Source: Microlunatus phosphovorus NM-1 (lineage in GTDB: Bacteria; Actinomycetota; Actinomycetes; Propionibacteriales; Propionibacteriaceae). From it: a DNA stretch of 64,000 nt. Positions 1-64,000 of the stretch are shown piece after piece. A model generated the notes under the pieces. That model made no database searches and was not told where the DNA came from. It saw nothing but the letters and a program-made list of their open reading frames with translations. The position numbers were made by a program, and so were the translations under genes. Location: NCBI RefSeq assembly GCF_000270245.1, contig NC_015635.1:1798001-1862000 (forward strand), in the 5' to 3' direction. Every line of letters starts with the position of its first letter. Position 1 is the stretch's first letter.

Positions 1-213
1 CATCACCTGCCGCAGCCGGACGGTCTGCACCTGCTGGACCGGGCAGCCGAACGCGGACTGCTGAGTCCCCGTGGGATCGACAAGGCCTGGCGGGTGAGCT
101 GGACGATCGCTGACCTGGCCGGCAAAGACAGGCCGGGTGTCGACGAGATCGGGATAGCGCTGGCGATGCGGCAGGGCGACCGACTCGGCAGCGGGATCCG
201 GGAGGTGTCATGA
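1..213 (+). CDS. YifB/ComM-like Mg-chelatase family AAA+ ATPase, C-terminal end (partial)
   Basis: Only the last 70 codons are in the window; the frame is open at the left edge and ends with TGA at 211-213. The visible tail has the LLSPRGIDKAWRVSWTIADL pattern typical of the C-terminal helical domain of YifB/ComM ATPases, where an S-x-R-G stretch precedes a conserved arginine-rich helix. ComM-type proteins are helicase-like ATPases linked to handling of incoming DNA. The stop overlaps the dprA start (ATGA), so the two are probably translated together; yifB-dprA is a common actinobacterial pair, and this context supports the call. Confidence 0.72.
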   Translation, partial: HHLPQPDGLHLLDRAAERGLLSPRGIDKAWRVSWTIADLAGKDRPGVDEIGIALAMRQGDRLGSGIREVS

Positions 214-1322
214 GCTCGGACCGGGCGACTCGCATGGCCCTCAGCTGCGTGGTCGAGGCCGGGGAACCGGCGGTCGCCGAGGTGGCGCTGGTGTCCGGTG
301 CGGCCGCAGCCTGGGAACAGATCACCAGTGGCCAGTTCGGGGAAGGATTGGCGGAGCGGGCCGCACACCTGGATCTGGATCGCGTCCTCAGCCGGGCGGG
401 CCGCTGCCGTGCCAGGTTTGTCGTGCCTGGTGATGACGAATGGCCGGAACGTCTGGCGGATCTGCGCTACTGCGACGAGGTACAACGCCGAGGAGGTGTG
501 CCGTTCGGGCTGTGGCTGCGTGGTCCGGGCCACCTCGCGCACCTGGTGGAGCGGTCGGTGGCGATCGTCGGCTCCAGGGCTGCGACCCAGTACGGGGAGG
601 GTGTCGCCACCGATCTCGGCGCGGAGCTGGCCGAGGCCGGCTTCACCGTGGTCTCCGGCGGTGCCTACGGGATCGACGCCGCCGCGCACCGAGGCGCGAT
701 GGCGGTCGGTGGTCCGACCGTGGCGGTGCTGGCCAATGGCGTCGACGTCGACTATCCGCAGGGCAACGGGAAGATCTTCGACTGGATCGCCGAGCACGGG
801 TTGATCGTGTCCGAGCTGGCTCCGGGCAATCATCCGACCAGGGTCAGGTTCCTTGCTCGGAACCGATTGATCGCCGCGCTGAGCATCGGCACGGTCGTGG
901 TCGAGGCGGCCCTGCGATCCGGCGCGAGGAACACGGCGAGTTGGGCGGTCGGCTGCAACCGGGTGCTGATGGCTGTGCCCGGCTCGGTCGAGTCGGCGAT
1001 GTCCGCGGCCCCACATCTGATGATCAGGAATGGTCAGGCGACGCTGGTGACCAGCGTTGCCGAGGTGCTGGAGTTGGTCTCCGGCGCGGGGCAGGCCATG
1101 CTGCCGATCGAGCATGGGCCGAATCGAGTCACCGACGCGTTGGATCCGGTGCAGCTCTCGGTGTACGAGGCGGTGCCGGCTCGGCGCCGGGTGAGCGCCG
1201 GTGAGATCGCCCTGGCGGCGGGAGTATCCGTGCCGAGCGTGCTGGCGCAGCTCGCCGCGTTGGAGGACGCCGGGCTGGTGGTCGGCGAGCCGGAGGGCTG
1301 GCGAGCGGTGGTGTCACGGTGA
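210..1322 (+). CDS. dprA: DNA-processing protein DprA
   Basis: 370-residue DprA/Smf. DprA binds single-stranded DNA during natural transformation and loads RecA on it. Visible features: a Rossmann-like core starting at GSRAATQYG (about residues 121-129), the SGGAYGIDAAAH motif (149-160) and RFLARNRLIAAL (213-224), both diagnostic for the family, and SGARNTA (237-243). Residues about 310-370 (RRRVSAGEIALAAGVSVPSVLAQL) form the usual winged-helix C-terminal domain. ATG at 210 overlaps the preceding stop. Many actinobacteria keep dprA without proven competence, so a role in transformation here is inference. Confidence 0.95.
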   Translation: MSSDRATRMALSCVVEAGEPAVAEVALVSGAAAAWEQITSGQFGEGLAERAAHLDLDRVLSRAGRCRARFVVPGDDEWPERLADLRYCDEVQRRGGVPFGLWLRGPGHLAHLVERSVAIVGSRAATQYGEGVATDLGAELAEAGFTVVSGGAYGIDAAAHRGAMAVGGPTVAVLANGVDVDYPQGNGKIFDWIAEHGLIVSELAPGNHPTRVRFLARNRLIAALSIGTVVVEAALRSGARNTASWAVGCNRVLMAVPGSVESAMSAAPHLMIRNGQATLVTSVAEVLELVSGAGQAMLPIEHGPNRVTDALDPVQLSVYEAVPARRRVSAGEIALAAGVSVPSVLAQLAALEDAGLVVGEPEGWRAVVSR

Positions 1323-1526
1323 AGTCAGCGGGTTGATGACCTCCAGCCGTAGCCAGTCTAGGTGCACGACTCTGCGCAGCCCCAGCGAGTTGTCGCGGGC
1401 GTCGTAGAGCCATGATCGCGTGGGGTCGTGGAACACGTGTGCCGGCCAGAAGCCGGCCAAGCGGGTTCTGCTCGATATCGTCGGTTCTGCACCGTCTATT
1501 CGGTGCTTCCCGAGCGGATCCGACAA
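1314..1526 (-). pseudogene. Short antisense reading frame, possible gene remnant next to an intergenic repeat
   Basis: A 70-codon minus-strand frame whose 3' end overlaps the end of dprA. Its C-terminal 45 residues (for example AHVFHDPTRSWLYDARD) look protein-like, but the first 25 residues are encoded by a dispersed intergenic repeat (1470-1545). I do not recognise a family. It is most likely the tail of a lost gene cut by the repeat, or chance coding. There is no convincing ribosome site. Confidence 0.2.
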
Positions 1527-1545
1527 CCCCGAGCAGATCCGACTT
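1470..1545 (+). repeat. Dispersed intergenic repeat, family B copy 1
   Basis: Contains blocks TGCTCGATATCGTCGGTTCT and CCGACAACCCCGAGCAGATC. Close variants of both blocks occur in the same order on the opposite strand at 27618-27690; each block matches at about 19 of 21-22 bases. The centre between the blocks differs. No coding function is visible. Confidence 0.55.
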
Positions 1546-1551
1546 TGGGAG

Positions 1552-1866
1552 CTACGGATGTGGTCCGAGGGTGACGATGGTGATCATGTCGTCCTCGGGT
1601 CCGTAGATCCACCAGATCCACCAGATCCGCCAGGCTCCGGGCGTGCGGTCATCGACGTACGACTCCCAGAGGTCTTCACCCTGTGGACCGCTCCGGGAGT
1701 GGTACTTGTGCGAGTTGAGGCCGGGATGCGCAGGACCGATGTCGCGCAGCAACCGGAGTGTCTTGAGCACCTTCTTGCGCTTCACGCTGTGCCGCGGTCG
1801 TTCGAGGTCCATGAGTACCGCTCTTGCCTCGTCGGTGTACACCAACTGAAAGGGTGGTGCGTTCAC
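1552..1866 (-). CDS. Type II toxin of the RelE/ParE-like superfamily
   Basis: 104 residues, GTG start at 1866 overlapping the antitoxin stop (GTGA), so translation is coupled. The pattern YTDEARAVLMDLE near the start, HPGLNSHKY in the middle and DLWESYVDDRTPGAWRIWW...ITIVTLGPHP at the end fits small RelE/ParE-type toxins of actinobacteria. RelE members cleave mRNA on the ribosome and ParE members poison gyrase; which applies cannot be told. A 9-bp tandem repeat (1612-1640) inserts an extra Trp-Trp-Ile in the C-terminal strand (WWIWWIYG), which could impair or tune the toxin. Confidence 0.75.
   Translation of the reverse strand: MNAPPFQLVYTDEARAVLMDLERPRHSVKRKKVLKTLRLLRDIGPAHPGLNSHKYHSRSGPQGEDLWESYVDDRTPGAWRIWWIWWIYGPEDDMITIVTLGPHP
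1612..1640 (+). repeat. 9-bp tandem repeat (about three units) inside the toxin gene
   Basis: The plus strand reads three successive near-copies of ATCCACCAG (the last is ATCCGCCAG). Each unit adds three codons, so unit gain or loss keeps the toxin frame. It falls in the predicted core beta strand of the toxin. Confidence 0.7.
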
Positions 1867-2141
1867 TCGTCGTCAGCCAGCAGGTCGTCCAGTGGTGCGA
1901 CCCGGCCCTGGGCGACGTCATCGAGTCCACGCTGCAATGACTCGCGAACGGATTCGTTCTCCCAGATCATCAGCTCGCGCCGAGGAATCGAGGCCATCGG
2001 AGTCAACAGGAGGTCTCCGGCGGCGTTCCGTGACACCAGGAACCGCTCGTTCCGATGGACGCCGACCCGCCCGAACGGGATTCGTGCTCGGTCATCCGCT
2101 GTGACCTCGAGCAGTGGCTCGAACCCTGCTGCTGCACTCAT
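1863..2141 (-). CDS. Antitoxin of the adjacent RelE/ParE-like toxin
   Basis: 92 residues from ATG 2141, which is preceded by GAGGAAGTCACC; the frame runs further upstream, but this ATG has the ribosome site. The N-terminal half (VTADDRARIPFGRVGVHRNERFLVSR) resembles a small AbrB-like or Phd-like DNA-binding fold; the acidic C-terminal tail (DDVAQGRVAPLDDLLADDE) is typical of toxin-neutralising segments. It lies first in a two-gene operon with a 4-nt overlap to the toxin. Autoregulation by the pair is expected from the class; no operator could be assigned. Confidence 0.72.
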   Translation of the reverse strand: MSAAAGFEPLLEVTADDRARIPFGRVGVHRNERFLVSRNAAGDLLLTPMASIPRRELMIWENESVRESLQRGLDDVAQGRVAPLDDLLADDE

Positions 2142-2224
2142 GGTGACTTCCTCGATCGCTATGACCAGTATGCAGGGATGGGGAAATGGGCAATACCCAC
2201 GTTGGCGGTCGAGATCGAGGAATC

Positions 2225-2278
2225 GAGAGGTGCGCAGATGTAGCTTCAGCGGAACGGAACTACATCTGCGCACCTCTC
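2225..2278. terminator. Perfect 19-bp inverted repeat downstream of the penicillin-binding protein gene
   Basis: Arms 2225-2243 and 2260-2278 are perfectly complementary with a 16-nt loop. It sits 11 nt past the stop of the minus-strand transpeptidase gene and before the toxin-antitoxin operon in the same direction, so it probably ends transcription of the former. No T-run follows, which is common for hairpins in high-GC genomes. Confidence 0.65.
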
Positions 2279-2289
2279 AGATTGCCTCC

Positions 2290-4278
2290 TTACTGGGCGC
2301 CCGCCAGGAACTTCTTCAGCAGCGGGCCGGCGGTCTTGGAGCCTGATTGTCCGGTGTTCACGAACACCGCGACGGCCAGGTCGCCCTGCGCTGCGATCAT
2401 CCAGGCGTGGGTCTTCAGTGGCTCGCTGCTGCCGTACTCCGCAGTGCCGGTCTTGGCGATCGCTTTGGGGCCCGGGAGCGAGGCCAGGGTGCGGCCACTG
2501 CCTTCGGTCACCACCGCGCGCATCATCGTCTGCAGTGCCTTGGCCTCGCTCGCGGTGAGCGGAGCGGCGGTGCTCTTGGCGGTCTGGCCCTCGACCAGCG
2601 TGGGAATGATGGTTCGTCCGCCGGCCACCGAGGCGACGACGCCGGCCATGGTCATCGGTGAGGCCAGCACGGTGCCCTGGCCGATCATCGCCGCCGCGCC
2701 ACCGGTGCCCGAGGAGTCCTTCGGGACCTTGCCGAAGAAGCTTGGGAAGCCGGTGTCGTAGTCGACGCCCACGCCGAGCGAGGCGGCGGCCTTGGCGAGG
2801 TCCCCGTCGTCCAACTTGGTTCGGGCACCGATGAAGGCGGTGTTGCAGGACTGGGCCAGGGCGGTCTGGAAGGTGATCGTGCCGAGGGAGCCACTCGGAT
2901 AGTCGCTGTAGTTCTTGAACCTGCGCCCGTCGACGGTGATCGTCTCCGGGCATTTCAGCATCGACGACGGCTTCATCCCTGCCCGCAGCAACGCCAGCGA
3001 CGAGACGACTTTGAAGGTCGACCCCGGCGCTGCCTGCCCGATGGTGGCCAGGTTCTGGTCGGCATTCCCGGAACCGTTCGCGGCCGCCACGATGGCGCCG
3101 GTCGAGGGCCGGATGGCCACGATCGCACTGGCCGGCTTGGTGTCGGCCAAGGTCTTTTCGGCCAGTTCCTGCAGGTACCGGTTCAGGGTCAACTGCAGAT
3201 CCTTGCCGGCCACCGGCTGCACCTCGAAGACGACGACCGGGGTCGCCGAGGGGGACGCCGAAGGAGTTGGTGACGGCGATGCCGTGGGAGATGCGGAGGG
3301 AGACGCCGAGGGGGATTTCAGTGGCAGCAGCCGTACCTCGACACCCGGCGTACCGCGCAGACTGGCGTCATAGCGCTTCTGCAGACCGGAGAGCCCGACC
3401 TGGTCACCGGCCACGATCGCACCGTCGGAGTCGTCGACGATCTCCTTGGTCGCATCGCCGACCGTGCCCAGGATGGGTCGCGCGAAGTCGCGCGTGGGGG
3501 CCAGCATGGCCTCGCCCTGGATCGGCAGCGCCCCCTTGATCGCGTACACGGCCTTGTTGCTGGGCCGGTCATCGTCGTCGGCTCGGAAGGTGATCGCCTC
3601 GACGAACGCCTGATCACCAGCTCCGGCGACCAACTTGCCGTACGCCTTCGGGTTGATCCCGACGAGCTTGGCCAACGCGGTCGCCGATTTCTGCGCGGCC
3701 TCACCGACCGCACCGGTTTCGTCGGTGTCCTTGTCGAATGCGGTCTTGTCGATGCCGATCCGCACGACCGAGCGGCTCTTGACGAGCGCCTCACCGTCTT
3801 GGCCGAGCACCTTGCCTCGATCGGCCGCGACCCGGCGCTGACTCAGCCGGTTCGAGCCGTTGAGTTGCGGCTCCATGATCGAGGCCTGCCAGGCCGTCTT
3901 CCAGCGACCGCCGTCGTTCTGCAACTGCGCCGTGGTCGTGTACGTCCACTTGTCCGGGACGCCGGGGAACGTCCAGCTGACATCCAGTGATGCAGTCGCC
4001 GCCGAGCCCGAGCGGTCGACGGAATCGACACTGACCTGAGGCGCCACCGGTCCCATCCCGCGGACGAGAGTCTGGAAGGCCGCATCCACGTTTTCGCTGG
4101 TAGCGGCGACGAACTCGACCGGTTTGAGGTCCTTTTTGGTCAGTCCGGCGGCCAACTCGGTTGCAGCCCGTTCGGGATCGTCACCTCCTGGGTTGGGTGC
4201 TCCGCCGTTCGTACACCCGGCCAACAGCAGAGCCGTCGACGCGAGTCCAGCGAGCAGAGCGGCCGTCAGCCGACGCAT
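2290..4278 (-). CDS. Penicillin-binding protein (class B transpeptidase, lipoprotein, MecA_N-type N-terminus)
   Basis: 662 residues. A D,D-transpeptidase that cross-links peptidoglycan outside the membrane. Residues 1-22 are a lipoprotein signal ending in LLAGC (Cys22). Residues about 35-150 look like the NTF2-like MecA_N domain, followed by a dimerisation region and a Ser/Pro/Ala-rich linker (322-347). The transpeptidase domain has S-T-F-K (Ser420, Lys423), S-C-N (477-479) and K-T-G-T (609-612), so it looks active. The N-terminal layout resembles MecA/PBP2a-like proteins, but that alone does not show beta-lactam resistance. It is transcribed alone; the hairpin at 2225-2278 follows. Confidence 0.92.
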   Translation of the reverse strand: MRRLTAALLAGLASTALLLAGCTNGGAPNPGGDDPERAATELAAGLTKKDLKPVEFVAATSENVDAAFQTLVRGMGPVAPQVSVDSVDRSGSAATASLDVSWTFPGVPDKWTYTTTAQLQNDGGRWKTAWQASIMEPQLNGSNRLSQRRVAADRGKVLGQDGEALVKSRSVVRIGIDKTAFDKDTDETGAVGEAAQKSATALAKLVGINPKAYGKLVAGAGDQAFVEAITFRADDDDRPSNKAVYAIKGALPIQGEAMLAPTRDFARPILGTVGDATKEIVDDSDGAIVAGDQVGLSGLQKRYDASLRGTPGVEVRLLPLKSPSASPSASPTASPSPTPSASPSATPVVVFEVQPVAGKDLQLTLNRYLQELAEKTLADTKPASAIVAIRPSTGAIVAAANGSGNADQNLATIGQAAPGSTFKVVSSLALLRAGMKPSSMLKCPETITVDGRRFKNYSDYPSGSLGTITFQTALAQSCNTAFIGARTKLDDGDLAKAAASLGVGVDYDTGFPSFFGKVPKDSSGTGGAAAMIGQGTVLASPMTMAGVVASVAGGRTIIPTLVEGQTAKSTAAPLTASEAKALQTMMRAVVTEGSGRTLASLPGPKAIAKTGTAEYGSSEPLKTHAWMIAAQGDLAVAVFVNTGQSGSKTAGPLLKKFLAGAQ

Positions 4279-4389
4279 GAGTCATCATCTGTACCGAACA
4301 TCCCGGCCATCCTGCCACCCGGCGCCCCGACCACAAGTGCTGCGACCCGCCGTTGTCAAGCCTTGTTCCATCGGCTTGAGTCCACTTGG

Positions 4390-5148
4390 ATGAGTCACGT
4401 GAGGCGCCATCAGATCGAGACACCGTTGGGCAGCGGGTTCGACCGCGAGATGCACATCATCAGCTACGGCCACTACGGCCGGCCGGTGCTGGTGTTCCCA
4501 TCCGAGGCCGGCCGAGCGTGGGACTTCGAGAACAACGGCATGGTGGATGCCATCGCCGATCTCGTCAACGGCGGCCGGGTGAAGCTCTACTGCGTCGACT
4601 CCCTCGACGCCGAGAGTTGGTCGGACAAAGGGCTGCCGATCGAGGAACGGGCACTGCGGCACGAGGTCTACACCCGCTGGCTCACCCATACCGTCGTGCC
4701 CTACATCCACGACGAGACCTCGGCCGGCGCTGAGTTGATCACCACCGGCTGCAGTATGGGCGCCTATCACGCCGTACATTTCGCCTTCCAGCGCGCGGAT
4801 CTGGCGCCGTTGGCCATCGGCCTGTCGGGCAATTACGACGTGATGACCTGGCGGTCGTGGGGCGAGCGCGGGGACGCGACCTACTTCGCCAACCCGACCG
4901 ACTACGTGCCCAACCTGCACGGCGATCACCTGGAGTGGCTGCGCAGCCGGCTGTCGGTGCTGCTGGTCGTCGGACAGGGTGCCTGGGAGACCCAGCCGAC
5001 CGGGTCGCTGCCGTCCACGGTCCGGTTTGCCCAACTGGTGCAGGAGAAGGGCATTCGCTGTGAGCTGGACCTGTGGGGCTTCGACGTCAGCCACGACTGG
5101 GAGTGGTGGCGCAAGCAGCTTGCGCATCACCTGCCCCGCTTCTGCTGA
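4390..5148 (+). CDS. Esterase-family alpha/beta hydrolase
   Basis: 252 residues from ATG 4390; a TTG at 4363 is a less likely start. The sequence matches the esterase D/antigen-85-like group: a strand plus oxyanion region (VLVFPSEAGRAWDFENNGM), the nucleophile elbow GCSMG (Ser122) and a C-terminal His (VSHDWEWW, about His235). No signal peptide is seen, so it is cytoplasmic. It lies 59 nt upstream of an ATP-grasp enzyme in the same direction, and the two probably form one operon. The substrate is unknown. A role in releasing or transferring an acyl or peptidyl product of the ATP-grasp ligase is inference. Confidence 0.82.
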   Translation: MSHVRRHQIETPLGSGFDREMHIISYGHYGRPVLVFPSEAGRAWDFENNGMVDAIADLVNGGRVKLYCVDSLDAESWSDKGLPIEERALRHEVYTRWLTHTVVPYIHDETSAGAELITTGCSMGAYHAVHFAFQRADLAPLAIGLSGNYDVMTWRSWGERGDATYFANPTDYVPNLHGDHLEWLRSRLSVLLVVGQGAWETQPTGSLPSTVRFAQLVQEKGIRCELDLWGFDVSHDWEWWRKQLAHHLPRFC

Positions 5149-5207
5149 CCCCGCACCCCGGGTTCACAATCTCTTTGAACGGCAACCCCACCACGAAAGG
5201 AATCCAG

Positions 5208-6455
5208 GTGTCCGACACACGTCATCTGATCGGTCTGCTGCTGGGTGCGGAGGAGGACTGGCCGCGCGCCTTCGAGGCGATCGTCGAGCGCCTCGGCCCG
5301 TTCGCCTACGGCAACCAGACCCACCACCTGGACACCGAGCGGGTGCATATCTCGCCGTTCAATCTGCGCGACAAAGCTCGGCACACCCTGGTCATCGACC
5401 GGCTCGCGTACTGGTACTACCATCCGCGGGAGTGGCTGAAGAAGGTGGCGTTGATGGATGACGTCTATCTGCTCAACTCCCCGTTCACCTTCCAGTCGAT
5501 GGAGAAGCACTCCGCCTACTGCGCGCTGATGCGGCTCGGCATGCATGTCCCGGACACGGTGCTGGTGCCGTACAAGAACCCGATCGACAACACCCGCTGG
5601 GCCTACACCTCGCGTAACTACAACGACTCGTTTGACCTGCCTACCATCGCTGCCGAGATGGGCTATCCGCTGTTCATGAAGCCGTTCGACGGTGGCGGCT
5701 GGCGCGGGGTGTCGCGGATCAAGGACGAGGCCGCGCTGATGGCCGCGTACGACCAGTCCGGCGAGATGTTGATGCACCTGCAGAAGTCGGTCGAGCCGTA
5801 CGACGTGTTCGCCCGCGCGCTCACCATCGGGCCGGAGACGATGGTGATGCACTTCCGGCCGGACGAGCCGATGCACGACCGGTACGCGGTCAGCCACGAC
5901 TTCTTGTCCCCGGCCGCCGGTCAGGAGGCGATCACCATCGCACAGACGGTGAACGCCTTCTTCCGCTGGGAGTTCAACTCCTGCGAGATGCTGGTCCAAG
6001 GCGACACCGTGATGCCGATCGACTATGCCAACGCCTGCCCCGACGTCGCCGTCACCTCACTGCACTACTACTTCCCGTGGGCGATGAAAGCGCTGGTGAA
6101 GTGGTCGGCCTTCTGTGCCGCGACCGGTCGCCCGGCCAGGCTGCAGGCCGACCCGGCACCCTGGTTCACCATCGCCGACGATCCTGACCTGGACTATGGG
6201 GCCAAGCTGCGGCACTATCAGCGGCTGGCCGATGAGCATTTCGACACCGAGCACTACCAGGAGTTCGCCGCGGCGGCGCTGCCGCACATCGACGAGATCG
6301 TGCTGGACTGGGTGGCCTCACCGCACTTCGATCAGATGTTGGTCGACACTGTCACCACGACCTATCCCGAGCACGAGCGGGAGCGGTTCCTGGCGCACTT
6401 CCGTGGTCTGGTCGGCTTGTGGGTCACCGACGAGAGCGCCAAGTTGGTCGGCTGA
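5208..6455 (+). CDS. ATP-grasp domain protein, probable carboxylate-amine ligase
   Basis: 415 residues from GTG 5208, chosen because AAAGGA lies 6-7 nt upstream; the frame stays open further upstream. The central part (about 145-285) has ATP-grasp features: YPLFMKPFDGGGWRGVS (Lys158, glycine loop 162-167), a hinge strand near 195-215, and metal-binding candidates at WEFNSCEMLVQ (Glu254/Glu260) and MPIDYANACPD (Asn275). ATP-grasp ligases join a carboxylate to an amine or thiol through an acyl-phosphate. There is no biotin or glutathione signature. With the esterase upstream it may make a modified peptide or amino-acid conjugate; the substrate is unknown. A strong hairpin terminator follows. 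Confidence 0.8.
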   Translation: MSDTRHLIGLLLGAEEDWPRAFEAIVERLGPFAYGNQTHHLDTERVHISPFNLRDKARHTLVIDRLAYWYYHPREWLKKVALMDDVYLLNSPFTFQSMEKHSAYCALMRLGMHVPDTVLVPYKNPIDNTRWAYTSRNYNDSFDLPTIAAEMGYPLFMKPFDGGGWRGVSRIKDEAALMAAYDQSGEMLMHLQKSVEPYDVFARALTIGPETMVMHFRPDEPMHDRYAVSHDFLSPAAGQEAITIAQTVNAFFRWEFNSCEMLVQGDTVMPIDYANACPDVAVTSLHYYFPWAMKALVKWSAFCAATGRPARLQADPAPWFTIADDPDLDYGAKLRHYQRLADEHFDTEHYQEFAAAALPHIDEIVLDWVASPHFDQMLVDTVTTTYPEHERERFLAHFRGLVGLWVTDESAKLVG

Positions 6456-6460
6456 CCCGG

Positions 6461-6506
6461 CAAGGTGAAGCCTTGTCCCCAACCTCGGGGATAAGGCTTC
6501 ACCTTG
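6461..6506. terminator. Bidirectional terminator hairpin between convergent genes
   Basis: Arms 6461-6480 and 6487-6506 pair over 20 bp with one G-T wobble and a 6-nt loop (aacctc). It separates the plus-strand ATP-grasp gene from the minus-strand GNAT-like gene, whose stop is 2 nt away, and probably serves both. Confidence 0.85.
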
Positions 6507-6507
6507 T

Positions 6508-6795
6508 TCAGCTCTTGCTCACCAGGTCGGCGTAGTCGGGATGATGGGCGATGAAGTCGGCGGTGAAGGGGCAGCGGGCGACCACGTGCAGACCGCGATC
6601 CCGGGCGTCGTCGAGTGCAGCCTGGGTCACCTGGCCGGCGAATCCTTGGCCCCGCCATCGGTGATTGGTGCCGGTGTGGATCACGATCATGGTGTCGCCA
6701 CGGAGCACATAGTCGACCAGACTCACCAACTCGCCGTCATGAGTTCCCTCATAGCGGCAGCGCGCATCGTTCCTCTCCACCTGAATCGTGCTCAT
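6508..6795 (-). CDS. Small GNAT-like N-acetyltransferase (YjdJ/Acetyltransf_CG type)
   Basis: 95 residues. The sequence covers the core of the short GCN5-related group: beta strands with MIVIHTGTNHRWRGQGFAGQ (the R-G-Q-G-x-A/G acetyl-CoA loop, about residues 46-55), then a helix and RGLHVVARCPFTADFIAHHPDY, typical of this small family. It lies 9 nt downstream of the trans-aconitate methyltransferase on the same strand, so they are probably co-transcribed. The acceptor substrate is unknown. Confidence 0.82.
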   Translation of the reverse strand: MSTIQVERNDARCRYEGTHDGELVSLVDYVLRGDTMIVIHTGTNHRWRGQGFAGQVTQAALDDARDRGLHVVARCPFTADFIAHHPDYADLVSKS

Positions 6796-6804
6796 GGCGG
6801 GAGC

Positions 6805-7578
6805 CTAACCCTCTCGCTGCGCGACGACGAAGATCCGGCGGAAGGGCAGCACCGTGCCGTGCGGCTGTGCGGGGTACGCCTCCCGCAGCCGACGCTGGTA
6901 CTCGAGCTCGAAGCGCCCCCGGAGATCGTCGGGCAGCGCCTGCAGAACCGGGCGGGCGCCGGTCGCAGAGATCCAGGTGAATACCGGGTCGGGGCCGGAC
7001 AGCACATGCAGATACGTGGTCTCCCACGCGTCCACCCGACAGCCCAACGTGGACAGATCGGCAAGATAGTCGACAGGCTCGGCCGAGGCCGGTCGCAGCA
7101 GCCCCGTGGTGTAGGCCGCGTACGGGTCGGTGTCGGCGAGCTCATGCAGCAGCACGTGACTCGGCGCAGCGAAGTTGCCGGGCACCTGGAACGCCAGCCA
7201 ACCACCCGAGGAGAGTCGTTCGACGAGGCCGGCCAGCAGCGTGCGATGTCCCGGCACCCACTGCAAGGCGGCGTTGCTGAGGATGACGTCGGTGTCGCTG
7301 TCCGGTCGCCAGGTCCGCAGATCTCGTTCCAGGAATCGAAGCCGTCCGTCGTCCGCGAACGCCTGTGCCTTGGCGATCATGGCTGGTGAAGAGTCGACGC
7401 CGAGGATCTCGGCGTCCGGCCAGAGCCGGCGCAGCGAGGCGGTCAGCTCGCCGGGGCCGCAGCCCAGATCGACGACCTGCCGAGGAGAGTCGGCCCGGAT
7501 CCGAGCGACGAGGTCCCCGAACGGACGCGATCGCTCGTCGGAGAATCGTCGGTAGTGCTCTGGATCCCAGTCAGCCAA
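6805..7578 (-). CDS. tam: Trans-aconitate 2-methyltransferase
   Basis: 257 residues from TTG 7578. I chose this start because GAGGAGGAAC ends 2 nt before it and the protein then begins ADWDPEHYRRF, as Tam proteins do, at about the family length of 250. ATG 7620 would add 14 residues with no ribosome site. The SAM-binding motif VVDLGCGPGEL sits at 35-45, followed by the acidic loop EILGVDSSPAMI. Tam methylates trans-aconitate, an inhibitory by-product of aconitase, on one carboxyl using S-adenosylmethionine. It forms an operon with the small GNAT-like gene. Confidence 0.9.
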   Translation of the reverse strand: MADWDPEHYRRFSDERSRPFGDLVARIRADSPRQVVDLGCGPGELTASLRRLWPDAEILGVDSSPAMIAKAQAFADDGRLRFLERDLRTWRPDSDTDVILSNAALQWVPGHRTLLAGLVERLSSGGWLAFQVPGNFAAPSHVLLHELADTDPYAAYTTGLLRPASAEPVDYLADLSTLGCRVDAWETTYLHVLSGPDPVFTWISATGARPVLQALPDDLRGRFELEYQRRLREAYPAQPHGTVLPFRRIFVVAQREG

Positions 7579-7650
7579 TGTTCCTCCTCGGCTCGCAGTT
7601 CCTCCACGACTCGCGGTCATCGTAGTGATCGGGCTCGGGGAGGGCGGGGA

Positions 7651-7656
7651 TAGGTT
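7651..7656 (+). promoter_or_regulatory. Probable -10 box (TAGGTT) of a leaderless transcript
   Basis: TAGGTT ends 7 nt before the GTG at 7664, and no Shine-Dalgarno sequence is present. This matches the TANNNT spacing of leaderless actinobacterial mRNAs. Confidence 0.55.
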
Positions 7657-7663
7657 GGCCAGC

Positions 7664-8392
7664 GTGAGTGAGACGAGTGACCAGCGGATCGAGATCGTCA
7701 CCGCCGACGGGCTGCTGCCGGCTCAGGTCTGGCGGCCGCCGACCGGGACCGGGGCCGCGGTCGTGGTCTTCCAGGAGATCTTCGGCGTGGGCCGCTACAT
7801 CCGATCGCGATGCGCCGACCTGGCCGCTCTGGGCTACGTCGTGGTGGCACCGGAGATCTACTGGCGATTGGGTGTGGCCGCCGTGGACGAGGATGCCGAC
7901 GATCTGCTGCAACAGGGCATGTCCTTGATGCAGCAACTCGACTGGGACGCGGCGGTCGCCGACGGCGTGGCCGCAGTTCGCCACACCAAAGGCATGATCG
8001 AGGTCACCGGCGATGTCGGCGCGCTCGGCTTCTGCTTCGGTGGTGGGCTGGCGTTCAACGTGGCGGCGATCGAGCATGTCGATGCTTTGGTGAGCTACTA
8101 CGGCTCGGCGCTCCCGCAGTTGCACCCGCTCGCGCCGCAGGTGGACGCGCCCGGGCTGCACCACTTCGGTGACGCGGATGCGTACATCCCGCTGGCGACC
8201 GTCCGTGAGATCGAAGCTTCGGTGACCGCGCAGCCGGACGTGACCTTCGAACTCCACGCCGGGGCCGGACACGCGTTCGACAATCCGGCGCCGATGTTCC
8301 ACCACGCGCAGGCCTCCGCGGAAGCCTGGACGAGCACTGTCCGGTTCCTCGCCACTCATCTGCGGAACCGTGAGCAGTACGCTACCGACTGA
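7664..8392 (+). CDS. Dienelactone hydrolase family protein
   Basis: 242 residues from GTG 7664, which sits 7 nt after a TAGGTT -10 box. It is an alpha/beta hydrolase with a cysteine nucleophile: GFCFGG (Cys124), a likely acid in FGDADAYIP (Asp170/172) and GAGHAF (His203), with the family glutamate in FQEIFG (Glu38). Dienelactone hydrolases open lactones such as those from chloroaromatic breakdown. No other aromatic-catabolism gene is nearby, so the substrate is unknown. It is divergent from tam; an RpiR-type regulator gene follows 27 nt downstream. Confidence 0.9.
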   Translation: MSETSDQRIEIVTADGLLPAQVWRPPTGTGAAVVVFQEIFGVGRYIRSRCADLAALGYVVVAPEIYWRLGVAAVDEDADDLLQQGMSLMQQLDWDAAVADGVAAVRHTKGMIEVTGDVGALGFCFGGGLAFNVAAIEHVDALVSYYGSALPQLHPLAPQVDAPGLHHFGDADAYIPLATVREIEASVTAQPDVTFELHAGAGHAFDNPAPMFHHAQASAEAWTSTVRFLATHLRNREQYATD

Positions 8393-8419
8393 CCGAGACC
8401 GGGCGTGAGGAGAGCTGTC

Positions 8420-9313
8420 ATGGCCGAAACGAGCGACCCGCACCGGCCCGCGTTGTCGATCCTGATCAAGGTGCGGGGCACGTTGCCCAACCTCCGACCG
8501 GCCGAACAGCGGGTCGCCGAGCTGGTGCTGGCCGACCCGGCGGGTGTTTCGGAGAGCTCGATCACCACTGTCGCCCGGCGGTGCCAGACCTCGGAGACCA
8601 CGGTGCTGCGGTTCTGCCGCGCCATCGGACTGGGCGGCTACCCGGACCTGCGGATCGCGTTGGCCCGCGCCGCGCTGGCGGAGGAGTCGGAGCAGACATC
8701 TGGCCAGCCCACCACCGGTCAGATCGACCCGGAGGACTCGCTGGCCGATGTGGTCGCCAAGATCACCCGTGCCGATGAGCGGGCGATCGCCGACACCGCC
8801 GCCGTCCTCGATCTGGCGGTGCTGGAGCGCGCCGTCGACGCCGTGGCCACAGCGCCTCGGGTGGACATCTACGGGGTCGCGGCCAGTGGCCTGGTGGGCG
8901 CCGATCTGCATCACAAGCTGCATCGGATCGGCAAGATCTCCTATGTCTGGACCGATCCGCACCTGGCGCTGACCTCCGCCGCAGTGCTGCAGAGCGGTGA
9001 CGTCGCGGTCGCCATCTCCCACACCGGCACCACGGTGGACACTGTCGACACCCTGCGGGTGGCCCAGCAGCGAGGCGCCACGACGATCGCGATCACCAAC
9101 TTCGCCGGCTCGCCCATCTCGGAGTATGCCGACCTGCTGCTGCTCACCGCAGCCCGGGAGACCACGTTCCGGTCCGGGGCGATGTCGAGCCGGATCGCTC
9201 AGCTGGCGCTGGTCGACTGCCTGTTCGCCGGCGTCGCGCAGCGCTCGTACGATCAGGCGATCAAAGCTCTGGAGAGCACCTACGCCGTGGTTCGCAGCCG
9301 GCATGGTGAGTGA
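8420..9313 (+). CDS. MurR/RpiR family transcriptional regulator
   Basis: 297 residues from ATG 8420, preceded by GAGGAG at 6 nt. The N-terminal HTH_6 domain (about 20-95) carries SESSITTVARRCQTSETTVLRFCRAIGLGGYPDLR, given here in parts: SSITTVARRC and TTVLRFCRAIG. The C-terminal SIS domain (about 130-265) has DVAVAISHTGTTVDTVD, a sugar-phosphate binding loop. Such regulators sense phosphosugars, often from amino-sugar or cell-wall recycling. Its stop directly abuts the ATG of the efflux pump gene, so the two form an operon; its targets cannot be read from the sequence. Confidence 0.93.
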   Translation: MAETSDPHRPALSILIKVRGTLPNLRPAEQRVAELVLADPAGVSESSITTVARRCQTSETTVLRFCRAIGLGGYPDLRIALARAALAEESEQTSGQPTTGQIDPEDSLADVVAKITRADERAIADTAAVLDLAVLERAVDAVATAPRVDIYGVAASGLVGADLHHKLHRIGKISYVWTDPHLALTSAAVLQSGDVAVAISHTGTTVDTVDTLRVAQQRGATTIAITNFAGSPISEYADLLLLTAARETTFRSGAMSSRIAQLALVDCLFAGVAQRSYDQAIKALESTYAVVRSRHGE

Positions 9314-10525
9314 ATGCCGGTGAGCGGCGATGCCCATCCTCGCCGGACCATCGTCGTGCTCGGCATGCTGTCCACGTTCGGCCCGATCTCCCTGGATCTT
9401 TATCTGCCCTCGCTGCCCGAGCTCTCCAGCGAGCTGAACACCTCCACCTCCAGCGCCCAGCTGACCATCACTGCCTGTCTGCTCGGGCTGGCGGTCGGGC
9501 AGCTGATCGCTGGTCCACTGTCGGACCAGTTCGGCCGTCGCCGACCGCTGCTGATCGGTCTGGTGGCGTACCTGCTCGCCTCGCTGGCCTGTGCGTTCGC
9601 CCCGACCATCGAACTGTTGATCGTGCTGCGGCTGTTGCAGGGTCTGGCCGGTGCGGCCGGGCTGGTGATCGCACGGGCGGTCGCTCGTGACCTGTACAGC
9701 GGCAATGCGCTGCTGATCTTCTTCGCTCGGCTGACGTTGGTCTCCGGGCTGGCGCCTGTAGTCGCACCGCTGCTCGGCGGACAGCTGGCTCGGGTGATGG
9801 ACTGGCGTGGCATCTTCGTGGTGCTGGCCGGGTTCGGTCTGGTGCTGGTGCTCGCAGGACTGCTCGGGGTGCCGGAGTCACTGCCGCCGGAGCAGCGCAG
9901 TGCCGGCGGACTGCAGGCCAACCTGGCCGGCTTTCGTGAGCTGTTGGCCGACCGGCTGTTTCTCGGCGCGGCTTTCGCCTCCGGGCTGGCCGGCGCGGCC
10001 ATGTTCGCCTACATCGCCGGGGCGACGTTCGTGCTGCAGCGGATCTATCTGATGTCGCCGCAGGGCTTCTCGTACGCCTTCGGCATCAACGCGCTCGGCA
10101 TCATGGCGATGGCTCAGGTCGGCGCCCGGCTGGCCCGCACCTGGCCGACTGTCCGGGTGCTCGGCTTCGGCCTGGGACTGAACCTGCTCGGCGCTGTCGG
10201 CGTCCTGGTCAGTGTGCTCTTCGGCGCTGGTCTGGTGCCGCTGCTGATCGCGCTGTGGGTGATGGTCAGCTCGGTCGGACTGGTGTTCCCGACGGCGACC
10301 ACCATCGCGCTGGCCGACTATCCCCATCAGGCTGGGCGGGCTTCCTCGCTGCTCGGTCTGGGGCAGTACATCGGCGGCGCCCTGGTCGCCCCGCTGGTCG
10401 GGCTGGCGGGCGAGCACACCGCGGTGCCGATGGGAGTGGTGGTGGTCGGGGTTAGTGTGGCGGCAGGTCTGGTGTTCTGGTTCCTGGTGGTGCGGACGTT
10501 GCGCAGCCGTGGTGAGATCGTCTAG
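9314..10525 (+). CDS. Bcr/CflA-type MFS multidrug efflux transporter
   Basis: 403 residues with 12 predicted membrane segments. ATG 9314 directly follows the stop of the regulator gene. The Bcr/CflA group is recognisable from SLDLYLPSLPEL in the first helix, the MFS motif A GPLSDQFGRRRPLL (67-80) and the helix-4/5 region LLQGLAGAAGLVIARAVARDLY with the conserved ARAxARD. Members export drugs, bicyclomycin or small metabolites by proton antiport. Coupling with an RpiR-type regulator is unusual for a drug pump and hints at a sugar-linked or cell-wall-linked substrate, which is inference. Confidence 0.9.
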   Translation: MPVSGDAHPRRTIVVLGMLSTFGPISLDLYLPSLPELSSELNTSTSSAQLTITACLLGLAVGQLIAGPLSDQFGRRRPLLIGLVAYLLASLACAFAPTIELLIVLRLLQGLAGAAGLVIARAVARDLYSGNALLIFFARLTLVSGLAPVVAPLLGGQLARVMDWRGIFVVLAGFGLVLVLAGLLGVPESLPPEQRSAGGLQANLAGFRELLADRLFLGAAFASGLAGAAMFAYIAGATFVLQRIYLMSPQGFSYAFGINALGIMAMAQVGARLARTWPTVRVLGFGLGLNLLGAVGVLVSVLFGAGLVPLLIALWVMVSSVGLVFPTATTIALADYPHQAGRASSLLGLGQYIGGALVAPLVGLAGEHTAVPMGVVVVGVSVAAGLVFWFLVVRTLRSRGEIV

Positions 10526-10605
10526 GACGTGAGCGGGAAGACGACGTAGCCGGTGAATGCACGTCGTCGTCGCGAACGGCCGCATGTGACTGGCACTTGA
10601 CTATC

Positions 10606-10621
10606 TCGAACAAAAGTTCGA
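10606..10621 (+). promoter_or_regulatory. SOS box (LexA operator) of the imuA'-imuB-dnaE2 cassette
   Basis: TCGAACAAAAGTTCGA is a perfect palindrome matching the actinobacterial LexA consensus TCGAAC-N4-GTTCGA. It ends 10 nt before the first gene of the mutasome cassette, so LexA bound here would cover the promoter and release it after DNA damage. Confidence 0.93.
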
Positions 10622-10631
10622 ATATGGAGGG

Positions 10632-11318
10632 GTGACCGCCACTCCTACCATCGCCGACCTGCGCCAGCGGGTCAACCGGATGCAAGGGGCTGCGGTCTCC
10701 CGTCGGCTGCCGCTGCTGTCGGGTCTCAGTGAGGTCGTCAGCCTGCACACCGGGATGGTCGCCACGTTGGACAGCCCGGCCCTGGCCATGTCGCTGATGG
10801 CCGGTCCGTCTCGCGCCGGGGAGTGGACCTCGGTGGTCGGGGTGTCGGAGTTCGGCTTCGACGCCGCGTTGGCGTTCGGGGTCGACCTGGGTCGCTGCAT
10901 CGTGGTGCCAGAGCCGGGGGAGCACTGGCTGAGCGTGACGGCGGGGCTGATCGAGATCACCACCCTGGTGCTGGTCCGACCGCCCGTCCCGGTCACCGAG
11001 CAGCAGGCGACCCGGATGTTGGCCAGGCTGCGGCAGAAGGACGCCGCGTTGCTGGTCGACTCGGGCTTGCTGGGGGAGCGGGCCTGGCCTCGGCCGCAGC
11101 GCCGGCTGACGGTGGCCGACAACCGCTGGACCGGCCTCGGTCGGGGGCACGGCCATCTGCGGGGGCGGCAGGTGACGGTCCGGTCGTGGGGTGGAGGGGT
11201 GCCCGACCGGACCGTCGACCTGTGGCTGCCGGACGAGCGGCTCGACGTGCGCGTGGAGCCGAGCCGTGGCGCTGGGTACGGGGCGGCTGGGTACGAGAGC
11301 GAGGTGGCAGCCGGATGA
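10632..11318 (+). CDS. imuA': ImuA' (RecA-like mutasome accessory protein)
   Basis: 228 residues from GTG 10632. GGAGGG lies only 1-2 nt upstream, too close for a standard ribosome site, so the exact start is uncertain. The protein has a degenerate RecA-like core (LLSGLSEVVSLHTG near 30-45, EWTSVVGVSEFGFDAALAFGVDLGRCIVVPEP near 65-95) as in ImuA'/SulA-like proteins, without a clear Walker A. In mycobacteria ImuA' works with ImuB and DnaE2 in damage-induced mutagenesis. It overlaps imuB by ATGA and is preceded by a perfect SOS box. Confidence 0.85.
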   Translation: MTATPTIADLRQRVNRMQGAAVSRRLPLLSGLSEVVSLHTGMVATLDSPALAMSLMAGPSRAGEWTSVVGVSEFGFDAALAFGVDLGRCIVVPEPGEHWLSVTAGLIEITTLVLVRPPVPVTEQQATRMLARLRQKDAALLVDSGLLGERAWPRPQRRLTVADNRWTGLGRGHGHLRGRQVTVRSWGGGVPDRTVDLWLPDERLDVRVEPSRGAGYGAAGYESEVAAG

Positions 11319-12892
11319 GTGTCGGCACCCTGTCGGAGTTGTCGGACTCGGTGGCCACGTCGCCGCGGGTGATGGTGGTCTGGTGTCCCGACTGGCCGGT
11401 GGTCGCCGCCATTGCGGCCGAGGAACTGTCGAGCGAGGCCCCGGTCGCCGTGCTGGCCGGCAATCAGGTGCTCTTCTGCTCGTCCAGCGCTCGCCTCGAC
11501 GGGGTGCGGCGTGGCATGCGCCGCCGAGACGCGGTGGCGCGCTGTCCCGAGCTGAGCTGCATCGAGGGCAACGAGGCGCGGGACCAGCGGGCGTACGAGC
11601 AGGTGCTGTCCGGACTGGAGCAGTTGGTCGCCACCGTCACGCCGCTGCGGCCGGGGCTATGTGCGCTGCCGGTGCCGCGCCGGTTCTATGGCGGTGAGCC
11701 ACAGGCGGCGGCGGTGATTGCGGAGATGCTGGTGGAGTACGGGGTGTGGGACTGCCGGGTCGGTGTCGCCGACGGCATGTTCGCCGCCGAGCAGGCCGCC
11801 CGGCGAGCCGAGGCGCAGAGCTGGTTCGTGGTGCCGGCCGGCGGGTCGGCGCGGTTCCTGGCCGACCTGGAGATCGGCGCCCTGGACGCCGGGGCACCAC
11901 AGGATTCCGAGCTGGTCAGTCTGTTGCGCCGGCTGGGGATCCGACGGCTGGGGGAGTTCGCCGCGCTGTCGGTGAGGGACGTCGCCACCCGATTCGGTAC
12001 GCACGGTTCCTGGCTGCACCGACTATGCCGGGGTGCGGATGCTCGGGTTGCCGCCGGTCGACGTCCGCCGCTGGAGTTGACCCAGCGGGCGATGTTCGAG
12101 CCACCGCTGGAGACCATCGAGCCGATCGCGTTCAGCACCCGGCAGACCGCGGACCGGTTCGTCGCCGAACTGTCTCGTCATGGCCTGGTCTGCACCACCG
12201 TGACCATCGAGGTGCATGGCGATCGGGGATGGCAGGGGATGCGGACCTGGGGGCATCCGCGCTGGTTCTCCTCGGCCGATCTGATCGACCGGGTGTTCTG
12301 GCAGTTGCAGGGTGATCCGGCACCGGAGCCGGTCGGTGAGGTCCGGCTGGTGCCGGAGGCGGTGGAGTCGCTCGGGGATCACGGCGACGGGCTGTGGGGC
12401 AGCGCCGCCGACGACCGGGTCGATCGGGGGGTCTCCCGCTTGCAGGGGATGCTTGGTCCGGAGGCAGTCGTCGCGCCGGCCGTTCAGGGGGGTCGAGGGC
12501 CGGCGCGGCGCCAGGCGTCGGTCCCGTGGGGGGAGCGGGTCGAGGGGTTGCGGTCGGCCTCGCTGCCCTGGCCCGGCAGCATACCGCCACCTGCGCCTAC
12601 CAGGGTCTTCACTCAACCGCGACCGGCCATGGTGGTCGGTCAGGACGGGCGTCGGGTAACGGTGTCGGATCGTGGTCTGGTGGTAGGCGAGCCGACCCGA
12701 TTCCGGCCCGATCCGGCCGGTCCGGTGCTCGGAGTGCAGGCCTGGGCCGGGCCATGGCCGATCGACGAGCTCTGGTGGGACCCGGCAGATGCCCGCCAGG
12801 TTGCCCGCTTCCAACTCGTCGGCGTGGACGGCAGCGCCTGGTTGCTCGTCGTCGAACGGGGCCAATGGTGGACTGAAGCGCGCTATGACTGA
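11315..12892 (+). CDS. imuB: ImuB, Y-family polymerase-like mutasome adaptor (catalytically inactive type)
   Basis: 525 residues from ATG 11315; the frame is open further upstream, but this ATG overlaps the imuA' stop. The Y-family fold is visible: VVWCPDWPVVAA (22-33) at the place of the D-x-D palm motif, RRGMRRRDAVARCPEL in the finger region, a helix-hairpin-helix thumb (LLRRLGIRRLGEFAALSVRDVATRFG, in parts) and a little-finger region. The first catalytic Asp and the later S-x-D-E pair (here PVPRRFYGG) are missing, as in M. tuberculosis ImuB, which recruits DnaE2 to the beta clamp. No clear clamp motif was assigned. The stop lies at the edge of a 205-nt inverted-repeat element. Confidence 0.92.
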   Translation: MSVGTLSELSDSVATSPRVMVVWCPDWPVVAAIAAEELSSEAPVAVLAGNQVLFCSSSARLDGVRRGMRRRDAVARCPELSCIEGNEARDQRAYEQVLSGLEQLVATVTPLRPGLCALPVPRRFYGGEPQAAAVIAEMLVEYGVWDCRVGVADGMFAAEQAARRAEAQSWFVVPAGGSARFLADLEIGALDAGAPQDSELVSLLRRLGIRRLGEFAALSVRDVATRFGTHGSWLHRLCRGADARVAAGRRPPLELTQRAMFEPPLETIEPIAFSTRQTADRFVAELSRHGLVCTTVTIEVHGDRGWQGMRTWGHPRWFSSADLIDRVFWQLQGDPAPEPVGEVRLVPEAVESLGDHGDGLWGSAADDRVDRGVSRLQGMLGPEAVVAPAVQGGRGPARRQASVPWGERVEGLRSASLPWPGSIPPPAPTRVFTQPRPAMVVGQDGRRVTVSDRGLVVGEPTRFRPDPAGPVLGVQAWAGPWPIDELWWDPADARQVARFQLVGVDGSAWLLVVERGQWWTEARYD

Positions 12893-13095
12893 GCGATCGG
12901 GCACTTGCGGTGCGCGATGTTGCGGTGGGTGGGTCGCGGTGGGGTCTCGGGGCATCTCTTGGGACAGCCATCCGCGCCTCCGCAGGCTCCGGCGCTCCCG
13001 CCAGGCCCATCCACGTCCCTTCGAGACGCCCCGAGACCCCACCGCTTGTGCCCACCGGTGTTCTTGTGCGTCGCAGGTGTAGTGCCCGATCGCTC
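12891..13095. repeat. 205-nt inverted-repeat structure between imuB and dnaE2
   Basis: Outer arms 12891-12905 and 13081-13095 are perfect 15-bp complements (GAGCGATCGGGCACT). Inner arms 12936-12953 and 13028-13045 are perfect 18-bp complements (GCGGTGGGGTCTCGGGGC), with weaker pairing in between (12924-12929 with 13051-13056) and further inward. The loop is about 50 nt. The structure fills almost the whole gap between the imuB stop and the dnaE2 ribosome site and has no open gene. It could be an attenuator or processing structure for dnaE2 mRNA, or a MITE-like insertion. Confidence 0.85.
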
Positions 13096-13112
13096 GTCGG
13101 AGGTGGTTGTTG

Positions 13113-16100
13113 ATGGGTTGGAATAATCCGCCGATTTCGTGGCGGGAGTATGAGGCGCGGTTGTCGGGCAAGGTCGGTCCGGATGAGCCGCTGGGTGCGG
13201 AGTGGGCGGGGCGGGACCAGCCGCGGGTGCGGGCTACGTCTGAGTCCGAGCCTGATGAGGCGGCCCCGCTGGATCGCAATGGGGATCCGGTGCCGCCGTG
13301 GAGTCGGCGGCGCGCTGCTACGGTTGCGGGGCCCGCGACTCCCAGCACGACGCCGGTGGTTCCGTACGCGGAGTTGCATTGTCACAGCAACTTCAGCTTC
13401 CTGGACGGGGCCTCCGATCCGGAGGCGCTGATCGCCGAGGCGGTCTCGCTCGGATTGTCCGCGTTGGCGATCACCGATCATGACGGGCTGTATGCGGTGG
13501 CACGGTTCGCCGAGTCGGCGCAGAATTTAACGCGCGCTGGTGCTGCCGCACCGGGAGTCGAGCTGCAGACGATCTACGGTGCCGAGCTGTCGCTGGGACT
13601 GCGTACGCCGCAGAACGGGGTCGCCGATCCGGAGGGTTCGCATCTGCTGGTGCTGGCTCGCGGCGTCGAGGGCTATCACCAGCTGGCCAAGGCGATCACG
13701 GACGCCCAGTTGGACGGCGATGAGAAGGGTCGCCCGCTCTACGATCTCGACCAGCTCGCCGCCACCGCCGAGGGTCACTGGACGATCCTGACCGGCTGTC
13801 GGAAGGGTGCCGTCCGGCAGGCATTGGCAGCCGGCGGGCCGTCGGCTGCTGCCGCGGACTTGGACCGGCTGACCGCCCTGTTCGGTCACGACCGGGTGGT
13901 CGTCGAGCTGTTCGACCACGGTCGCCCTGACGACTCCACGATCAACGACCAGCTGGTCGAGTTGGCTCGCGTGCACGAGCTGCCGGTGGTTGCCACCAAT
14001 GCGGTGCACTATGCCCAGCCCAAGAACTACCGGCTGGCCACGGCGATGGCGGCGGTCCGGGCTCGGCGCAGCCTGGCGGAGATGGACGGCTGGCTGCCGG
14101 TCCCTGGAGCTCATCTGCGGTCGGGAGAGGAGATGACGCAGATCTTTGCCCGCTATCCCGGGGTGATCGAGCAGACCTTGGCGGTGGCCGCAGACTGCGC
14201 CTTCGACCTGAAGCTGGCCAAGCCTCGCTTGCCGAAGCTCGAGGTGCCGGACGGCCACACACCGGCGAGCTATCTGCGGCAGCTGTGCTGGGAAGGATTC
14301 GAGGAGCTCTATCCCGGTGGCGATCGAGCGAAGGCGGCCGAGCGGCTGGAACGCGAGCTGACGGTGATCGAGGGAAAGGACTTCCCTGGCTACTTCCTGA
14401 TCGTGCATGACATGGTTGCCTTTGCGCGCGCACGCGGGATCCTCTGCCAGGGCCGGGGGTCGGCAGCCAACTCGGTGGTCTGCTATGTCCTCAAGATCAC
14501 CGCGGTCGACCCGGTCCTGTACGACTTGCCGTTCGAACGGTTCCTGTCCGCGGCCCGGGACGAGGAGCCCGACATCGACGTCGATTTCGACTCCGACCGG
14601 CGCGAGGAGGTGATCCAAGAGGTCTACCGGCGCTATCGTCGGGACAAGGTCGCCCAGGTCGCCAATGTGATCAGTTACCGACCCAAGTCCGCGGTTCGCG
14701 ACATGGCCAAGGCGCTCGGCTATTCCACCGGTCAGCAGGATGCCTGGTCCAAGCAGATCGACTCCTGGGGACGCATTCCGCCGCGCGACGAGCAGACTCA
14801 CGACATCCCCGAACCGGTGACCGAGCTGGCCAATCAGCTGCTCGGTGCCCCGCGACATCTCGGCATCCATGCCTGCGGGATGGTGCTCACCGAGCGGCCG
14901 GTGGGCGAGGTCGTGCCGATCGAGCGCGGCCGGATGGATGCCCGCACGGTGCTGCAGTGGGACAAGGACAGCTGCGCCTACATGGGGTTGGTCAAATTCG
15001 ACTTTCTCGGCCTGGGAATCCTCAGCGCGATGCAATACACCTTCGACCTGATCGCTGAGCGGGTTGGTGAGTCATGGACGTTGCAATCCATCCCCAAGGA
15101 GGAGCCCGGTGTCTACGACATGCTCTGCCGGGCAGATTCGATCGGAGTGTTCCAGATCGAAAGCCGGGCTCAGATCGGCACCCTGCCCCGGCTGCAGCCG
15201 CGTAAGTTCTACGACCTGGTGATCGAGATCGCGCTGATCCGGCCTGGCCCGATCCAGGGTGGAGCCGTACACCCGTACATCCGGCGCGCGACGGGTCGGG
15301 ATGAGGCAATGCCTCCGCATCCGGCGCTCGAGCCGGTGCTGAAGCGGACGCTGGGAGTGCCGTTGTTCCAGGAGCAGCTGATGCAGATCGCTACCGAAGT
15401 CGGCGGCTGTACCGGCGAGGAGGCTGACCTGCTGCGGCGGGCGATGGGCTCCAAACGCGGGATCGAGAAGATCGAGCGGATCAAGGACAAGCTGTACGAC
15501 GGGATGAAGGAGAACGGCATCGTCGGCGAGGTGGCCGACGGCATCTACGCCCGGATCCAGGCGTTTGCCAGTTTTGGCTTCGCCGAGAGCCACGCGATCT
15601 CTTTTGCTTTGTTGGTGTATGCCAGCTCCTGGCTGAAGCTGCACTATCCGGGCGCGTTCCTGGCCGGACTGCTGCGGGCGCAGCCGATGGGGTTCTACTC
15701 ACCGCAGTCGCTGGTGGCCGACGCCCGGCGGCATGGGGTGGAGGTACGCCGCCCCGACATCGCGCTCTCTGGAATAGATGCCGATCTGGAGCCGCTGGTC
15801 GCGGGGGAGACGATGATCCCCGGTGGAATGAGCAGTTGCCTGGATCGCGACCAGCCCGAAGTGGGAAAGTTCAACCGATCGGCACCGGATCTCAGTGCCG
15901 AGCACCGCAGGGACGGCTCGACGGCGGTCCGACTAGGACTGACCTCGGTCACCAGCATCGGCCGGGCGGTGGCCGAGCGGATCCTGGCCGAACGGGAGCG
16001 GCAGTCGTACGCCGACATCAACGACGTCGTACGCCGCGCCGGCCTGACCGTCGCCCAGACCGAGGCGTTGGCCACCGCCGGAGCGTTCGACAGTTTCGGA

Positions 16101-16634
16101 CTGAGCCGGCGACAGGCGCTGTGGAATGCCGGGTATGCCGACTCCGCCGACACCCTGCCCGGCACCGCGATCGATGCCGCCCCACCGGAGCTGCCCGGGA
16201 TGAGCGATGTCGAGTTGACCGTGGCCGATCTCTGGGCGACCAAGATCTCACCCGGGGAGCACCCGGTCTCCCATCTGCGAGACGCCCTGGACGGATTGGG
16301 CATCCGGCAGGTCGGCACGCTCGGGGAGGCAGACGACACCTGCCGGGTGCGGGTCGCCGGGCTGGTCACTCACCGCCAGCGTCCAGGCACGGCGGGTGGG
16401 GTGACCTTCCTCAACCTGGAGGACGAGACCGGGATGCTCAACATCGTTTGCTCGGCACCGATGTGGAACCGCTATCGCCGGGTCGGCCGGCAGAGCAACG
16501 CGCTGGTCATTCGCGGCCGGGTGGAGCATGCCGACGGCGTCACCAACCTGGTCGCCGAGCGGTTCGATCCGCTCGCCCTGGTGCTGCCGACCGCTAGGGC
16601 TCTCGGCCAGCATCGGTCCCGCGATTTCCACTGA
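13113..16634 (+). CDS. dnaE2: Error-prone DNA polymerase III alpha subunit DnaE2
   Basis: 1173 residues from ATG 13113 (GGAGGT 8 nt upstream). After a low-complexity N-terminus (1-85) comes the PHP domain (YAELHCHSNFSFLDGAS, then ITDHDGLY), followed by the C-family polymerase core: PDIDVDFDSDRREEV carries the catalytic aspartates, and GRGSAANSVVCY and GVPLFQEQLMQIA are family motifs. The C-terminal OB region (VRVAGLVTHRQRPGTAGGVTFLNLEDE) is present. DnaE2 carries out damage-induced translesion synthesis with ImuA' and ImuB. It is third in the SOS cassette, separated from imuB by the inverted-repeat structure; a hairpin follows its stop. Confidence 0.97.
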   Translation: MGWNNPPISWREYEARLSGKVGPDEPLGAEWAGRDQPRVRATSESEPDEAAPLDRNGDPVPPWSRRRAATVAGPATPSTTPVVPYAELHCHSNFSFLDGASDPEALIAEAVSLGLSALAITDHDGLYAVARFAESAQNLTRAGAAAPGVELQTIYGAELSLGLRTPQNGVADPEGSHLLVLARGVEGYHQLAKAITDAQLDGDEKGRPLYDLDQLAATAEGHWTILTGCRKGAVRQALAAGGPSAAAADLDRLTALFGHDRVVVELFDHGRPDDSTINDQLVELARVHELPVVATNAVHYAQPKNYRLATAMAAVRARRSLAEMDGWLPVPGAHLRSGEEMTQIFARYPGVIEQTLAVAADCAFDLKLAKPRLPKLEVPDGHTPASYLRQLCWEGFEELYPGGDRAKAAERLERELTVIEGKDFPGYFLIVHDMVAFARARGILCQGRGSAANSVVCYVLKITAVDPVLYDLPFERFLSAARDEEPDIDVDFDSDRREEVIQEVYRRYRRDKVAQVANVISYRPKSAVRDMAKALGYSTGQQDAWSKQIDSWGRIPPRDEQTHDIPEPVTELANQLLGAPRHLGIHACGMVLTERPVGEVVPIERGRMDARTVLQWDKDSCAYMGLVKFDFLGLGILSAMQYTFDLIAERVGESWTLQSIPKEEPGVYDMLCRADSIGVFQIESRAQIGTLPRLQPRKFYDLVIEIALIRPGPIQGGAVHPYIRRATGRDEAMPPHPALEPVLKRTLGVPLFQEQLMQIATEVGGCTGEEADLLRRAMGSKRGIEKIERIKDKLYDGMKENGIVGEVADGIYARIQAFASFGFAESHAISFALLVYASSWLKLHYPGAFLAGLLRAQPMGFYSPQSLVADARRHGVEVRRPDIALSGIDADLEPLVAGETMIPGGMSSCLDRDQPEVGKFNRSAPDLSAEHRRDGSTAVRLGLTSVTSIGRAVAERILAERERQSYADINDVVRRAGLTVAQTEALATAGAFDSFGLSRRQALWNAGYADSADTLPGTAIDAAPPELPGMSDVELTVADLWATKISPGEHPVSHLRDALDGLGIRQVGTLGEADDTCRVRVAGLVTHRQRPGTAGGVTFLNLEDETGMLNIVCSAPMWNRYRRVGRQSNALVIRGRVEHADGVTNLVAERFDPLALVLPTARALGQHRSRDFH

Positions 16635-16652
16635 TCTCAGCAGCAGATCCGG

Positions 16653-16683
16653 GCAGAAACGTTCCCGCGGGAACGTCTTCTGC
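16653..16683 (+). terminator. Terminator hairpin after dnaE2
   Basis: GCAGAA at 16653 pairs with TTCTGC at 16678-16683 around the perfect core CGTTCCCGCGGGAACG. It lies 19 nt past the dnaE2 stop and probably ends the mutasome transcript. Confidence 0.7.
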
Positions 16684-17054
16684 TCCGGTATGCCATCGGA
16701 TTAGGTGCGCAGGTGTCCTTTCGTTCGATCCCAACCAACATCTGATCACTCTCAATCCTTGGTGCGGCCAGGGTCTGACGATTCCTTGATGACAGGGAGA
16801 GCGCCTATTGTTAAGATCTGCTGGCCCTGCCACGGTCCATGGCGGCGACCGAGATTGTCCAACGTGTTAGTGGGCTGGCCCGTATTCTCCCAACTCGGGT
16901 ACTTGCTGTTTCAGTGGCTATTGGATCGATGTGGTCACCATGTCGAGGCCAATACTGGTGCTGCTCCGGCGCGAGACCTATGCAGCGAAGAGGTCGGCGT
17001 GCCATTATGACTGCACTCTTTGATCCATCCCCGGAGCCTATCGGGAGGTGCCGC
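16684..17054. other. Intergenic stretch of lower GC before the TIR island, with a candidate promoter
   Basis: No convincing gene. The stretch is visibly less GC-rich than the flanking genes. TTGATG (16786) and TGTTAA (16809) lie 17 bp apart and form a plausible promoter for the island. A plus-strand frame open from 16839 has poor codon use before the GTG at 17055. Confidence 0.4.
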
Positions 17055-17321
17055 GTGCCCAATGACCAACCGCCGACCAAGGCGGCACCGGTCGAAGCCA
17101 CCGCGTCCGGCCCAGTGACCACCAGTTTGCGTGTCGAGAAGGACGTCCCGCCCAAGGCAATGCTCGCGTTCGACGGTGGCGGCATGCGCGGCGCGTTTAC
17201 GCTCGGCATGCTGGTGTTCCGGAGGCGTTGGTTCCCACCGGCCCGGATCCTGTCGAAGTACCCCGGACCGCCACTCGCGTTCCGTTCAGTCTCAGAGGCT
17301 GCGATTGGAGGGAGCAGGTAG
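17055..17321 (+). pseudogene. Truncated patatin-like phospholipase, N-terminal remnant
   Basis: 88 codons from GTG 17055 (GGGAGG upstream). Residues about 35-52 (MLAFDGGGMRGAFTLGML) are the strand and oxyanion loop G-G-G-x-R-G that opens patatin domains, after a 34-residue lead. The frame then leaves the family: no G-x-S-x-G nucleophile or D-G motif follows, so a large internal deletion or frameshift is likely. Its TAG stop (17319-17321) overlaps the GTG of the TIR gene (TAGTG), so the remnant may still work as a leader cistron for it. Patatin phospholipases are effectors in several anti-phage systems. Confidence 0.6.
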
Positions 17322-18379
17322 TGAGTGACAAGATCTTCGTCTCTTACTCGCGCAAGAATGAGATAGAGGTGCGTCGGCTGGTCGACCGTTTGAGAAAGGA
17401 CGGCTTCGACGTCTGGTTCGATCGAGACGCCATCTTGGCGGGCCAGAAATGGGCCGACGAGATACGTTGTGCGGTCGAGGATGCCCGAGCCGTGCTGGTC
17501 TGCCTCTCCTCTCAGTGGATTCATCAGAAGGGCTATGTCCAAAAGGAGCTGCGGATGATCGTCGAGGCATCGCAAGTGAGGCCGTGGAATGACACCTGGA
17601 TTATTCCCGTCAAGCTAGATCATCTCGTTGACCTTCCCCAGCAACTGAGGGATCTGCATGCAGTCCAACTCGACACGGAGTCCGGCTACCAGAAGCTGAC
17701 GACCGCCCTCGGTGCCGTTGTCCGTGCTGCCCCTGGCGCTCCGCCCGTCGACGAGGCCTCTGCCCCTAGCGCCTTCGAGGAGTTCTTTATCGACGCGATC
17801 GAACGCGGAGCCGTGATCCACTCGGATCCGTGGATGGAGGCCGGCAGCCAGGAGGAGCTCGAGTTCAAGCAGTTGCTGCGGGGCCGGATGGACTCTGGGA
17901 TCGATGCGATGGAGGCGAGAGACTACGCTAAGGTGTTGACCGTCTGGCAGCCGCTTCGTGAGCACCGTCTTTTTGACCTCGATAGTCCGGTGTGGGACGG
18001 ACGCCCGTACTTCCTCGCTCAAATCCTGTCCGGGAAGTGTCATGTCTTCATCGCACTGGCGCAGCTGAATCAGCAGGATGCATCGATCGGCGTCGAGGCG
18101 CTCAACTCATTTGCCGAGCTCGTGAGACAACCCCCGTTTTCGATGAAGGGAGCGAGTTCAGATCGGCTCTCGCCAGAGAGTGCGGCAATCCACAATCTGA
18201 ACTACAAGGACACGCTCGCCTTCGCGCTTGAGTGGTTCACCGGCTGGACTCCGTCGGTCTTCCAGAGCTTCTACGGGGTGCCGCAGCAGCAGGTCCGGGA
18301 CGTCATCCATAGGGCAGAGACGAGAATCAGGGAGATCGACTTCCTCCTCGAGAGGTTTCCGATTCAGCACACCGACTAG
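17321..18379 (+). CDS. TIR-domain protein with an uncharacterised C-terminal domain
   Basis: 352 residues from GTG 17321 (GGAGGGAG 8 nt upstream). Residues 1-130 are a TIR domain: KIFVSYSRKNE (strand A), GFDVWFDRDAILAGQKWADEI, ARAVLVCLSSQW and GYVQKELRMIV, where Glu76 fits the catalytic glutamate of NAD-cleaving TIRs. A linker (about 135-150) leads to a mainly helical domain (150-352), with a possible helical-repeat stretch at AMEARDYAKVLTVWQPL; I do not recognise it. Bacterial TIR proteins often deplete NAD+ or make cyclic-ADPR signals in phage defence. The neighbouring patatin remnant and Fe-S fragment mark an accessory insertion. Cytoplasmic; activator and partner unknown. Confidence 0.85.
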   Translation: MSDKIFVSYSRKNEIEVRRLVDRLRKDGFDVWFDRDAILAGQKWADEIRCAVEDARAVLVCLSSQWIHQKGYVQKELRMIVEASQVRPWNDTWIIPVKLDHLVDLPQQLRDLHAVQLDTESGYQKLTTALGAVVRAAPGAPPVDEASAPSAFEEFFIDAIERGAVIHSDPWMEAGSQEELEFKQLLRGRMDSGIDAMEARDYAKVLTVWQPLREHRLFDLDSPVWDGRPYFLAQILSGKCHVFIALAQLNQQDASIGVEALNSFAELVRQPPFSMKGASSDRLSPESAAIHNLNYKDTLAFALEWFTGWTPSVFQSFYGVPQQQVRDVIHRAETRIREIDFLLERFPIQHTD

Positions 18380-18399
18380 CGCCGCCCGCTTTCGCCGGA

Positions 18400-18576
18400 C
18401 GGACTGCACCGCGCTCCAAGGAAGCCGTCGCCACCGGAGCCGACCAGATCGCCGTCGGCTGCCCCTTCTGCCGCGTGATCCTCGCTGACGGCCTCACCGC
18501 CCAGCAAGCTATCGGCCAAGCCCGCGAAGACATCGAAGTCCTCGACATCGCCCAACTCCTGCTCACCTCCGTTTAA
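18400..18576 (+). pseudogene. C-terminal fragment of an (Fe-S)-binding oxidoreductase subunit
   Basis: An in-frame stretch without a start codon, from about 18400 to the TAA at 18574-18576. It reads RSKEAVATGADQIAVGCPFC, then ADGLTAQQA and VLDIAQLLL. This matches the extreme C-terminus of the large actinobacterial (Fe-S)-binding proteins related to heterodisulfide reductase or glycolate oxidase subunits, including the G-C-P-F-C cysteine pair. The rest of the gene is missing. It begins 20 nt after the TIR stop and ends in the convergent antiporter stop, which suggests that the TIR island replaced or cut this gene. Confidence 0.7.
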
Positions 18577-19805
18577 ACGGGGCGAGACGGACTGACCTCC
18601 GACGTCGGAGGATCCAACCGATCCTTGTTGTGCCCAGCCAGCAGGGTTGCCGCCAACGGCATGGTCAGGACGGTGATCGCCCCGCCCGCCACCAGCACGG
18701 ATGCGTTCGCCGGGCTCATCTGGCCCGCCGACACAGCGGTAGAAGTGACCGCCACGATGATCGGCAGCCCGGTTGCCGCGAAGAGCCCGATCCGGGCGCT
18801 GTCCCGGGTGTCGAATATCTGCTGACGCGTGGTCGGATCGCGCTCCAGTTTGCTGGAAAGGAACACGGGCAGACCGCGGACGAGCATGATCATCAGCACG
18901 AACAGGACCAGCGTGAGCGGTTGCGCGGCGACCGCGGCGGGGTCGATCGCCATTCCTGAGGTGACGAAGAAGACCGGGATCAGCAAGCCGAAGGCCAAGC
19001 CGTTGAGCTTGTGCTCCAACTGCTCATCGCCGCTGGGGAGTGCTCGGCGGAGGATGAAGCCGGCGGCGAAGGCGCCGAGCACCACATCGAGATCGAAGAC
19101 CTCGGCCAGGACGCAGAGCGCGACCAGCAACAGCACCGTGAGCCGGACGGTGGTCTGTCCGGTGGTCTCCGACCCCGCCCGGATCAGTGACATCATCTTC
19201 GAGGTCTCGCGACGGATCCGCCGCCAGGGCAGGGTGATAGCGGCTGCGAGGAGCGCGAACATGATCACCGCCACCAGTGCTTCGGCAGGTCCGCCGGTGC
19301 CGAGCAGGACCGCCATCGCGATCACCGGGCCGAGTTCCCCGTACGCGCCGTGGTTCATCACCGACTTCCCGACCGGGCTGGTGAGCAGTCCGCCGTCCTT
19401 CAGAATCGGCAGCAGCGTGCCCAGCGCCGTCGAGCACAGGGCGATCGCCAGCGCCACCTCGGCATGGAGGGCTCCGGTCAGGGAGACGAGGAAGACCAGG
19501 GCGAGCGCCGTGCCAAGGCAGATCGCCCAGGTGACGAGGGCTCGGCGACCCGCTCGTCCGGTCAGTTCGGAGAGCTCGATCTCATAGCCGGCCAGCAGAA
19601 ACAGCATGCCGAGACCGAGCTCGCGGAGCAGCCCGATCGCGTCGTCGGTTGTCGCAAGCCCCATCCCGAAGGGTCCGATGATCACGCCTGCCACCAGCAG
19701 GATGACGACCTCGGGGACCAGGCGGCGTGGCACCAACCCCGCGAGCAGCGGAGCTGCCACGGCGCAGATGGCGATCCACAACAGCGATATGAATGATGAC
19801 TCCAC
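18573..19805 (-). CDS. Cation:proton antiporter, CPA2 family
   Basis: 410 residues, nearly all hydrophobic, with 11-13 predicted membrane segments. It fits the Na+/H+ exchanger (KefB/GerN-like) fold: VPEVVILLVAGVIIGPFGMGL in helix 2, GLGMLFLLAGYEIEL in helix 3, and VLGAFAAGFILRRALPSG near the ion site. No C-terminal TrkA-N or TrkA-C domain is attached, so this is the short antiporter-only form. It exchanges Na+ or K+ for H+ at the plasma membrane. It is a single gene; its stop overlaps the Fe-S gene scrap by a few bases. Confidence 0.9.
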   Translation of the reverse strand: MESSFISLLWIAICAVAAPLLAGLVPRRLVPEVVILLVAGVIIGPFGMGLATTDDAIGLLRELGLGMLFLLAGYEIELSELTGRAGRRALVTWAICLGTALALVFLVSLTGALHAEVALAIALCSTALGTLLPILKDGGLLTSPVGKSVMNHGAYGELGPVIAMAVLLGTGGPAEALVAVIMFALLAAAITLPWRRIRRETSKMMSLIRAGSETTGQTTVRLTVLLLVALCVLAEVFDLDVVLGAFAAGFILRRALPSGDEQLEHKLNGLAFGLLIPVFFVTSGMAIDPAAVAAQPLTLVLFVLMIMLVRGLPVFLSSKLERDPTTRQQIFDTRDSARIGLFAATGLPIIVAVTSTAVSAGQMSPANASVLVAGGAITVLTMPLAATLLAGHNKDRLDPPTSEVSPSRPV

Positions 19806-19941
19806 GCGCCCTCCTGCCGCTCACAGTAGCGTTCGCCGGCCCCAGGAGCGGTGAACGTAGGGCAGCCTCCGCTTCCTTGAATAGTTCCAAATAAGGGAGC
19901 ATCGTAGGCACTGAGCTTCCAATGGAAAGGCAAGAATCATC

Positions 19942-20427
19942 ATGGTCATCGTGAACGCACCGTCCAATCTCGCTGCGACCTCGGAGGTCGCCGCCGGTGC
20001 TGCGCAGTTCCTCACCCCCGTCGTCATCGACCTGGAGGCGCTCGTCGTCAACGGCAAGCAGGCGCACTGGCACGTCCGCGGTGGCAGCTTCATCGGCATC
20101 CACGAGCTCCTGGACTCCGTCGTCGACCACGCCCAGGACTTCGCCGACACCGCCGCAGAGCGGGTCGTCGCCCTCGGTCTGCCGCTTGACTCCAGGGTCG
20201 CCACCGTAGCCGCGAAGGCCACGCTGCCGACTCTCGCCGACGGTTTCCAGAGCTGGGAGAACACGGTGGCGGCCGTCGTCGGTCAGATCGACGCCGCCCT
20301 GGTCACCGTTCGGGCCGCTGTCGCCGGTCTCGACGACATCGACCTGTCCAGCCAGGATGTCGCCATCGAGATCGAGCGCGGGCTGACCAAGGATCGCTGG
20401 CTGCTCCAGGCGCACCTCGCCTCCTGA
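19942..20427 (+). CDS. dps: Dps family ferritin-like DNA-protection protein
   Basis: 161 residues, ATG 19942, GGAAAGG upstream. All five ferroxidase residues of the Dps family can be placed: His42, His54, Asp58, Asp69 and Glu73, in AHWHVRGGSFIGIHELLDS and DFADTAAE. Dps forms a dodecamer that oxidises and stores Fe2+ and shields DNA from peroxide. No lysine-rich N-terminal tail is visible (VIVNAPSNLAATSEV), so direct DNA binding by such a tail is unlikely. The next gene downstream is iron-regulated, which fits an iron/oxidative-stress neighbourhood. Confidence 0.95.
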   Translation: MVIVNAPSNLAATSEVAAGAAQFLTPVVIDLEALVVNGKQAHWHVRGGSFIGIHELLDSVVDHAQDFADTAAERVVALGLPLDSRVATVAAKATLPTLADGFQSWENTVAAVVGQIDAALVTVRAAVAGLDDIDLSSQDVAIEIERGLTKDRWLLQAHLAS

Positions 20428-20457
20428 TGCGGGATATCCGCGGAGCCGGTAACTAGA

Positions 20458-20476
20458 ACAGGTTAGCCTCACCTAT
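20458..20476 (+). promoter_or_regulatory. DtxR/IdeR-type iron box overlapping a -10 element
   Basis: ACAGGTTAGCCTCACCTAT matches the DtxR/IdeR 19-bp consensus (TTAGGTTAGCCTAACCTAA) at all but about four positions. It overlaps TATACT (20474-20479), which lies 7 nt before the ATG at 20487. Iron-loaded DtxR/IdeR here would block RNA polymerase. Confidence 0.82.
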
Positions 20477-20486
20477 ACTTTGTCCT

Positions 20487-20849
20487 ATGAGGCCTCATCG
20501 GCGCCGCGGACCCTTGCAGCACGTGCTCGTGGCGGGCAGTTTCGACGAACTGCCTGTCATCGAAGCGGTGCTGTTGTTGCTGCCCAAGACGGCGTACGGA
20601 CAGGTGCTGGTGGAGACGCCGGAGCACCTCGAATTGCCCGCACTCGAACTGCCGCCGCGGATGACGATCGCGCGGCTCGCCCGCGGCCTGGACGATGAAC
20701 CCGGTTCCCTGGTCGCCACGGCCGTTCAAGCTTGGCTCGAGGAGTGGACTCCCGCGGAGCCCGACCCGGCCCGCACCGTCACGGCGTGGGTCGGTGGCGT
20801 TGCCTGCGACCCGTACCATTTCGCCGGCGCGACCATTCGGAGCCTGTAG
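20487..20849 (+). CDS. SIP-domain protein (siderophore-interacting-protein-like), iron-regulated
   Basis: 120 residues, ATG 20487, apparently leaderless. The pattern VLVAGSFDELPVIEAVLLLLP...YGQVLVETPEHLELP matches the stand-alone C-terminal SIP domain (NAD(P)H-binding half) of siderophore ferric reductases. The FAD-binding half is absent, so this is not a complete reductase; it is the short form seen in actinobacteria. The Trp pair near the end (VQAWLEEW, TAWVGG) also fits SIP. The iron box in its promoter points to induction under iron starvation and a role in siderophore iron release, the latter being inference. Confidence 0.78.
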   Translation: MRPHRRRGPLQHVLVAGSFDELPVIEAVLLLLPKTAYGQVLVETPEHLELPALELPPRMTIARLARGLDDEPGSLVATAVQAWLEEWTPAEPDPARTVTAWVGGVACDPYHFAGATIRSL

Positions 20850-20878
20850 TAGTCGGCGTTAGTCGCGCGTGAACTCCG

Positions 20879-20884
20879 TACGCT
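20879..20884 (+). promoter_or_regulatory. Possible -10 box (TACGCT) of a leaderless transcript
   Basis: TACGCT ends 6 nt before the ATG at 20891; no Shine-Dalgarno sequence is visible. Confidence 0.4.
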
Positions 20885-20890
20885 TTCGGT

Positions 20891-21115
20891 ATGAAGCGTT
20901 TGACGATCAGTGTCTCGGACGAGATCGCCGAGAAGGCGCGGCGCGCTGTGGAATCCGGAAACGCTGAGAGCGTGTCGGCGTACTTCGGTGAACTCGCCGA
21001 ACGGGAGCCCGATTGGGTCGCGGCGCGTGAAGCGGTGGACGAGATGATCGTCGATATCGGCGGTATTCCGGACGAAGCCAGGGCCTGGGCCCGCCAGACT
21101 CTCGGAATGTTGTAG
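20891..21115 (+). CDS. Orphan antitoxin-like ribbon-helix-helix protein
   Basis: 74 residues. KRLTISVSDEIAEKARRAVESG at the N-terminus has the strand-helix-helix pattern of CopG/ParD-like proteins (shown here in pieces: KRLTISVSDEIAEKA). The C-terminal part is acidic and may hold the toxin-binding tail. No toxin gene follows: a strong hairpin and a convergent gene lie directly downstream. It may be a solitary antitoxin or a small regulator. Confidence 0.6.
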   Translation: MKRLTISVSDEIAEKARRAVESGNAESVSAYFGELAEREPDWVAAREAVDEMIVDIGGIPDEARAWARQTLGML

Positions 21116-21165
21116 GGCCTCCGGAGTCCGGGGCCACCACAGGCGGTCCGCCTGCGAACCGTATG

Positions 21166-21204
21166 AGATCGGCCCCTGACGGTGTGACCGTCAGGGGCCG
21201 ATCT
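21166..21204. terminator. Strong bidirectional terminator hairpin
   Basis: AGATCGGCCCCTGACGGT pairs perfectly with its complement around a GTGA loop. It lies between the plus-strand antitoxin-like gene and the minus-strand beta-propeller gene. Confidence 0.88.
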
Positions 21205-21232
21205 ATGTCTTGAATGCCGAGGCCGATCCAGA

Positions 21233-22627
21233 TCAGCGAGGGATCAGGTCGTGGACCGGCGCCCCTGGCTCGACGACGACTAGGTAGCCGCCATCGTTCA
21301 ATGGTGTCGGAGTGCGGATGGTCCTGACGATACGGCGGCGTTCGGTGTCGACCACGGTGATCGTGCCGTCGCCGCCATTGGTGACGTAGGCGCGTCGACC
21401 GTCCGGATCGAGAGTGACGACATGCGGCTGCGTTCCGACGATGGACCTGCCTTCCCTGGGTCCATCGGTGGAAGAGGGGAGCGCCACCGTGCCAACGATC
21501 CGGCCAAAGGTGGGAGAGCCGCGGTCCGCATCCAGCAGCGTCAGCGCGTCGCCCTCGGGGTGGATGGTGCTGACTGCCGCGTACGTCGATGAGATGGCCA
21601 GTTTGCTGACCTTTCCGTCGGGCACTCGGACCAACCGGGTGTCGTAGCTGACGGAGTCGATGATGCTGACATCGTTTCTCGCGGTGGCCCAGCGCTCCAC
21701 GGGCACCGCCGGGTTCTCGGTGACCGCACCCCAGACCGTTCGTTCGTCGGCGGCGAGCCGTGGGTGGAAGCTGTTGGGGATGTCGCGGATGTCAGTGGCG
21801 TAGGGAACCCGACGGGCATCGGTCAGGCCGTCTGCCGCGACCTTGGCGCCGGCGAAACCTTCTGCGGTGGTGGTGAAGACGGCCGAGCCGTCGCGAGCGA
21901 CGACCGGCCCATGGGCGCCGTTGCCGGACGGAACGTTGCCGGCCTTGATGGGAAAGCACCTGGGCCGGCCCATCGCGCAGCCTGCCACGTACTCGGTCTC
22001 CAGAAAATCGGACAGCAACGTGCTGCTGAAGCCGGACCCGCCCAACATGACGAGCCGGAGCGGGTCGCCGGCCAGGTAGACCTGGGTCTCCGGTGTCGTG
22101 CCGGTGCCATCCAGAGTGAGCTGGAGGTCGTGGTGCCAGATGTCGAAGGTGTCCAGATCCACCACCACGATCGGGCTCACGACGGCATCCCTGGGCTGAC
22201 CGCTGAAGGCGAAGTAGCGCAGGCTCGGGTCCGCCGCACCCCAGGTCATGCCGCCCCAGCGAGAACCGGGAATCGCGACACTCTTGACGATTCGGGGCTT
22301 GCCTCGGGAATTGATCGAGATCGCCACGACTCGGGCGTTGGCATCGTCGACGACAATCAACCGGCCATCGGGCAGCGGCAGTGTGCCGCCATGGGCGGAG
22401 ATGGCGATGCCGTGCAACGAGCCGGTACGCCTGTTGCCGGAGGCGCGATAGACGTGCAAGGCCTTGGCCTGCGGGTCGGCGACCACGAGGTAGTCCCGGT
22501 TGGCCACCGGCGAGCTTCTGGGACCGGCGTCGGCAGGAACGGCCAGCAGCGCCGCGAGTCCGAGGACGGCGAGCATGACGGCCAGTCGGCGCCAGGTCCC
22601 GGACCAGCGAGAGAGTATGGAAGTCAC
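21233..22627 (-). CDS. Secreted beta-propeller protein (YncE/NHL-like)
   Basis: 464 residues from GTG 22627. An N-terminal signal peptide (LAVMLAVLGLAALLAVPADAG, cut near residue 35) shows export; there is no lipobox. The mature part has repeated blade-like units such as DYLVVADPQAKALHVYR, GRLIVVDDANARVVAIS and RRAYVTNGGDGTITVVDTERRRIV, typical of six- or seven-bladed YncE-like propellers. Four cysteines occur close together (AGCAMGRPRCF), and a disulfide is likely. No enzyme motif is seen. The promoter region carries an imperfect iron-box-like palindrome, so an iron-linked role is possible but unproven. Confidence 0.72.
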   Translation of the reverse strand: MTSILSRWSGTWRRLAVMLAVLGLAALLAVPADAGPRSSPVANRDYLVVADPQAKALHVYRASGNRRTGSLHGIAISAHGGTLPLPDGRLIVVDDANARVVAISINSRGKPRIVKSVAIPGSRWGGMTWGAADPSLRYFAFSGQPRDAVVSPIVVVDLDTFDIWHHDLQLTLDGTGTTPETQVYLAGDPLRLVMLGGSGFSSTLLSDFLETEYVAGCAMGRPRCFPIKAGNVPSGNGAHGPVVARDGSAVFTTTAEGFAGAKVAADGLTDARRVPYATDIRDIPNSFHPRLAADERTVWGAVTENPAVPVERWATARNDVSIIDSVSYDTRLVRVPDGKVSKLAISSTYAAVSTIHPEGDALTLLDADRGSPTFGRIVGTVALPSSTDGPREGRSIVGTQPHVVTLDPDGRRAYVTNGGDGTITVVDTERRRIVRTIRTPTPLNDGGYLVVVEPGAPVHDLIPR

Positions 22628-22628
22628 A

Positions 22629-22648
22629 TTAGGTGACCCTAAGTAAGG
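22629..22648 (-). promoter_or_regulatory. Weak DtxR/IdeR-like box upstream of the beta-propeller gene
   Basis: The plus strand reads TTAGGTGACCCTAAGTAAGG, an imperfect match (about 13 of 19) to the DtxR consensus with a partial palindrome TTAGGTGACCCTAA. It lies just upstream of the GTG at 22627. The call is tentative. Confidence 0.35.
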
Positions 22649-22706
22649 TCTGACTTATATGGCAACCGTGACTACGGGGTTCTGGACGGTCGACTGGGTC
22701 AGAGGG

Positions 22707-24056
22707 TCAGCCCGCGAAGCGGAAGAGCTTCTTGTTGGCGAACTCCTCCATGCCTCCCTTGCCGAGCTCGCGGCCGTAACCGGACTTCTTCACGCCGCCG
22801 AACGGGATGTCGGCGCCCTCGAGACCGGCAGCGCCGATGAACACCATGCCGACGTCGAGCTGGTCGCCGACGCGCTCTGCGCGCTCGACATCGTCGCAGA
22901 TGACTACGGAGCCGAGGCCGTACGGCGAGGAGTTGGCGAGCTCGATCGCTTCCTCGTCGCTGGACACCTTGTAGAGCTGCGCGACGGGACCGAACAGCTC
23001 CTGGCTGTAGACAGCCATGTCGGGGGTGATGTTGGTCAGCACCGTCGGGGTGTAGACGTTGCCGTCGGGGCTGTTGTTCCCGACCAGGATCTCCGCCCCT
23101 TCTTCGAGCGCGCTCTGCACCTGGGCGGTCAGGCCCTTGGTCGCGCTCGCGGAGGAGAGCGGGCCGAAGTTGCCCTTCTCGTACGACTGGCCGCCGATCG
23201 CTGTCTTGAACTTCTCGGCGAACTCGTCGAAATAGGTGTCGAGCACCACGATGCGCTTGGAGCCGTTGCAGGCCTGGCCGGAGTTCTCCATCCGGCCGGC
23301 GACCGCATGGGCGACGGCATGATCGAGGTCATCAGTGTCGAGCACCAGGAAGACGTCGGAGCCGCCGAGCTCGAGGACGCACTTCTTGAGGTGCTTGCCG
23401 GCCTGGGTAGCGATGATGGCCCCAGCGCGCTCGGAGCCGGTCAGGGAGACCCCCTGCAAGCGGTCGTCGGCGATGATGTCGGCGATCTGGTCGTGCGTGG
23501 CGAAGACGTTGACGTAGGCGCCCTCAGGGAAGCCCGCGTCGCGGTAGATCTGTTCGATGGCAAGCGCGGACTCCGGGCAGATCTCGGCGTGCTTGAGCAC
23601 GATCGTGTTGCCGAGGATCAGGTTCGGGGAGGCGAAGCGGGCGACCTGATAGTACGGATAGTTCCACGGCATGATGCCCAGGATGACGCCGATGCCCTGC
23701 TTGCGAATGAAGGTACGCAGACCGTCAGAGACCTCGAGCTCCTCGTCGGCCAGCCATTCGGCGGCATGCTGGGCGAAGGCCTCGGTGATGTCGCCGGCGA
23801 ACGCGGCCTCGCCGACGGCCTGGTCGAGAGGCTTGCCCATCTCGCGGTTGATGATGGCGCCGAGTTCGTCCTGGCGCTCACGGAAGAGGTCGGCCGCCTT
23901 CTGCGCCAGGGCGGCGCGCTCGGCCAGAGTGCTGGTGCGGGCCCAGGATGTGTACGCCTGCCGAGCCGAGGCCAAAGCCTGCTCGATCTCCGCGTCCGTC
24001 GCATCCGGGTACTCGCGAATGACCTCGCCTGTCGCAGGATTCGTGACAGCGTACAT
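22707..24056 (-). CDS. gabD: NAD(P)-dependent succinate-semialdehyde dehydrogenase (aldehyde dehydrogenase family)
   Basis: 449 residues from ATG 24056 (AAGAGG 4-5 nt upstream); the frame is open further upstream. Aldehyde dehydrogenase features: the MPWNYPYYQ substrate channel (130-137), Lys155 in IVLKHA, Glu229 in LELGGSD and the catalytic Cys263 in NSGQACNGSKR. The short form and sequence match GabD/SSADH, which oxidises succinate semialdehyde to succinate in GABA breakdown. No GABA transaminase gene is adjacent, so a related aldehyde substrate is possible. Monocistronic. Confidence 0.88.
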   Translation of the reverse strand: MYAVTNPATGEVIREYPDATDAEIEQALASARQAYTSWARTSTLAERAALAQKAADLFRERQDELGAIINREMGKPLDQAVGEAAFAGDITEAFAQHAAEWLADEELEVSDGLRTFIRKQGIGVILGIMPWNYPYYQVARFASPNLILGNTIVLKHAEICPESALAIEQIYRDAGFPEGAYVNVFATHDQIADIIADDRLQGVSLTGSERAGAIIATQAGKHLKKCVLELGGSDVFLVLDTDDLDHAVAHAVAGRMENSGQACNGSKRIVVLDTYFDEFAEKFKTAIGGQSYEKGNFGPLSSASATKGLTAQVQSALEEGAEILVGNNSPDGNVYTPTVLTNITPDMAVYSQELFGPVAQLYKVSSDEEAIELANSSPYGLGSVVICDDVERAERVGDQLDVGMVFIGAAGLEGADIPFGGVKKSGYGRELGKGGMEEFANKKLFRFAG

Positions 24057-24164
24057 AGCCTCTTTGCCTACCTTCCGTGTCCGTCGTCTGTGTGCCGAGC
24101 CTCGGCTTCGGTCAGTATCCCTCACCACCGCATCCCTCACCACTGCGCGATGGTGTGTCCGGAG

Positions 24165-25415
24165 CTATCCCGGGATGACCGCACCGATGATCGGCCGGGC
24201 GATCTCGTTGGCCACCATCCGGCCGTCCGGTGAGGACTGGAGGGTGGTCAGCACGATCACCGTCGTCTTGCTCTTGGGGTCGTGACCCATGAAGGAGGTG
24301 AAGCCGGGCAGCGAGCCGTCGTGACCGAGCATGGGCCCGAAGCTGGCGAGGGCGAGCCCGTACCCGGCACCGGCACTGCCTACCGGTTTGACGCTGTCCA
24401 GCCGTTGCTTCTGCAGGTCCGCCGAAAGCAGGCCACCGCCGACCAGTGCTTCGACGTAGGTGGTCAGGTCGGCCGCGGTGGAGATCCCGGCTCCGGCCGC
24501 CCAACCCCAGGACGGGTTGGCGTCGGTGTAGTCGCCCGGCTTGAGCTCGCCGCTCCGCGCACGTTGCTGATCGGCCTCCGACAGTGCGGTGGAGGTCAGC
24601 GTCGAGACGTTGGTGCCGTACATGTAGCCGCGCGGGTGCGGGTCCGGAATCGCGGCGGAGGTGATCGGTGGCTGGGACGTGTCGGCCAGCTCGAGCGTGT
24701 CGAGGATCCTGCTGCGGAAGGATTCCTGGAGCGGTTTGGCGTCGTGGTGTTCCACGACCAGGCCGGCCAGCACGGTATTGGTGTTGGAGTAGTGCCAGTC
24801 GCGTCCGGGGGCGAAGTCGACCGGTTCGGCCAGCCCGATCTTGACCAGCTCCTCCGGATGCCACGCCTTCGCCGGCTCGGCGTCCATCGTCGCGTTGAAC
24901 GACTTCAGCTCGGTGTAGCTGCGAAGACCGCTGCGCATGTCGAGGAGCTGGGCGATCGTCACGCCGCGCAGCTTGTCACTGGTGAACTGCGGCAGATGCT
25001 CGCGTACCTCGTCGTCGAGAGCGACTTTGCGCTCATCGACCAGCTGGAGCAGGCAGGTGCCGGTCATGGTCTTGGTATTCGAGCCGATCCGGAAGTGATC
25101 GCCGACGGTGATGTCCTCGGCGTCAGCAGCCAGCGACCGCTTGCCGAAGGCTTGCTGCCAGGTCTCCTCGGGCGTTCGCACCAGCACGACGACACCCGGG
25201 ACCAGCAGGTCGCTCATCGCCGACTCGACTATCGGGCGGAGCTTGTCCAGATCCGATCCGGCGCCGGTTCCGGTGGAGCTGGGGCTCGGCGTGGTCGATG
25301 ACGTCGTACGGTCCGATCCGGTCGTCCCGCACGCGGCGAGGCCCCAGGCCGCGCCCGCCAACAGGAGGCCACGGGTCAACACCGTCCGGCGGCCGAGGAG
25401 CTGCTGCGTCTGCAT
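24165..25415 (-). CDS. Serine hydrolase, beta-lactamase (class C/esterase) family lipoprotein
   Basis: 416 residues from ATG 25415. The signal has a twin arginine (GRRTVLTRG) and a lipobox LAAC (Cys29), so export as a Tat-type lipoprotein is likely. A Ser/Thr linker (33-53) follows. Catalytic motifs: S-N-T-K (Ser112, Lys115), Y-S-N in DWHYSNTN and H-D-G in GHDGSLPGF, in the order of class C beta-lactamases, D-aminopeptidases and EstB esterases. The natural substrate cannot be told; hydrolysis of peptides or esters at the cell surface is more likely than clinical beta-lactam resistance. Confidence 0.9.
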   Translation of the reverse strand: MQTQQLLGRRTVLTRGLLLAGAAWGLAACGTTGSDRTTSSTTPSPSSTGTGAGSDLDKLRPIVESAMSDLLVPGVVVLVRTPEETWQQAFGKRSLAADAEDITVGDHFRIGSNTKTMTGTCLLQLVDERKVALDDEVREHLPQFTSDKLRGVTIAQLLDMRSGLRSYTELKSFNATMDAEPAKAWHPEELVKIGLAEPVDFAPGRDWHYSNTNTVLAGLVVEHHDAKPLQESFRSRILDTLELADTSQPPITSAAIPDPHPRGYMYGTNVSTLTSTALSEADQQRARSGELKPGDYTDANPSWGWAAGAGISTAADLTTYVEALVGGGLLSADLQKQRLDSVKPVGSAGAGYGLALASFGPMLGHDGSLPGFTSFMGHDPKSKTTVIVLTTLQSSPDGRMVANEIARPIIGAVIPG

Positions 25416-25569
25416 GGGTCCACGATCGCGGGTTCCCGCTGCGTCTGCAATGGATCTGCGCCACCTGGTCGCGCAGGTATGGCGACCGGGCAGGATGAGG
25501 ATCACGCTCTGCACTGAGCCTGGGTCGGCAGGTCAGCGAGCAGATCCAGCAGATCAGAGGGTCTGCGGA

Positions 25570-25941
25570 TCAGAAGGCCTGCGGACCGAACCTCATGATC
25601 GCCACGAAGAGGGCCAGGACCAGCAGCACGGCGTTGACGATGATCATCTGAGGTTCTCCGCGGCGACCATGCACGATCGCAGCCAAGATCATCGTGATGG
25701 CGAGTCCCGTCGCAGCGAGTGGCGTCAGCACGGGCGCGATGCCGGTCGCCGCGGGCAGGATGAGTCCGATCGCACCGAGAATCTCCATGGTGCCGATGAA
25801 CTTGACGGTGCCGGGGGAGAAGTCGTCGACCCAGCCCATGGAGGCGGCGAGCTTCTCCTTGGGCTGACTGACCTTCATCAGGCCGGCCGCCAGAAACGCC
25901 AACGCGAGTACGCCGGCGACGATCCACAGCGCGATGTTCAT
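25570..25941 (-). CDS. DoxX family membrane protein
   Basis: 123 residues from ATG 25941 (GGGAGGG upstream). Four membrane helices; the first has IVAGVLALAFLAAGLMKVSQP and the second MEILGAIGLILPAATG, the hallmark of DoxX-like proteins. In mycobacteria a DoxX protein belongs to a membrane oxidoreductase complex against thiol stress; a function here is not shown. Transcribed away from the tRNA-Leu gene, with no partner gene adjacent. Confidence 0.85.
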   Translation of the reverse strand: MNIALWIVAGVLALAFLAAGLMKVSQPKEKLAASMGWVDDFSPGTVKFIGTMEILGAIGLILPAATGIAPVLTPLAATGLAITMILAAIVHGRRGEPQMIIVNAVLLVLALFVAIMRFGPQAF

Positions 25942-26069
25942 GACATGCCCTCCCACAGTGAGTTGACTCTTCAACCAACTGTAGGGCAGCGATTTGAGCG
26001 TTCAAGAGTGAGGTGTCGTCGCTGAGTTGCGTCGCCGTCGTCGCCGGGTTCGTTGGCCCGTGACTGCTC

Positions 26070-26125
26070 GAGAAGTAGCGTGCGGTTCTGAAATCGCGGG
26101 CGAACGGGACCACGCGCTACTTCTC
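26070..26125. terminator. Inverted repeat downstream of tRNA-Leu
   Basis: GAGAAGTAGCG (26070-26080) pairs with CGCTACTTCTC (26115-26125). On the minus strand the tRNA 3' end is followed by CTCTTTTTAC and then this hairpin, which fits termination or processing of the tRNA transcript. Confidence 0.6.
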
Positions 26126-26135
26126 GTAAAAAGAG

Positions 26136-26222
26136 TGTCCGAGGGGGGACTTGAACCCCCACGCCCGTATAAGGGGCACTAGCACCTCAAGCTAGCGCGT
26201 CTACCTATTCCGCCACCCGGAC
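26136..26222 (-). tRNA. tRNA-Leu, anticodon GAG
   Basis: Read on the minus strand, the acceptor stem GTCCGGG (5') pairs with CTCGGAC (3') with one G-T pair. The anticodon stem-loop CTAGC-TTGAGGT-GCTAG gives anticodon GAG. A long variable arm (about TGCCCCTTATACGGGCG) marks a class II tRNA, and GGTTCAAGTCC is the T-loop. The CCA end is not encoded. Confidence 0.97.
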
Positions 26223-26391
26223 CTCGCTGCCCGGTGGACAGCGACGAGAACTATAGCAAGCCTCCCCGGGGTCACCGAACATTCCGGACATCCCGGACTT
26301 CGCCGTCGCTGGTCTGGCGTCGATGCAGGAACGCGCGACAGGTTTCCGGGGAACGGGCGACCGCCTTCGCACCCGGCGAACCGTCGCCCAC

Positions 26392-26397
26392 TACGCT
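26392..26397 (+). promoter_or_regulatory. Possible -10 box (TACGCT) before the DUF5703 gene
   Basis: TACGCT ends 8 nt before the ATG at 26406, with no ribosome site, as in other likely leaderless genes of this window. Confidence 0.4.
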
Positions 26398-26405
26398 GGT
26401 CGGCG

Positions 26406-26603
26406 ATGAGCATCCGCACAGTGGAGTACGAGGAGACCAAGGTCCGGTTGGACCGCACGCTCCCGCGCAGTGCGGTCCGCAAGCTGCTGACCGATCAGGC
26501 TGAGTACGGCGGCTGGGAGCTGACCAGGCTGCGTCGCTATCGAGACGGGACCCGGGATGTCTGGATCCGTCGCAAGATCATTCGGGTGCCGCTCACCGTC
26601 TGA
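26406..26603 (+). CDS. DUF5703 family protein
   Basis: 65 residues, ATG 26406. VEYEETKVRLDRTLPRSAVR, then LLTDQAEYGGWELTRLRRYRDG and a basic end (IRRKIIRVPL) match the short actinobacterial DUF5703 family, whose function is unknown. The even spread of charges and the lack of hydrophobic segments indicate a small cytoplasmic protein. Convergent with the aldo/keto reductase gene. Confidence 0.82.
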   Translation: MSIRTVEYEETKVRLDRTLPRSAVRKLLTDQAEYGGWELTRLRRYRDGTRDVWIRRKIIRVPLTV

Positions 26604-26624
26604 CCTCTGCCGACCCGATCCGGC

Positions 26625-27587
26625 TCACTGTCGGAGCAGGTCCGGTCCGCCGGACACGTCGTCGAGCGCGGAGACGATCTCCTCGGGCAGCGTCATCTCC
26701 TCGGTCGCCAGCGCCGGTGCGAGCTGCCCGACGGTACGGGCCCCGAGCAGGGGAGCAGTCACTCCGGGCGCATCGCGTACCCACAGCAGCGCGACCTGCA
26801 ACGGGGTGAGATCCAGCCCCTCGGCGGCCCGGGCCACCGCCTCGACCACGCCCTTGCTGCGCTGCTCCAGATAGGGATGCACGAACCAGGCGAAGTGATC
26901 GGACGCGGCCCGGGAGCCTTTCGGGTAGCGCGCCCGGTATTGCCCGGTGAGCACGCCGCGCCCCAACGGAGACCACGGGAACACGCCCATGCCGAAGGCG
27001 TGTGCCGCCGGCAGCACCTCCATCTCGGCTCGGCGGGCCAGCAGTGAGTACTCCACCTGCACGCTGGCGAGTGCCGCTCGGCCTGGCACCGCCTTCTGCC
27101 AGGTGGCGGCCTGTGCGGTCTGCCAGCCGACGAAGTTGCTGACCCCGACATAGCGGGCCATGCCCTGACGTACGGCGTGGTCCAGCGCGCTCAGCGTCTC
27201 TTCGATGGGAGCCTCACCCCACGCGTGGACCTGCCACAGATCGACGTAGTCGGTGCCCAGTCGCTCCAGCGACCCGGCCAGATCGCGCAGCAGCGCACGC
27301 CGGGACGTGTCCACCACCCGCTTGCCGTCGCGCACCACAAATCCGGCCTTGGTGGCGATCACCACATCTTCGCGCTGGGCCACCTCGCTGACGAGCTTGC
27401 CGACCAGCCGCTCCGCGTCGCCGGCTCCGTACGCCGCCGCGGTGTCGATCAGCGTGCCGCCGGCCTCCACAAAGGACTCGAGCAGCCCACGGGCCTGCTC
27501 CTCGGGGGTGTCCCGAGCCCAGGTGAGGGTGCCGAGACCGAGCCGCGACGTCCGCAACCCGCTGGTCCCGACCCGACGTGTCTCCAT
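26625..27587 (-). CDS. Aldo/keto reductase
   Basis: 320 residues from ATG 27587; the longer open frame starts inside a dispersed repeat, so I reject it. The catalytic tetrad is visible: Asp48 and Tyr53 in LIDTAAAYGAGDAE, Lys80 in VIATKAGF and His in LWQVHAWG. A C-terminal region with LLGARTVGQL binds the NADPH phosphate. Such enzymes reduce aldehydes, ketones or sugars; the substrate is unknown. Single gene, divergent from the LLM oxidoreductase. Confidence 0.93.
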   Translation of the reverse strand: METRRVGTSGLRTSRLGLGTLTWARDTPEEQARGLLESFVEAGGTLIDTAAAYGAGDAERLVGKLVSEVAQREDVVIATKAGFVVRDGKRVVDTSRRALLRDLAGSLERLGTDYVDLWQVHAWGEAPIEETLSALDHAVRQGMARYVGVSNFVGWQTAQAATWQKAVPGRAALASVQVEYSLLARRAEMEVLPAAHAFGMGVFPWSPLGRGVLTGQYRARYPKGSRAASDHFAWFVHPYLEQRSKGVVEAVARAAEGLDLTPLQVALLWVRDAPGVTAPLLGARTVGQLAPALATEEMTLPEEIVSALDDVSGGPDLLRQ

Positions 27588-27617
27588 GACCGGAGAGATT
27601 AGCGGGGATAGCCCCAT

Positions 27618-27690
27618 GGATCTGCTCGGGATTGTTGGCGTCGCTCGGTCTGCAGATCGAGCAGAACCAACAAGATCGAGCAAATCGGGT
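27618..27690 (-). repeat. Dispersed intergenic repeat, family B copy 2
   Basis: Read on the minus strand it contains TGCTCGATCTTGTTGGTTCT and, about 30 nt on, CAACAATCCCGAGCAGATCC; compare the copy at 1470-1545. It lies in the divergent region between the aldo/keto reductase and the LLM gene. Confidence 0.55.
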
Positions 27691-27714
27691 AGGGGCGAGG
27701 GGAACGGAGGGGGA

Positions 27715-27720
27715 TAGGTT
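27715..27720 (+). promoter_or_regulatory. Probable -10 box (TAGGTT) of the LLM oxidoreductase gene
   Basis: TAGGTT ends 6 nt before the ATG at 27727, with no Shine-Dalgarno sequence between; probably leaderless. Confidence 0.55.
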
Positions 27721-27726
27721 CGAGCA

Positions 27727-28776
27727 ATGCGACTGGGACTGAATCTGGGCTACATGGTCGGCGCCGACGAGGCGCGCGGGCAGCTGGCGCTGACCCGGCA
27801 CGCGGAGTCCCTCGGCTACGAGGTGGTGTGGGCTGCGGAGGCGTACGGCTCGGACAGCCCGACCGTGCTGGCCTGGCTGGCCGCCCAGACCTCGACGATC
27901 GGGATCGGCTCGGCGGTGATGCAGATCCCGGCGCGGACCCCAGCCATGACGGCGATGACCGCGGCCAGTCTGGACCTGCTCAGCGGGGGGCGGTTCCGGC
28001 TGGGCCTGGGTGTCTCCGGCCCGCAGGTGTCGGAGGGCTGGCACGGCGTGCGTTTCGATCGTCCGCTGGCCCGGACTCGCGAGTTCGTCGACATCGTCAG
28101 GCTCGCGCTGAGCCGCAAGCCGGTCGCGTACGAGGGCCGCACCTACCAGTTGCCGCTGCCGGACGGCCCTGGCAAGGCACTGCGGCTGACCATCGCGCCG
28201 CAAGCCGACCGGATCCCGGTCTATCTGGCCGCTGTCGGTCCCAGGAATCTGGAGCTTGCGGGAGAGATCGCCGACGGCTGGCTGGCGATCTTCCTGGCTC
28301 CCGGCTTCGCCGACGAGCAGCTGAGCCACGTCGATGCGGGTCGGGCGGTCATCCGCCGCGACCGCGTCGGCTTCGATGTGGTGGCGACGATCCCGTTGGT
28401 GGTCGGCGACGACCCGCAGGCCTGTGCTGATCCGGTCCGTCCATACGCCGCCCTCTACGTCGGCGGCATGGGCAGCCGGGAGAAGAACTTCTACAACCAG
28501 CTGGCGGTGCGGATGGGCTACGCGGAAGCTGCCGCCACGGTGCAGGATCTCTATTTGGCGCGGCGACCCCGCGATGCGATGGCGGCTGTGCCGTACGAGT
28601 TCATCGACTCGACTTCGCTGCTGGGCTCCAGGGAGCGGATTGCCGCCCGGCTGACCGAGTTCGCCGCGGCCGGTGTCACGACGGCGGCGGTGGCGCCGTA
28701 CGGGAAGTCGCTCGAAGAGAAGCTCGCCGCGTTGACCACGGCTGCCGAGGCGTTGCAGTTGGCTGGTTTGGGCTGA
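27727..28776 (+). CDS. LLM-class F420-dependent oxidoreductase
   Basis: 349 residues, ATG 27727. A luciferase-like TIM barrel: LGLNLGYMVG at strand 1, YEVVWAAEAYGSDS at strand 2, TIGIGSAVMQIPARTPAMTAM and GGRFRLGLGVSGPQVSEGWHG, all typical of the F420-using subgroup. The products oxidise or reduce varied substrates with coenzyme F420, a deazaflavin common in actinobacteria. FMN cannot be excluded. Monocistronic, ended by the hairpin at 28787-28824. Confidence 0.9.
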   Translation: MRLGLNLGYMVGADEARGQLALTRHAESLGYEVVWAAEAYGSDSPTVLAWLAAQTSTIGIGSAVMQIPARTPAMTAMTAASLDLLSGGRFRLGLGVSGPQVSEGWHGVRFDRPLARTREFVDIVRLALSRKPVAYEGRTYQLPLPDGPGKALRLTIAPQADRIPVYLAAVGPRNLELAGEIADGWLAIFLAPGFADEQLSHVDAGRAVIRRDRVGFDVVATIPLVVGDDPQACADPVRPYAALYVGGMGSREKNFYNQLAVRMGYAEAAATVQDLYLARRPRDAMAAVPYEFIDSTSLLGSRERIAARLTEFAAAGVTTAAVAPYGKSLEEKLAALTTAAEALQLAGLG

Positions 28777-28786
28777 TTGCCGCGTG

Positions 28787-28824
28787 CCGGTGGTGAGTGA
28801 TGAGGTGCAATCACTCACCACCGG
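28787..28824. terminator. Bidirectional terminator hairpin
   Basis: CCGGTGGTGAGTGAT (28787-28801) pairs perfectly with ATCACTCACCACCGG (28810-28824). It lies 11 nt past the LLM stop. The sigma-factor gene ends at 29013 from the other side. Confidence 0.85.
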
Positions 28825-29012
28825 ACTGCTCCGCCGCCCAGGTCAGGCAGCGGAGGGGCATCCCCTGGCGGCTTGTTGCGGATGATCCCCTTCGGCTCAC
28901 CCACCTCAACCTGTCGGCCGCTCACAGATAAGGACGAGGCAGGGCAGGAACCATGTCGCGAGTTTCGGGAGAATGTCGGGGAACCTCGATGTGATCTGAG
29001 TCACATCGTTGA

Positions 29013-30854
29013 TCAGTTCAGTGGGCAGGTGCCGCCGCCGTCAAGCGGTCGGCCCGTCAGCGAGAAGAACCTGGCCTGCAGTTCGCCCTCGCCCTCTTCG
29101 ACCCGCTGGACGACAACGGTCAGCGGTCCAGGCTGCACCAACTGGTTGAAGGTCCGGTCCGGCTCCTCGAGGTGATCGTACGGCTCTCCGTCGTGGAGGT
29201 CCTGGACCGAGATGAGCAGGAACCCGGTCGGCACCTCCAGGTGAGCCCAATAGATGGTCTCGGTCTCGGCGACGAACTTGCAGGTGGTTTCGATCGGCTC
29301 GGTGGGCTCGTCCGTCGGTTCCTCTGTCGGCTCCGAGGTCGGTGTGGGTGACGCGGTCGGAGTCGGCGAGGCGGTCGGAGTGGCTGTCGCCGTCGGACTG
29401 GGTGAGGTGGTCGGGCTGTTCGTTGTGGTCGGGCTGGGTGATGCGGGACGCGTACGGGTCGGCCTCGGCGCCGGCCTTGTCGGTTCGCTCGTCGAACGAT
29501 CCGGGCTCGTCGTGCTGCGTACGGTGGACCGCCGCACCGTGGTTTGGCTGGTCGGTGCGGGGACACCGCCGGTATCGAGATCGAGGGCCTGCTGTGCCGG
29601 GGCGGTGGCGGCTGGACTCGATTTCGCCTTGCGCGACGGGGGAGCGGAGGACGGCGCGCTGCTGGTCGGCGCCGAGGTCGGTGCGAACGTCGGTGCGGAG
29701 GTTGGTGCGGCAGCGACCGGCTCCGTGCTGGACGGCGATGGTGGCGGTTGTCGGGCGAAGGCCGTCACGGCGACCACAGCCACCGTGGCAACCGCCGTCA
29801 GACCGATCAGGACCCGCCCGGCCGGCGTGCTCGCCACCTCAGCGACCCTGGAGGGCAGCGATTTGTCCGCCGCGCCAGAACCGCCCACCGCGGTCCCGGC
29901 CCCGGCGCCACCTGACCCGGCGCCACCTGACCCGGCGCCACCTGACCCGGCGCCGCCTACACCAGTGCCGCCTGACCCGGTCGCTACGCCAGCTGCCGTA
30001 CCGCCCCCGGCCTCACCGGCACCGGATGCGGAGGCGATGGTTGCCGCCGCGGCGGTGGTCGGAGCCAGCACCCGGGAGATCGTGTACAACGCCGCCGCGC
30101 CGGTGATGATCGCGGCGACGGTCCCGAGCACCATGCTGTCGATATTGCGGACCTCGGCATAGGCCGCGCGGCACTCCCGGCAGGTGTGCAGGTGATCGCG
30201 GATCTGGCGGCTGCCGCGCGGGCTGACGGCACGTCGGACGTAGGAGCCGAGCCGGGCCCGGACCCGCCGGCATTCCTCGTCGTCGGTGGCGGCGGCATGC
30301 TCGCTCAGGTACGCCTGCCGGAGCCGTTCCCGGGCCCGCTTGGTCCGGGAGGCGACACTGTTGGCGGACACGCCGAGGGTCCGGGCGATGTCGGCAGGCC
30401 GCTCCTCCTCGACGACCGCATGCCACAGCAGGGCGCGGGTCGGCTCGGGCAGCGAGGTCCAGGCCGACCAGGCCAGTGCGGCATCGACGCCCTCGACGTG
30501 CTGACCCTCCAGGCTCTCCTGGGTGGGCAGGTCGAGGTCGGATTCCTCGCCGGTGGGCACCTCGCGTTGTTGGGCACTCTTGGCCCGGTCGATGCTCAGC
30601 CGGCGAACCGAGGTGAGCAGATAGGGCCGGAACGCCGTCTCCGGGCCGCCGCCGGCGCGCAGGATCCCCAGGATCCTGCTGAACGCCTCGCTGACCAGGT
30701 CTTCTGGGTCGTTCCTGGTCAGTGCTCGGGCCTGGCGCAGGGCCGCCGGATGGTGCCTGGTCCACAGTTCGGCGTACGCCTGGTCATCTCCGGCCCGAGT
30801 CGCCCCGATCAGGTCGGCGTCCGTGCGGTCGGCGAGGTCGTCGATGACTGTCAC
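29013..30854 (-). CDS. RNA polymerase sigma factor (ECF-type) fused to a zinc-finger, membrane and Ser/Thr/Pro-rich module
   Basis: 613 residues from GTG 30854 (GGAGGTGG 8-9 nt upstream); a GTG at 30878 is less likely. Residues 25-95 are sigma region 2 (DPEDLVSEAFSRIL, TSVRRLSIDRAK) and 130-185 region 4 (ARTLGVSANSVASRTKRARERL). Then comes an anti-sigma-type zinc finger HLHTCREC (H-x3-C-x2-C, 221-228), a hydrophobic segment (241-263), a Gly/Ala repeat loop (275-325), a second membrane segment (346-368), a long Ser/Thr/Pro-rich stretch (369-540) and a C-terminal domain of about 70 residues. ECF groups with fused membrane extensions are known in actinobacteria; the fused part probably holds the sigma domains inactive until a surface signal. 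No separate anti-sigma gene is adjacent. Confidence 0.88.
   Translation of the reverse strand: MTVIDDLADRTDADLIGATRAGDDQAYAELWTRHHPAALRQARALTRNDPEDLVSEAFSRILGILRAGGGPETAFRPYLLTSVRRLSIDRAKSAQQREVPTGEESDLDLPTQESLEGQHVEGVDAALAWSAWTSLPEPTRALLWHAVVEEERPADIARTLGVSANSVASRTKRARERLRQAYLSEHAAATDDEECRRVRARLGSYVRRAVSPRGSRQIRDHLHTCRECRAAYAEVRNIDSMVLGTVAAIITGAAALYTISRVLAPTTAAAATIASASGAGEAGGGTAAGVATGSGGTGVGGAGSGGAGSGGAGSGGAGAGTAVGGSGAADKSLPSRVAEVASTPAGRVLIGLTAVATVAVVAVTAFARQPPPSPSSTEPVAAAPTSAPTFAPTSAPTSSAPSSAPPSRKAKSSPAATAPAQQALDLDTGGVPAPTSQTTVRRSTVRSTTSPDRSTSEPTRPAPRPTRTRPASPSPTTTNSPTTSPSPTATATPTASPTPTASPTPTSEPTEEPTDEPTEPIETTCKFVAETETIYWAHLEVPTGFLLISVQDLHDGEPYDHLEEPDRTFNQLVQPGPLTVVVQRVEEGEGELQARFFSLTGRPLDGGGTCPLN
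29905..29982. repeat. 15-bp tandem repeat encoding the Gly-Ala loop of the sigma factor
   Basis: Three near-identical units of CCTGACCCGGCGCCA followed by degenerate units. It codes for the repeated GSGGA loop between the two hydrophobic segments and keeps frame if units are gained or lost. Confidence 0.8.
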
Positions 30855-30950
30855 CGATCTGCCACCTCCACTGGCCACGACGTCCCAACGGCCCGAAGCG
30901 ACTCGGCCGACGGTGGAGCAATCCTGCCACGGAGCAGACCGTGCTGCGGA

Positions 30951-31784
30951 CTATGCAGTCGGCAGCGGCTGCAGGACGCCGGTCAGCAGCAGGACCGCGA
31001 CCAGCGCGGCCAGGCCGAGCCGGTAGATCACGAACGGCTTGTAAGTATGGGTGCTGACATATTTCAACAGCCAATGGATGACCGCCAGTCCCACGCCGAA
31101 GGCCACCACCGTGGCCAGGATGATCGGGCCCCAGGCCGGTTCGACCGGGTCGGAGGAGATGTCGAAGAGCTTGAAGAAGCCGGAGCCCACGACTGCCGGA
31201 ATGGCCAGCAGGAACGCGTACTTGGCCGCCGCCTCACGCTTGTAGCCCAGGGCGAGCCCGGCCGCGATCGTCGCACCGGAGCGGGACACCCCGGGGACCA
31301 GGGCCAGCGACTGGGCCAGGCCGTAGAGGATGCCGTGCTTCCAGGTGAGGGACTCCAAAGGGCGAATGTTCTTGGCGAAGTGGTCGGCGATCCCGATGAT
31401 GATGCCGAACCCGGCGAGCATCGCGACGGTGATCCAGAGGTTACGCAGCGAGTGGTCAATCTGATCCTGGAACAGCAGCCCGAGCGCGACGATCGGGATC
31501 GACCCGATGATCACCAGCCAGCCCATCCGGGCTTCCGGGTCGTCTCGCGGGATCTTGCCGACCAGGGCCAGGCACCAGTGCCTGATGATCTTCCAGATGT
31601 CGGAGCGGAAATAGATGATCACCGCAGTCTCGGTGCCGAGCTGGCTGATCGCAGTGAACGCCGAGCCGGGGTCCTCACCGCCGTAGAACTGGCCGATGAT
31701 GGACAAGTGTGCGCTGGAGGATATCGGCAGGAACTCGGTCAATCCCTGCACGATGCCCAATACCAGCGCCTCGAGCCAGCCCAT
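30951..31784 (-). CDS. uppP: Undecaprenyl-diphosphatase UppP (BacA)
   Basis: 277 residues from ATG 31784, chosen because AAAGGA lies 5 nt upstream; another ATG at 31790 sits directly on that site. Signature motifs are GLTEFLPISSSAH (14-26) and PGVSRSGATIAAG (about 160-172), which form the active site of the family. UppP removes a phosphate from undecaprenyl pyrophosphate to recycle the lipid carrier for peptidoglycan synthesis. About eight membrane segments. It is divergent from the flavin-reductase-like gene and close to the mshC group, as in many actinobacteria. Confidence 0.96.
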   Translation of the reverse strand: MGWLEALVLGIVQGLTEFLPISSSAHLSIIGQFYGGEDPGSAFTAISQLGTETAVIIYFRSDIWKIIRHWCLALVGKIPRDDPEARMGWLVIIGSIPIVALGLLFQDQIDHSLRNLWITVAMLAGFGIIIGIADHFAKNIRPLESLTWKHGILYGLAQSLALVPGVSRSGATIAAGLALGYKREAAAKYAFLLAIPAVVGSGFFKLFDISSDPVEPAWGPIILATVVAFGVGLAVIHWLLKYVSTHTYKPFVIYRLGLAALVAVLLLTGVLQPLPTA

Positions 31785-31897
31785 CGCCATCCTTTCGTCG
31801 GTCGGCCCATCCAGAGCCCGCACCACGGTAGATGGTCAACTCGGCCAATCGGGTGATCAGCACCAACTGTGGTCAAGATCTCGGTTACAACTGTCTG

Positions 31898-32434
31898 GTG
31901 ACCATCCACCATCACCATCCGTTCCTGCCGCCGGAGGGCGAACGCAGTCCACTACGGCGATTCCGGGGCAGGATGCTGGCGCCGGTCACCGTGTGGACCA
32001 CGTACGCCGATTCGCGTCCGCTCGGCTGGACGGTGTCGTCGGTGCTTCTGGTCGATGGCCCGGAGCCCGCGTTGGTGGGTCTGCTCGATCCCGACGCCGA
32101 TCTCACCGAGGCGATCACATCCGATGACGAGCAGGGAAGCGGAAGCAAGGTCGCGATCAGCCTGCTTGGTTGGCAGCATCGCCAGCTCCCCGATGCCTTT
32201 GCAGGCATCGCGCCGGCGCCGGGTGGACCGTTCAAGCTGGCTAGCTGGACCGATACCGGCTACGGTCCGGTGCTCTCCGACGCACCGGCTTGGTTGGGTG
32301 CGACCGTGCTCGACAGCAGGCCGCTGGGCTGGTCGACCCTGCTGACGGCGCGAATCGACCAGCTCGAGATCGGCTCGGACGATGGCCAACTGCTGGGCCA
32401 CCTACGCGGGCGCTATCTGCCGGTCGCGCCCTGA
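31898..32434 (+). CDS. Flavin reductase-like (FMN-binding split barrel) protein
   Basis: 178 residues from GTG 31898, the start before TIHHHHPFLPPEGE; the frame is open 22 codons further upstream but reads poorly. The pair RMLAPVTVWTTYADSRPLGWTVSS and VDGPEPALVGLLDPDADL is typical of the split-barrel family that binds FMN. The H-H-H-H stretch near the N-terminus is natural here. The substrate is unknown. It may be read with the phosphatase gene 28 nt downstream, which however has its own -10 box. Confidence 0.78.
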   Translation: MTIHHHHPFLPPEGERSPLRRFRGRMLAPVTVWTTYADSRPLGWTVSSVLLVDGPEPALVGLLDPDADLTEAITSDDEQGSGSKVAISLLGWQHRQLPDAFAGIAPAPGGPFKLASWTDTGYGPVLSDAPAWLGATVLDSRPLGWSTLLTARIDQLEIGSDDGQLLGHLRGRYLPVAP

Positions 32435-32449
32435 CTCAGCGACTGAGGC

Positions 32450-32455
32450 TAGATT
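32450..32455 (+). promoter_or_regulatory. Probable -10 box (TAGATT), leaderless, for the phosphatase gene
   Basis: TAGATT ends 7 nt before the ATG at 32463; no Shine-Dalgarno sequence. Confidence 0.5.
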
Positions 32456-32462
32456 CGACCCC

Positions 32463-33188
32463 ATGGCCACGGTCTTGCTGGTTCGGCACGGACGGACTGC
32501 CGCCAACTCCTCGGGCATTCTCGCGGGCCGCAGCCCGGGCGTGGAGCTGGACGAGGTCGGTCGCGCGCAGGTCGGCACGTTGGGGGAGCGGTTGGCGCCG
32601 GTGCCACTGGCGAGGCTCGTCAGCTCACCTTTGCAGCGGTGCCGCCAGACGGCCCACGCCCTGCTTGCAGGCCGCGCCGTGCCGGTGCCGAACAGCATCG
32701 AGTCCCGGCTGACCGAGTGCGGCTACGGGGACTGGACCGGCCGCACCCTCAAGGAGCTGGCCAAGGAGAGTCTCTGGCAGACGGTGCAGCAACAACCGTC
32801 GGCGGTCCGTTTCCCCGGTGGCGAGGCGATGACCGAGATGGCGGCCCGCGCCGTGGGCGCGGTCCGTGCTTGGGATGCCGACGTCACCGCCGAGCACGGT
32901 GAGAATGCGGTGTGGGTCGCGGTGTCCCACGGGGACGTGATCAAGGCGATCCTCGCCGATGCGTTGGGCACCCATCTGGACACGTTCCAGCGCATCCTGG
33001 TCAACCCGGCCTCGGTCTCGGTGATCCGCTACACCGCCGCCCGACCGTACGTGGTGACGATGAACTCCACTGGCGCCGACCTGGCCGGGATGTTTCCTGC
33101 CGGGCGGTCTGCTGCAGATCAGACGACCGACGATGCTCCGGTCGGCGGCGGTCTCGGGGCGCAGGAACCGACCGCCGGCAAGGGATAG
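32463..33188 (+). CDS. Histidine phosphatase family protein (MSMEG_4193 type)
   Basis: 241 residues from ATG 32463. Phosphoglycerate-mutase-like fold: VRHGRTAAN (catalytic His9), SSPLQRCRQTA, LTECGYGDWTG and the second histidine in VAVSHGDVIKAI. This subfamily heads the phosphatase-DUF3090-SCO1664-mshC cluster of actinobacteria; its substrate is unknown. The last 30 residues are low-complexity (DQTTDDAPVGGGLGAQEPT) and probably disordered. Confidence 0.88.
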   Translation: MATVLLVRHGRTAANSSGILAGRSPGVELDEVGRAQVGTLGERLAPVPLARLVSSPLQRCRQTAHALLAGRAVPVPNSIESRLTECGYGDWTGRTLKELAKESLWQTVQQQPSAVRFPGGEAMTEMAARAVGAVRAWDADVTAEHGENAVWVAVSHGDVIKAILADALGTHLDTFQRILVNPASVSVIRYTAARPYVVTMNSTGADLAGMFPAGRSAADQTTDDAPVGGGLGAQEPTAGKG

Positions 33189-33222
33189 TGCTCACCGGCG
33201 GAAGTGGTTCGCGGGCAAGCAC

Positions 33223-33228
33223 TAGGCT
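33223..33228 (+). promoter_or_regulatory. Probable -10 box (TAGGCT), leaderless, for the DUF3090 gene
   Basis: TAGGCT ends 7 nt before the ATG at 33236. Confidence 0.45.
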
Positions 33229-33235
33229 GAGCGAT

Positions 33236-33859
33236 ATGGCGATCCTGGTCCACCGCTATGACTCCCCGGACCGGTTTGTGGCTGGCACGGTCGGCCTGCC
33301 GGGGGAGCGTACGTTCTTCCTGCAGGCCCGCGAGGGCAACCGGATCACCTCTGTGGTGGTCGAGAAGCAGCAGGTGTCGGTGCTGGCCGAGCATCTGGAC
33401 AAGGTGCTCGACGAGGTGTTGCGGCGCAGCGGCCCGTCCGCTCGGGTCCCGCCGGCACACGACAAGCCCAACGACACCGATCCACTCGACGCGCCGATCA
33501 CGGAGGAGTTCCGGGTCGGCACGATGACGATCGCCTGGGACGCCGAGATCCACCGGATCGTCATCGAGCTGTTCTCCAATGTGGACTCCGACCTCACCGA
33601 TGACGAGGACGAGGCTGACGACGACCTGGGGCTCTCGGCCGCGGCGGCCGCCGCACTGGAAGGCAGTGACGAGGTCAACGCCGACGAGGTGTTCGTGGTC
33701 AAGATCACCCCCGGATACGCCCGCGACTTCGTCGCTCGCGCCCAGGCTCTGGTCGCCGCAGGGCGGCCGCCGTGCCCGTTCTGCCTCCAGCCGCTGGATC
33801 CGGCTGGGCACATCTGTCCGCGAGCCAATGGCTACCGGCGGCCACTCTTCGGTGCCTGA
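33236..33859 (+). CDS. DUF3090 family protein
   Basis: 207 residues, ATG 33236. DUF3090 is an actinobacterial family always found near mshC; its function is unknown. Visible marks are ILVHRYDSPDRFVAGTVG at the start, an acidic insert (LTDDEDEADDDLG) and a C-terminal zinc-ribbon-like segment PPCPFCLQPLDPAGHICPR with four Cys/His ligands. It overlaps the next gene. Confidence 0.88.
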   Translation: MAILVHRYDSPDRFVAGTVGLPGERTFFLQAREGNRITSVVVEKQQVSVLAEHLDKVLDEVLRRSGPSARVPPAHDKPNDTDPLDAPITEEFRVGTMTIAWDAEIHRIVIELFSNVDSDLTDDEDEADDDLGLSAAAAAALEGSDEVNADEVFVVKITPGYARDFVARAQALVAAGRPPCPFCLQPLDPAGHICPRANGYRRPLFGA

Positions 33860-34649
33860 ACCCCGTTGTCACCCGGCCCTGAGCGCTGTGCTCACCGACG
33901 GTGAGCTGCAGCTCGCCGGGCGACTGGCGAACGCCTCCAATGCCACCTACATCACGGTGCTGACCACCGGGGACGACCAGCTGGAGTGCGTCTACAAACC
34001 GATCCGCGGGGAGCGGCCGCTGTGGGATTTCCCGACCGGCACGCTCGGGCTGCGGGAGGTGGCTGCGTACGAGGTGTCGCGTGCCGGTGGTTTCGACATC
34101 GTGCCGGTCACGGTGCTGATCGACGGCCCGCTCGGCCCTGGCTCGCTGCAGGCCTGGGTGGATGCGGACGCCGCCGAGACCAATGCACTGGTTGATCTCG
34201 TGCCCAGCGACCAGGTGCCGGCCGAGGGCTGGTTCGCCGTGGTCGAGGGTGAGGACGCGCAGGAGCGGCCGGTCTCGGTGATTCACGCCGACTCGGCCGC
34301 GCTGCGCCGGATGGCGGTCTTCGACGTGCTGGTCAACAACGCCGATCGCAAGGGCGGTCACATCCTCGGCAGCCAGGGGCAGGTGTTCGGGGTCGACCAC
34401 GGTGTGTGCTTCCACACCGATCCGAAGCTGCGGACGCTGCTGTGGGGATGGGCAGGCGCGGAGCTGACCGACGACGAGCTCGCCGCCGTACGACGAGTGC
34501 GCGACGTGACCCCTGACCGGCTCTACGAGCTGCTGGCCGAGCCCGAGATCGAAGAGCTCTGGTTGCGTGCCGAGCGGCTGCTGCAACGCGGCCGCCTCCC
34601 GCGGCCGCAGCGCGGGTATTACCCTGCGATTCCCTGGCCGCCCTTCTGA
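33828..34649 (+). CDS. SCO1664 family protein
   Basis: 273 residues if started at ATG 33828, which overlaps the DUF3090 end by 32 nt; GTG 33852 would shorten it by 8 residues and leave an 8-nt overlap. The start is therefore uncertain. SCO1664 proteins have a PI3/4-kinase-like or HipA-like core: [29 protein letters not shown] holds the lysine of the ATP site, and [12 protein letters not shown] plus [10 protein letters not shown] look like the catalytic and metal loops (N-x-D-R and D-H-G). Kinase activity is inference. Part of the conserved mshC cluster. Confidence 0.88.
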
Positions 34650-34695
34650 TTCGTGCCGATCCTGGGAAGGTCGGATCCGATCCGGTAGGCGAGGT

Positions 34696-34701
34696 TAGGG
34701 T
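34696..34701 (+). promoter_or_regulatory. Probable -10 box (TAGGGT), leaderless, for mshC
   Basis: TAGGGT ends 7 nt before the ATG at 34709, and no ribosome site is seen. Confidence 0.5.
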
Positions 34702-34708
34702 TGCCCGC

Positions 34709-35962
34709 ATGCGCGCATGGACCGCCCCTGAGGTGCCCCGGCTCGATCGTGTTGCGGAGCAGCCCGGATTGCGGCTGTTCGACACGGCGCGACGGCAGCT
34801 GGTGCCCGCCGGTCCGCCTCCGGCCGAAGGCCGGCCGGCCCGGTTCTATGTCTGTGGCATCACGCCGTACGACGCCACGCACATCGGCCATGCGAACACA
34901 TACGTGTCCTTCGACCTGCTCAACCGGGTCTGGCGCGATGCCGGGCTGGAGGTCGTCTACGTGCAGAACGTCACCGACGTCGACGACCCGTTGCTGGAGC
35001 GCGCGGAGGCGACCGGTGTCGACTGGCAGCAGCTCGCGGCCGATCAGACCGAGCTCTTCCGCACCGATATGACCGCGTTGAACGTGATCCCCCCGGCGTA
35101 CTACGTGGGAGCGGTGGAGTCCGTCTCCGAGGTCATCGCGCTGATCGCGGACCTGCAGGCGAAGGGCGCGATCTATGCCGTCGACGATGCGGAGTACCCC
35201 GACCTCTATTTCTCTCAGGACAGTGACGCGGCGTTCGGCTCGCTCTCCCACCTCGACGAGGAGGAGGCGCTGTCGATCTTCGCCGAACGGGGCGGCGACC
35301 CCGACCGACCGGGTAAGAAGAACCCGCTGGACTGTCTGGTCTGGCGACTGCAACGACCCGGTGAACCGGGCTGGGAATCGCCGTTCGGTGTCGGCCGCCC
35401 CGGCTGGCACATCGAGTGCACCGCGATCGCACTCAACCGGATCGGCGCCGGCTTCGACGTCCAGGCCGGCGGCTCGGACCTGATCTTCCCGCATCACGAG
35501 ATGTGCGCCTCCGAGGGCCGGGTTGCGACCGGCGAGCCCTTCGCCCAGGTGTATGCGCACAGCGGCATGGTCGGCCTGGACGGGGAGAAGATGTCGAAGT
35601 CCAAGGGCAATCTGGTGCTGGTCTCCCGGCTGCGGACCAGTGGCGTCGATCCGATGGCGATCCGGCTGGCGCTGCTCGCCCAGCACTACCGGGACGACTG
35701 GATGTGGACCGACGAGGTGCTGACCGCGGCGACGCAGCGGCTCGACCGGTGGCGCGAAGCGGTCCGGCTGGACGCTGGACTCAATGCCGACGATGTGGTG
35801 ACTGCGATCCGGGCCGCGCTGGCGAACGATCTCAATGCTCCGGCCGCGTTGGCCGCCGTCGACGGCTGGGCCGGCGCCTCGACCGTGATCGACGGTGACG
35901 ACACCGAGGCTCCCTCGCTGGTGGCGCGCGCCGTGGACGCGCTGCTCGGTGTGCGCCTCTAG
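34709..35962 (+). CDS. mshC: Mycothiol ligase MshC (Cys:GlcN-Ins ligase)
   Basis: 417 residues. Joins cysteine to glucosaminyl-inositol using ATP, the third step of mycothiol synthesis, and is related to cysteinyl-tRNA synthetase. It has [19 protein letters not shown] with an exact HIGH motif (58-61) and the zinc ligand Cys49, [14 protein letters not shown] and EKMSKSKGN (KMSKS at 294-298). The length of about 415 and the lack of an anticodon-binding domain distinguish it from CysS. Its presence shows that the organism makes mycothiol. It is fourth in the conserved cluster. Confidence 0.96.
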
Positions 35963-35965
35963 AAC

Positions 35966-36015
35966 GATTTCCGGTTTCCTGTCCACCTGAGCCGTGGACA
36001 GAACACCAGAATTTC
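35966..36015. repeat. Dispersed palindromic element, family A copy 1
   Basis: Near-perfect inverted repeat centred on CTGTCCAC-CTGAGC-CGTGGACAG with extended arms (GATTTCCGGTTTC and ACACCAGAATTTC). A close relative lies at 53562-53613. Copy 1 sits between mshC and the hisE promoter. Confidence 0.8.
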
Positions 36016-36025
36016 AGGCGTGGCA

Positions 36026-36031
36026 TAGGGT
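36026..36031 (+). promoter_or_regulatory. Probable -10 box (TAGGGT) for hisE
   Basis: TAGGGT ends 8 nt before the GTG at 36040. It lies just past the family A palindrome, so the palindrome could influence this promoter. Confidence 0.45.
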
Positions 36032-36039
36032 GACCACCC

Positions 36040-36309
36040 GTGGCCGGGAAGAGCTTTGAAGACCTGTACGCCGAACTGAGCGCGAAGGTGGCGGCCGGCG
36101 ACCCCGATTCGTCGACGGTCAAGCGGGTCGAAGCCGGCGTACACGAGATCGGCAAGAAGATCGTCGAAGAAGCGGCCGAGGTCTGGATGGCTGCCGAATA
36201 TCAGTCGCGCGACGACGCCGCACTCGAGATCAGCCAGCTGCTCTATCACCTGCAGGTCTTGATGCTGGCGCTCGAACTGACCCCCGAGGACGTGTACCGC
36301 CAGCTGTGA
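36040..36309 (+). CDS. hisE: Phosphoribosyl-ATP pyrophosphatase HisE
   Basis: 89 residues, GTG 36040. Hydrolyses phosphoribosyl-ATP to the monophosphate, the second step of histidine synthesis. All-alpha MazG-like fold with [14 protein letters not shown] and [19 protein letters not shown], whose Glu/Asp residues bind Mg2+. Usual length for stand-alone HisE (no HisI fusion). It is followed by hisG with its own -10 box. Confidence 0.95.
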
Positions 36310-36337
36310 TCGCGCCGGTCAGTCGACGCAGCGCAAC

Positions 36338-36343
36338 TAGACT
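36338..36343 (+). promoter_or_regulatory. Probable -10 box (TAGACT), leaderless, for hisG
   Basis: TAGACT ends 7 nt before the GTG at 36351; it lies 28 nt past the hisE stop. Confidence 0.5.
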
Positions 36344-36350
36344 CACCGCC

Positions 36351-37211
36351 GTGAGTTCGAACCCCTTGATCAGGATCGCGGTGCCCAATAAGGGCTCGCT
36401 GTCCGAAGCTGCGGCGCAGATGCTGCGTGAGGCCGGGTACGCCCAGCGCACCGATCCCAAGGAGTTGGTGCTGCTGGACGAGGCCAACGGGGTCGAGTTC
36501 TTCTATCTGCGGCCGCGCGACATCGCCGTGTACGTGGGGGAGGGCACTCTCGATGTCGGGATCACCGGCCGGGACATGCTGATTGACTCCGCCGCCCACG
36601 CCGACGAGGTGATGCCGCTCGGCTTCGGTCGCAGCCGATTCCGGTTCGCCGCACCGGCCGGCAGTCAGCACACGATCGATGATCTGCACGAGCAGCGGCT
36701 GGCGACCTCCTATCCGGGACTGGTCGGTGGCTATCTCGCCGAGCGAGGCGTCCACCCGCGGCTGATCACCCTGGACGGTGCCGTGGAGACCGCTATCCGG
36801 TTGGGGGTGGCCGATGCGATCGCCGACGTCGTCGAGACGGGTACGACGCTGCGGCAGGCCGGTCTGGAGCTGTTCGGGGAGCCGATCCTGCATTCCGAGG
36901 CGGTGCTGATCAAGCGGCGGGACACCGAGGCGCCGACCGGTCTGGAGCAGTTGCAGCGCCGACTGAACGGCGTGCTGGTCGCGCGCAACTACGTGATGAT
37001 GGACTACGACGTCAGCGACGAGCATGTCGACCTGGCCTGCTCGATCACTCCCGGCCTGGAGTCGCCGACCGTCGCACGGTTGGCGAAGGAGGGTTGGCTG
37101 GCGGTCCGGGCCATGGTGCCGCGGACCGAGGCGCAGCAGATCATGGATGACCTGTGGGCGATCGGCGCTCGGGCCATCCTGGTCACCGACATCGCGGCCT
37201 GCCGCCTGTAG
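36351..37211 (+). CDS. hisG: ATP phosphoribosyltransferase HisG
   Basis: 286 residues from GTG 36351; an upstream in-frame GTG at 36306 overlaps hisE and is less likely given the TAGACT box. HisG joins PRPP to ATP and commits flux to histidine. IRIAVPNKGSLSEAA opens the fold, DIAVYVGEGTLDVGITGRDML follows in domain I, and a C-terminal ACT-like domain (about 210-286) marks the long form, which is feedback-inhibited by histidine. GTTLRQAGLELFGE holds the phosphate-binding loop. A PH-domain gene follows 3 nt downstream. Confidence 0.96.
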   Translation: MSSNPLIRIAVPNKGSLSEAAAQMLREAGYAQRTDPKELVLLDEANGVEFFYLRPRDIAVYVGEGTLDVGITGRDMLIDSAAHADEVMPLGFGRSRFRFAAPAGSQHTIDDLHEQRLATSYPGLVGGYLAERGVHPRLITLDGAVETAIRLGVADAIADVVETGTTLRQAGLELFGEPILHSEAVLIKRRDTEAPTGLEQLQRRLNGVLVARNYVMMDYDVSDEHVDLACSITPGLESPTVARLAKEGWLAVRAMVPRTEAQQIMDDLWAIGARAILVTDIAACRL

Positions 37212-37214
37212 CTG

Positions 37215-37685
37215 ATGACCGAGTCAGCTGATCGCACGATCGTCTACCGCTCGACCCGGTTGCGGGTCCTGGTCTTGGTGGCCTCTGTCTCGCTGGTGTT
37301 GCTCAGCGGGTTGTTCTGGGTGGCGCTGCCGGCCAATCTGAAGGCACAGTTCACGCTGTCCCAGGCGATGACGCTGCTGGGCATCCTGGTCTTCTTCGTT
37401 GGTGCGCTGCTGATCGTCGGTAGCGGCGTCGTACGCGCTGAGCCCGACGCACTGTATTTTCGCAACGGACTGAGCCGGCATCGCTACCCCTGGTCACAGG
37501 TGAGCCGGGTGGTGCTGCGACCCGGTGACGCCTGGGCCCAGGTGTTGCTGGTGCCGCTGGACCGCCCGGTCGACGAGCCGGCCGACCTGGAGCATCGGAT
37601 GCTGATGGGGATCCAGACCGGTGACGGCCAGTACGCCCTCGACGCGATCGGCGAACTCAATCGCCGCGCTAACGCCGCCGGCTAG
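37215..37685 (+). CDS. PH domain-containing membrane protein
   Basis: 156 residues, ATG 37215, 3 nt after hisG. Two membrane helices (about 17-40 and 50-72) precede a bacterial PH-like domain: ALYFRNGLSRHRYPWSQVSRVVLRPGDAWA is typical. Such proteins follow hisG in many actinobacteria; their function is unknown. Co-translation with hisG is likely from the spacing. Confidence 0.82.
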   Translation: MTESADRTIVYRSTRLRVLVLVASVSLVLLSGLFWVALPANLKAQFTLSQAMTLLGILVFFVGALLIVGSGVVRAEPDALYFRNGLSRHRYPWSQVSRVVLRPGDAWAQVLLVPLDRPVDEPADLEHRMLMGIQTGDGQYALDAIGELNRRANAAG

Positions 37686-37690
37686 CCCAA

Positions 37691-37737
37691 ACTTCTGTCG
37701 AGCTACCGTCAATGGTTGCGGATAGCTCGACAGAAGT
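37691..37737. terminator. Bidirectional terminator hairpin
   Basis: ACTTCTGTCGAGCTA (37691-37705) pairs perfectly with TAGCTCGACAGAAGT (37723-37737). It separates the PH-domain gene from the convergent membrane protein gene. Confidence 0.85.
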
Positions 37738-37745
37738 CCCACCGG

Positions 37746-38237
37746 TCAGTTGATGCCGCGGTTCTTCAGGATCGCCTCGATCTCGGCCAGTTCGGGATCG
37801 ATCTCGGCTGCGGCTGCCTTGCCCTTGGCCGGCTTGGTGGCCGGAGTTGCGACCGCCGGAGCCGAACCCCGCGCCGTACGCCCGCTCGTGACGGCCGGCT
37901 TGGTCGAGCCTGCGGTCACCGGGTTCTTGGCCGCCGACCGGCGAGTCAGCATCCCGCCGACCACCCACAACACCACGCACAGGCCGAGCAAGGAGATGCC
38001 GAACCACATCGTCGGACTGAAGATGATGCTGGTGGCCCAGCCGACGACGGCCACCGCGGCGTCCCACACCAGACGCAGCAATCCGGTGAAGTAGAGCCCC
38101 ACTGGCGCCACTGCGAGCGCGGCTCCCTGGACGACCCGGCCGCGCTCGCCTTTGCGCCAGGCGAGCCCGGCGATGACGACGCCGATCAGGGCGATACCGA
38201 TGCAGAGCGGGAGGAGGACGAGGTCCGAGGCAGGCAT
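37746..38237 (-). CDS. Small membrane protein with a SHOCT-like C-terminal motif
   Basis: 163 residues from ATG 38237; the frame is open 16 codons further upstream. Three hydrophobic segments (about 5-25, 40-60 and 70-100) are followed by a low-complexity Ala/Pro/Thr/Lys stretch and a short end DPELAEIEAILKNRGIN, which resembles SHOCT-like oligomerisation motifs. The function is unknown. The gap to the divergent SseB-like gene is about 90 nt. Confidence 0.65.
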   Translation of the reverse strand: MPASDLVLLPLCIGIALIGVVIAGLAWRKGERGRVVQGAALAVAPVGLYFTGLLRLVWDAAVAVVGWATSIIFSPTMWFGISLLGLCVVLWVVGGMLTRRSAAKNPVTAGSTKPAVTSGRTARGSAPAVATPATKPAKGKAAAAEIDPELAEIEAILKNRGIN

Positions 38238-38313
38238 CTTTCCAGTCTGCCGCAGCCCGGCAGACCTCACGATGGGGATAACCACCCATGTTGCCCCGTG
38301 GTCGCCAAGCTCT

Positions 38314-38319
38314 TACGGT
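38314..38319 (+). promoter_or_regulatory. Possible -10 box (TACGGT), leaderless, for the SseB-like gene
   Basis: TACGGT ends 6 nt before the ATG at 38326; no ribosome site is visible. Confidence 0.4.
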
Positions 38320-38325
38320 GGTCCG

Positions 38326-38862
38326 ATGCCTGCTGATCCCCGACACCCCGGCGGCCACGAGCGCACCCTGGCGCCGTCGCCGTTCCCCGGTGACGACGGA
38401 GTGGCGCAGCAGGATGTGCGTCGGGCCCTGGCCCGATTCGCCGCCAGCCACAGTCCGGAGGACTATCTGCGTGCGGTCGCGGTTCTGTGCGGTGACCGGG
38501 TGCTGGTCCCGGTCGTCGCCACGGCCACGCGGCTGGGCACCACCACCGGCGGACTGACCTCGGACAAGGAGGCCGAGATGGCGGTGGTGATGATGCAGCG
38601 TGCCGACGGAGGCAAGGCGTTGCTCGGGTTCACCGGGCTGGACGCGCTGCAGTCCTGGGATCCGCGGGCCCGTCCCGTACCGGTCACGCTCGACAAGGTC
38701 GCCGAGACCGCCATGGCAGAGAGCGCGGTGGCGGTCTTGATCGATGTCGGCGGGCCATACCCGTTGGTCATCGATGGCGAGGTGTTGGCCGCGTTGGCCC
38801 AGGGGCACCGGCTGGTCGATCTCGGTGACGGCTTCGGCTGGGCCATGCCCGCCGGGATGTGA
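38326..38862 (+). CDS. SseB family protein
   Basis: 178 residues from ATG 38326. Features of the SseB N-terminal domain: LARFAASHSPEDYLRAVAVL, GDRVLVPVVATA, MAVVMMQRADGGKALLGFTGLDALQSWDPRARPVP (in pieces) and LVIDGEVLAALAQGHRL. In enterobacteria SseB is a chaperone of a secretion system, but actinobacterial relatives next to infC have no known role. It immediately precedes the infC leader. Confidence 0.8.
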   Translation: MPADPRHPGGHERTLAPSPFPGDDGVAQQDVRRALARFAASHSPEDYLRAVAVLCGDRVLVPVVATATRLGTTTGGLTSDKEAEMAVVMMQRADGGKALLGFTGLDALQSWDPRARPVPVTLDKVAETAMAESAVAVLIDVGGPYPLVIDGEVLAALAQGHRLVDLGDGFGWAMPAGM

Positions 38863-39153
38863 CCGCCTTGGGCTGGGGGTGCTAACCTGGCTTGCGACCG
38901 ATTCGGCAGCACTGCCGGATCCGCCAAGTGGAGACCTGATCTCCCACCCGCACGACAGCTCACCAGAGCTTGTGGTCGGGTCGGTCCAGCGGCCGTGGCC
39001 CTACGGGGTTCGCGTGCCTGCTCAATCAGGGTCTCCGCGTTGCGCGGAGACCTTTCGCGGTTTCCGGGCATGGCGGCTCCAGCAGCCAAGCCGGACCGAT
39101 CGCCCCCGACGGCGAAGGATCCTCTTCGCCACAAGAACGCACATGGAGGACCA
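38863..39153 (+). promoter_or_regulatory. infC leader with a terminator-like hairpin
   Basis: A 290-nt non-coding leader. GGTCTCCGCG at 39030-39039 pairs perfectly with CGCGGAGACC at 39043-39052 around a TTG loop and is followed by TTT, a classic terminator shape 100 nt before the gene. TAACCT at 38883 is a possible -10 box. This fits attenuation of the infC-rpmI-rplT operon, known in bacteria through L20 or translation status; the mechanism here is inferred. Confidence 0.6.
39030..39055 (+). terminator. Attenuator-type hairpin in the infC leader
   Basis: Perfect 10-bp stem, 3-nt loop, then TTT; it precedes the ribosome site of infC by about 90 nt. Confidence 0.65.
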
Positions 39154-39846
39154 ATCAGCAGCACTGAACCGCGGATCAACGACCGCATTCGCGTCCCCGA
39201 GGTCCGTCTCGTCGGCCCAGCCGGCGAGCAGGTGGGGATCGTACGCATCGATGACGCTCTGCGCCTGGCGCGTGAGGCCGAGCTCGACCTCGTCGAGGTC
39301 GCACCCATGGCCCGGCCGCCGGTCGCCAAGCTCATGGACTACGGCAAGTTCAAGTACGAGAACGCCCAGAAGGCCCGCGAGAGTCGCCGCAACCAGACGA
39401 ACACCGTGATCAAGGAGATGAAGCTCCGGCCCAAGATCGACAGCCACGACTACGAGACCAAGAAGGGTCACGTCGTGCGCTTCCTCAAGGCCGGTGACAA
39501 GGTCAAGATCACGATCATGTTCCGTGGCCGGGAGCAGTCGCGTCCTGAGCTGGGCTACAACCTGTTGCGCAAGCTGGCCCAGGACGTGGACGAGTTCGGC
39601 TTCGTCGAGTCCGCACCGAAGCAGGACGGCCGCAACATGTTGATGGTGCTCGGACCGCTGAAGAAGAAGACCGAGGCACGCGCCGACGTACGCGCGGAGC
39701 GTGATCGCCGGGCTGCGGAGCGGGCCGCCGACGCCGAGGCAGAGCGCACCGAGCAGGAAGCCAGGCGGATCCAGGCCGCTGCGGAGCAGGCTCCGCGCCG
39801 GCGGCGGGGACCCGCCGACAATCTGGATCCCGACGTCGATCTCTGA
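39154..39846 (+). CDS. infC: Translation initiation factor IF-3, with an ATC start
   Basis: 230 residues. The start is placed at ATC 39154: GGAGGA lies just upstream and the protein then reads [19 protein letters not shown], the normal IF-3 N-terminus. A rare start codon is typical for infC, because IF-3 rejects it and so represses its own synthesis. ATG 39070 would add 28 residues without a ribosome site. The linker and C-terminal domain are normal ([17 protein letters not shown] [16 protein letters not shown], then [13 protein letters not shown]). The last 50 residues form a charged Ala/Arg/Glu tail common in actinobacteria. First gene of infC-rpmI-rplT. Confidence 0.94.
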
Positions 39847-39936
39847 GGTCGGGAACCAAGTTCACGCAAGACCCGTATGACCCCGTGGGCGCCACCGCGC
39901 AGACGGGCCGACTGACGAAGAAAGCGAGCGGCAGCC

Positions 39937-40131
39937 ATGCCGAAGATGAAGACGCACTCCGGTGCGAAGAAGCGGTTCAAGGTGACCGGTTCGGGCAAGC
40001 TCATGCACCGCAAGGCGGGCAAGATGCACCTGAACGAGCACAAGCCGAGCACCCGCACCCGTCGGCTGGCCGGCGACAAGGTGCTTGCGCCGGGCGACGC
40101 GGCCAAGGCCCGCAAGCTGCTGGGCCTCTAG
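39937..40131 (+). CDS. rpmI: 50S ribosomal protein L35
   Basis: 64 residues. [20 protein letters not shown] and [13 protein letters not shown] are diagnostic for bL35. Very basic, as expected for an rRNA-binding protein of the large subunit. It lies 90 nt after infC and 49 nt before rplT in the conserved operon. Confidence 0.98.
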
Positions 40132-40180
40132 AGCGCCCTCACCCCACCACCGCCATCACTGATATCAAGGAGTAACTCGC

Positions 40181-40564
40181 ATGGCTCGCGTCAAGCGCTC
40201 AGTCAATGCCCAGAAGAAGCGTCGGGAGGTCCTCGAGCAGGCGTCCGGTTACCGGGGCCAGCGCTCCCGGCTGTACCGCAAGGCCAAGGAGCAGATCACT
40301 CACTCCGGCGTCTACGCCTACCGTGACCGCCGCGCCAAGAAGGGCGACTTCCGCAAGCTGTGGATTCAGCGGATCAACGCCGCAGTCCGCGCCGAGGGGA
40401 TGACCTACAACCGGTTCATCTCCGGGCTGAAGACCGCTGAGGTCGAGGTCGACCGCAAGATCCTCGCCGACCTCGCCGTCACCGACCCGAAGGCGTTCGC
40501 CGCATTGGTCGAGGTCGCCAAGGCCCATCAGCCGGCCCCGGCCGCCGCCGCGTCGGCTGCCTGA
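40181..40564 (+). CDS. rplT: 50S ribosomal protein L20
   Basis: 127 residues, ATG 40181 with AAGGAG 9-10 nt upstream. [20 protein letters not shown] and [16 protein letters not shown] match bL20, needed early in large-subunit assembly. The last 15 residues are an Ala/Pro tail. A strong hairpin (40631-40687) follows. L20 represses this operon in some bacteria; no target structure was proven here. Confidence 0.98.
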
Positions 40565-40630
40565 CGCTCCCGGACCGATACTGACCGGATCCGACTCGGG
40601 CGCCTACAGCTCGCGTCTCGAACTCAGTTT

Positions 40631-40687
40631 CGACGAGCCGATCGCACCGCCTCCTGCTTCGGCAGGGGCGCTGCGGTCGGCTCGTCG
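40631..40687 (+). terminator. Large hairpin after rplT, inside the predicted start region of the methyltransferase
   Basis: CGACGAGCCGA (40631-40641) pairs perfectly with TCGGCTCGTCG (40677-40687), with a further inner stem CCTGC-TTCG-GCAGG. It could end the ribosomal operon, but it overlaps the 5' coding part of the next gene. Confidence 0.6.
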
Positions 40688-40727
40688 CCTGCTACGCCGC
40701 AAGGACCGGCTCGCCCTCGGCGAGTTC

Positions 40728-41453
40728 TTGGCGGAGGGCCGCCAGGCGGTCTCCGAGGCGCTCGCCGCTGACGGGGTCGTACGCCGAGTGCTGGTCGGCG
40801 AAACCGCCGTTGACGCACATCAAGACCTGCTGAATATCGCCGCACGGGCGAACGTGCCGGTGGCGACGGCGACCGCCAAGACCATCGGCGAGCTCAGCGA
40901 CACTGTGACTCCACAAGGCATCCTGGCGATCTGCCGCACCGTCGACGTGCCGCTGGAACACGCCCTGATCGCCGACGCCCGACTGGTTGTGCTCTGTGAC
41001 CAGATCCGCGACCCCGGCAACCTCGGCACCGTGATCCGCTGCGCGGACGCCTTCGGGGCCGACGCCGTGCTCATCTCGACCGAGTCGGTCGACCTCTACA
41101 ACCCCAAGACCGTCCGGGCCAGCACGGGCAGCATCTTCCACTTGCCCCTCTCTGTCGGTGTCGATCTCGCCGAGGCTGCCACGATGGCCCGCGACGCCGG
41201 GTTGGCCGTGTTCGGCGCCGACGGTGCGGCTGACTGCACCGTCGACGATCTGGCGACCGCTGGTGAGCTCGCCGCACCCACGCTCTGGGTGTTCGGCAAC
41301 GAGGCGTGGGGCCTGCCCGCCGAGCACGTCGCCCTGCTGGACCGACTGGTCGCCCTGCCGATCTATGGCCGAGCTGAGAGCCTGAATCTCTCCACCGCGG
41401 CCGCAGTGCTGCTCTATGCGAGCGCCACGGCCCAACGAGCTACCGGCGGGTGA
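40728..41453 (+). CDS. TrmH/SpoU family RNA methyltransferase (start uncertain)
   Basis: 241 residues from TTG 40728, but conserved sequence clearly begins further upstream: in frame, LRSARRLLRRKDRLALGEF (about 40671-40727) is the usual N-terminus. No ATG, GTG or TTG exists in frame between rplT and 40728; only CTG (40581, 40671) and ATC (40641) are available, so a rare start is probable. The catalytic SPOUT knot is complete: CDQIRDPGNLGTVIRCADAFGAD, NPKTVRASTGSIFHLP and FGNEAWGLP...LPIYGRAESLNLSTAAAVLLY (in parts). These enzymes 2'-O-methylate rRNA or tRNA. It lies between rplT and pheS, as often in actinobacteria. Confidence 0.9.
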   Translation: MAEGRQAVSEALAADGVVRRVLVGETAVDAHQDLLNIAARANVPVATATAKTIGELSDTVTPQGILAICRTVDVPLEHALIADARLVVLCDQIRDPGNLGTVIRCADAFGADAVLISTESVDLYNPKTVRASTGSIFHLPLSVGVDLAEAATMARDAGLAVFGADGAADCTVDDLATAGELAAPTLWVFGNEAWGLPAEHVALLDRLVALPIYGRAESLNLSTAAAVLLYASATAQRATGG

Positions 41454-41696
41454 GCAGTGCGGGAAGGTCGATGTGAAGTGACGTGGGCCTGGTCACGTGA
41501 GCGGTCGGGCCGTCGCTGTGGATGCTGTACACACCGCTCGTGTTCTCGAAGACGGTGACCGTGGTGGTATCCAGGTCGACGATCCAGTAGGAGGCGATCC
41601 CGGCTCGACCAGTCCACAGTGACGGTCTTCCTCCACCGAGAGCTCGGCCCATTCGTCCAGGGAGAGCAGATGATCTGGCCAGGTCATGCTGGACAT
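41440..41696 (-). pseudogene. Degenerate Uma2 family endonuclease
   Basis: Two minus-strand pieces in different frames. The start reads MSSMTWPDHLLSLDEWAEL (from ATG 41696), the usual Uma2 N-terminus. The end reads AGIASYWIVDLDTTTVTVFE and IDLPALLTRR (stop 41440), the usual C-terminus. The middle of about 100 residues with the PD-(D/E)xK nuclease core is missing, and a frame change joins the two parts. The family is often mobile and of unknown role. The 3' end overlaps the methyltransferase gene by 14 nt. Confidence 0.8.
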
Positions 41697-41826
41697 CTGC
41701 GTCCTCCCCTCTCGATCTCTGAGGGACGCTTCGCTTGAAGGCCTCATGGTAGTCGTGAGGCGGCGCGGAATGTGGCGGGGGAAGGGTGACAAGCGTGCGG
41801 CTCAACACGGTGGAGACGTCCAACAC

Positions 41827-42023
41827 GCCGAGATTCCATCATTGAGCCACTCACTTGTCACGGGTCGAGGTCAGCATTCCAGTCCCGGTCCTGCCGGTTC
41901 GGTGACGGAACCGGTCCCGCGCGGGGTAAAGGAGCGGACTCACCGAAGCTGTTCCTCCTAGACTGTCCCGGGCGCCGGGCGAGCACCGGCACCGCGAACC
42001 AGACCCCGTACGAAGCAGGAGCC
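41827..42023 (+). promoter_or_regulatory. pheST upstream region with a -10 box and a small hairpin
   Basis: TAGACT (41959-41964) is a good -10 candidate. CCGGTTC (41894-41900) pairs with GAACCGG (41908-41914). No T-box motif or Phe-rich leader peptide was found. GCAGGAG precedes the pheS ATG. Confidence 0.4.
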
Positions 42024-43133
42024 ATGTCCGGCCCGAACACGAGCTACGACCCAGTCCAGGTCACTCCGTTGGACGCCGACCACGTCGAGGCGGCCGTCGC
42101 CGAGGCGCTGGCCGCGTTTGCGGCGGCGACTTCGCTGGCCGAGCTCAAGGCCGCCCGGCTGGCCCACGCCGGCGACAAGTCGCCGATCGCGCTGGCGAAC
42201 CGGGAGATCGGTTCGCTGCCACCACAAGCGCGCAAGGATGCCGGCCGCCGGATCGGGCAAGCCCGCGGCCAGATCAACGCCGCGTTGAAGGCTCGCGAGG
42301 CCGAGATTGCCGAGGTCGAATTGGCCAACCGGCTGATCGATGAGCGGGTCGATGTCACGCTGCCGGTCGACCTCGGACCCGAGGGTGCGATCCATCCGAT
42401 CACCGCGTTGATGGACCAGATGATCGATGTCTTCGTCGCGATGGGCTGGGAGGTCGCCGAAGGTCCGGAGATGGAGGCCGAGTGGCTCAACTTCGACGCC
42501 CTCAACTTCATCCCCGATCATCCGGCCCGGACCATGCAGGACACCCTGTTCGTCGGTGAGCCGGACAGTGGAGTGGTGCTGCGTACCCATACGTCGCCTG
42601 TGCAGGCCCGGGCGCTGCTCGACCGCGAGCTGCCGGTCTATGTCGTGTGCCCGGGCAAGGTCTATCGAGCCGACGAGTACGACGCGACCCATCTGCCGGT
42701 GTTCCACCAGATCGAGGGCCTGGTCGTGGACAAGGGCATCACTCTGGGCGACCTGCGCGGCACGCTGGACCATTTCGCCCGTGCGATGTTCGGTGATACC
42801 CGGACCCGGATGCGGCCCAACTACTTCCCGTTCACCGAGCCGTCGGCCGAGGTCGATCTGCAGTGCTTCGTGTGCCACGGCTCCTCGGTGGGCAATCCGG
42901 ATCAGCCCTGCCGGACCTGCCGGAGCGAGGGTTGGATCGAATGGGGCGGCTGCGGAGTCGTCAACCCCCGGGTCCTCGAGGCCTGCGGAGTGGATTCATC
43001 CGTCTACTCCGGGTTCGCGTTCGGGATGGGCGTGGACCGCACTTTGATGTTCCGTAACGATGCCGAGGACATGCGCGACATGATCGAGGGAGACGTCCGC
43101 TACAGCCGCTCACTGCAGGGGCTGGCCCGATGA
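42024..43133 (+). CDS. pheS: Phenylalanyl-tRNA synthetase alpha subunit
   Basis: 369 residues, ATG 42024 (CAGGAG upstream). Class II synthetase core: [21 protein letters not shown], then [10 protein letters not shown] (motif 2 region), [20 protein letters not shown], and the C-terminal [15 protein letters not shown] (motif 3). A coiled-coil tRNA-binding N-terminus (about 15-95) is present. It forms an alpha2-beta2 enzyme with PheT. The stop overlaps pheT by ATGA. Confidence 0.98.
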
Positions 43134-45652
43134 GGGCGCCGCTGCGCTGGCTGCGCGACTACGCCGCGCTGCCTGCCGATATCGACGGTCGCGGTCTGGC
43201 CGAGGAGTTGATCCGCGCCGGTCTGGAGGTCGAGACCGTCGAGCAGGCGGGCGCCGATGTGACCGGTCCGCTCGTGGTCGGACGAGTGCTGAGTTACGTC
43301 GACGAGCCGCAGAAGAACGGCAAGACCATCCGTTGGTGCCGGGTCGATGTCGGTCCGGAGCACAATGACCCGGCCGAAGGTGACCTGCCAGCCTCCCGGG
43401 GGATCGTCTGCGGGGCGCACAACTTCGCCGTCGGTGACTTGGTGGTCGTGTCACTGCCGGGTGCGGTGTTGCCGGGTGGCTTCGCGATCGCGGCGCGGAA
43501 GACGTACGGGCACATCTCGGACGGGATGATCTGTTCGGCGCGCGAGCTCGGACTCGGCGACGACCACGCCGGGATCATGGTGCTGCATCCCGATGCCGAG
43601 GGAGGCGTGGAACCGGTGTCCGGCGCCGATGCGGTGACCGTGCTGCACCTGCGAGATGAGGTGTTGGACATCGCCGTCACCCCGGACCGCGGCTACTGTC
43701 TCTCGCTGCGCGGACTGGCACGGGAGTCGGCGCAGGCCACCGGCGTGGCGTTCACCGACCCGGTCTGGCTGACCACGCCAACCCCGCGGGTCGACGGCTA
43801 CCCCGTCCACAGCAAGTCAGCTGCCTGCCCGCTCTTCACCGCGGTCACTGTGACCGGCATCGATCCGTCCCGGCCCAGCCCACGCTGGCTGGCCCGCCGG
43901 GTGCAGCTGGCCGGGATGCGGTCCATCTCACTGACCGTCGACATCACCAACTACGTGATGCTGGAGACCGGGCAGCCGATCCATGCCTACGACGCCGATC
44001 TGCTGGACGGTCCGATCGTGGTCCGTCGGGCCGAACCGGGGGAGAAGCTCACCACCTTGGATGATGTGGTCCGCGATCTCGACCCCGAGGACCTGCTGAT
44101 CACCGACGGCAGCGGGCCGATCGGCCTGGCCGGTGTGATGGGCGGCGCCACCACCGAGATCAACCCGAACACCACCAACGTGGTGATCGAGGCCGCCCAC
44201 TTCGATGCGATGACGATCGCCCGAACCTCTCGTCGCCACAAGCTGAGCTCGGAGGCGTCGCGGCGATTCGAGCGTGGAGTCGACCCGGCGGCGGCGTACG
44301 CGGCAGCACATCGCGTCGCGGAGCTGCTCGTCATGCTGGCCGGTGGCACCATCGAGTCGGCCGAGACGGTCGTCGGCGAGGTGCCGGCGAGTGGCTCGAC
44401 CACGATCGCCGCCGACCTGCCGGGACGGATCCTGGGCACGGAGGTTGCCCCCGACACCGTGATCGAGCTACTCGAGGCGGTCGGTGCCTCGGTCGTGGCC
44501 GAGGGGGAAGAGTTGACGATCACGCCGCCGAGCTGGCGGCCCGATCTGACCGATCCGTACGACTACGTCGAGGAGGTCGGACGGCTGATCGGCTATGACA
44601 CGATCGAGCCGACCGTGCCGCGGGCTCCCGTAGGTCGCGGGTTGACGCCGGCGCAGAAGGGCCGGCGTGCGGTCACCGCCGCGGTCGTGGCGGCCGGCTT
44701 CGTCGAGGTGCTCAGCTTCCCGTTCGCCTCCGTTGAGGACCTGGACAAGCTGGGCGTACCGGCCGATGATCGGCGGCGGCTGCTGAACCGGATCGCCAAT
44801 CCGCTGGCCGAGACCTCGCCTTATTTACGGACCAGCGTGTTGCCCGGACTGTTCGCCGCCGTCGCCCGCAACCGGAGTCGCGGCAACGACGATCTGGCGT
44901 TGTTCGAGACCGGTTCGGTGTTCTATGCCGCCGAGTCCGTGGCATCAGCGCCACGTCCGTCGGTGTCCCATCGGCCCAGTGACGACGAGTTCGCCGCCAT
45001 GCAGGCGGCGCTCGGCGAGCAGCCGAAACACCTGGCTGCGGTTGTGACCGGCAACTGGCTCCCTGCCGGCTGGCAGGGTCCGGCGCAGGCCGCCGGCTGG
45101 CAGCAGGCGATTGCGGCGGCCGAAGTCGCGGCGCGAGCGCTCGGGGTGACGCTGGTACGCCGGGCCGCTGAGCAGGCTCCGTGGCACCCGGGTCGATGCG
45201 CGGAGATCTCGACCGTTGATGGGGTGGTGCTCGGCTACGCCGGTGAGCTGCACCCGACCGCGATCGCGGCCTTCGGGCTGCCCGAGCGGACGGCAGCGGC
45301 CGAGATCGACCTGTCCGCGCTGCTGGCTGCCGCCCCACCACGGGGGAGTGTCACGGCGATCTCGTCCTATCCGGTAGCCAAGGAAGACGTGGCGTTGATC
45401 GTCGGCTCCGACGTGCCTGCGGCAGCGGTCGAGGCTGCGCTGCGCAGCGGCGCGGGGCCGCTGTTGGAGTCGATCCAGCTGTTCGACATCTACACCGGCT
45501 CGCAGGTGGGCGAGGGGCGGAAGTCTCTGGCCTTCGCGCTGCGCTTCCGCGCCCCTGACCGTACGCTCACCGACGCCGAGAGCGGTGCCGCCCGGGACGC
45601 TGCCGTGGCGGTCGCGGTGGCCGAGGTCGGTGCCGAGCCGCGAGTTCTCTGA
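43130..45652 (+). CDS. pheT: Phenylalanyl-tRNA synthetase beta subunit
   Basis: 840 residues, ATG 43130 overlapping pheS. Expected domain order: B1 and the OB-fold tRNA-binding domain ([22 protein letters not shown]), the B3/4 editing domain ([16 protein letters not shown] [15 protein letters not shown]), B5 ([19 protein letters not shown]), the catalytic-like fold and the C-terminal FDX-ACB domain ([25 protein letters not shown]). It binds tRNA and edits mischarged Tyr. Normal length for actinobacteria. Confidence 0.98.
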
Positions 45653-45661
45653 CTCGGAGGG

Positions 45662-45880
45662 TCAGCGGCGGCGTCCGACGGCAAAGTAGGTCAACGGTCC
45701 GAGGAAGTTGACGAAGCTCAGCAGTCGCCAGAGTGTTTTCGGGCCGTTGACCTGATCCGCCCGGCGCTTGCTGAGGTCGACTTGCGCCGCGATCAGCAGT
45801 CCGATCTGGACGACGCCCAGCAGACCGACTCCGGCCTGCTGGGCCGGCGTCAGGTCTTTCCACTTCTTGTTGGTAGTCAT
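45662..45880 (-). CDS. Small membrane protein with PLDc_N-like domain
   Basis: 72 residues. A first helix (AGVGLLGVVQIGLLIAAQVDL) and a second (LSFVNFLGPLTYFAVG), with QVNGPKTLWR between, match the phospholipase D N-terminal membrane domain that often occurs alone. Convergent with pheT, 9 nt apart. No enzyme residues are present. Confidence 0.8.
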   Translation of the reverse strand: MTTNKKWKDLTPAQQAGVGLLGVVQIGLLIAAQVDLSKRRADQVNGPKTLWRLLSFVNFLGPLTYFAVGRRR

Positions 45881-45884
45881 GCGT

Positions 45885-45918
45885 CCATCTTGCCCGGCCA
45901 GATAGCAGTTGAATCAGG
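45885..45918. repeat. Left direct repeat flanking a non-coding block
   Basis: GGCCAGATAGCAGTTGAATC and surrounding bases match 46376-46411 (GGCCAGATCGCAGCCGAATC) at about 80 percent over 34 nt, in the same orientation. Confidence 0.65.
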
Positions 45919-45961
45919 CATGCGCACGGCGTCGACGGCCTGACTGAGCCTGGAGACGGCC

Positions 45962-46079
45962 CGGATGCCGGAACCCGAGATGAGTCGGAAAGGGGTGCGG
46001 TTCACGGCGCTCCGGGCTGTGGAAGCCGACTTGGGTTGGGAAACGGTGTGGTCCGCGTCGATCTGGGCTGTGGAAGCCG
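45962..46079. repeat. 51-bp imperfect tandem repeat
   Basis: GGGCTGTGGAAGCCG at 46014 recurs at 46065, 51 nt apart. A more diverged copy begins about 45962, so there are two copies and a partial third. No convincing gene covers them. Confidence 0.6.
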
Positions 46080-46204
46080 TCGAATGGCGGAAGACGCTTT
46101 GCGCTGTGTGGCGGCCGCGGCGGTCCCGCCAGCCCTCGAGGTGCCATACCACCAGCCCGGCCACCTCGAACGGGGGGCGGCGGGTCCTCGCTGCACAGCG
46201 GGGG

Positions 46205-46353
46205 AAGCAGCCAGAAGTCGCCACTCGATCTCGCGCCCTTCATCGAGAGGCGAGTATCGGTAGCTTCACGACGCGGCCGTGAAACAACCGGAACTCGCCA
46301 TTCGACGAAATGACCCCGGACTCGCTGAATCGAGTGGCGAGTTTTAGCTGCTT
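46205..46353. repeat. Alternating inverted-repeat cluster
   Basis: The motif ACTCGCCACTCGAT and its complement occur four times in alternating orientation (46215-46229, 46242-46255, 46291-46305, 46329-46342). The outer ends AAGCAG (46205) and CTGCTT (46348-46353) close a structure of about 150 nt. No coding frame is convincing. It resembles palindromic REP- or MITE-like DNA. Confidence 0.7.
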
Positions 46354-46375
46354 CATCTGCGGCGGCGGACGTCGA

Positions 46376-46406
46376 CCAATCCTGCCTTGGCCAGATCGCA
46401 GCCGAA

Positions 46407-46411
<5 letters not shown>
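46376..46411. repeat. Right direct repeat flanking the non-coding block
   Basis: Partner of 45885-45918; it overlaps the last codons of the minus-strand P-loop gene. Confidence 0.65.
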
Positions 46412-48540
<2,129 letters not shown>

Positions 48541-48542
48541 TC

Positions 48543-49709
48543 GTGGGAGTCACGCATCCGAGAGGATTCTCCGCCCACGGGCTGACAGCCGGGCTCAAGC
48601 CCAGCGGCAAGCCCGATCTGGCGCTGGTGCTCAACCACGGCCCGCACAAGGCGGCGGCCGGGGTGTTCACCAGCAACCGGGTCTGCGCCGCGCCGGTCCA
48701 GTGGTCTCGTCAGGTGCTCGTCGACGGTGCGCTGCAGGCGGTGATCCTGAACTCTGGCGGCGCGAACGCCTGCACCGGGCCCGAAGGGTTTGCCGACACT
48801 CACGCCACCGCCGAGCAGGTCGCGACCGCGCTCCAGACAGCCGGTCACGACGTGGGCCCGATCGATGTCGGGGTCTGCTCGACCGGTCTGATCGGCGTCC
48901 GGCTACCGATGGACAAGATCAGCGTGGCGATCCCTGACCTGGTACGCGGGCTGTCCACCGATGGCGGCGCGCTGGCGGCGGAGGCGATCATGACCACCGA
49001 CACGGTCGCCAAACAGTCGGTGGCGATCCGCGACGGCTGGTCCGTCGGTGGGATGGCGAAGGGTGCCGCCATGCTGGCCCCCGGTCTGGCCACCATGCTC
49101 GTGGTGCTCACCACCGATGCGGTGGCCGATTCCTCCCGCCTCCATGATCAGTTGGCGGCGGCAACCGAAGTGAGCTTCGACCGGGTCGACAGCGACGGCT
49201 GCATGTCCACCAATGACACGGTGCTGCTGCTGAGCAGCGGGGCCTCCGGCATCTCGCCGGCCCCGAGCGACCTGGTGTCAGCCATCACCGAGGTCTGCCT
49301 GGACCTCGCGCTGCAACTGGTGGCCGACGCCGAGGGCTCCAGCCACACCATCACCATCGACGTGGTCAACGCCGCCTCGACGGCCGACGCGATCGAGGTG
49401 GGCAAGAGCATCGCCCGCAACAACCTGTTCAAGTGCGCCGTCTTCGGCAACGACCCGAACTGGGGCCGGGTGCTGTCCGCGGTCGGCACCACCGCCGCGG
49501 TCTTCGAGCCGGATGAGCTCGACGTCTCGTTCAACGGCGTACAGATCTGTCGGGCCGGCGGCATCGGCGAACCGCGCGAGCTGGTCGACCTGCACGACCG
49601 CCAGGTGTCGGTGGTGGTCGACCTGCACGCCGGTGATCGGCGGGCGACGATCTGGACCACCGATCTGACCTATGACTACGTCCGAGAGAACGCCGAGTAC
49701 TCCACATGA
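48543..49709 (+). CDS. argJ: Bifunctional glutamate N-acetyltransferase/amino-acid acetyltransferase ArgJ
   Basis: 388 residues, GTG 48543. ArgJ recycles the acetyl group from acetylornithine to glutamate and may also make acetylglutamate from acetyl-CoA. It is an Ntn-type hydrolase: the autocleavage region is [15 protein letters not shown], with Thr184 as the new N-terminal nucleophile. [10 protein letters not shown] and [10 protein letters not shown] are also conserved. Whether it is mono- or bifunctional cannot be told. The next gene, argB, starts 52 nt downstream. Confidence 0.96.
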
Positions 49710-49761
49710 TGATCATCAGTACGAACGCAGTGAGTGCCGGCCGCACCGGCGAGGTGGGTAC

Positions 49762-50826
49762 ATGATCACGCGTCAGCCCCAGAACCTCTCCCTGGTGGAG
49801 AAGGCGTCCATCCTGACCGAGGCACTGCCCTGGCTGGAGACGTACGCCGGCAAGATCGTGGTGATCAAATACGGCGGCAACGCCATGGTCGACGACGAGT
49901 TGAAGCGCGCCTTCGCCACCGACATCGTGTTCATGAAGCGCTGTGGCGTACACCCGGTCGTCGTGCACGGCGGCGGCCCGCAGATCTCCCAGATGCTCAA
50001 GCGGCTCAACATCACCTCGGAGTTCCGCGGGGGCTTGCGGGTCACCAGCCCCGAGGCGATGGAGGTCGTCCGGATGGTGCTCGTCGGTCAGGTCGGCCGC
50101 GAGCTCGTCGGGTTGATCAACCGGCACAGCAGCCTCGCTGTCGGCATGTCCGGTGAGGACGGCGGGCTGTTCGTGGCCGAGCGCCGAGGCACGGTCATCG
50201 ACGGTGAAGAAGTCGACCTCGGCTTGGTCGGTGACGTGGTCGCGGTCAACACCGAGGCCATCGAGGGACTGATCGGTGCGGGCCGGATCCCGGTCGTGGC
50301 CAGCATCGCGCCCGACATCCACGGTGCGGTGCACAACGTCAACGCCGACACCGCAGCCGCGGCACTAGCGGTGGCGCTGGGAGCCGAGCGGCTGGTGGTG
50401 CTCACCGACGTCGAAGGTCTGTACGCCGACTGGCCGAACAGCGACTCGATCATCAAGGAGCTGTCGGCCTCCGAGCTGCGGGAACTGATGCCGACGTTGG
50501 AATCCGGCATGATCCCCAAGATGGAGGCCTGCCTGCGAGCCGTCGAGGGCGGACTGACCCGCGCCACCGTGACCGACGGCCGGGTGCCGCACGCGCTGCT
50601 GCTGGAGATCTTCACCAACGCCGGTATCGGCACCATGGTCACCCAGGACGGACTCATCCGGCTCGGCAGCCGGGTGTTCTCCGCCGCCGAGGGCATCCCG
50701 CCCCACGAGCTGGCCAATGGGGAGTTCGGGGAGCTGCCGCTCTATCCAACAGAGCATCCGACGCATCCAACAGGGCATCCGACACCGAATCATCCGACGA
50801 CGGCAGAGTCAGGGGACAACACATGA
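49762..50826 (+). CDS. argB: Acetylglutamate kinase
   Basis: 354 residues from ATG 49762 (GAGGTGGG upstream). Phosphorylates N-acetylglutamate. [10 protein letters not shown] (33-42), [22 protein letters not shown] and LTDVEGLY are family motifs. The N-terminal helix (about 1-25) supports the arginine-sensitive hexameric type. The C-terminus ends with a 28-residue tail rich in His, Pro and Thr ([18 protein letters not shown]), encoded by an imperfect repeat, beyond the normal end near 326. Overlaps argD by ATGA. Confidence 0.96.
50750..50812 (+). repeat. Imperfect short repeat in the argB 3' end
   Basis: Units like GCATCCGACGCATCCAACAG recur and code for the His-Pro-Thr tail of ArgB. Confidence 0.6.
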
Positions 50827-52067
50827 GCGCACTCGATGCGCTGACCAGCCAGGAGTTGGCCGGCTCGCAGGCCGGTGGCTCGACGATCGTGCTGGAGCAC
50901 TATCAGCGCTCGCTGATGAACACCTTCGGTACGCCGAAGCGGGTCTTTGTCCGAGGTGAGGGCGCGTACGTCTGGGACGCCGATGGTCGCAGGCATCTCG
51001 ATCTGCTGTCCGGGCTCGCGGTCACTGCACTCGGTCACGCCCACCCGGCGGTGCTGTCGGCGATCACCAGCCAGCTGTCGACGCTCGGCCACGTCTCCAA
51101 CTTCTTCGCCACCCCGGCCCAGGTGGCGTTGGCCGAGCGGCTCACCGCCATGGTGGGTGCCCAGGGCGAGGCGAAGGTGTTCTTCACCAACTCCGGCACC
51201 GAGGCCAACGAGGCCGCGTTCAAGCTCACCCGGGCCACCGGCCGGACCAAGATCGTCGCCGCCGAGGGCTCCTTCCACGGCCGGACGATGGGCGCCTTGT
51301 CGATCACCCACAACCCCAAGTACCGCGAGCCCTTCGCGCCCCTGCCCGGAGAGGTGATCTTCGTTCCGTACGGCGACAGCGAGGCCCTGGCCGCCGCTGT
51401 CGACGACGACACCGCCGCCGTGGTGCTGGAGCCGATCCAGGGCGAGAACGGCATCGTCGTGCCACCAGATGGCTATCTGGCCAGAGCCCGCTCGATCTGC
51501 GACCAGCACGATGCGCTGCTGTGGCTCGACGAGGTGCAGACCGGGATGGGGCGGACCGGCAGTTGGTTGGTGCACACCGATCTCGGAGTCAGCGCCGATG
51601 TGGTGACGCTCGCCAAAGGGCTCGGCAACGGCTTCCCGATCGGGGCCTGCCTGGCACTCGGCCGGGCCGCCGGCTTGCTCGGTCCTGGCAGCCACGGCAG
51701 CACCTTCGGCGGCAACCCCGTGGCCGCCATTGCCGGGCTGGCGGTGATTGCGGTGATCGAGCGCGACGGGCTGCTCGAGCAGGCAAGACTGTTGGGCGAC
51801 CACCTGGTCGAAACCGTCACGGCCCTCGATCATCCGCTGATCACCGGGGTACGTGGACGCGGACTGTTGCGGGGCATCACGCTGGCCGAGCCGGTGGCTC
51901 CGCAGGTGGCCGATGCCGCGCTCGATGCCGGCCTCATCATCAACGCACCGCGTCCAGATGTGCTCCGGCTGGCGCCGCCCTTGATCATCACGGCCGAGCA
52001 GTTGGACAGTTTCACTGCGACGCTCCCGGAGCTGCTGGACCGGGTCCAGCCCCGACCCACTGCCTGA
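50823..52067 (+). CDS. argD: Acetylornithine aminotransferase
   Basis: 414 residues, ATG 50823 overlapping argB. Class III PLP aminotransferase: [39 protein letters not shown], and the PLP lysine Lys265 in [14 protein letters not shown]. Transfers an amino group from glutamate to acetylglutamate semialdehyde. Some ArgD also serve lysine synthesis. The argF start follows after 18 nt. Confidence 0.97.
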
Positions 52068-52085
52068 CGACCGCGAAAGAGGACC

Positions 52086-53021
52086 ATGAGACATTTCTTG
52101 GCCGACGATGACCTGAGTCCTGATGAGCAGGCGCAGATCCTGGCGATAGCGGCGAAGCTGAAGGAGGATCCTTACGCGCTCAAGCCACTTGCGGGTCCAC
52201 GATGCGTCGCGGTCATGTTCGACAAGCCGACGCTGCGTACCCAGAGCTCGTTCGCCGCCGGGATCGCCGAGCTGGGCGGCTATCCGATGATCGTCGACGG
52301 ACGGCTGGCCGGCATCGGCGAGCGTGAGTCGGTGGCCGACGTGGCGCGGGTGCTGGGTCGGCAGTCGGTCGCGATCGTCTGGCGCACCTTCGCCCAGTCG
52401 AGGCTGGAGGAGATGGCGGAGTTCTCCCGGGTGCCGACCATCAACGCGCTGACCGACAGCTATCACCCCTGCCAGATCCTCGCCGATCTGCTGACGATCC
52501 AGGAGCGACTCGGTCGGCTGGCCGGGGTGAGCTTCGCCTATCTCGGTGACGGTGCCAACAACATGGCGCACTCCTATCTGCTCGGCTGTGCCACCGCTGG
52601 GATGCACGTCCGGATCGGCGCTCCGGCCGGTTTCCACCCGGATCCCGAGGTCATCGCGCGGGCCGGGGTCATCGCGGCCCGGACCGGCGGCAGCGTCACC
52701 GTGACCGAGTCGATCGCCGAGGCAGTCACCGGCTGTCAGGCCGTGGCCACCGACACCTGGGTGTCGATGGGTCAGCAGAGCAGTGGACGCGAGTCGGTCT
52801 TCGTGCCGTACGGCGTCACCACCGAGCTGATGTCGCACGCCGACCCGGAGGCGATCTTCCTGCACTGTCTGCCCGCGTACCGGGGCAAAGAGGTCGCCGC
52901 GGAAGTGATCGACGGACCGCAGTCGGTCGTGTGGGACGAGGCCGAGAACCGGCGTCACGTGCAGAAGGCGGTGCTCGTGTTTCTCGACGCGGCGGCTCGC
53001 GGTGTGGAGGTCGAGTGGTGA
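52086..53021 (+). CDS. argF: Ornithine carbamoyltransferase
   Basis: 311 residues, ATG 52086 (AAAGAGGACC upstream). Makes citrulline from ornithine and carbamoyl phosphate. Downstream motifs are normal: [32 protein letters not shown] and [10 protein letters not shown] (HCLP 260-263). The carbamoyl-phosphate loop, usually S-T-R-T-R, reads T-L-R-T-Q (49-53) in [12 protein letters not shown]. The operon position and other motifs still favour OTCase over the N-acetyl- or N-succinyl-ornithine variants, though substrate specificity should be held open. Confidence 0.93.
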
Positions 53022-53031
53022 GGCGACGCAC

Positions 53032-55150
<2,119 letters not shown>

Positions 55151-55192
55151 GGTCAGGCCCGGACCCGAACCCCGAAGGGATGGCAGGACGCA

Positions 55193-56461
55193 GTGAGTGA
55201 CGTCTTCGATGAGCTGAAGTGGCGTGGCCTGATGGCCAACTCCACCGACGAGGCCGCGCTGGCCGAGCACCTCGAGACGGGACCTGTCACCTTCTATGTG
55301 GGTTTCGATCCGACCGCACCGAGCCTGCACATGGGCAACCTCGTCCAGCTGATGGTCGCCCGGGCACTGCAGCGAGCCGGACACCGTCCGCTGATCCTGG
55401 TCGGCGGATCGACCGGACTGATCGGCGACCCGAAGGAGACCGCCGAGCGGGTGCTGAACAGCAAGGAGACGGTCGCGGGTTGGGTGGCGCGGATCCAGCG
55501 CCAGGTCTCCCTTTTCGTGGACTTCGAGGGACCCAGCGCGGCACGGTTGGTGAACAACCTGGACTGGACGTCGGGGCTGTCGGTGCTCGACTTCCTCCGC
55601 GACATCGGCAAGCACTTCCCGGTCAACCGGATGCTCGCTCGTGAGGTGGTGAAGGCGAGGCTGGAGGAGGGCATCTCCTACACCGAGTTCTCCTACGTCT
55701 TGCTGCAGTCGCTGGACTACCTGGAGCTACACCGCGCGTACGGCTGCACGCTCCAGTTCGGCGGCAGCGATCAGTGGGGCAACATCACCGCCGGCGTGGA
55801 GCTGGTGAGGCGCGCCGACGGTGGCCATGTGCATGCGCTCGCCACCCCGCTGCTGACGAAGGCGGACGGCACCAAATTCGGCAAGACCGAGTCCGGGACC
55901 GTGTGGCTGGATCCGGAGATGACCTCCCCGTACGCGTTCCACCAGTTCTTTCTGAACGCCGAGGACGCCAAGGTGATCGAATACCTGAAGGTGTTCAGCG
56001 AGCGGCCCCGGGACGAGATCGAGGAGCTGGCTCGAAAGACCGCAGCGGCCCCGCATCTGCGGGCTGCGCAGCGGGCGCTGGCCGACGACATCACCGCATT
56101 GGTGCACTCGCCGGCCGAACGGGATGCGGCGGTTGCCGCAGCAGCCGCCCTGTTCGGCCGCTCCGACCTGGCCGGCTTGTCGGAGCCGACCGTGGCGAGT
56201 GTCGTGGCCGAGTTGAACGGTCCATCGCTGGAAGTGGGGGCCGAGCTGCCGACTGTCGTCGACGTGCTCGCCGCGAGTGGCGTGGTGGCCAGCAAGTCCG
56301 CCGCACGCCGGGCGATCAACGAGGGCGGTGCGTACGTGAACAACGTCCGGGTGAATGACCCGGACGCACGACTTGCCGAGACCGACCTGCTGCACGACAG
56401 GTACGCCATCACGCGCCGTGGGAAGCGCACCGTCGGGGCCGTCTCGCTGCTCCGGGGATAG
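55193..56461 (+). CDS. tyrS: Tyrosyl-tRNA synthetase
   Basis: 422 residues, GTG 55193. Class I: HMGN (46-49) replaces HIGH, KFGKT (228-232) replaces KMSKS, and GGSDQWGNITAG binds tyrosine. A C-terminal S4 RNA-binding domain (about 355-422; ASKSAARRAINEGGAYVNNVRV) is present. The Asp in DLL..QQ (SLDYLELH...) is as in bacterial TyrRS. tyrS next to argH is common in actinobacteria. Its transcript precedes the rrn promoter region. Confidence 0.97.
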   Translation: MSDVFDELKWRGLMANSTDEAALAEHLETGPVTFYVGFDPTAPSLHMGNLVQLMVARALQRAGHRPLILVGGSTGLIGDPKETAERVLNSKETVAGWVARIQRQVSLFVDFEGPSAARLVNNLDWTSGLSVLDFLRDIGKHFPVNRMLAREVVKARLEEGISYTEFSYVLLQSLDYLELHRAYGCTLQFGGSDQWGNITAGVELVRRADGGHVHALATPLLTKADGTKFGKTESGTVWLDPEMTSPYAFHQFFLNAEDAKVIEYLKVFSERPRDEIEELARKTAAAPHLRAAQRALADDITALVHSPAERDAAVAAAAALFGRSDLAGLSEPTVASVVAELNGPSLEVGAELPTVVDVLAASGVVASKSAARRAINEGGAYVNNVRVNDPDARLAETDLLHDRYAITRRGKRTVGAVSLLRG

Positions 56462-56710
56462 CCGTACGAGGGCGCCCCTTGACCGTGAGGACGGTCACAG
56501 CGCAGCGATTTGACGCGGCTCCGGCGGGGGCGTAATGTTCTCTGAGCCTTGAGGGGTGCAGGACGCGGCAAGGGGGAGACTCCAGGCAGCGGCCGACCTG
56601 ACAGGAACCCAAACCACACCAACCGACTTTCGGTCTCGCGCGCTCTGAAACACGACGACGGGGACGAGGGACGTCAGATGTGGACGGGGCCAGGATCGAG
56701 ATCGCAGGGT

Positions 56711-56738
56711 TTGACAGCGAGCAAGAACCTGGTAGAGT
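56711..56738 (+). promoter_or_regulatory. rrn promoter P1
   Basis: TTGACA (56711) and TAGAGT (56733-56738) with a 16-bp spacer. Confidence 0.8.
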
Positions 56739-56813
56739 TGGTCAGGTTGCCCCGGATGCGGAATCTTGAGTAAAGAGGAAGCACGGGAAAGCCATTCAGA
56801 ACCAAACTCGGAT

Positions 56814-56841
56814 TTGACTCCGGGTGCGGAACTGATAAAGT
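56814..56841 (+). promoter_or_regulatory. rrn promoter P2
   Basis: TTGACT (56814) and TAAAGT (56836-56841) with a 16-bp spacer; sequence around it resembles P3. Confidence 0.8.
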
Positions 56842-56918
56842 AAGAACGGTCGCAAATGATTCCGAAATCGTGAAAGCGAAATCGATCAAAAGTGGCCGAA
56901 AAGGTCAAAAACTCGGAT

Positions 56919-56947
56919 TTGACTCCGAGTGTCAGACCGAATAAAGT
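56919..56947 (+). promoter_or_regulatory. rrn promoter P3
   Basis: TTGACT (56919) and TAAAGT (56942-56947) with a 17-bp spacer; flanking CGGATTTGACTCCG repeats P2. Confidence 0.8.
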
Positions 56948-57230
56948 AAGTCGAGTAAGCCCCAAGCGGGAGTCGATAAGACAAACGCGCGGTGTGCACC
57001 CGAAACTTGAGAACTCAACAGCGTGCTTAAAAGTCAATGCCAAATATGCACTAAAAACCCCGTGCTCAGGCATCAACATTGACAACACTTCTGCGGCGAG
57101 AGTCGAGGGCGTGTTGGTTGAAGTTTGAGTTCGGATTTCTTTGAGATTGATTGACAAGATCCAGCATGGATCTGGTCAGCGATCGAACTAGTTGAGACGA
57201 CAAAGCCTGCTGCAAAGCGGGAGTCGATAT

Positions 57231-62187
<4,957 letters not shown>

Positions 62188-62278
62188 CTACAAAGATGCT
62201 ACGCGTCCACTGTGCAGTTCCCGAGATACGGTCGGGAAGACTGGCGAGAAATCGCCGCCTGCGACACATCTCAATAGA

Positions 62279-62397
62279 GTTTCGGTGATCATGGCGAGAG
62301 GGAAACACCCGGCTCCATTCCGAACCCGGAAGTTAAGCTTCTCAGCGCCGATGGTACTGCACGGGGGACCGTGTGGGAGACTAGGACGTCGCCGGAC
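62279..62397 (+). rRNA. rrf: 5S ribosomal RNA
   Basis: About 119 nt, from GTTTCGGTGATCATGGCGAG to about GACGTCGCCGGAC. The internal CCGAACCCGGAAGTTAAGC is diagnostic. Ends estimated. Confidence 0.96.
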
Positions 62398-62401
62398 AAC
62401 A

Positions 62402-62441
62402 CACTTCAAGGTCGACCACTTCGGTGGTCGGCCTTGAAGTG
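62402..62441 (+). terminator. rrn operon terminator
   Basis: CACTTCAAGGTCGACCAC pairs with GTGGTCGGCCTTGAAGTG around a TTCG loop, 5 nt after 5S, followed by GTTT. Confidence 0.92.
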
Positions 62442-62601
62442 GTTTAAGGGGAAAGTTGTCTGCTCCCTTCTTGCGGAGGTCACGAGTGTTCGGCGCCTGG
62501 GGGCCACGGATGACCGCCGATAAGGCGGAAGCTGCGTACGTCTTGCGGCGCCGGGTCATAGACGCTCGCAAATCGCGCGCAGGGCCCGCAGAACCACGAA
62601 C

Positions 62602-63387
62602 CTATTCGGCCGAGACCACGGTGATGCCGGCATCGCTGAAGGGTGCCGTCTGGTGAGGCTGGGGCGTGCCTGCGGTCAGGATCTGATCGACCACGTCGAT
62701 CGGAGCCGCCTGGATGAATCCCGGAAGGCCCAGTTTTTCGGCTTCGAGCATCAGCCAGATCTGGTTCGCGGAGCGGACTTCGGCGGCGATGATGGCGGCG
62801 GCCATCGGGGTGTCGGCGAAGATGCCACCTTCGACGGTGACGCCGGTCGGTGCGAGCAGTGCCAGATCGATCTGGAACCGGCCGATCTCGTCGAGTGCCC
62901 AACCGCCTTGCTGGGCACGGGTTTCCTGCTCGACGCCGCCACCGACGTTGTAGATGTGCAGGCGTTCGACTCGGGACATGACCACCGCGACATCGAGGCT
63001 GTTGGTCACGATGGTCATGCCCTCCGCCTGCGGCCGGCGGCTCAATGACTCAGCCAGCACCCAGGTGAGGGGCGATGCTCCGATGAACACCGTCGCATCC
63101 GCGGGAAGACGGTCGATCACCAGTTCGGCGAGCCGAAGGTGCTGAGGTGGGTGCTCGGGGGTCGTGCCATCGAATGGAGAGAGTGGACGTTCGGTCCGGC
63201 GGACCGCGCCACCGTGTACCCGCTGTAGCACGCCTTGTTGCTCGAGCAGACGGAGGTCGCGTCGGATCGTCTCCGGTGCCACATCCAGGCTGCTGGCCAG
63301 GGTGCCGACCTCGACCCGACCGACCGCGTCGAGCCGATCGATGATGTGTCGATGCCGATCGGCCGCCGCCTCCACCTGTGTGGTCAC
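62602..63387 (-). CDS. DeoR/GlpR family transcriptional regulator
   Basis: 261 residues from GTG 63387 (GGGAGG upstream). N-terminal winged helix: RHIIDRLDAVGRVEVGTLAS and APETIRRDLRLLEQQGVLQRVHGGAV (the classic DeoR helix and wing, in pieces). The C-terminal sugar-phosphate binding domain has VFIGASPLTWVLAESL and FADTPMAAAIIA. These are usually repressors of sugar or polyol catabolic genes. It lies 26 nt downstream of the dehydrogenase gene on the same strand, which is its likely target. Confidence 0.92.
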   Translation of the reverse strand: MTTQVEAAADRHRHIIDRLDAVGRVEVGTLASSLDVAPETIRRDLRLLEQQGVLQRVHGGAVRRTERPLSPFDGTTPEHPPQHLRLAELVIDRLPADATVFIGASPLTWVLAESLSRRPQAEGMTIVTNSLDVAVVMSRVERLHIYNVGGGVEQETRAQQGGWALDEIGRFQIDLALLAPTGVTVEGGIFADTPMAAAIIAAEVRSANQIWLMLEAEKLGLPGFIQAAPIDVVDQILTAGTPQPHQTAPFSDAGITVVSAE

Positions 63388-63413
63388 TCCATGCCTCCCT
63401 CAGGAGGGTCCGA

Positions 63414-64000
63414 TCACAACAGCTGCACCGATTCCCGGGTCTGGGGTCGGATCTGCAGCTTCCGGCCCCTACCGGCCCGGAACGCCTCCAGGGCCTCACC
63501 GTAGTCGTCCAGCGGGTACGCGTGACTGACCATGCGAGCCGCGTTGAGGGCTCCGGCGGCGAACATCTCCACCGCACGCGCATACGACGCCAGCACGGCC
63601 ATCGAGCCGACCATGGTGATCTCGTCGTTGTAGACCCCGAAGGGCGAGAACCTGGCGGTCGCGTCGACAGGTGCGACACCGAACTGTTGGAACACCCCAC
63701 CCCGCCGGACGCGGGTGAGCGCGTCCTCGATCGCGGCGACGACGCCAGTGCAGTCGATCACCACGTCCCAGCCGCCGGCATGATCGGCTTCATCGGCCGA
63801 GAGCGCCACGTCATCGATGCCGACGTCCCTGGCCACCTCGAGTCGGTCCGGATTACGGTCGATGACCGTCACACTGGCGGCGCCGGCGCGTGGCGCGAGC
63901 TGAGCCATCATCAAGCCCATCGTCCCGGCACCGTAGATCAGATAGTGCTCACCCATCCGCCGGGGGAGCAGATCGTAGCCGTGGATGGCACAGGAGAGCG
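63414..64000 (-). CDS. Zinc-dependent alcohol/polyol dehydrogenase (partial at right edge)
   Basis: The last about 195 codons are visible; the N-terminus lies beyond 64000. The frame passes upstream of an internal ATG (63956) and still reads LSCAIHGYDLLPRRMG, which continues the family. The cofactor motif YLIYGAGTMGLMMAQLA (G-x-G-x-x-G) and VIDCTGVVAAIEDAL match MDR-type Zn dehydrogenases such as sorbitol/threonine dehydrogenase. The catalytic zinc ligands are outside the window. Next to a DeoR regulator, a sugar-alcohol substrate is likely. Confidence 0.88.
   Translation of the reverse strand, partial: LSCAIHGYDLLPRRMGEHYLIYGAGTMGLMMAQLAPRAGAASVTVIDRNPDRLEVARDVGIDDVALSADEADHAGGWDVVIDCTGVVAAIEDALTRVRRGGVFQQFGVAPVDATARFSPFGVYNDEITMVGSMAVLASYARAVEMFAAGALNAARMVSHAYPLDDYGEALEAFRAGRGRKLQIRPQTRESVQLL

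Follow-up and report, generated by a model that had tools for sequence, protein, structure and literature searches.

Conflict systems are known to contain TIR, patatin, SLATT, TPR-S and STAND modules. In Thoeris, a TIR enzyme works with a second effector. We found no description of a TIR-patatin pair in the open-access literature searched (subscription papers lay mostly outside this scope), and one report treats TIR and SLATT as parts of conflict systems, the word patatin being absent at least from its main text (PMC7159879).

The locus of Microlunatus phosphovorus NM-1 analyzed here, in which a TIR gene follows the remains of a patatin gene, resembles several described systems and differs from each of them. 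The TIR-APAZ chain of SPARTA provides the nearest solved TIR domain, both by sequence and by fold. However, SPARTA has a short Argonaute, and none is present among the immediate neighbours identified here (dnaE2, the remnant, an Fe-S gene scrap and an antiporter). Moreover, in SPARTA the TIR domain is followed by APAZ, whereas the C-terminal domain of our protein is predicted to be all-helical and its profile does not find TIR-APAZ, although that chain is in the PDB library. Full-length relatives of the remnant match the PADLOC models of phospholipase effectors (E 9.6e-42), as in CapV-type CBASS, and the NCBIfam model CBASS_lipase with E 2.3e-33, below its cut-off (115.8 of 200 bits). Unlike CBASS, the locus has no CD-NTase among its immediate neighbours, and a dead patatin stands beside a TIR gene instead. 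Patatins of this type also share gene runs with TIR, TPR-S, SLATT, nSTAND1 and WD40 modules, as in the SLATT/TPR-S/nSTAND1 conflict systems; our locus differs in holding only a TIR gene and a dead patatin, and, on shallow alignments, the C-terminal domain of the TIR protein is not detectably TPR-S. Finally, the type III Thoeris model ThcB4 matches the protein weakly and in its TIR part only (E 8.4e-08; 31.4 bits, the cut-off being 220), and no SIR2 or other ThsA-type gene was identified among the immediate neighbours.

Organization of the locus

The window, that is, the whole stretch of 64,000 nucleotides analyzed, covers positions 1,798,001-1,862,000 of a single contig of 5,683,123 bases. Within it, an island of about 1.9 kb is bounded by dnaE2 and by a sodium/hydrogen exchanger gene (Table 1). 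The TIR gene begins inside the stop codon of the upstream open reading frame, as an earlier note on this DNA had pointed out: TAG (17319-17321) and GTG (17321-17323) have their last and first base in common (TAGTG).

Table 1. Features of the TIR-patatin island and its flanks (positions in the window)
Feature	Position	Strand	Basis
dnaE2, left flank	13107..16634	+	Pfam DNA_pol3_alpha, finger, PHP, HHH_6
Patatin remnant, 88 codons from GTG, without GXSXG	17055..17321	+	Alignment with full-length patatins
Remnant block 1, residues 29-53	17139..17213	+	Patatin profile positions 3-27; includes DGGGMRG
Remnant block 2, residues 50-75	17202..17279	+	Patatin profile positions 82-107
TIR gene, 352 aa, GTG start on remnant stop	17321..18379	+	
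TIR domain, residues 5-125	17333..17695	+	Pfam TIR_2, E 1.7e-22
Glu76 codon, predicted catalytic residue	17546..17548	+	Alignments
C-terminal helical domain, residues 146-352	17756..18376	+	Conservation and model (pLDDT 92)
Fe-S oxidoreductase-type gene, 3' scrap, ~54 codons	18412..18576	+	
Sodium/hydrogen exchanger (antiporter), right flank	18573..19805	-	Pfam Na_H_Exchanger, E 6.7e-37

The lower local GC content claimed before holds for part of the island. It is 0.594 in the TIR gene and 0.576 in the intergenic DNA (16635-17054), against 0.669 in both dnaE2 and the antiporter gene; the patatin remnant reaches 0.667, so the GC-poor DNA makes up only part of the island. At third codon positions, the remnant (0.78) and the TIR gene (0.75) are close to each other. 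The 420 intergenic bases do not look coding, their GC content being 0.60, 0.57 and 0.56 at the three positions. A strong hairpin lies 3' of the dnaE2 stop (16643-16693; -30.9 kcal/mol, z -4.4), with exact matches of 23 bases at two further sites of the genome. It is either a terminator or a dispersed palindrome.

On the other side of the TIR gene, the Fe-S scrap reported previously is real. Of the 19 other genomes of the genus, 18 have its match within a longer frame, and both sister genes tested encode CCG/Fer4 Fe-S proteins. No antiporter gene turned up next to dnaE2 in 17 sister stretches (each with 0.5-12 kb of downstream DNA, three of them with less than 1.3 kb beyond dnaE2) or next to the Fe-S gene in 14. 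The junction is scarred.

The upstream ORF is a patatin remnant

GXSXG and a later DG[GA] are the catalytic motifs of patatins. The upstream 88 codons had been taken for a truncated patatin, and their similarity to patatins is clear once full-length proteins are compared. Pfam alone gives a weak match over 17 residues (E 0.013). With the remnant embedded in a longer query string, proteins of full length passed the length criterion; among 41 candidates, 11 patatins of 367-389 aa matched at E <= 10, and all but one of these had E below 0.005, the best reaching 4e-12. The remnant aligns with each of the 11 in two colinear blocks, between which residues are missing. In the remnant, block 1 reads KAMLAFDGGGMRGAFTLGML and block 2 reads VFRRRWFPPARILSKYPGPPL, and a profile built from these relatives (372 positions) places them at 3-27 and 82-107; in the relative P0127, block 2 begins 58 residues past the end of block 1. 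Taken with its tail, block 2 outscores 1000 of 1000 shuffles against each of six patatins.

The missing parts include the catalytic ones. The lost middle contains GTSTGA and the lost end FVDGG in 11 of 11 relatives, and everything past profile position 107 is absent. Neither a GXSXG serine motif nor the later DG[GA] was found in the remnant, whose sole DGG belongs to the N-terminal DGGGMRG. Judging from these alignments, the ORF is a genuine patatin descendant without its catalytic parts. The two colinear blocks indicate that a patatin lost 54-58 internal residues without a change of frame and was cut short by about 70 per cent; the internal deletion perhaps ran between two Leu-Gly codon pairs. 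The likeness of the N-terminus VPNDQPP to MPTDDPP of P0129 speaks for GTG 17055 being the original start, and a purine-rich GGGAGG precedes this codon. In contrast, the last 14 residues are indistinguishable from chance when compared with patatin C-termini, 719 of 2000 shuffles scoring at least as high. The deletion may therefore have produced the TAGTG overlap incidentally.

A full-length TIR protein with an undescribed helical domain

The TIR gene is full length, has no internal stop and keeps the residues that are most conserved in its family; a GGAGGG sits 6 bases ahead of the remnant TAG. The TIR motifs, with Glu76 as candidate catalytic residue, look intact. All 10 rows of a first alignment, that of the window protein among them, carry Glu at position 76, as do the 15 other family members that cover the site in a second one. 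Its counterpart in the TIR-APAZ chain of SPARTA is Glu77 (number counted by hand), the residue exchanged in the catalytic mutant E77A (PMC10474274). The family is small, with at least 16 other members among the proteins listed, and Glu76 is invariant. No other full member was found in the sampled genomes of the order (293), phylum (396) and class (394).

The C-terminal domain was described as unrecognized in the earlier note. Indeed, across ten family members none of its Pfam matches falls below E 0.06, and a PDB search with its profile gives no chain at E <= 10. It is modelled as an all-helix TPR-like repeat and is kept in 17 proteins, a short form of the window's own included. TPR-S (PF20308) has no match in ten family members, and hhalign gives the two domains a probability of 0.36 per cent, with both alignments shallow. 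As far as sequence comparison goes, the domain is undescribed, lying outside the family libraries used.

The window protein thus combines a Glu at the SPARTA Glu77 position with a TIR fold and sequence. Given Glu76, the likeness to SPARTA and the full-length gene, we infer that the TIR protein most likely retains the capacity to cleave NAD+ once something triggers its helical domain.

TIR genes in the gene runs of related patatins

Loci joining a full patatin to a TIR gene were sought among the six readable patatin loci closest to P0127, the own genome being counted once though sampled twice. They came from the phylum sample (E <= 1e-60; 2 of 296 genomes), from the order sample (E <= 1e-30; 3 of 391) and from the top two of 240 plasmid records. 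Their patatins are 38-46 per cent identical to P0127, and the matched relatives of the remnant (P0127-P0137) are not among them. The controls were eight loci of lower identity (31-36 per cent), drawn from the other 18 listed plasmid records, two of the eight being near-copies from S. meliloti. A TIR gene lies within the gene run of the patatin in four of the six near loci, against none of the eight distant ones, which supports a decayed TIR-patatin pair in the window.

The first such locus (L067) lies near 978 kb of the same genome. There the gene for a 590-aa patatin shares four bases with the start of a TIR-response-regulator gene, and a 982-aa TPR-S/SLATT gene precedes the patatin. This three-gene set (L067:5654-11391, about 977.6-983.4 kb, outside the window), whose patatin keeps GTSTGA and a DGG motif, is probably intact. 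In genome G330 (L068), a TIR-nSTAND1-WD40 gene ends 16 bases upstream of the patatin, and a Rhodococcus plasmid (L110) has TIR-nSTAND1-WD40, TPR-S and patatin in one run; here the TIR part was assigned by a purpose-built TIR profile (E 2.4e-08), the Pfam matches being the best 25 of 53 families. In a genome of the same order (G093, L108), a 609-aa TIR ORF begins 6 bases past the patatin. By eye, this ORF appears frame-shifted after about residue 250, and a second, ThsB-like TIR gene of 1032 aa lies on the opposite strand (L108:4247-7345). None of the four loci has the C-terminal domain of the window TIR protein.

The gene run of the patatin holds no TIR gene in the two other near loci, that of genome G1049 and that of Rhizobium leguminosarum plasmid p_2 (L062), where an annotated TIR gene is 3.4 kb off on the other strand. 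On this plasmid, the row reads SLATT, muramidase (with a peptidoglycan-binding domain), patatin, TPR-S (L062:4166-8584), which is odd company for a defence-type patatin. No TIR match was found in the control loci within about 107 kb in all, and three of them adjoin CD-NTase or nucleotidyltransferase genes; likewise, 31 same-genus stretches (472 kb) gave no TIR match.

TIR_2 matches number 4, 3, 2 and 2 in the four genomes that contributed near loci outside the plasmid records. With so few per genome, direct neighbours in three of the four are far beyond chance, although TIR and patatin genes may both gather in defence islands, raising the frequency of chance neighbours. In the patatin tree, the TIR-linked patatins are not united, and that of G330 groups with two S. 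meliloti patatins without a TIR neighbour. Thus partners may be swapped, or the link may be looser than four of six suggests.

Discussion

We favour, at roughly even confidence, the reading that the locus is what remains of a TIR-patatin defence cassette, with a TIR protein that would cleave NAD+ under the control of a helical sensor. The two-effector system proposed in the earlier note gains ground in that the remnant is real and TIR genes adjoin related patatins; these two particular genes may have been partners.

It is possible, though rather less probable, that the two were never partners, a stand-alone TIR system having landed in a patatin pseudogene or been joined to it by deletion in a rearrangement accident. 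The scarred junction speaks for such an accident, with its Fe-S gene cut to about 54 codons and an antiporter found beside neither dnaE2 (17 sister stretches) nor the Fe-S gene (14); so do a remnant tail that is not recognizable as patatin and a GC-poor composition shared by the TIR gene and the intergenic DNA and not by the remnant. An accident explains less easily why the TIR start falls exactly on the remnant stop, why third-position GC is alike in both genes and why four of six related patatin loci include a TIR gene.

We consider it improbable that the shortened patatin ORF was retained as a leader, its translation feeding ribosomes to the overlapping TIR start. Its end coincides with the TIR start codon, its internal loss is in frame, and its own start is kept with GGGAGG ahead of it. 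However, a single deletion is in frame by chance one third of the time, and the TIR gene has its own GGAGGG before the TAG. That both genes are dead, the TIR gene being a recent arrival without function in early decay, seems very unlikely: the gene is flanked by two gene wrecks and occurs in no other sampled genome, but it is full length, has no stop and keeps its most conserved residues.

Returning to the TIR-patatin cassette, we hypothesize that the TPR-like domain would hold the TIR domain in check and release it on binding a phage-derived or partner cue. The TIR domains could then assemble and Glu76 cleave NAD+, which would starve the cell or yield an ADP-ribose signal. The lost patatin may have been a second effector, a CapV-like phospholipase responding to the same event or to the TIR product; the TIR gene would now work alone or be on its way to being lost. 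More tentatively, it is tempting to propose that TIR proteins of very different build (TIR-response regulator, TIR-nSTAND1-WD40 and TIR with the new TPR-like sensor) plug onto one CapV-like type of patatin as a recurring two-component immune unit. The window locus could then be this unit minus its phospholipase, with a new-sensor TIR protein acting alone.

In summary, our results name a testable pairing of TIR with a CapV-like patatin, an apparently intact example of which is found in the same genome (at about 0.98 Mb), as well as a compact domain that is linked to TIR and lies outside Pfam. If the pairing is real, two bacterial suicide chemistries, NAD+ loss and cleavage of membrane lipids, would be joined in one unit, raising the question of whether the TIR product switches on the patatin.
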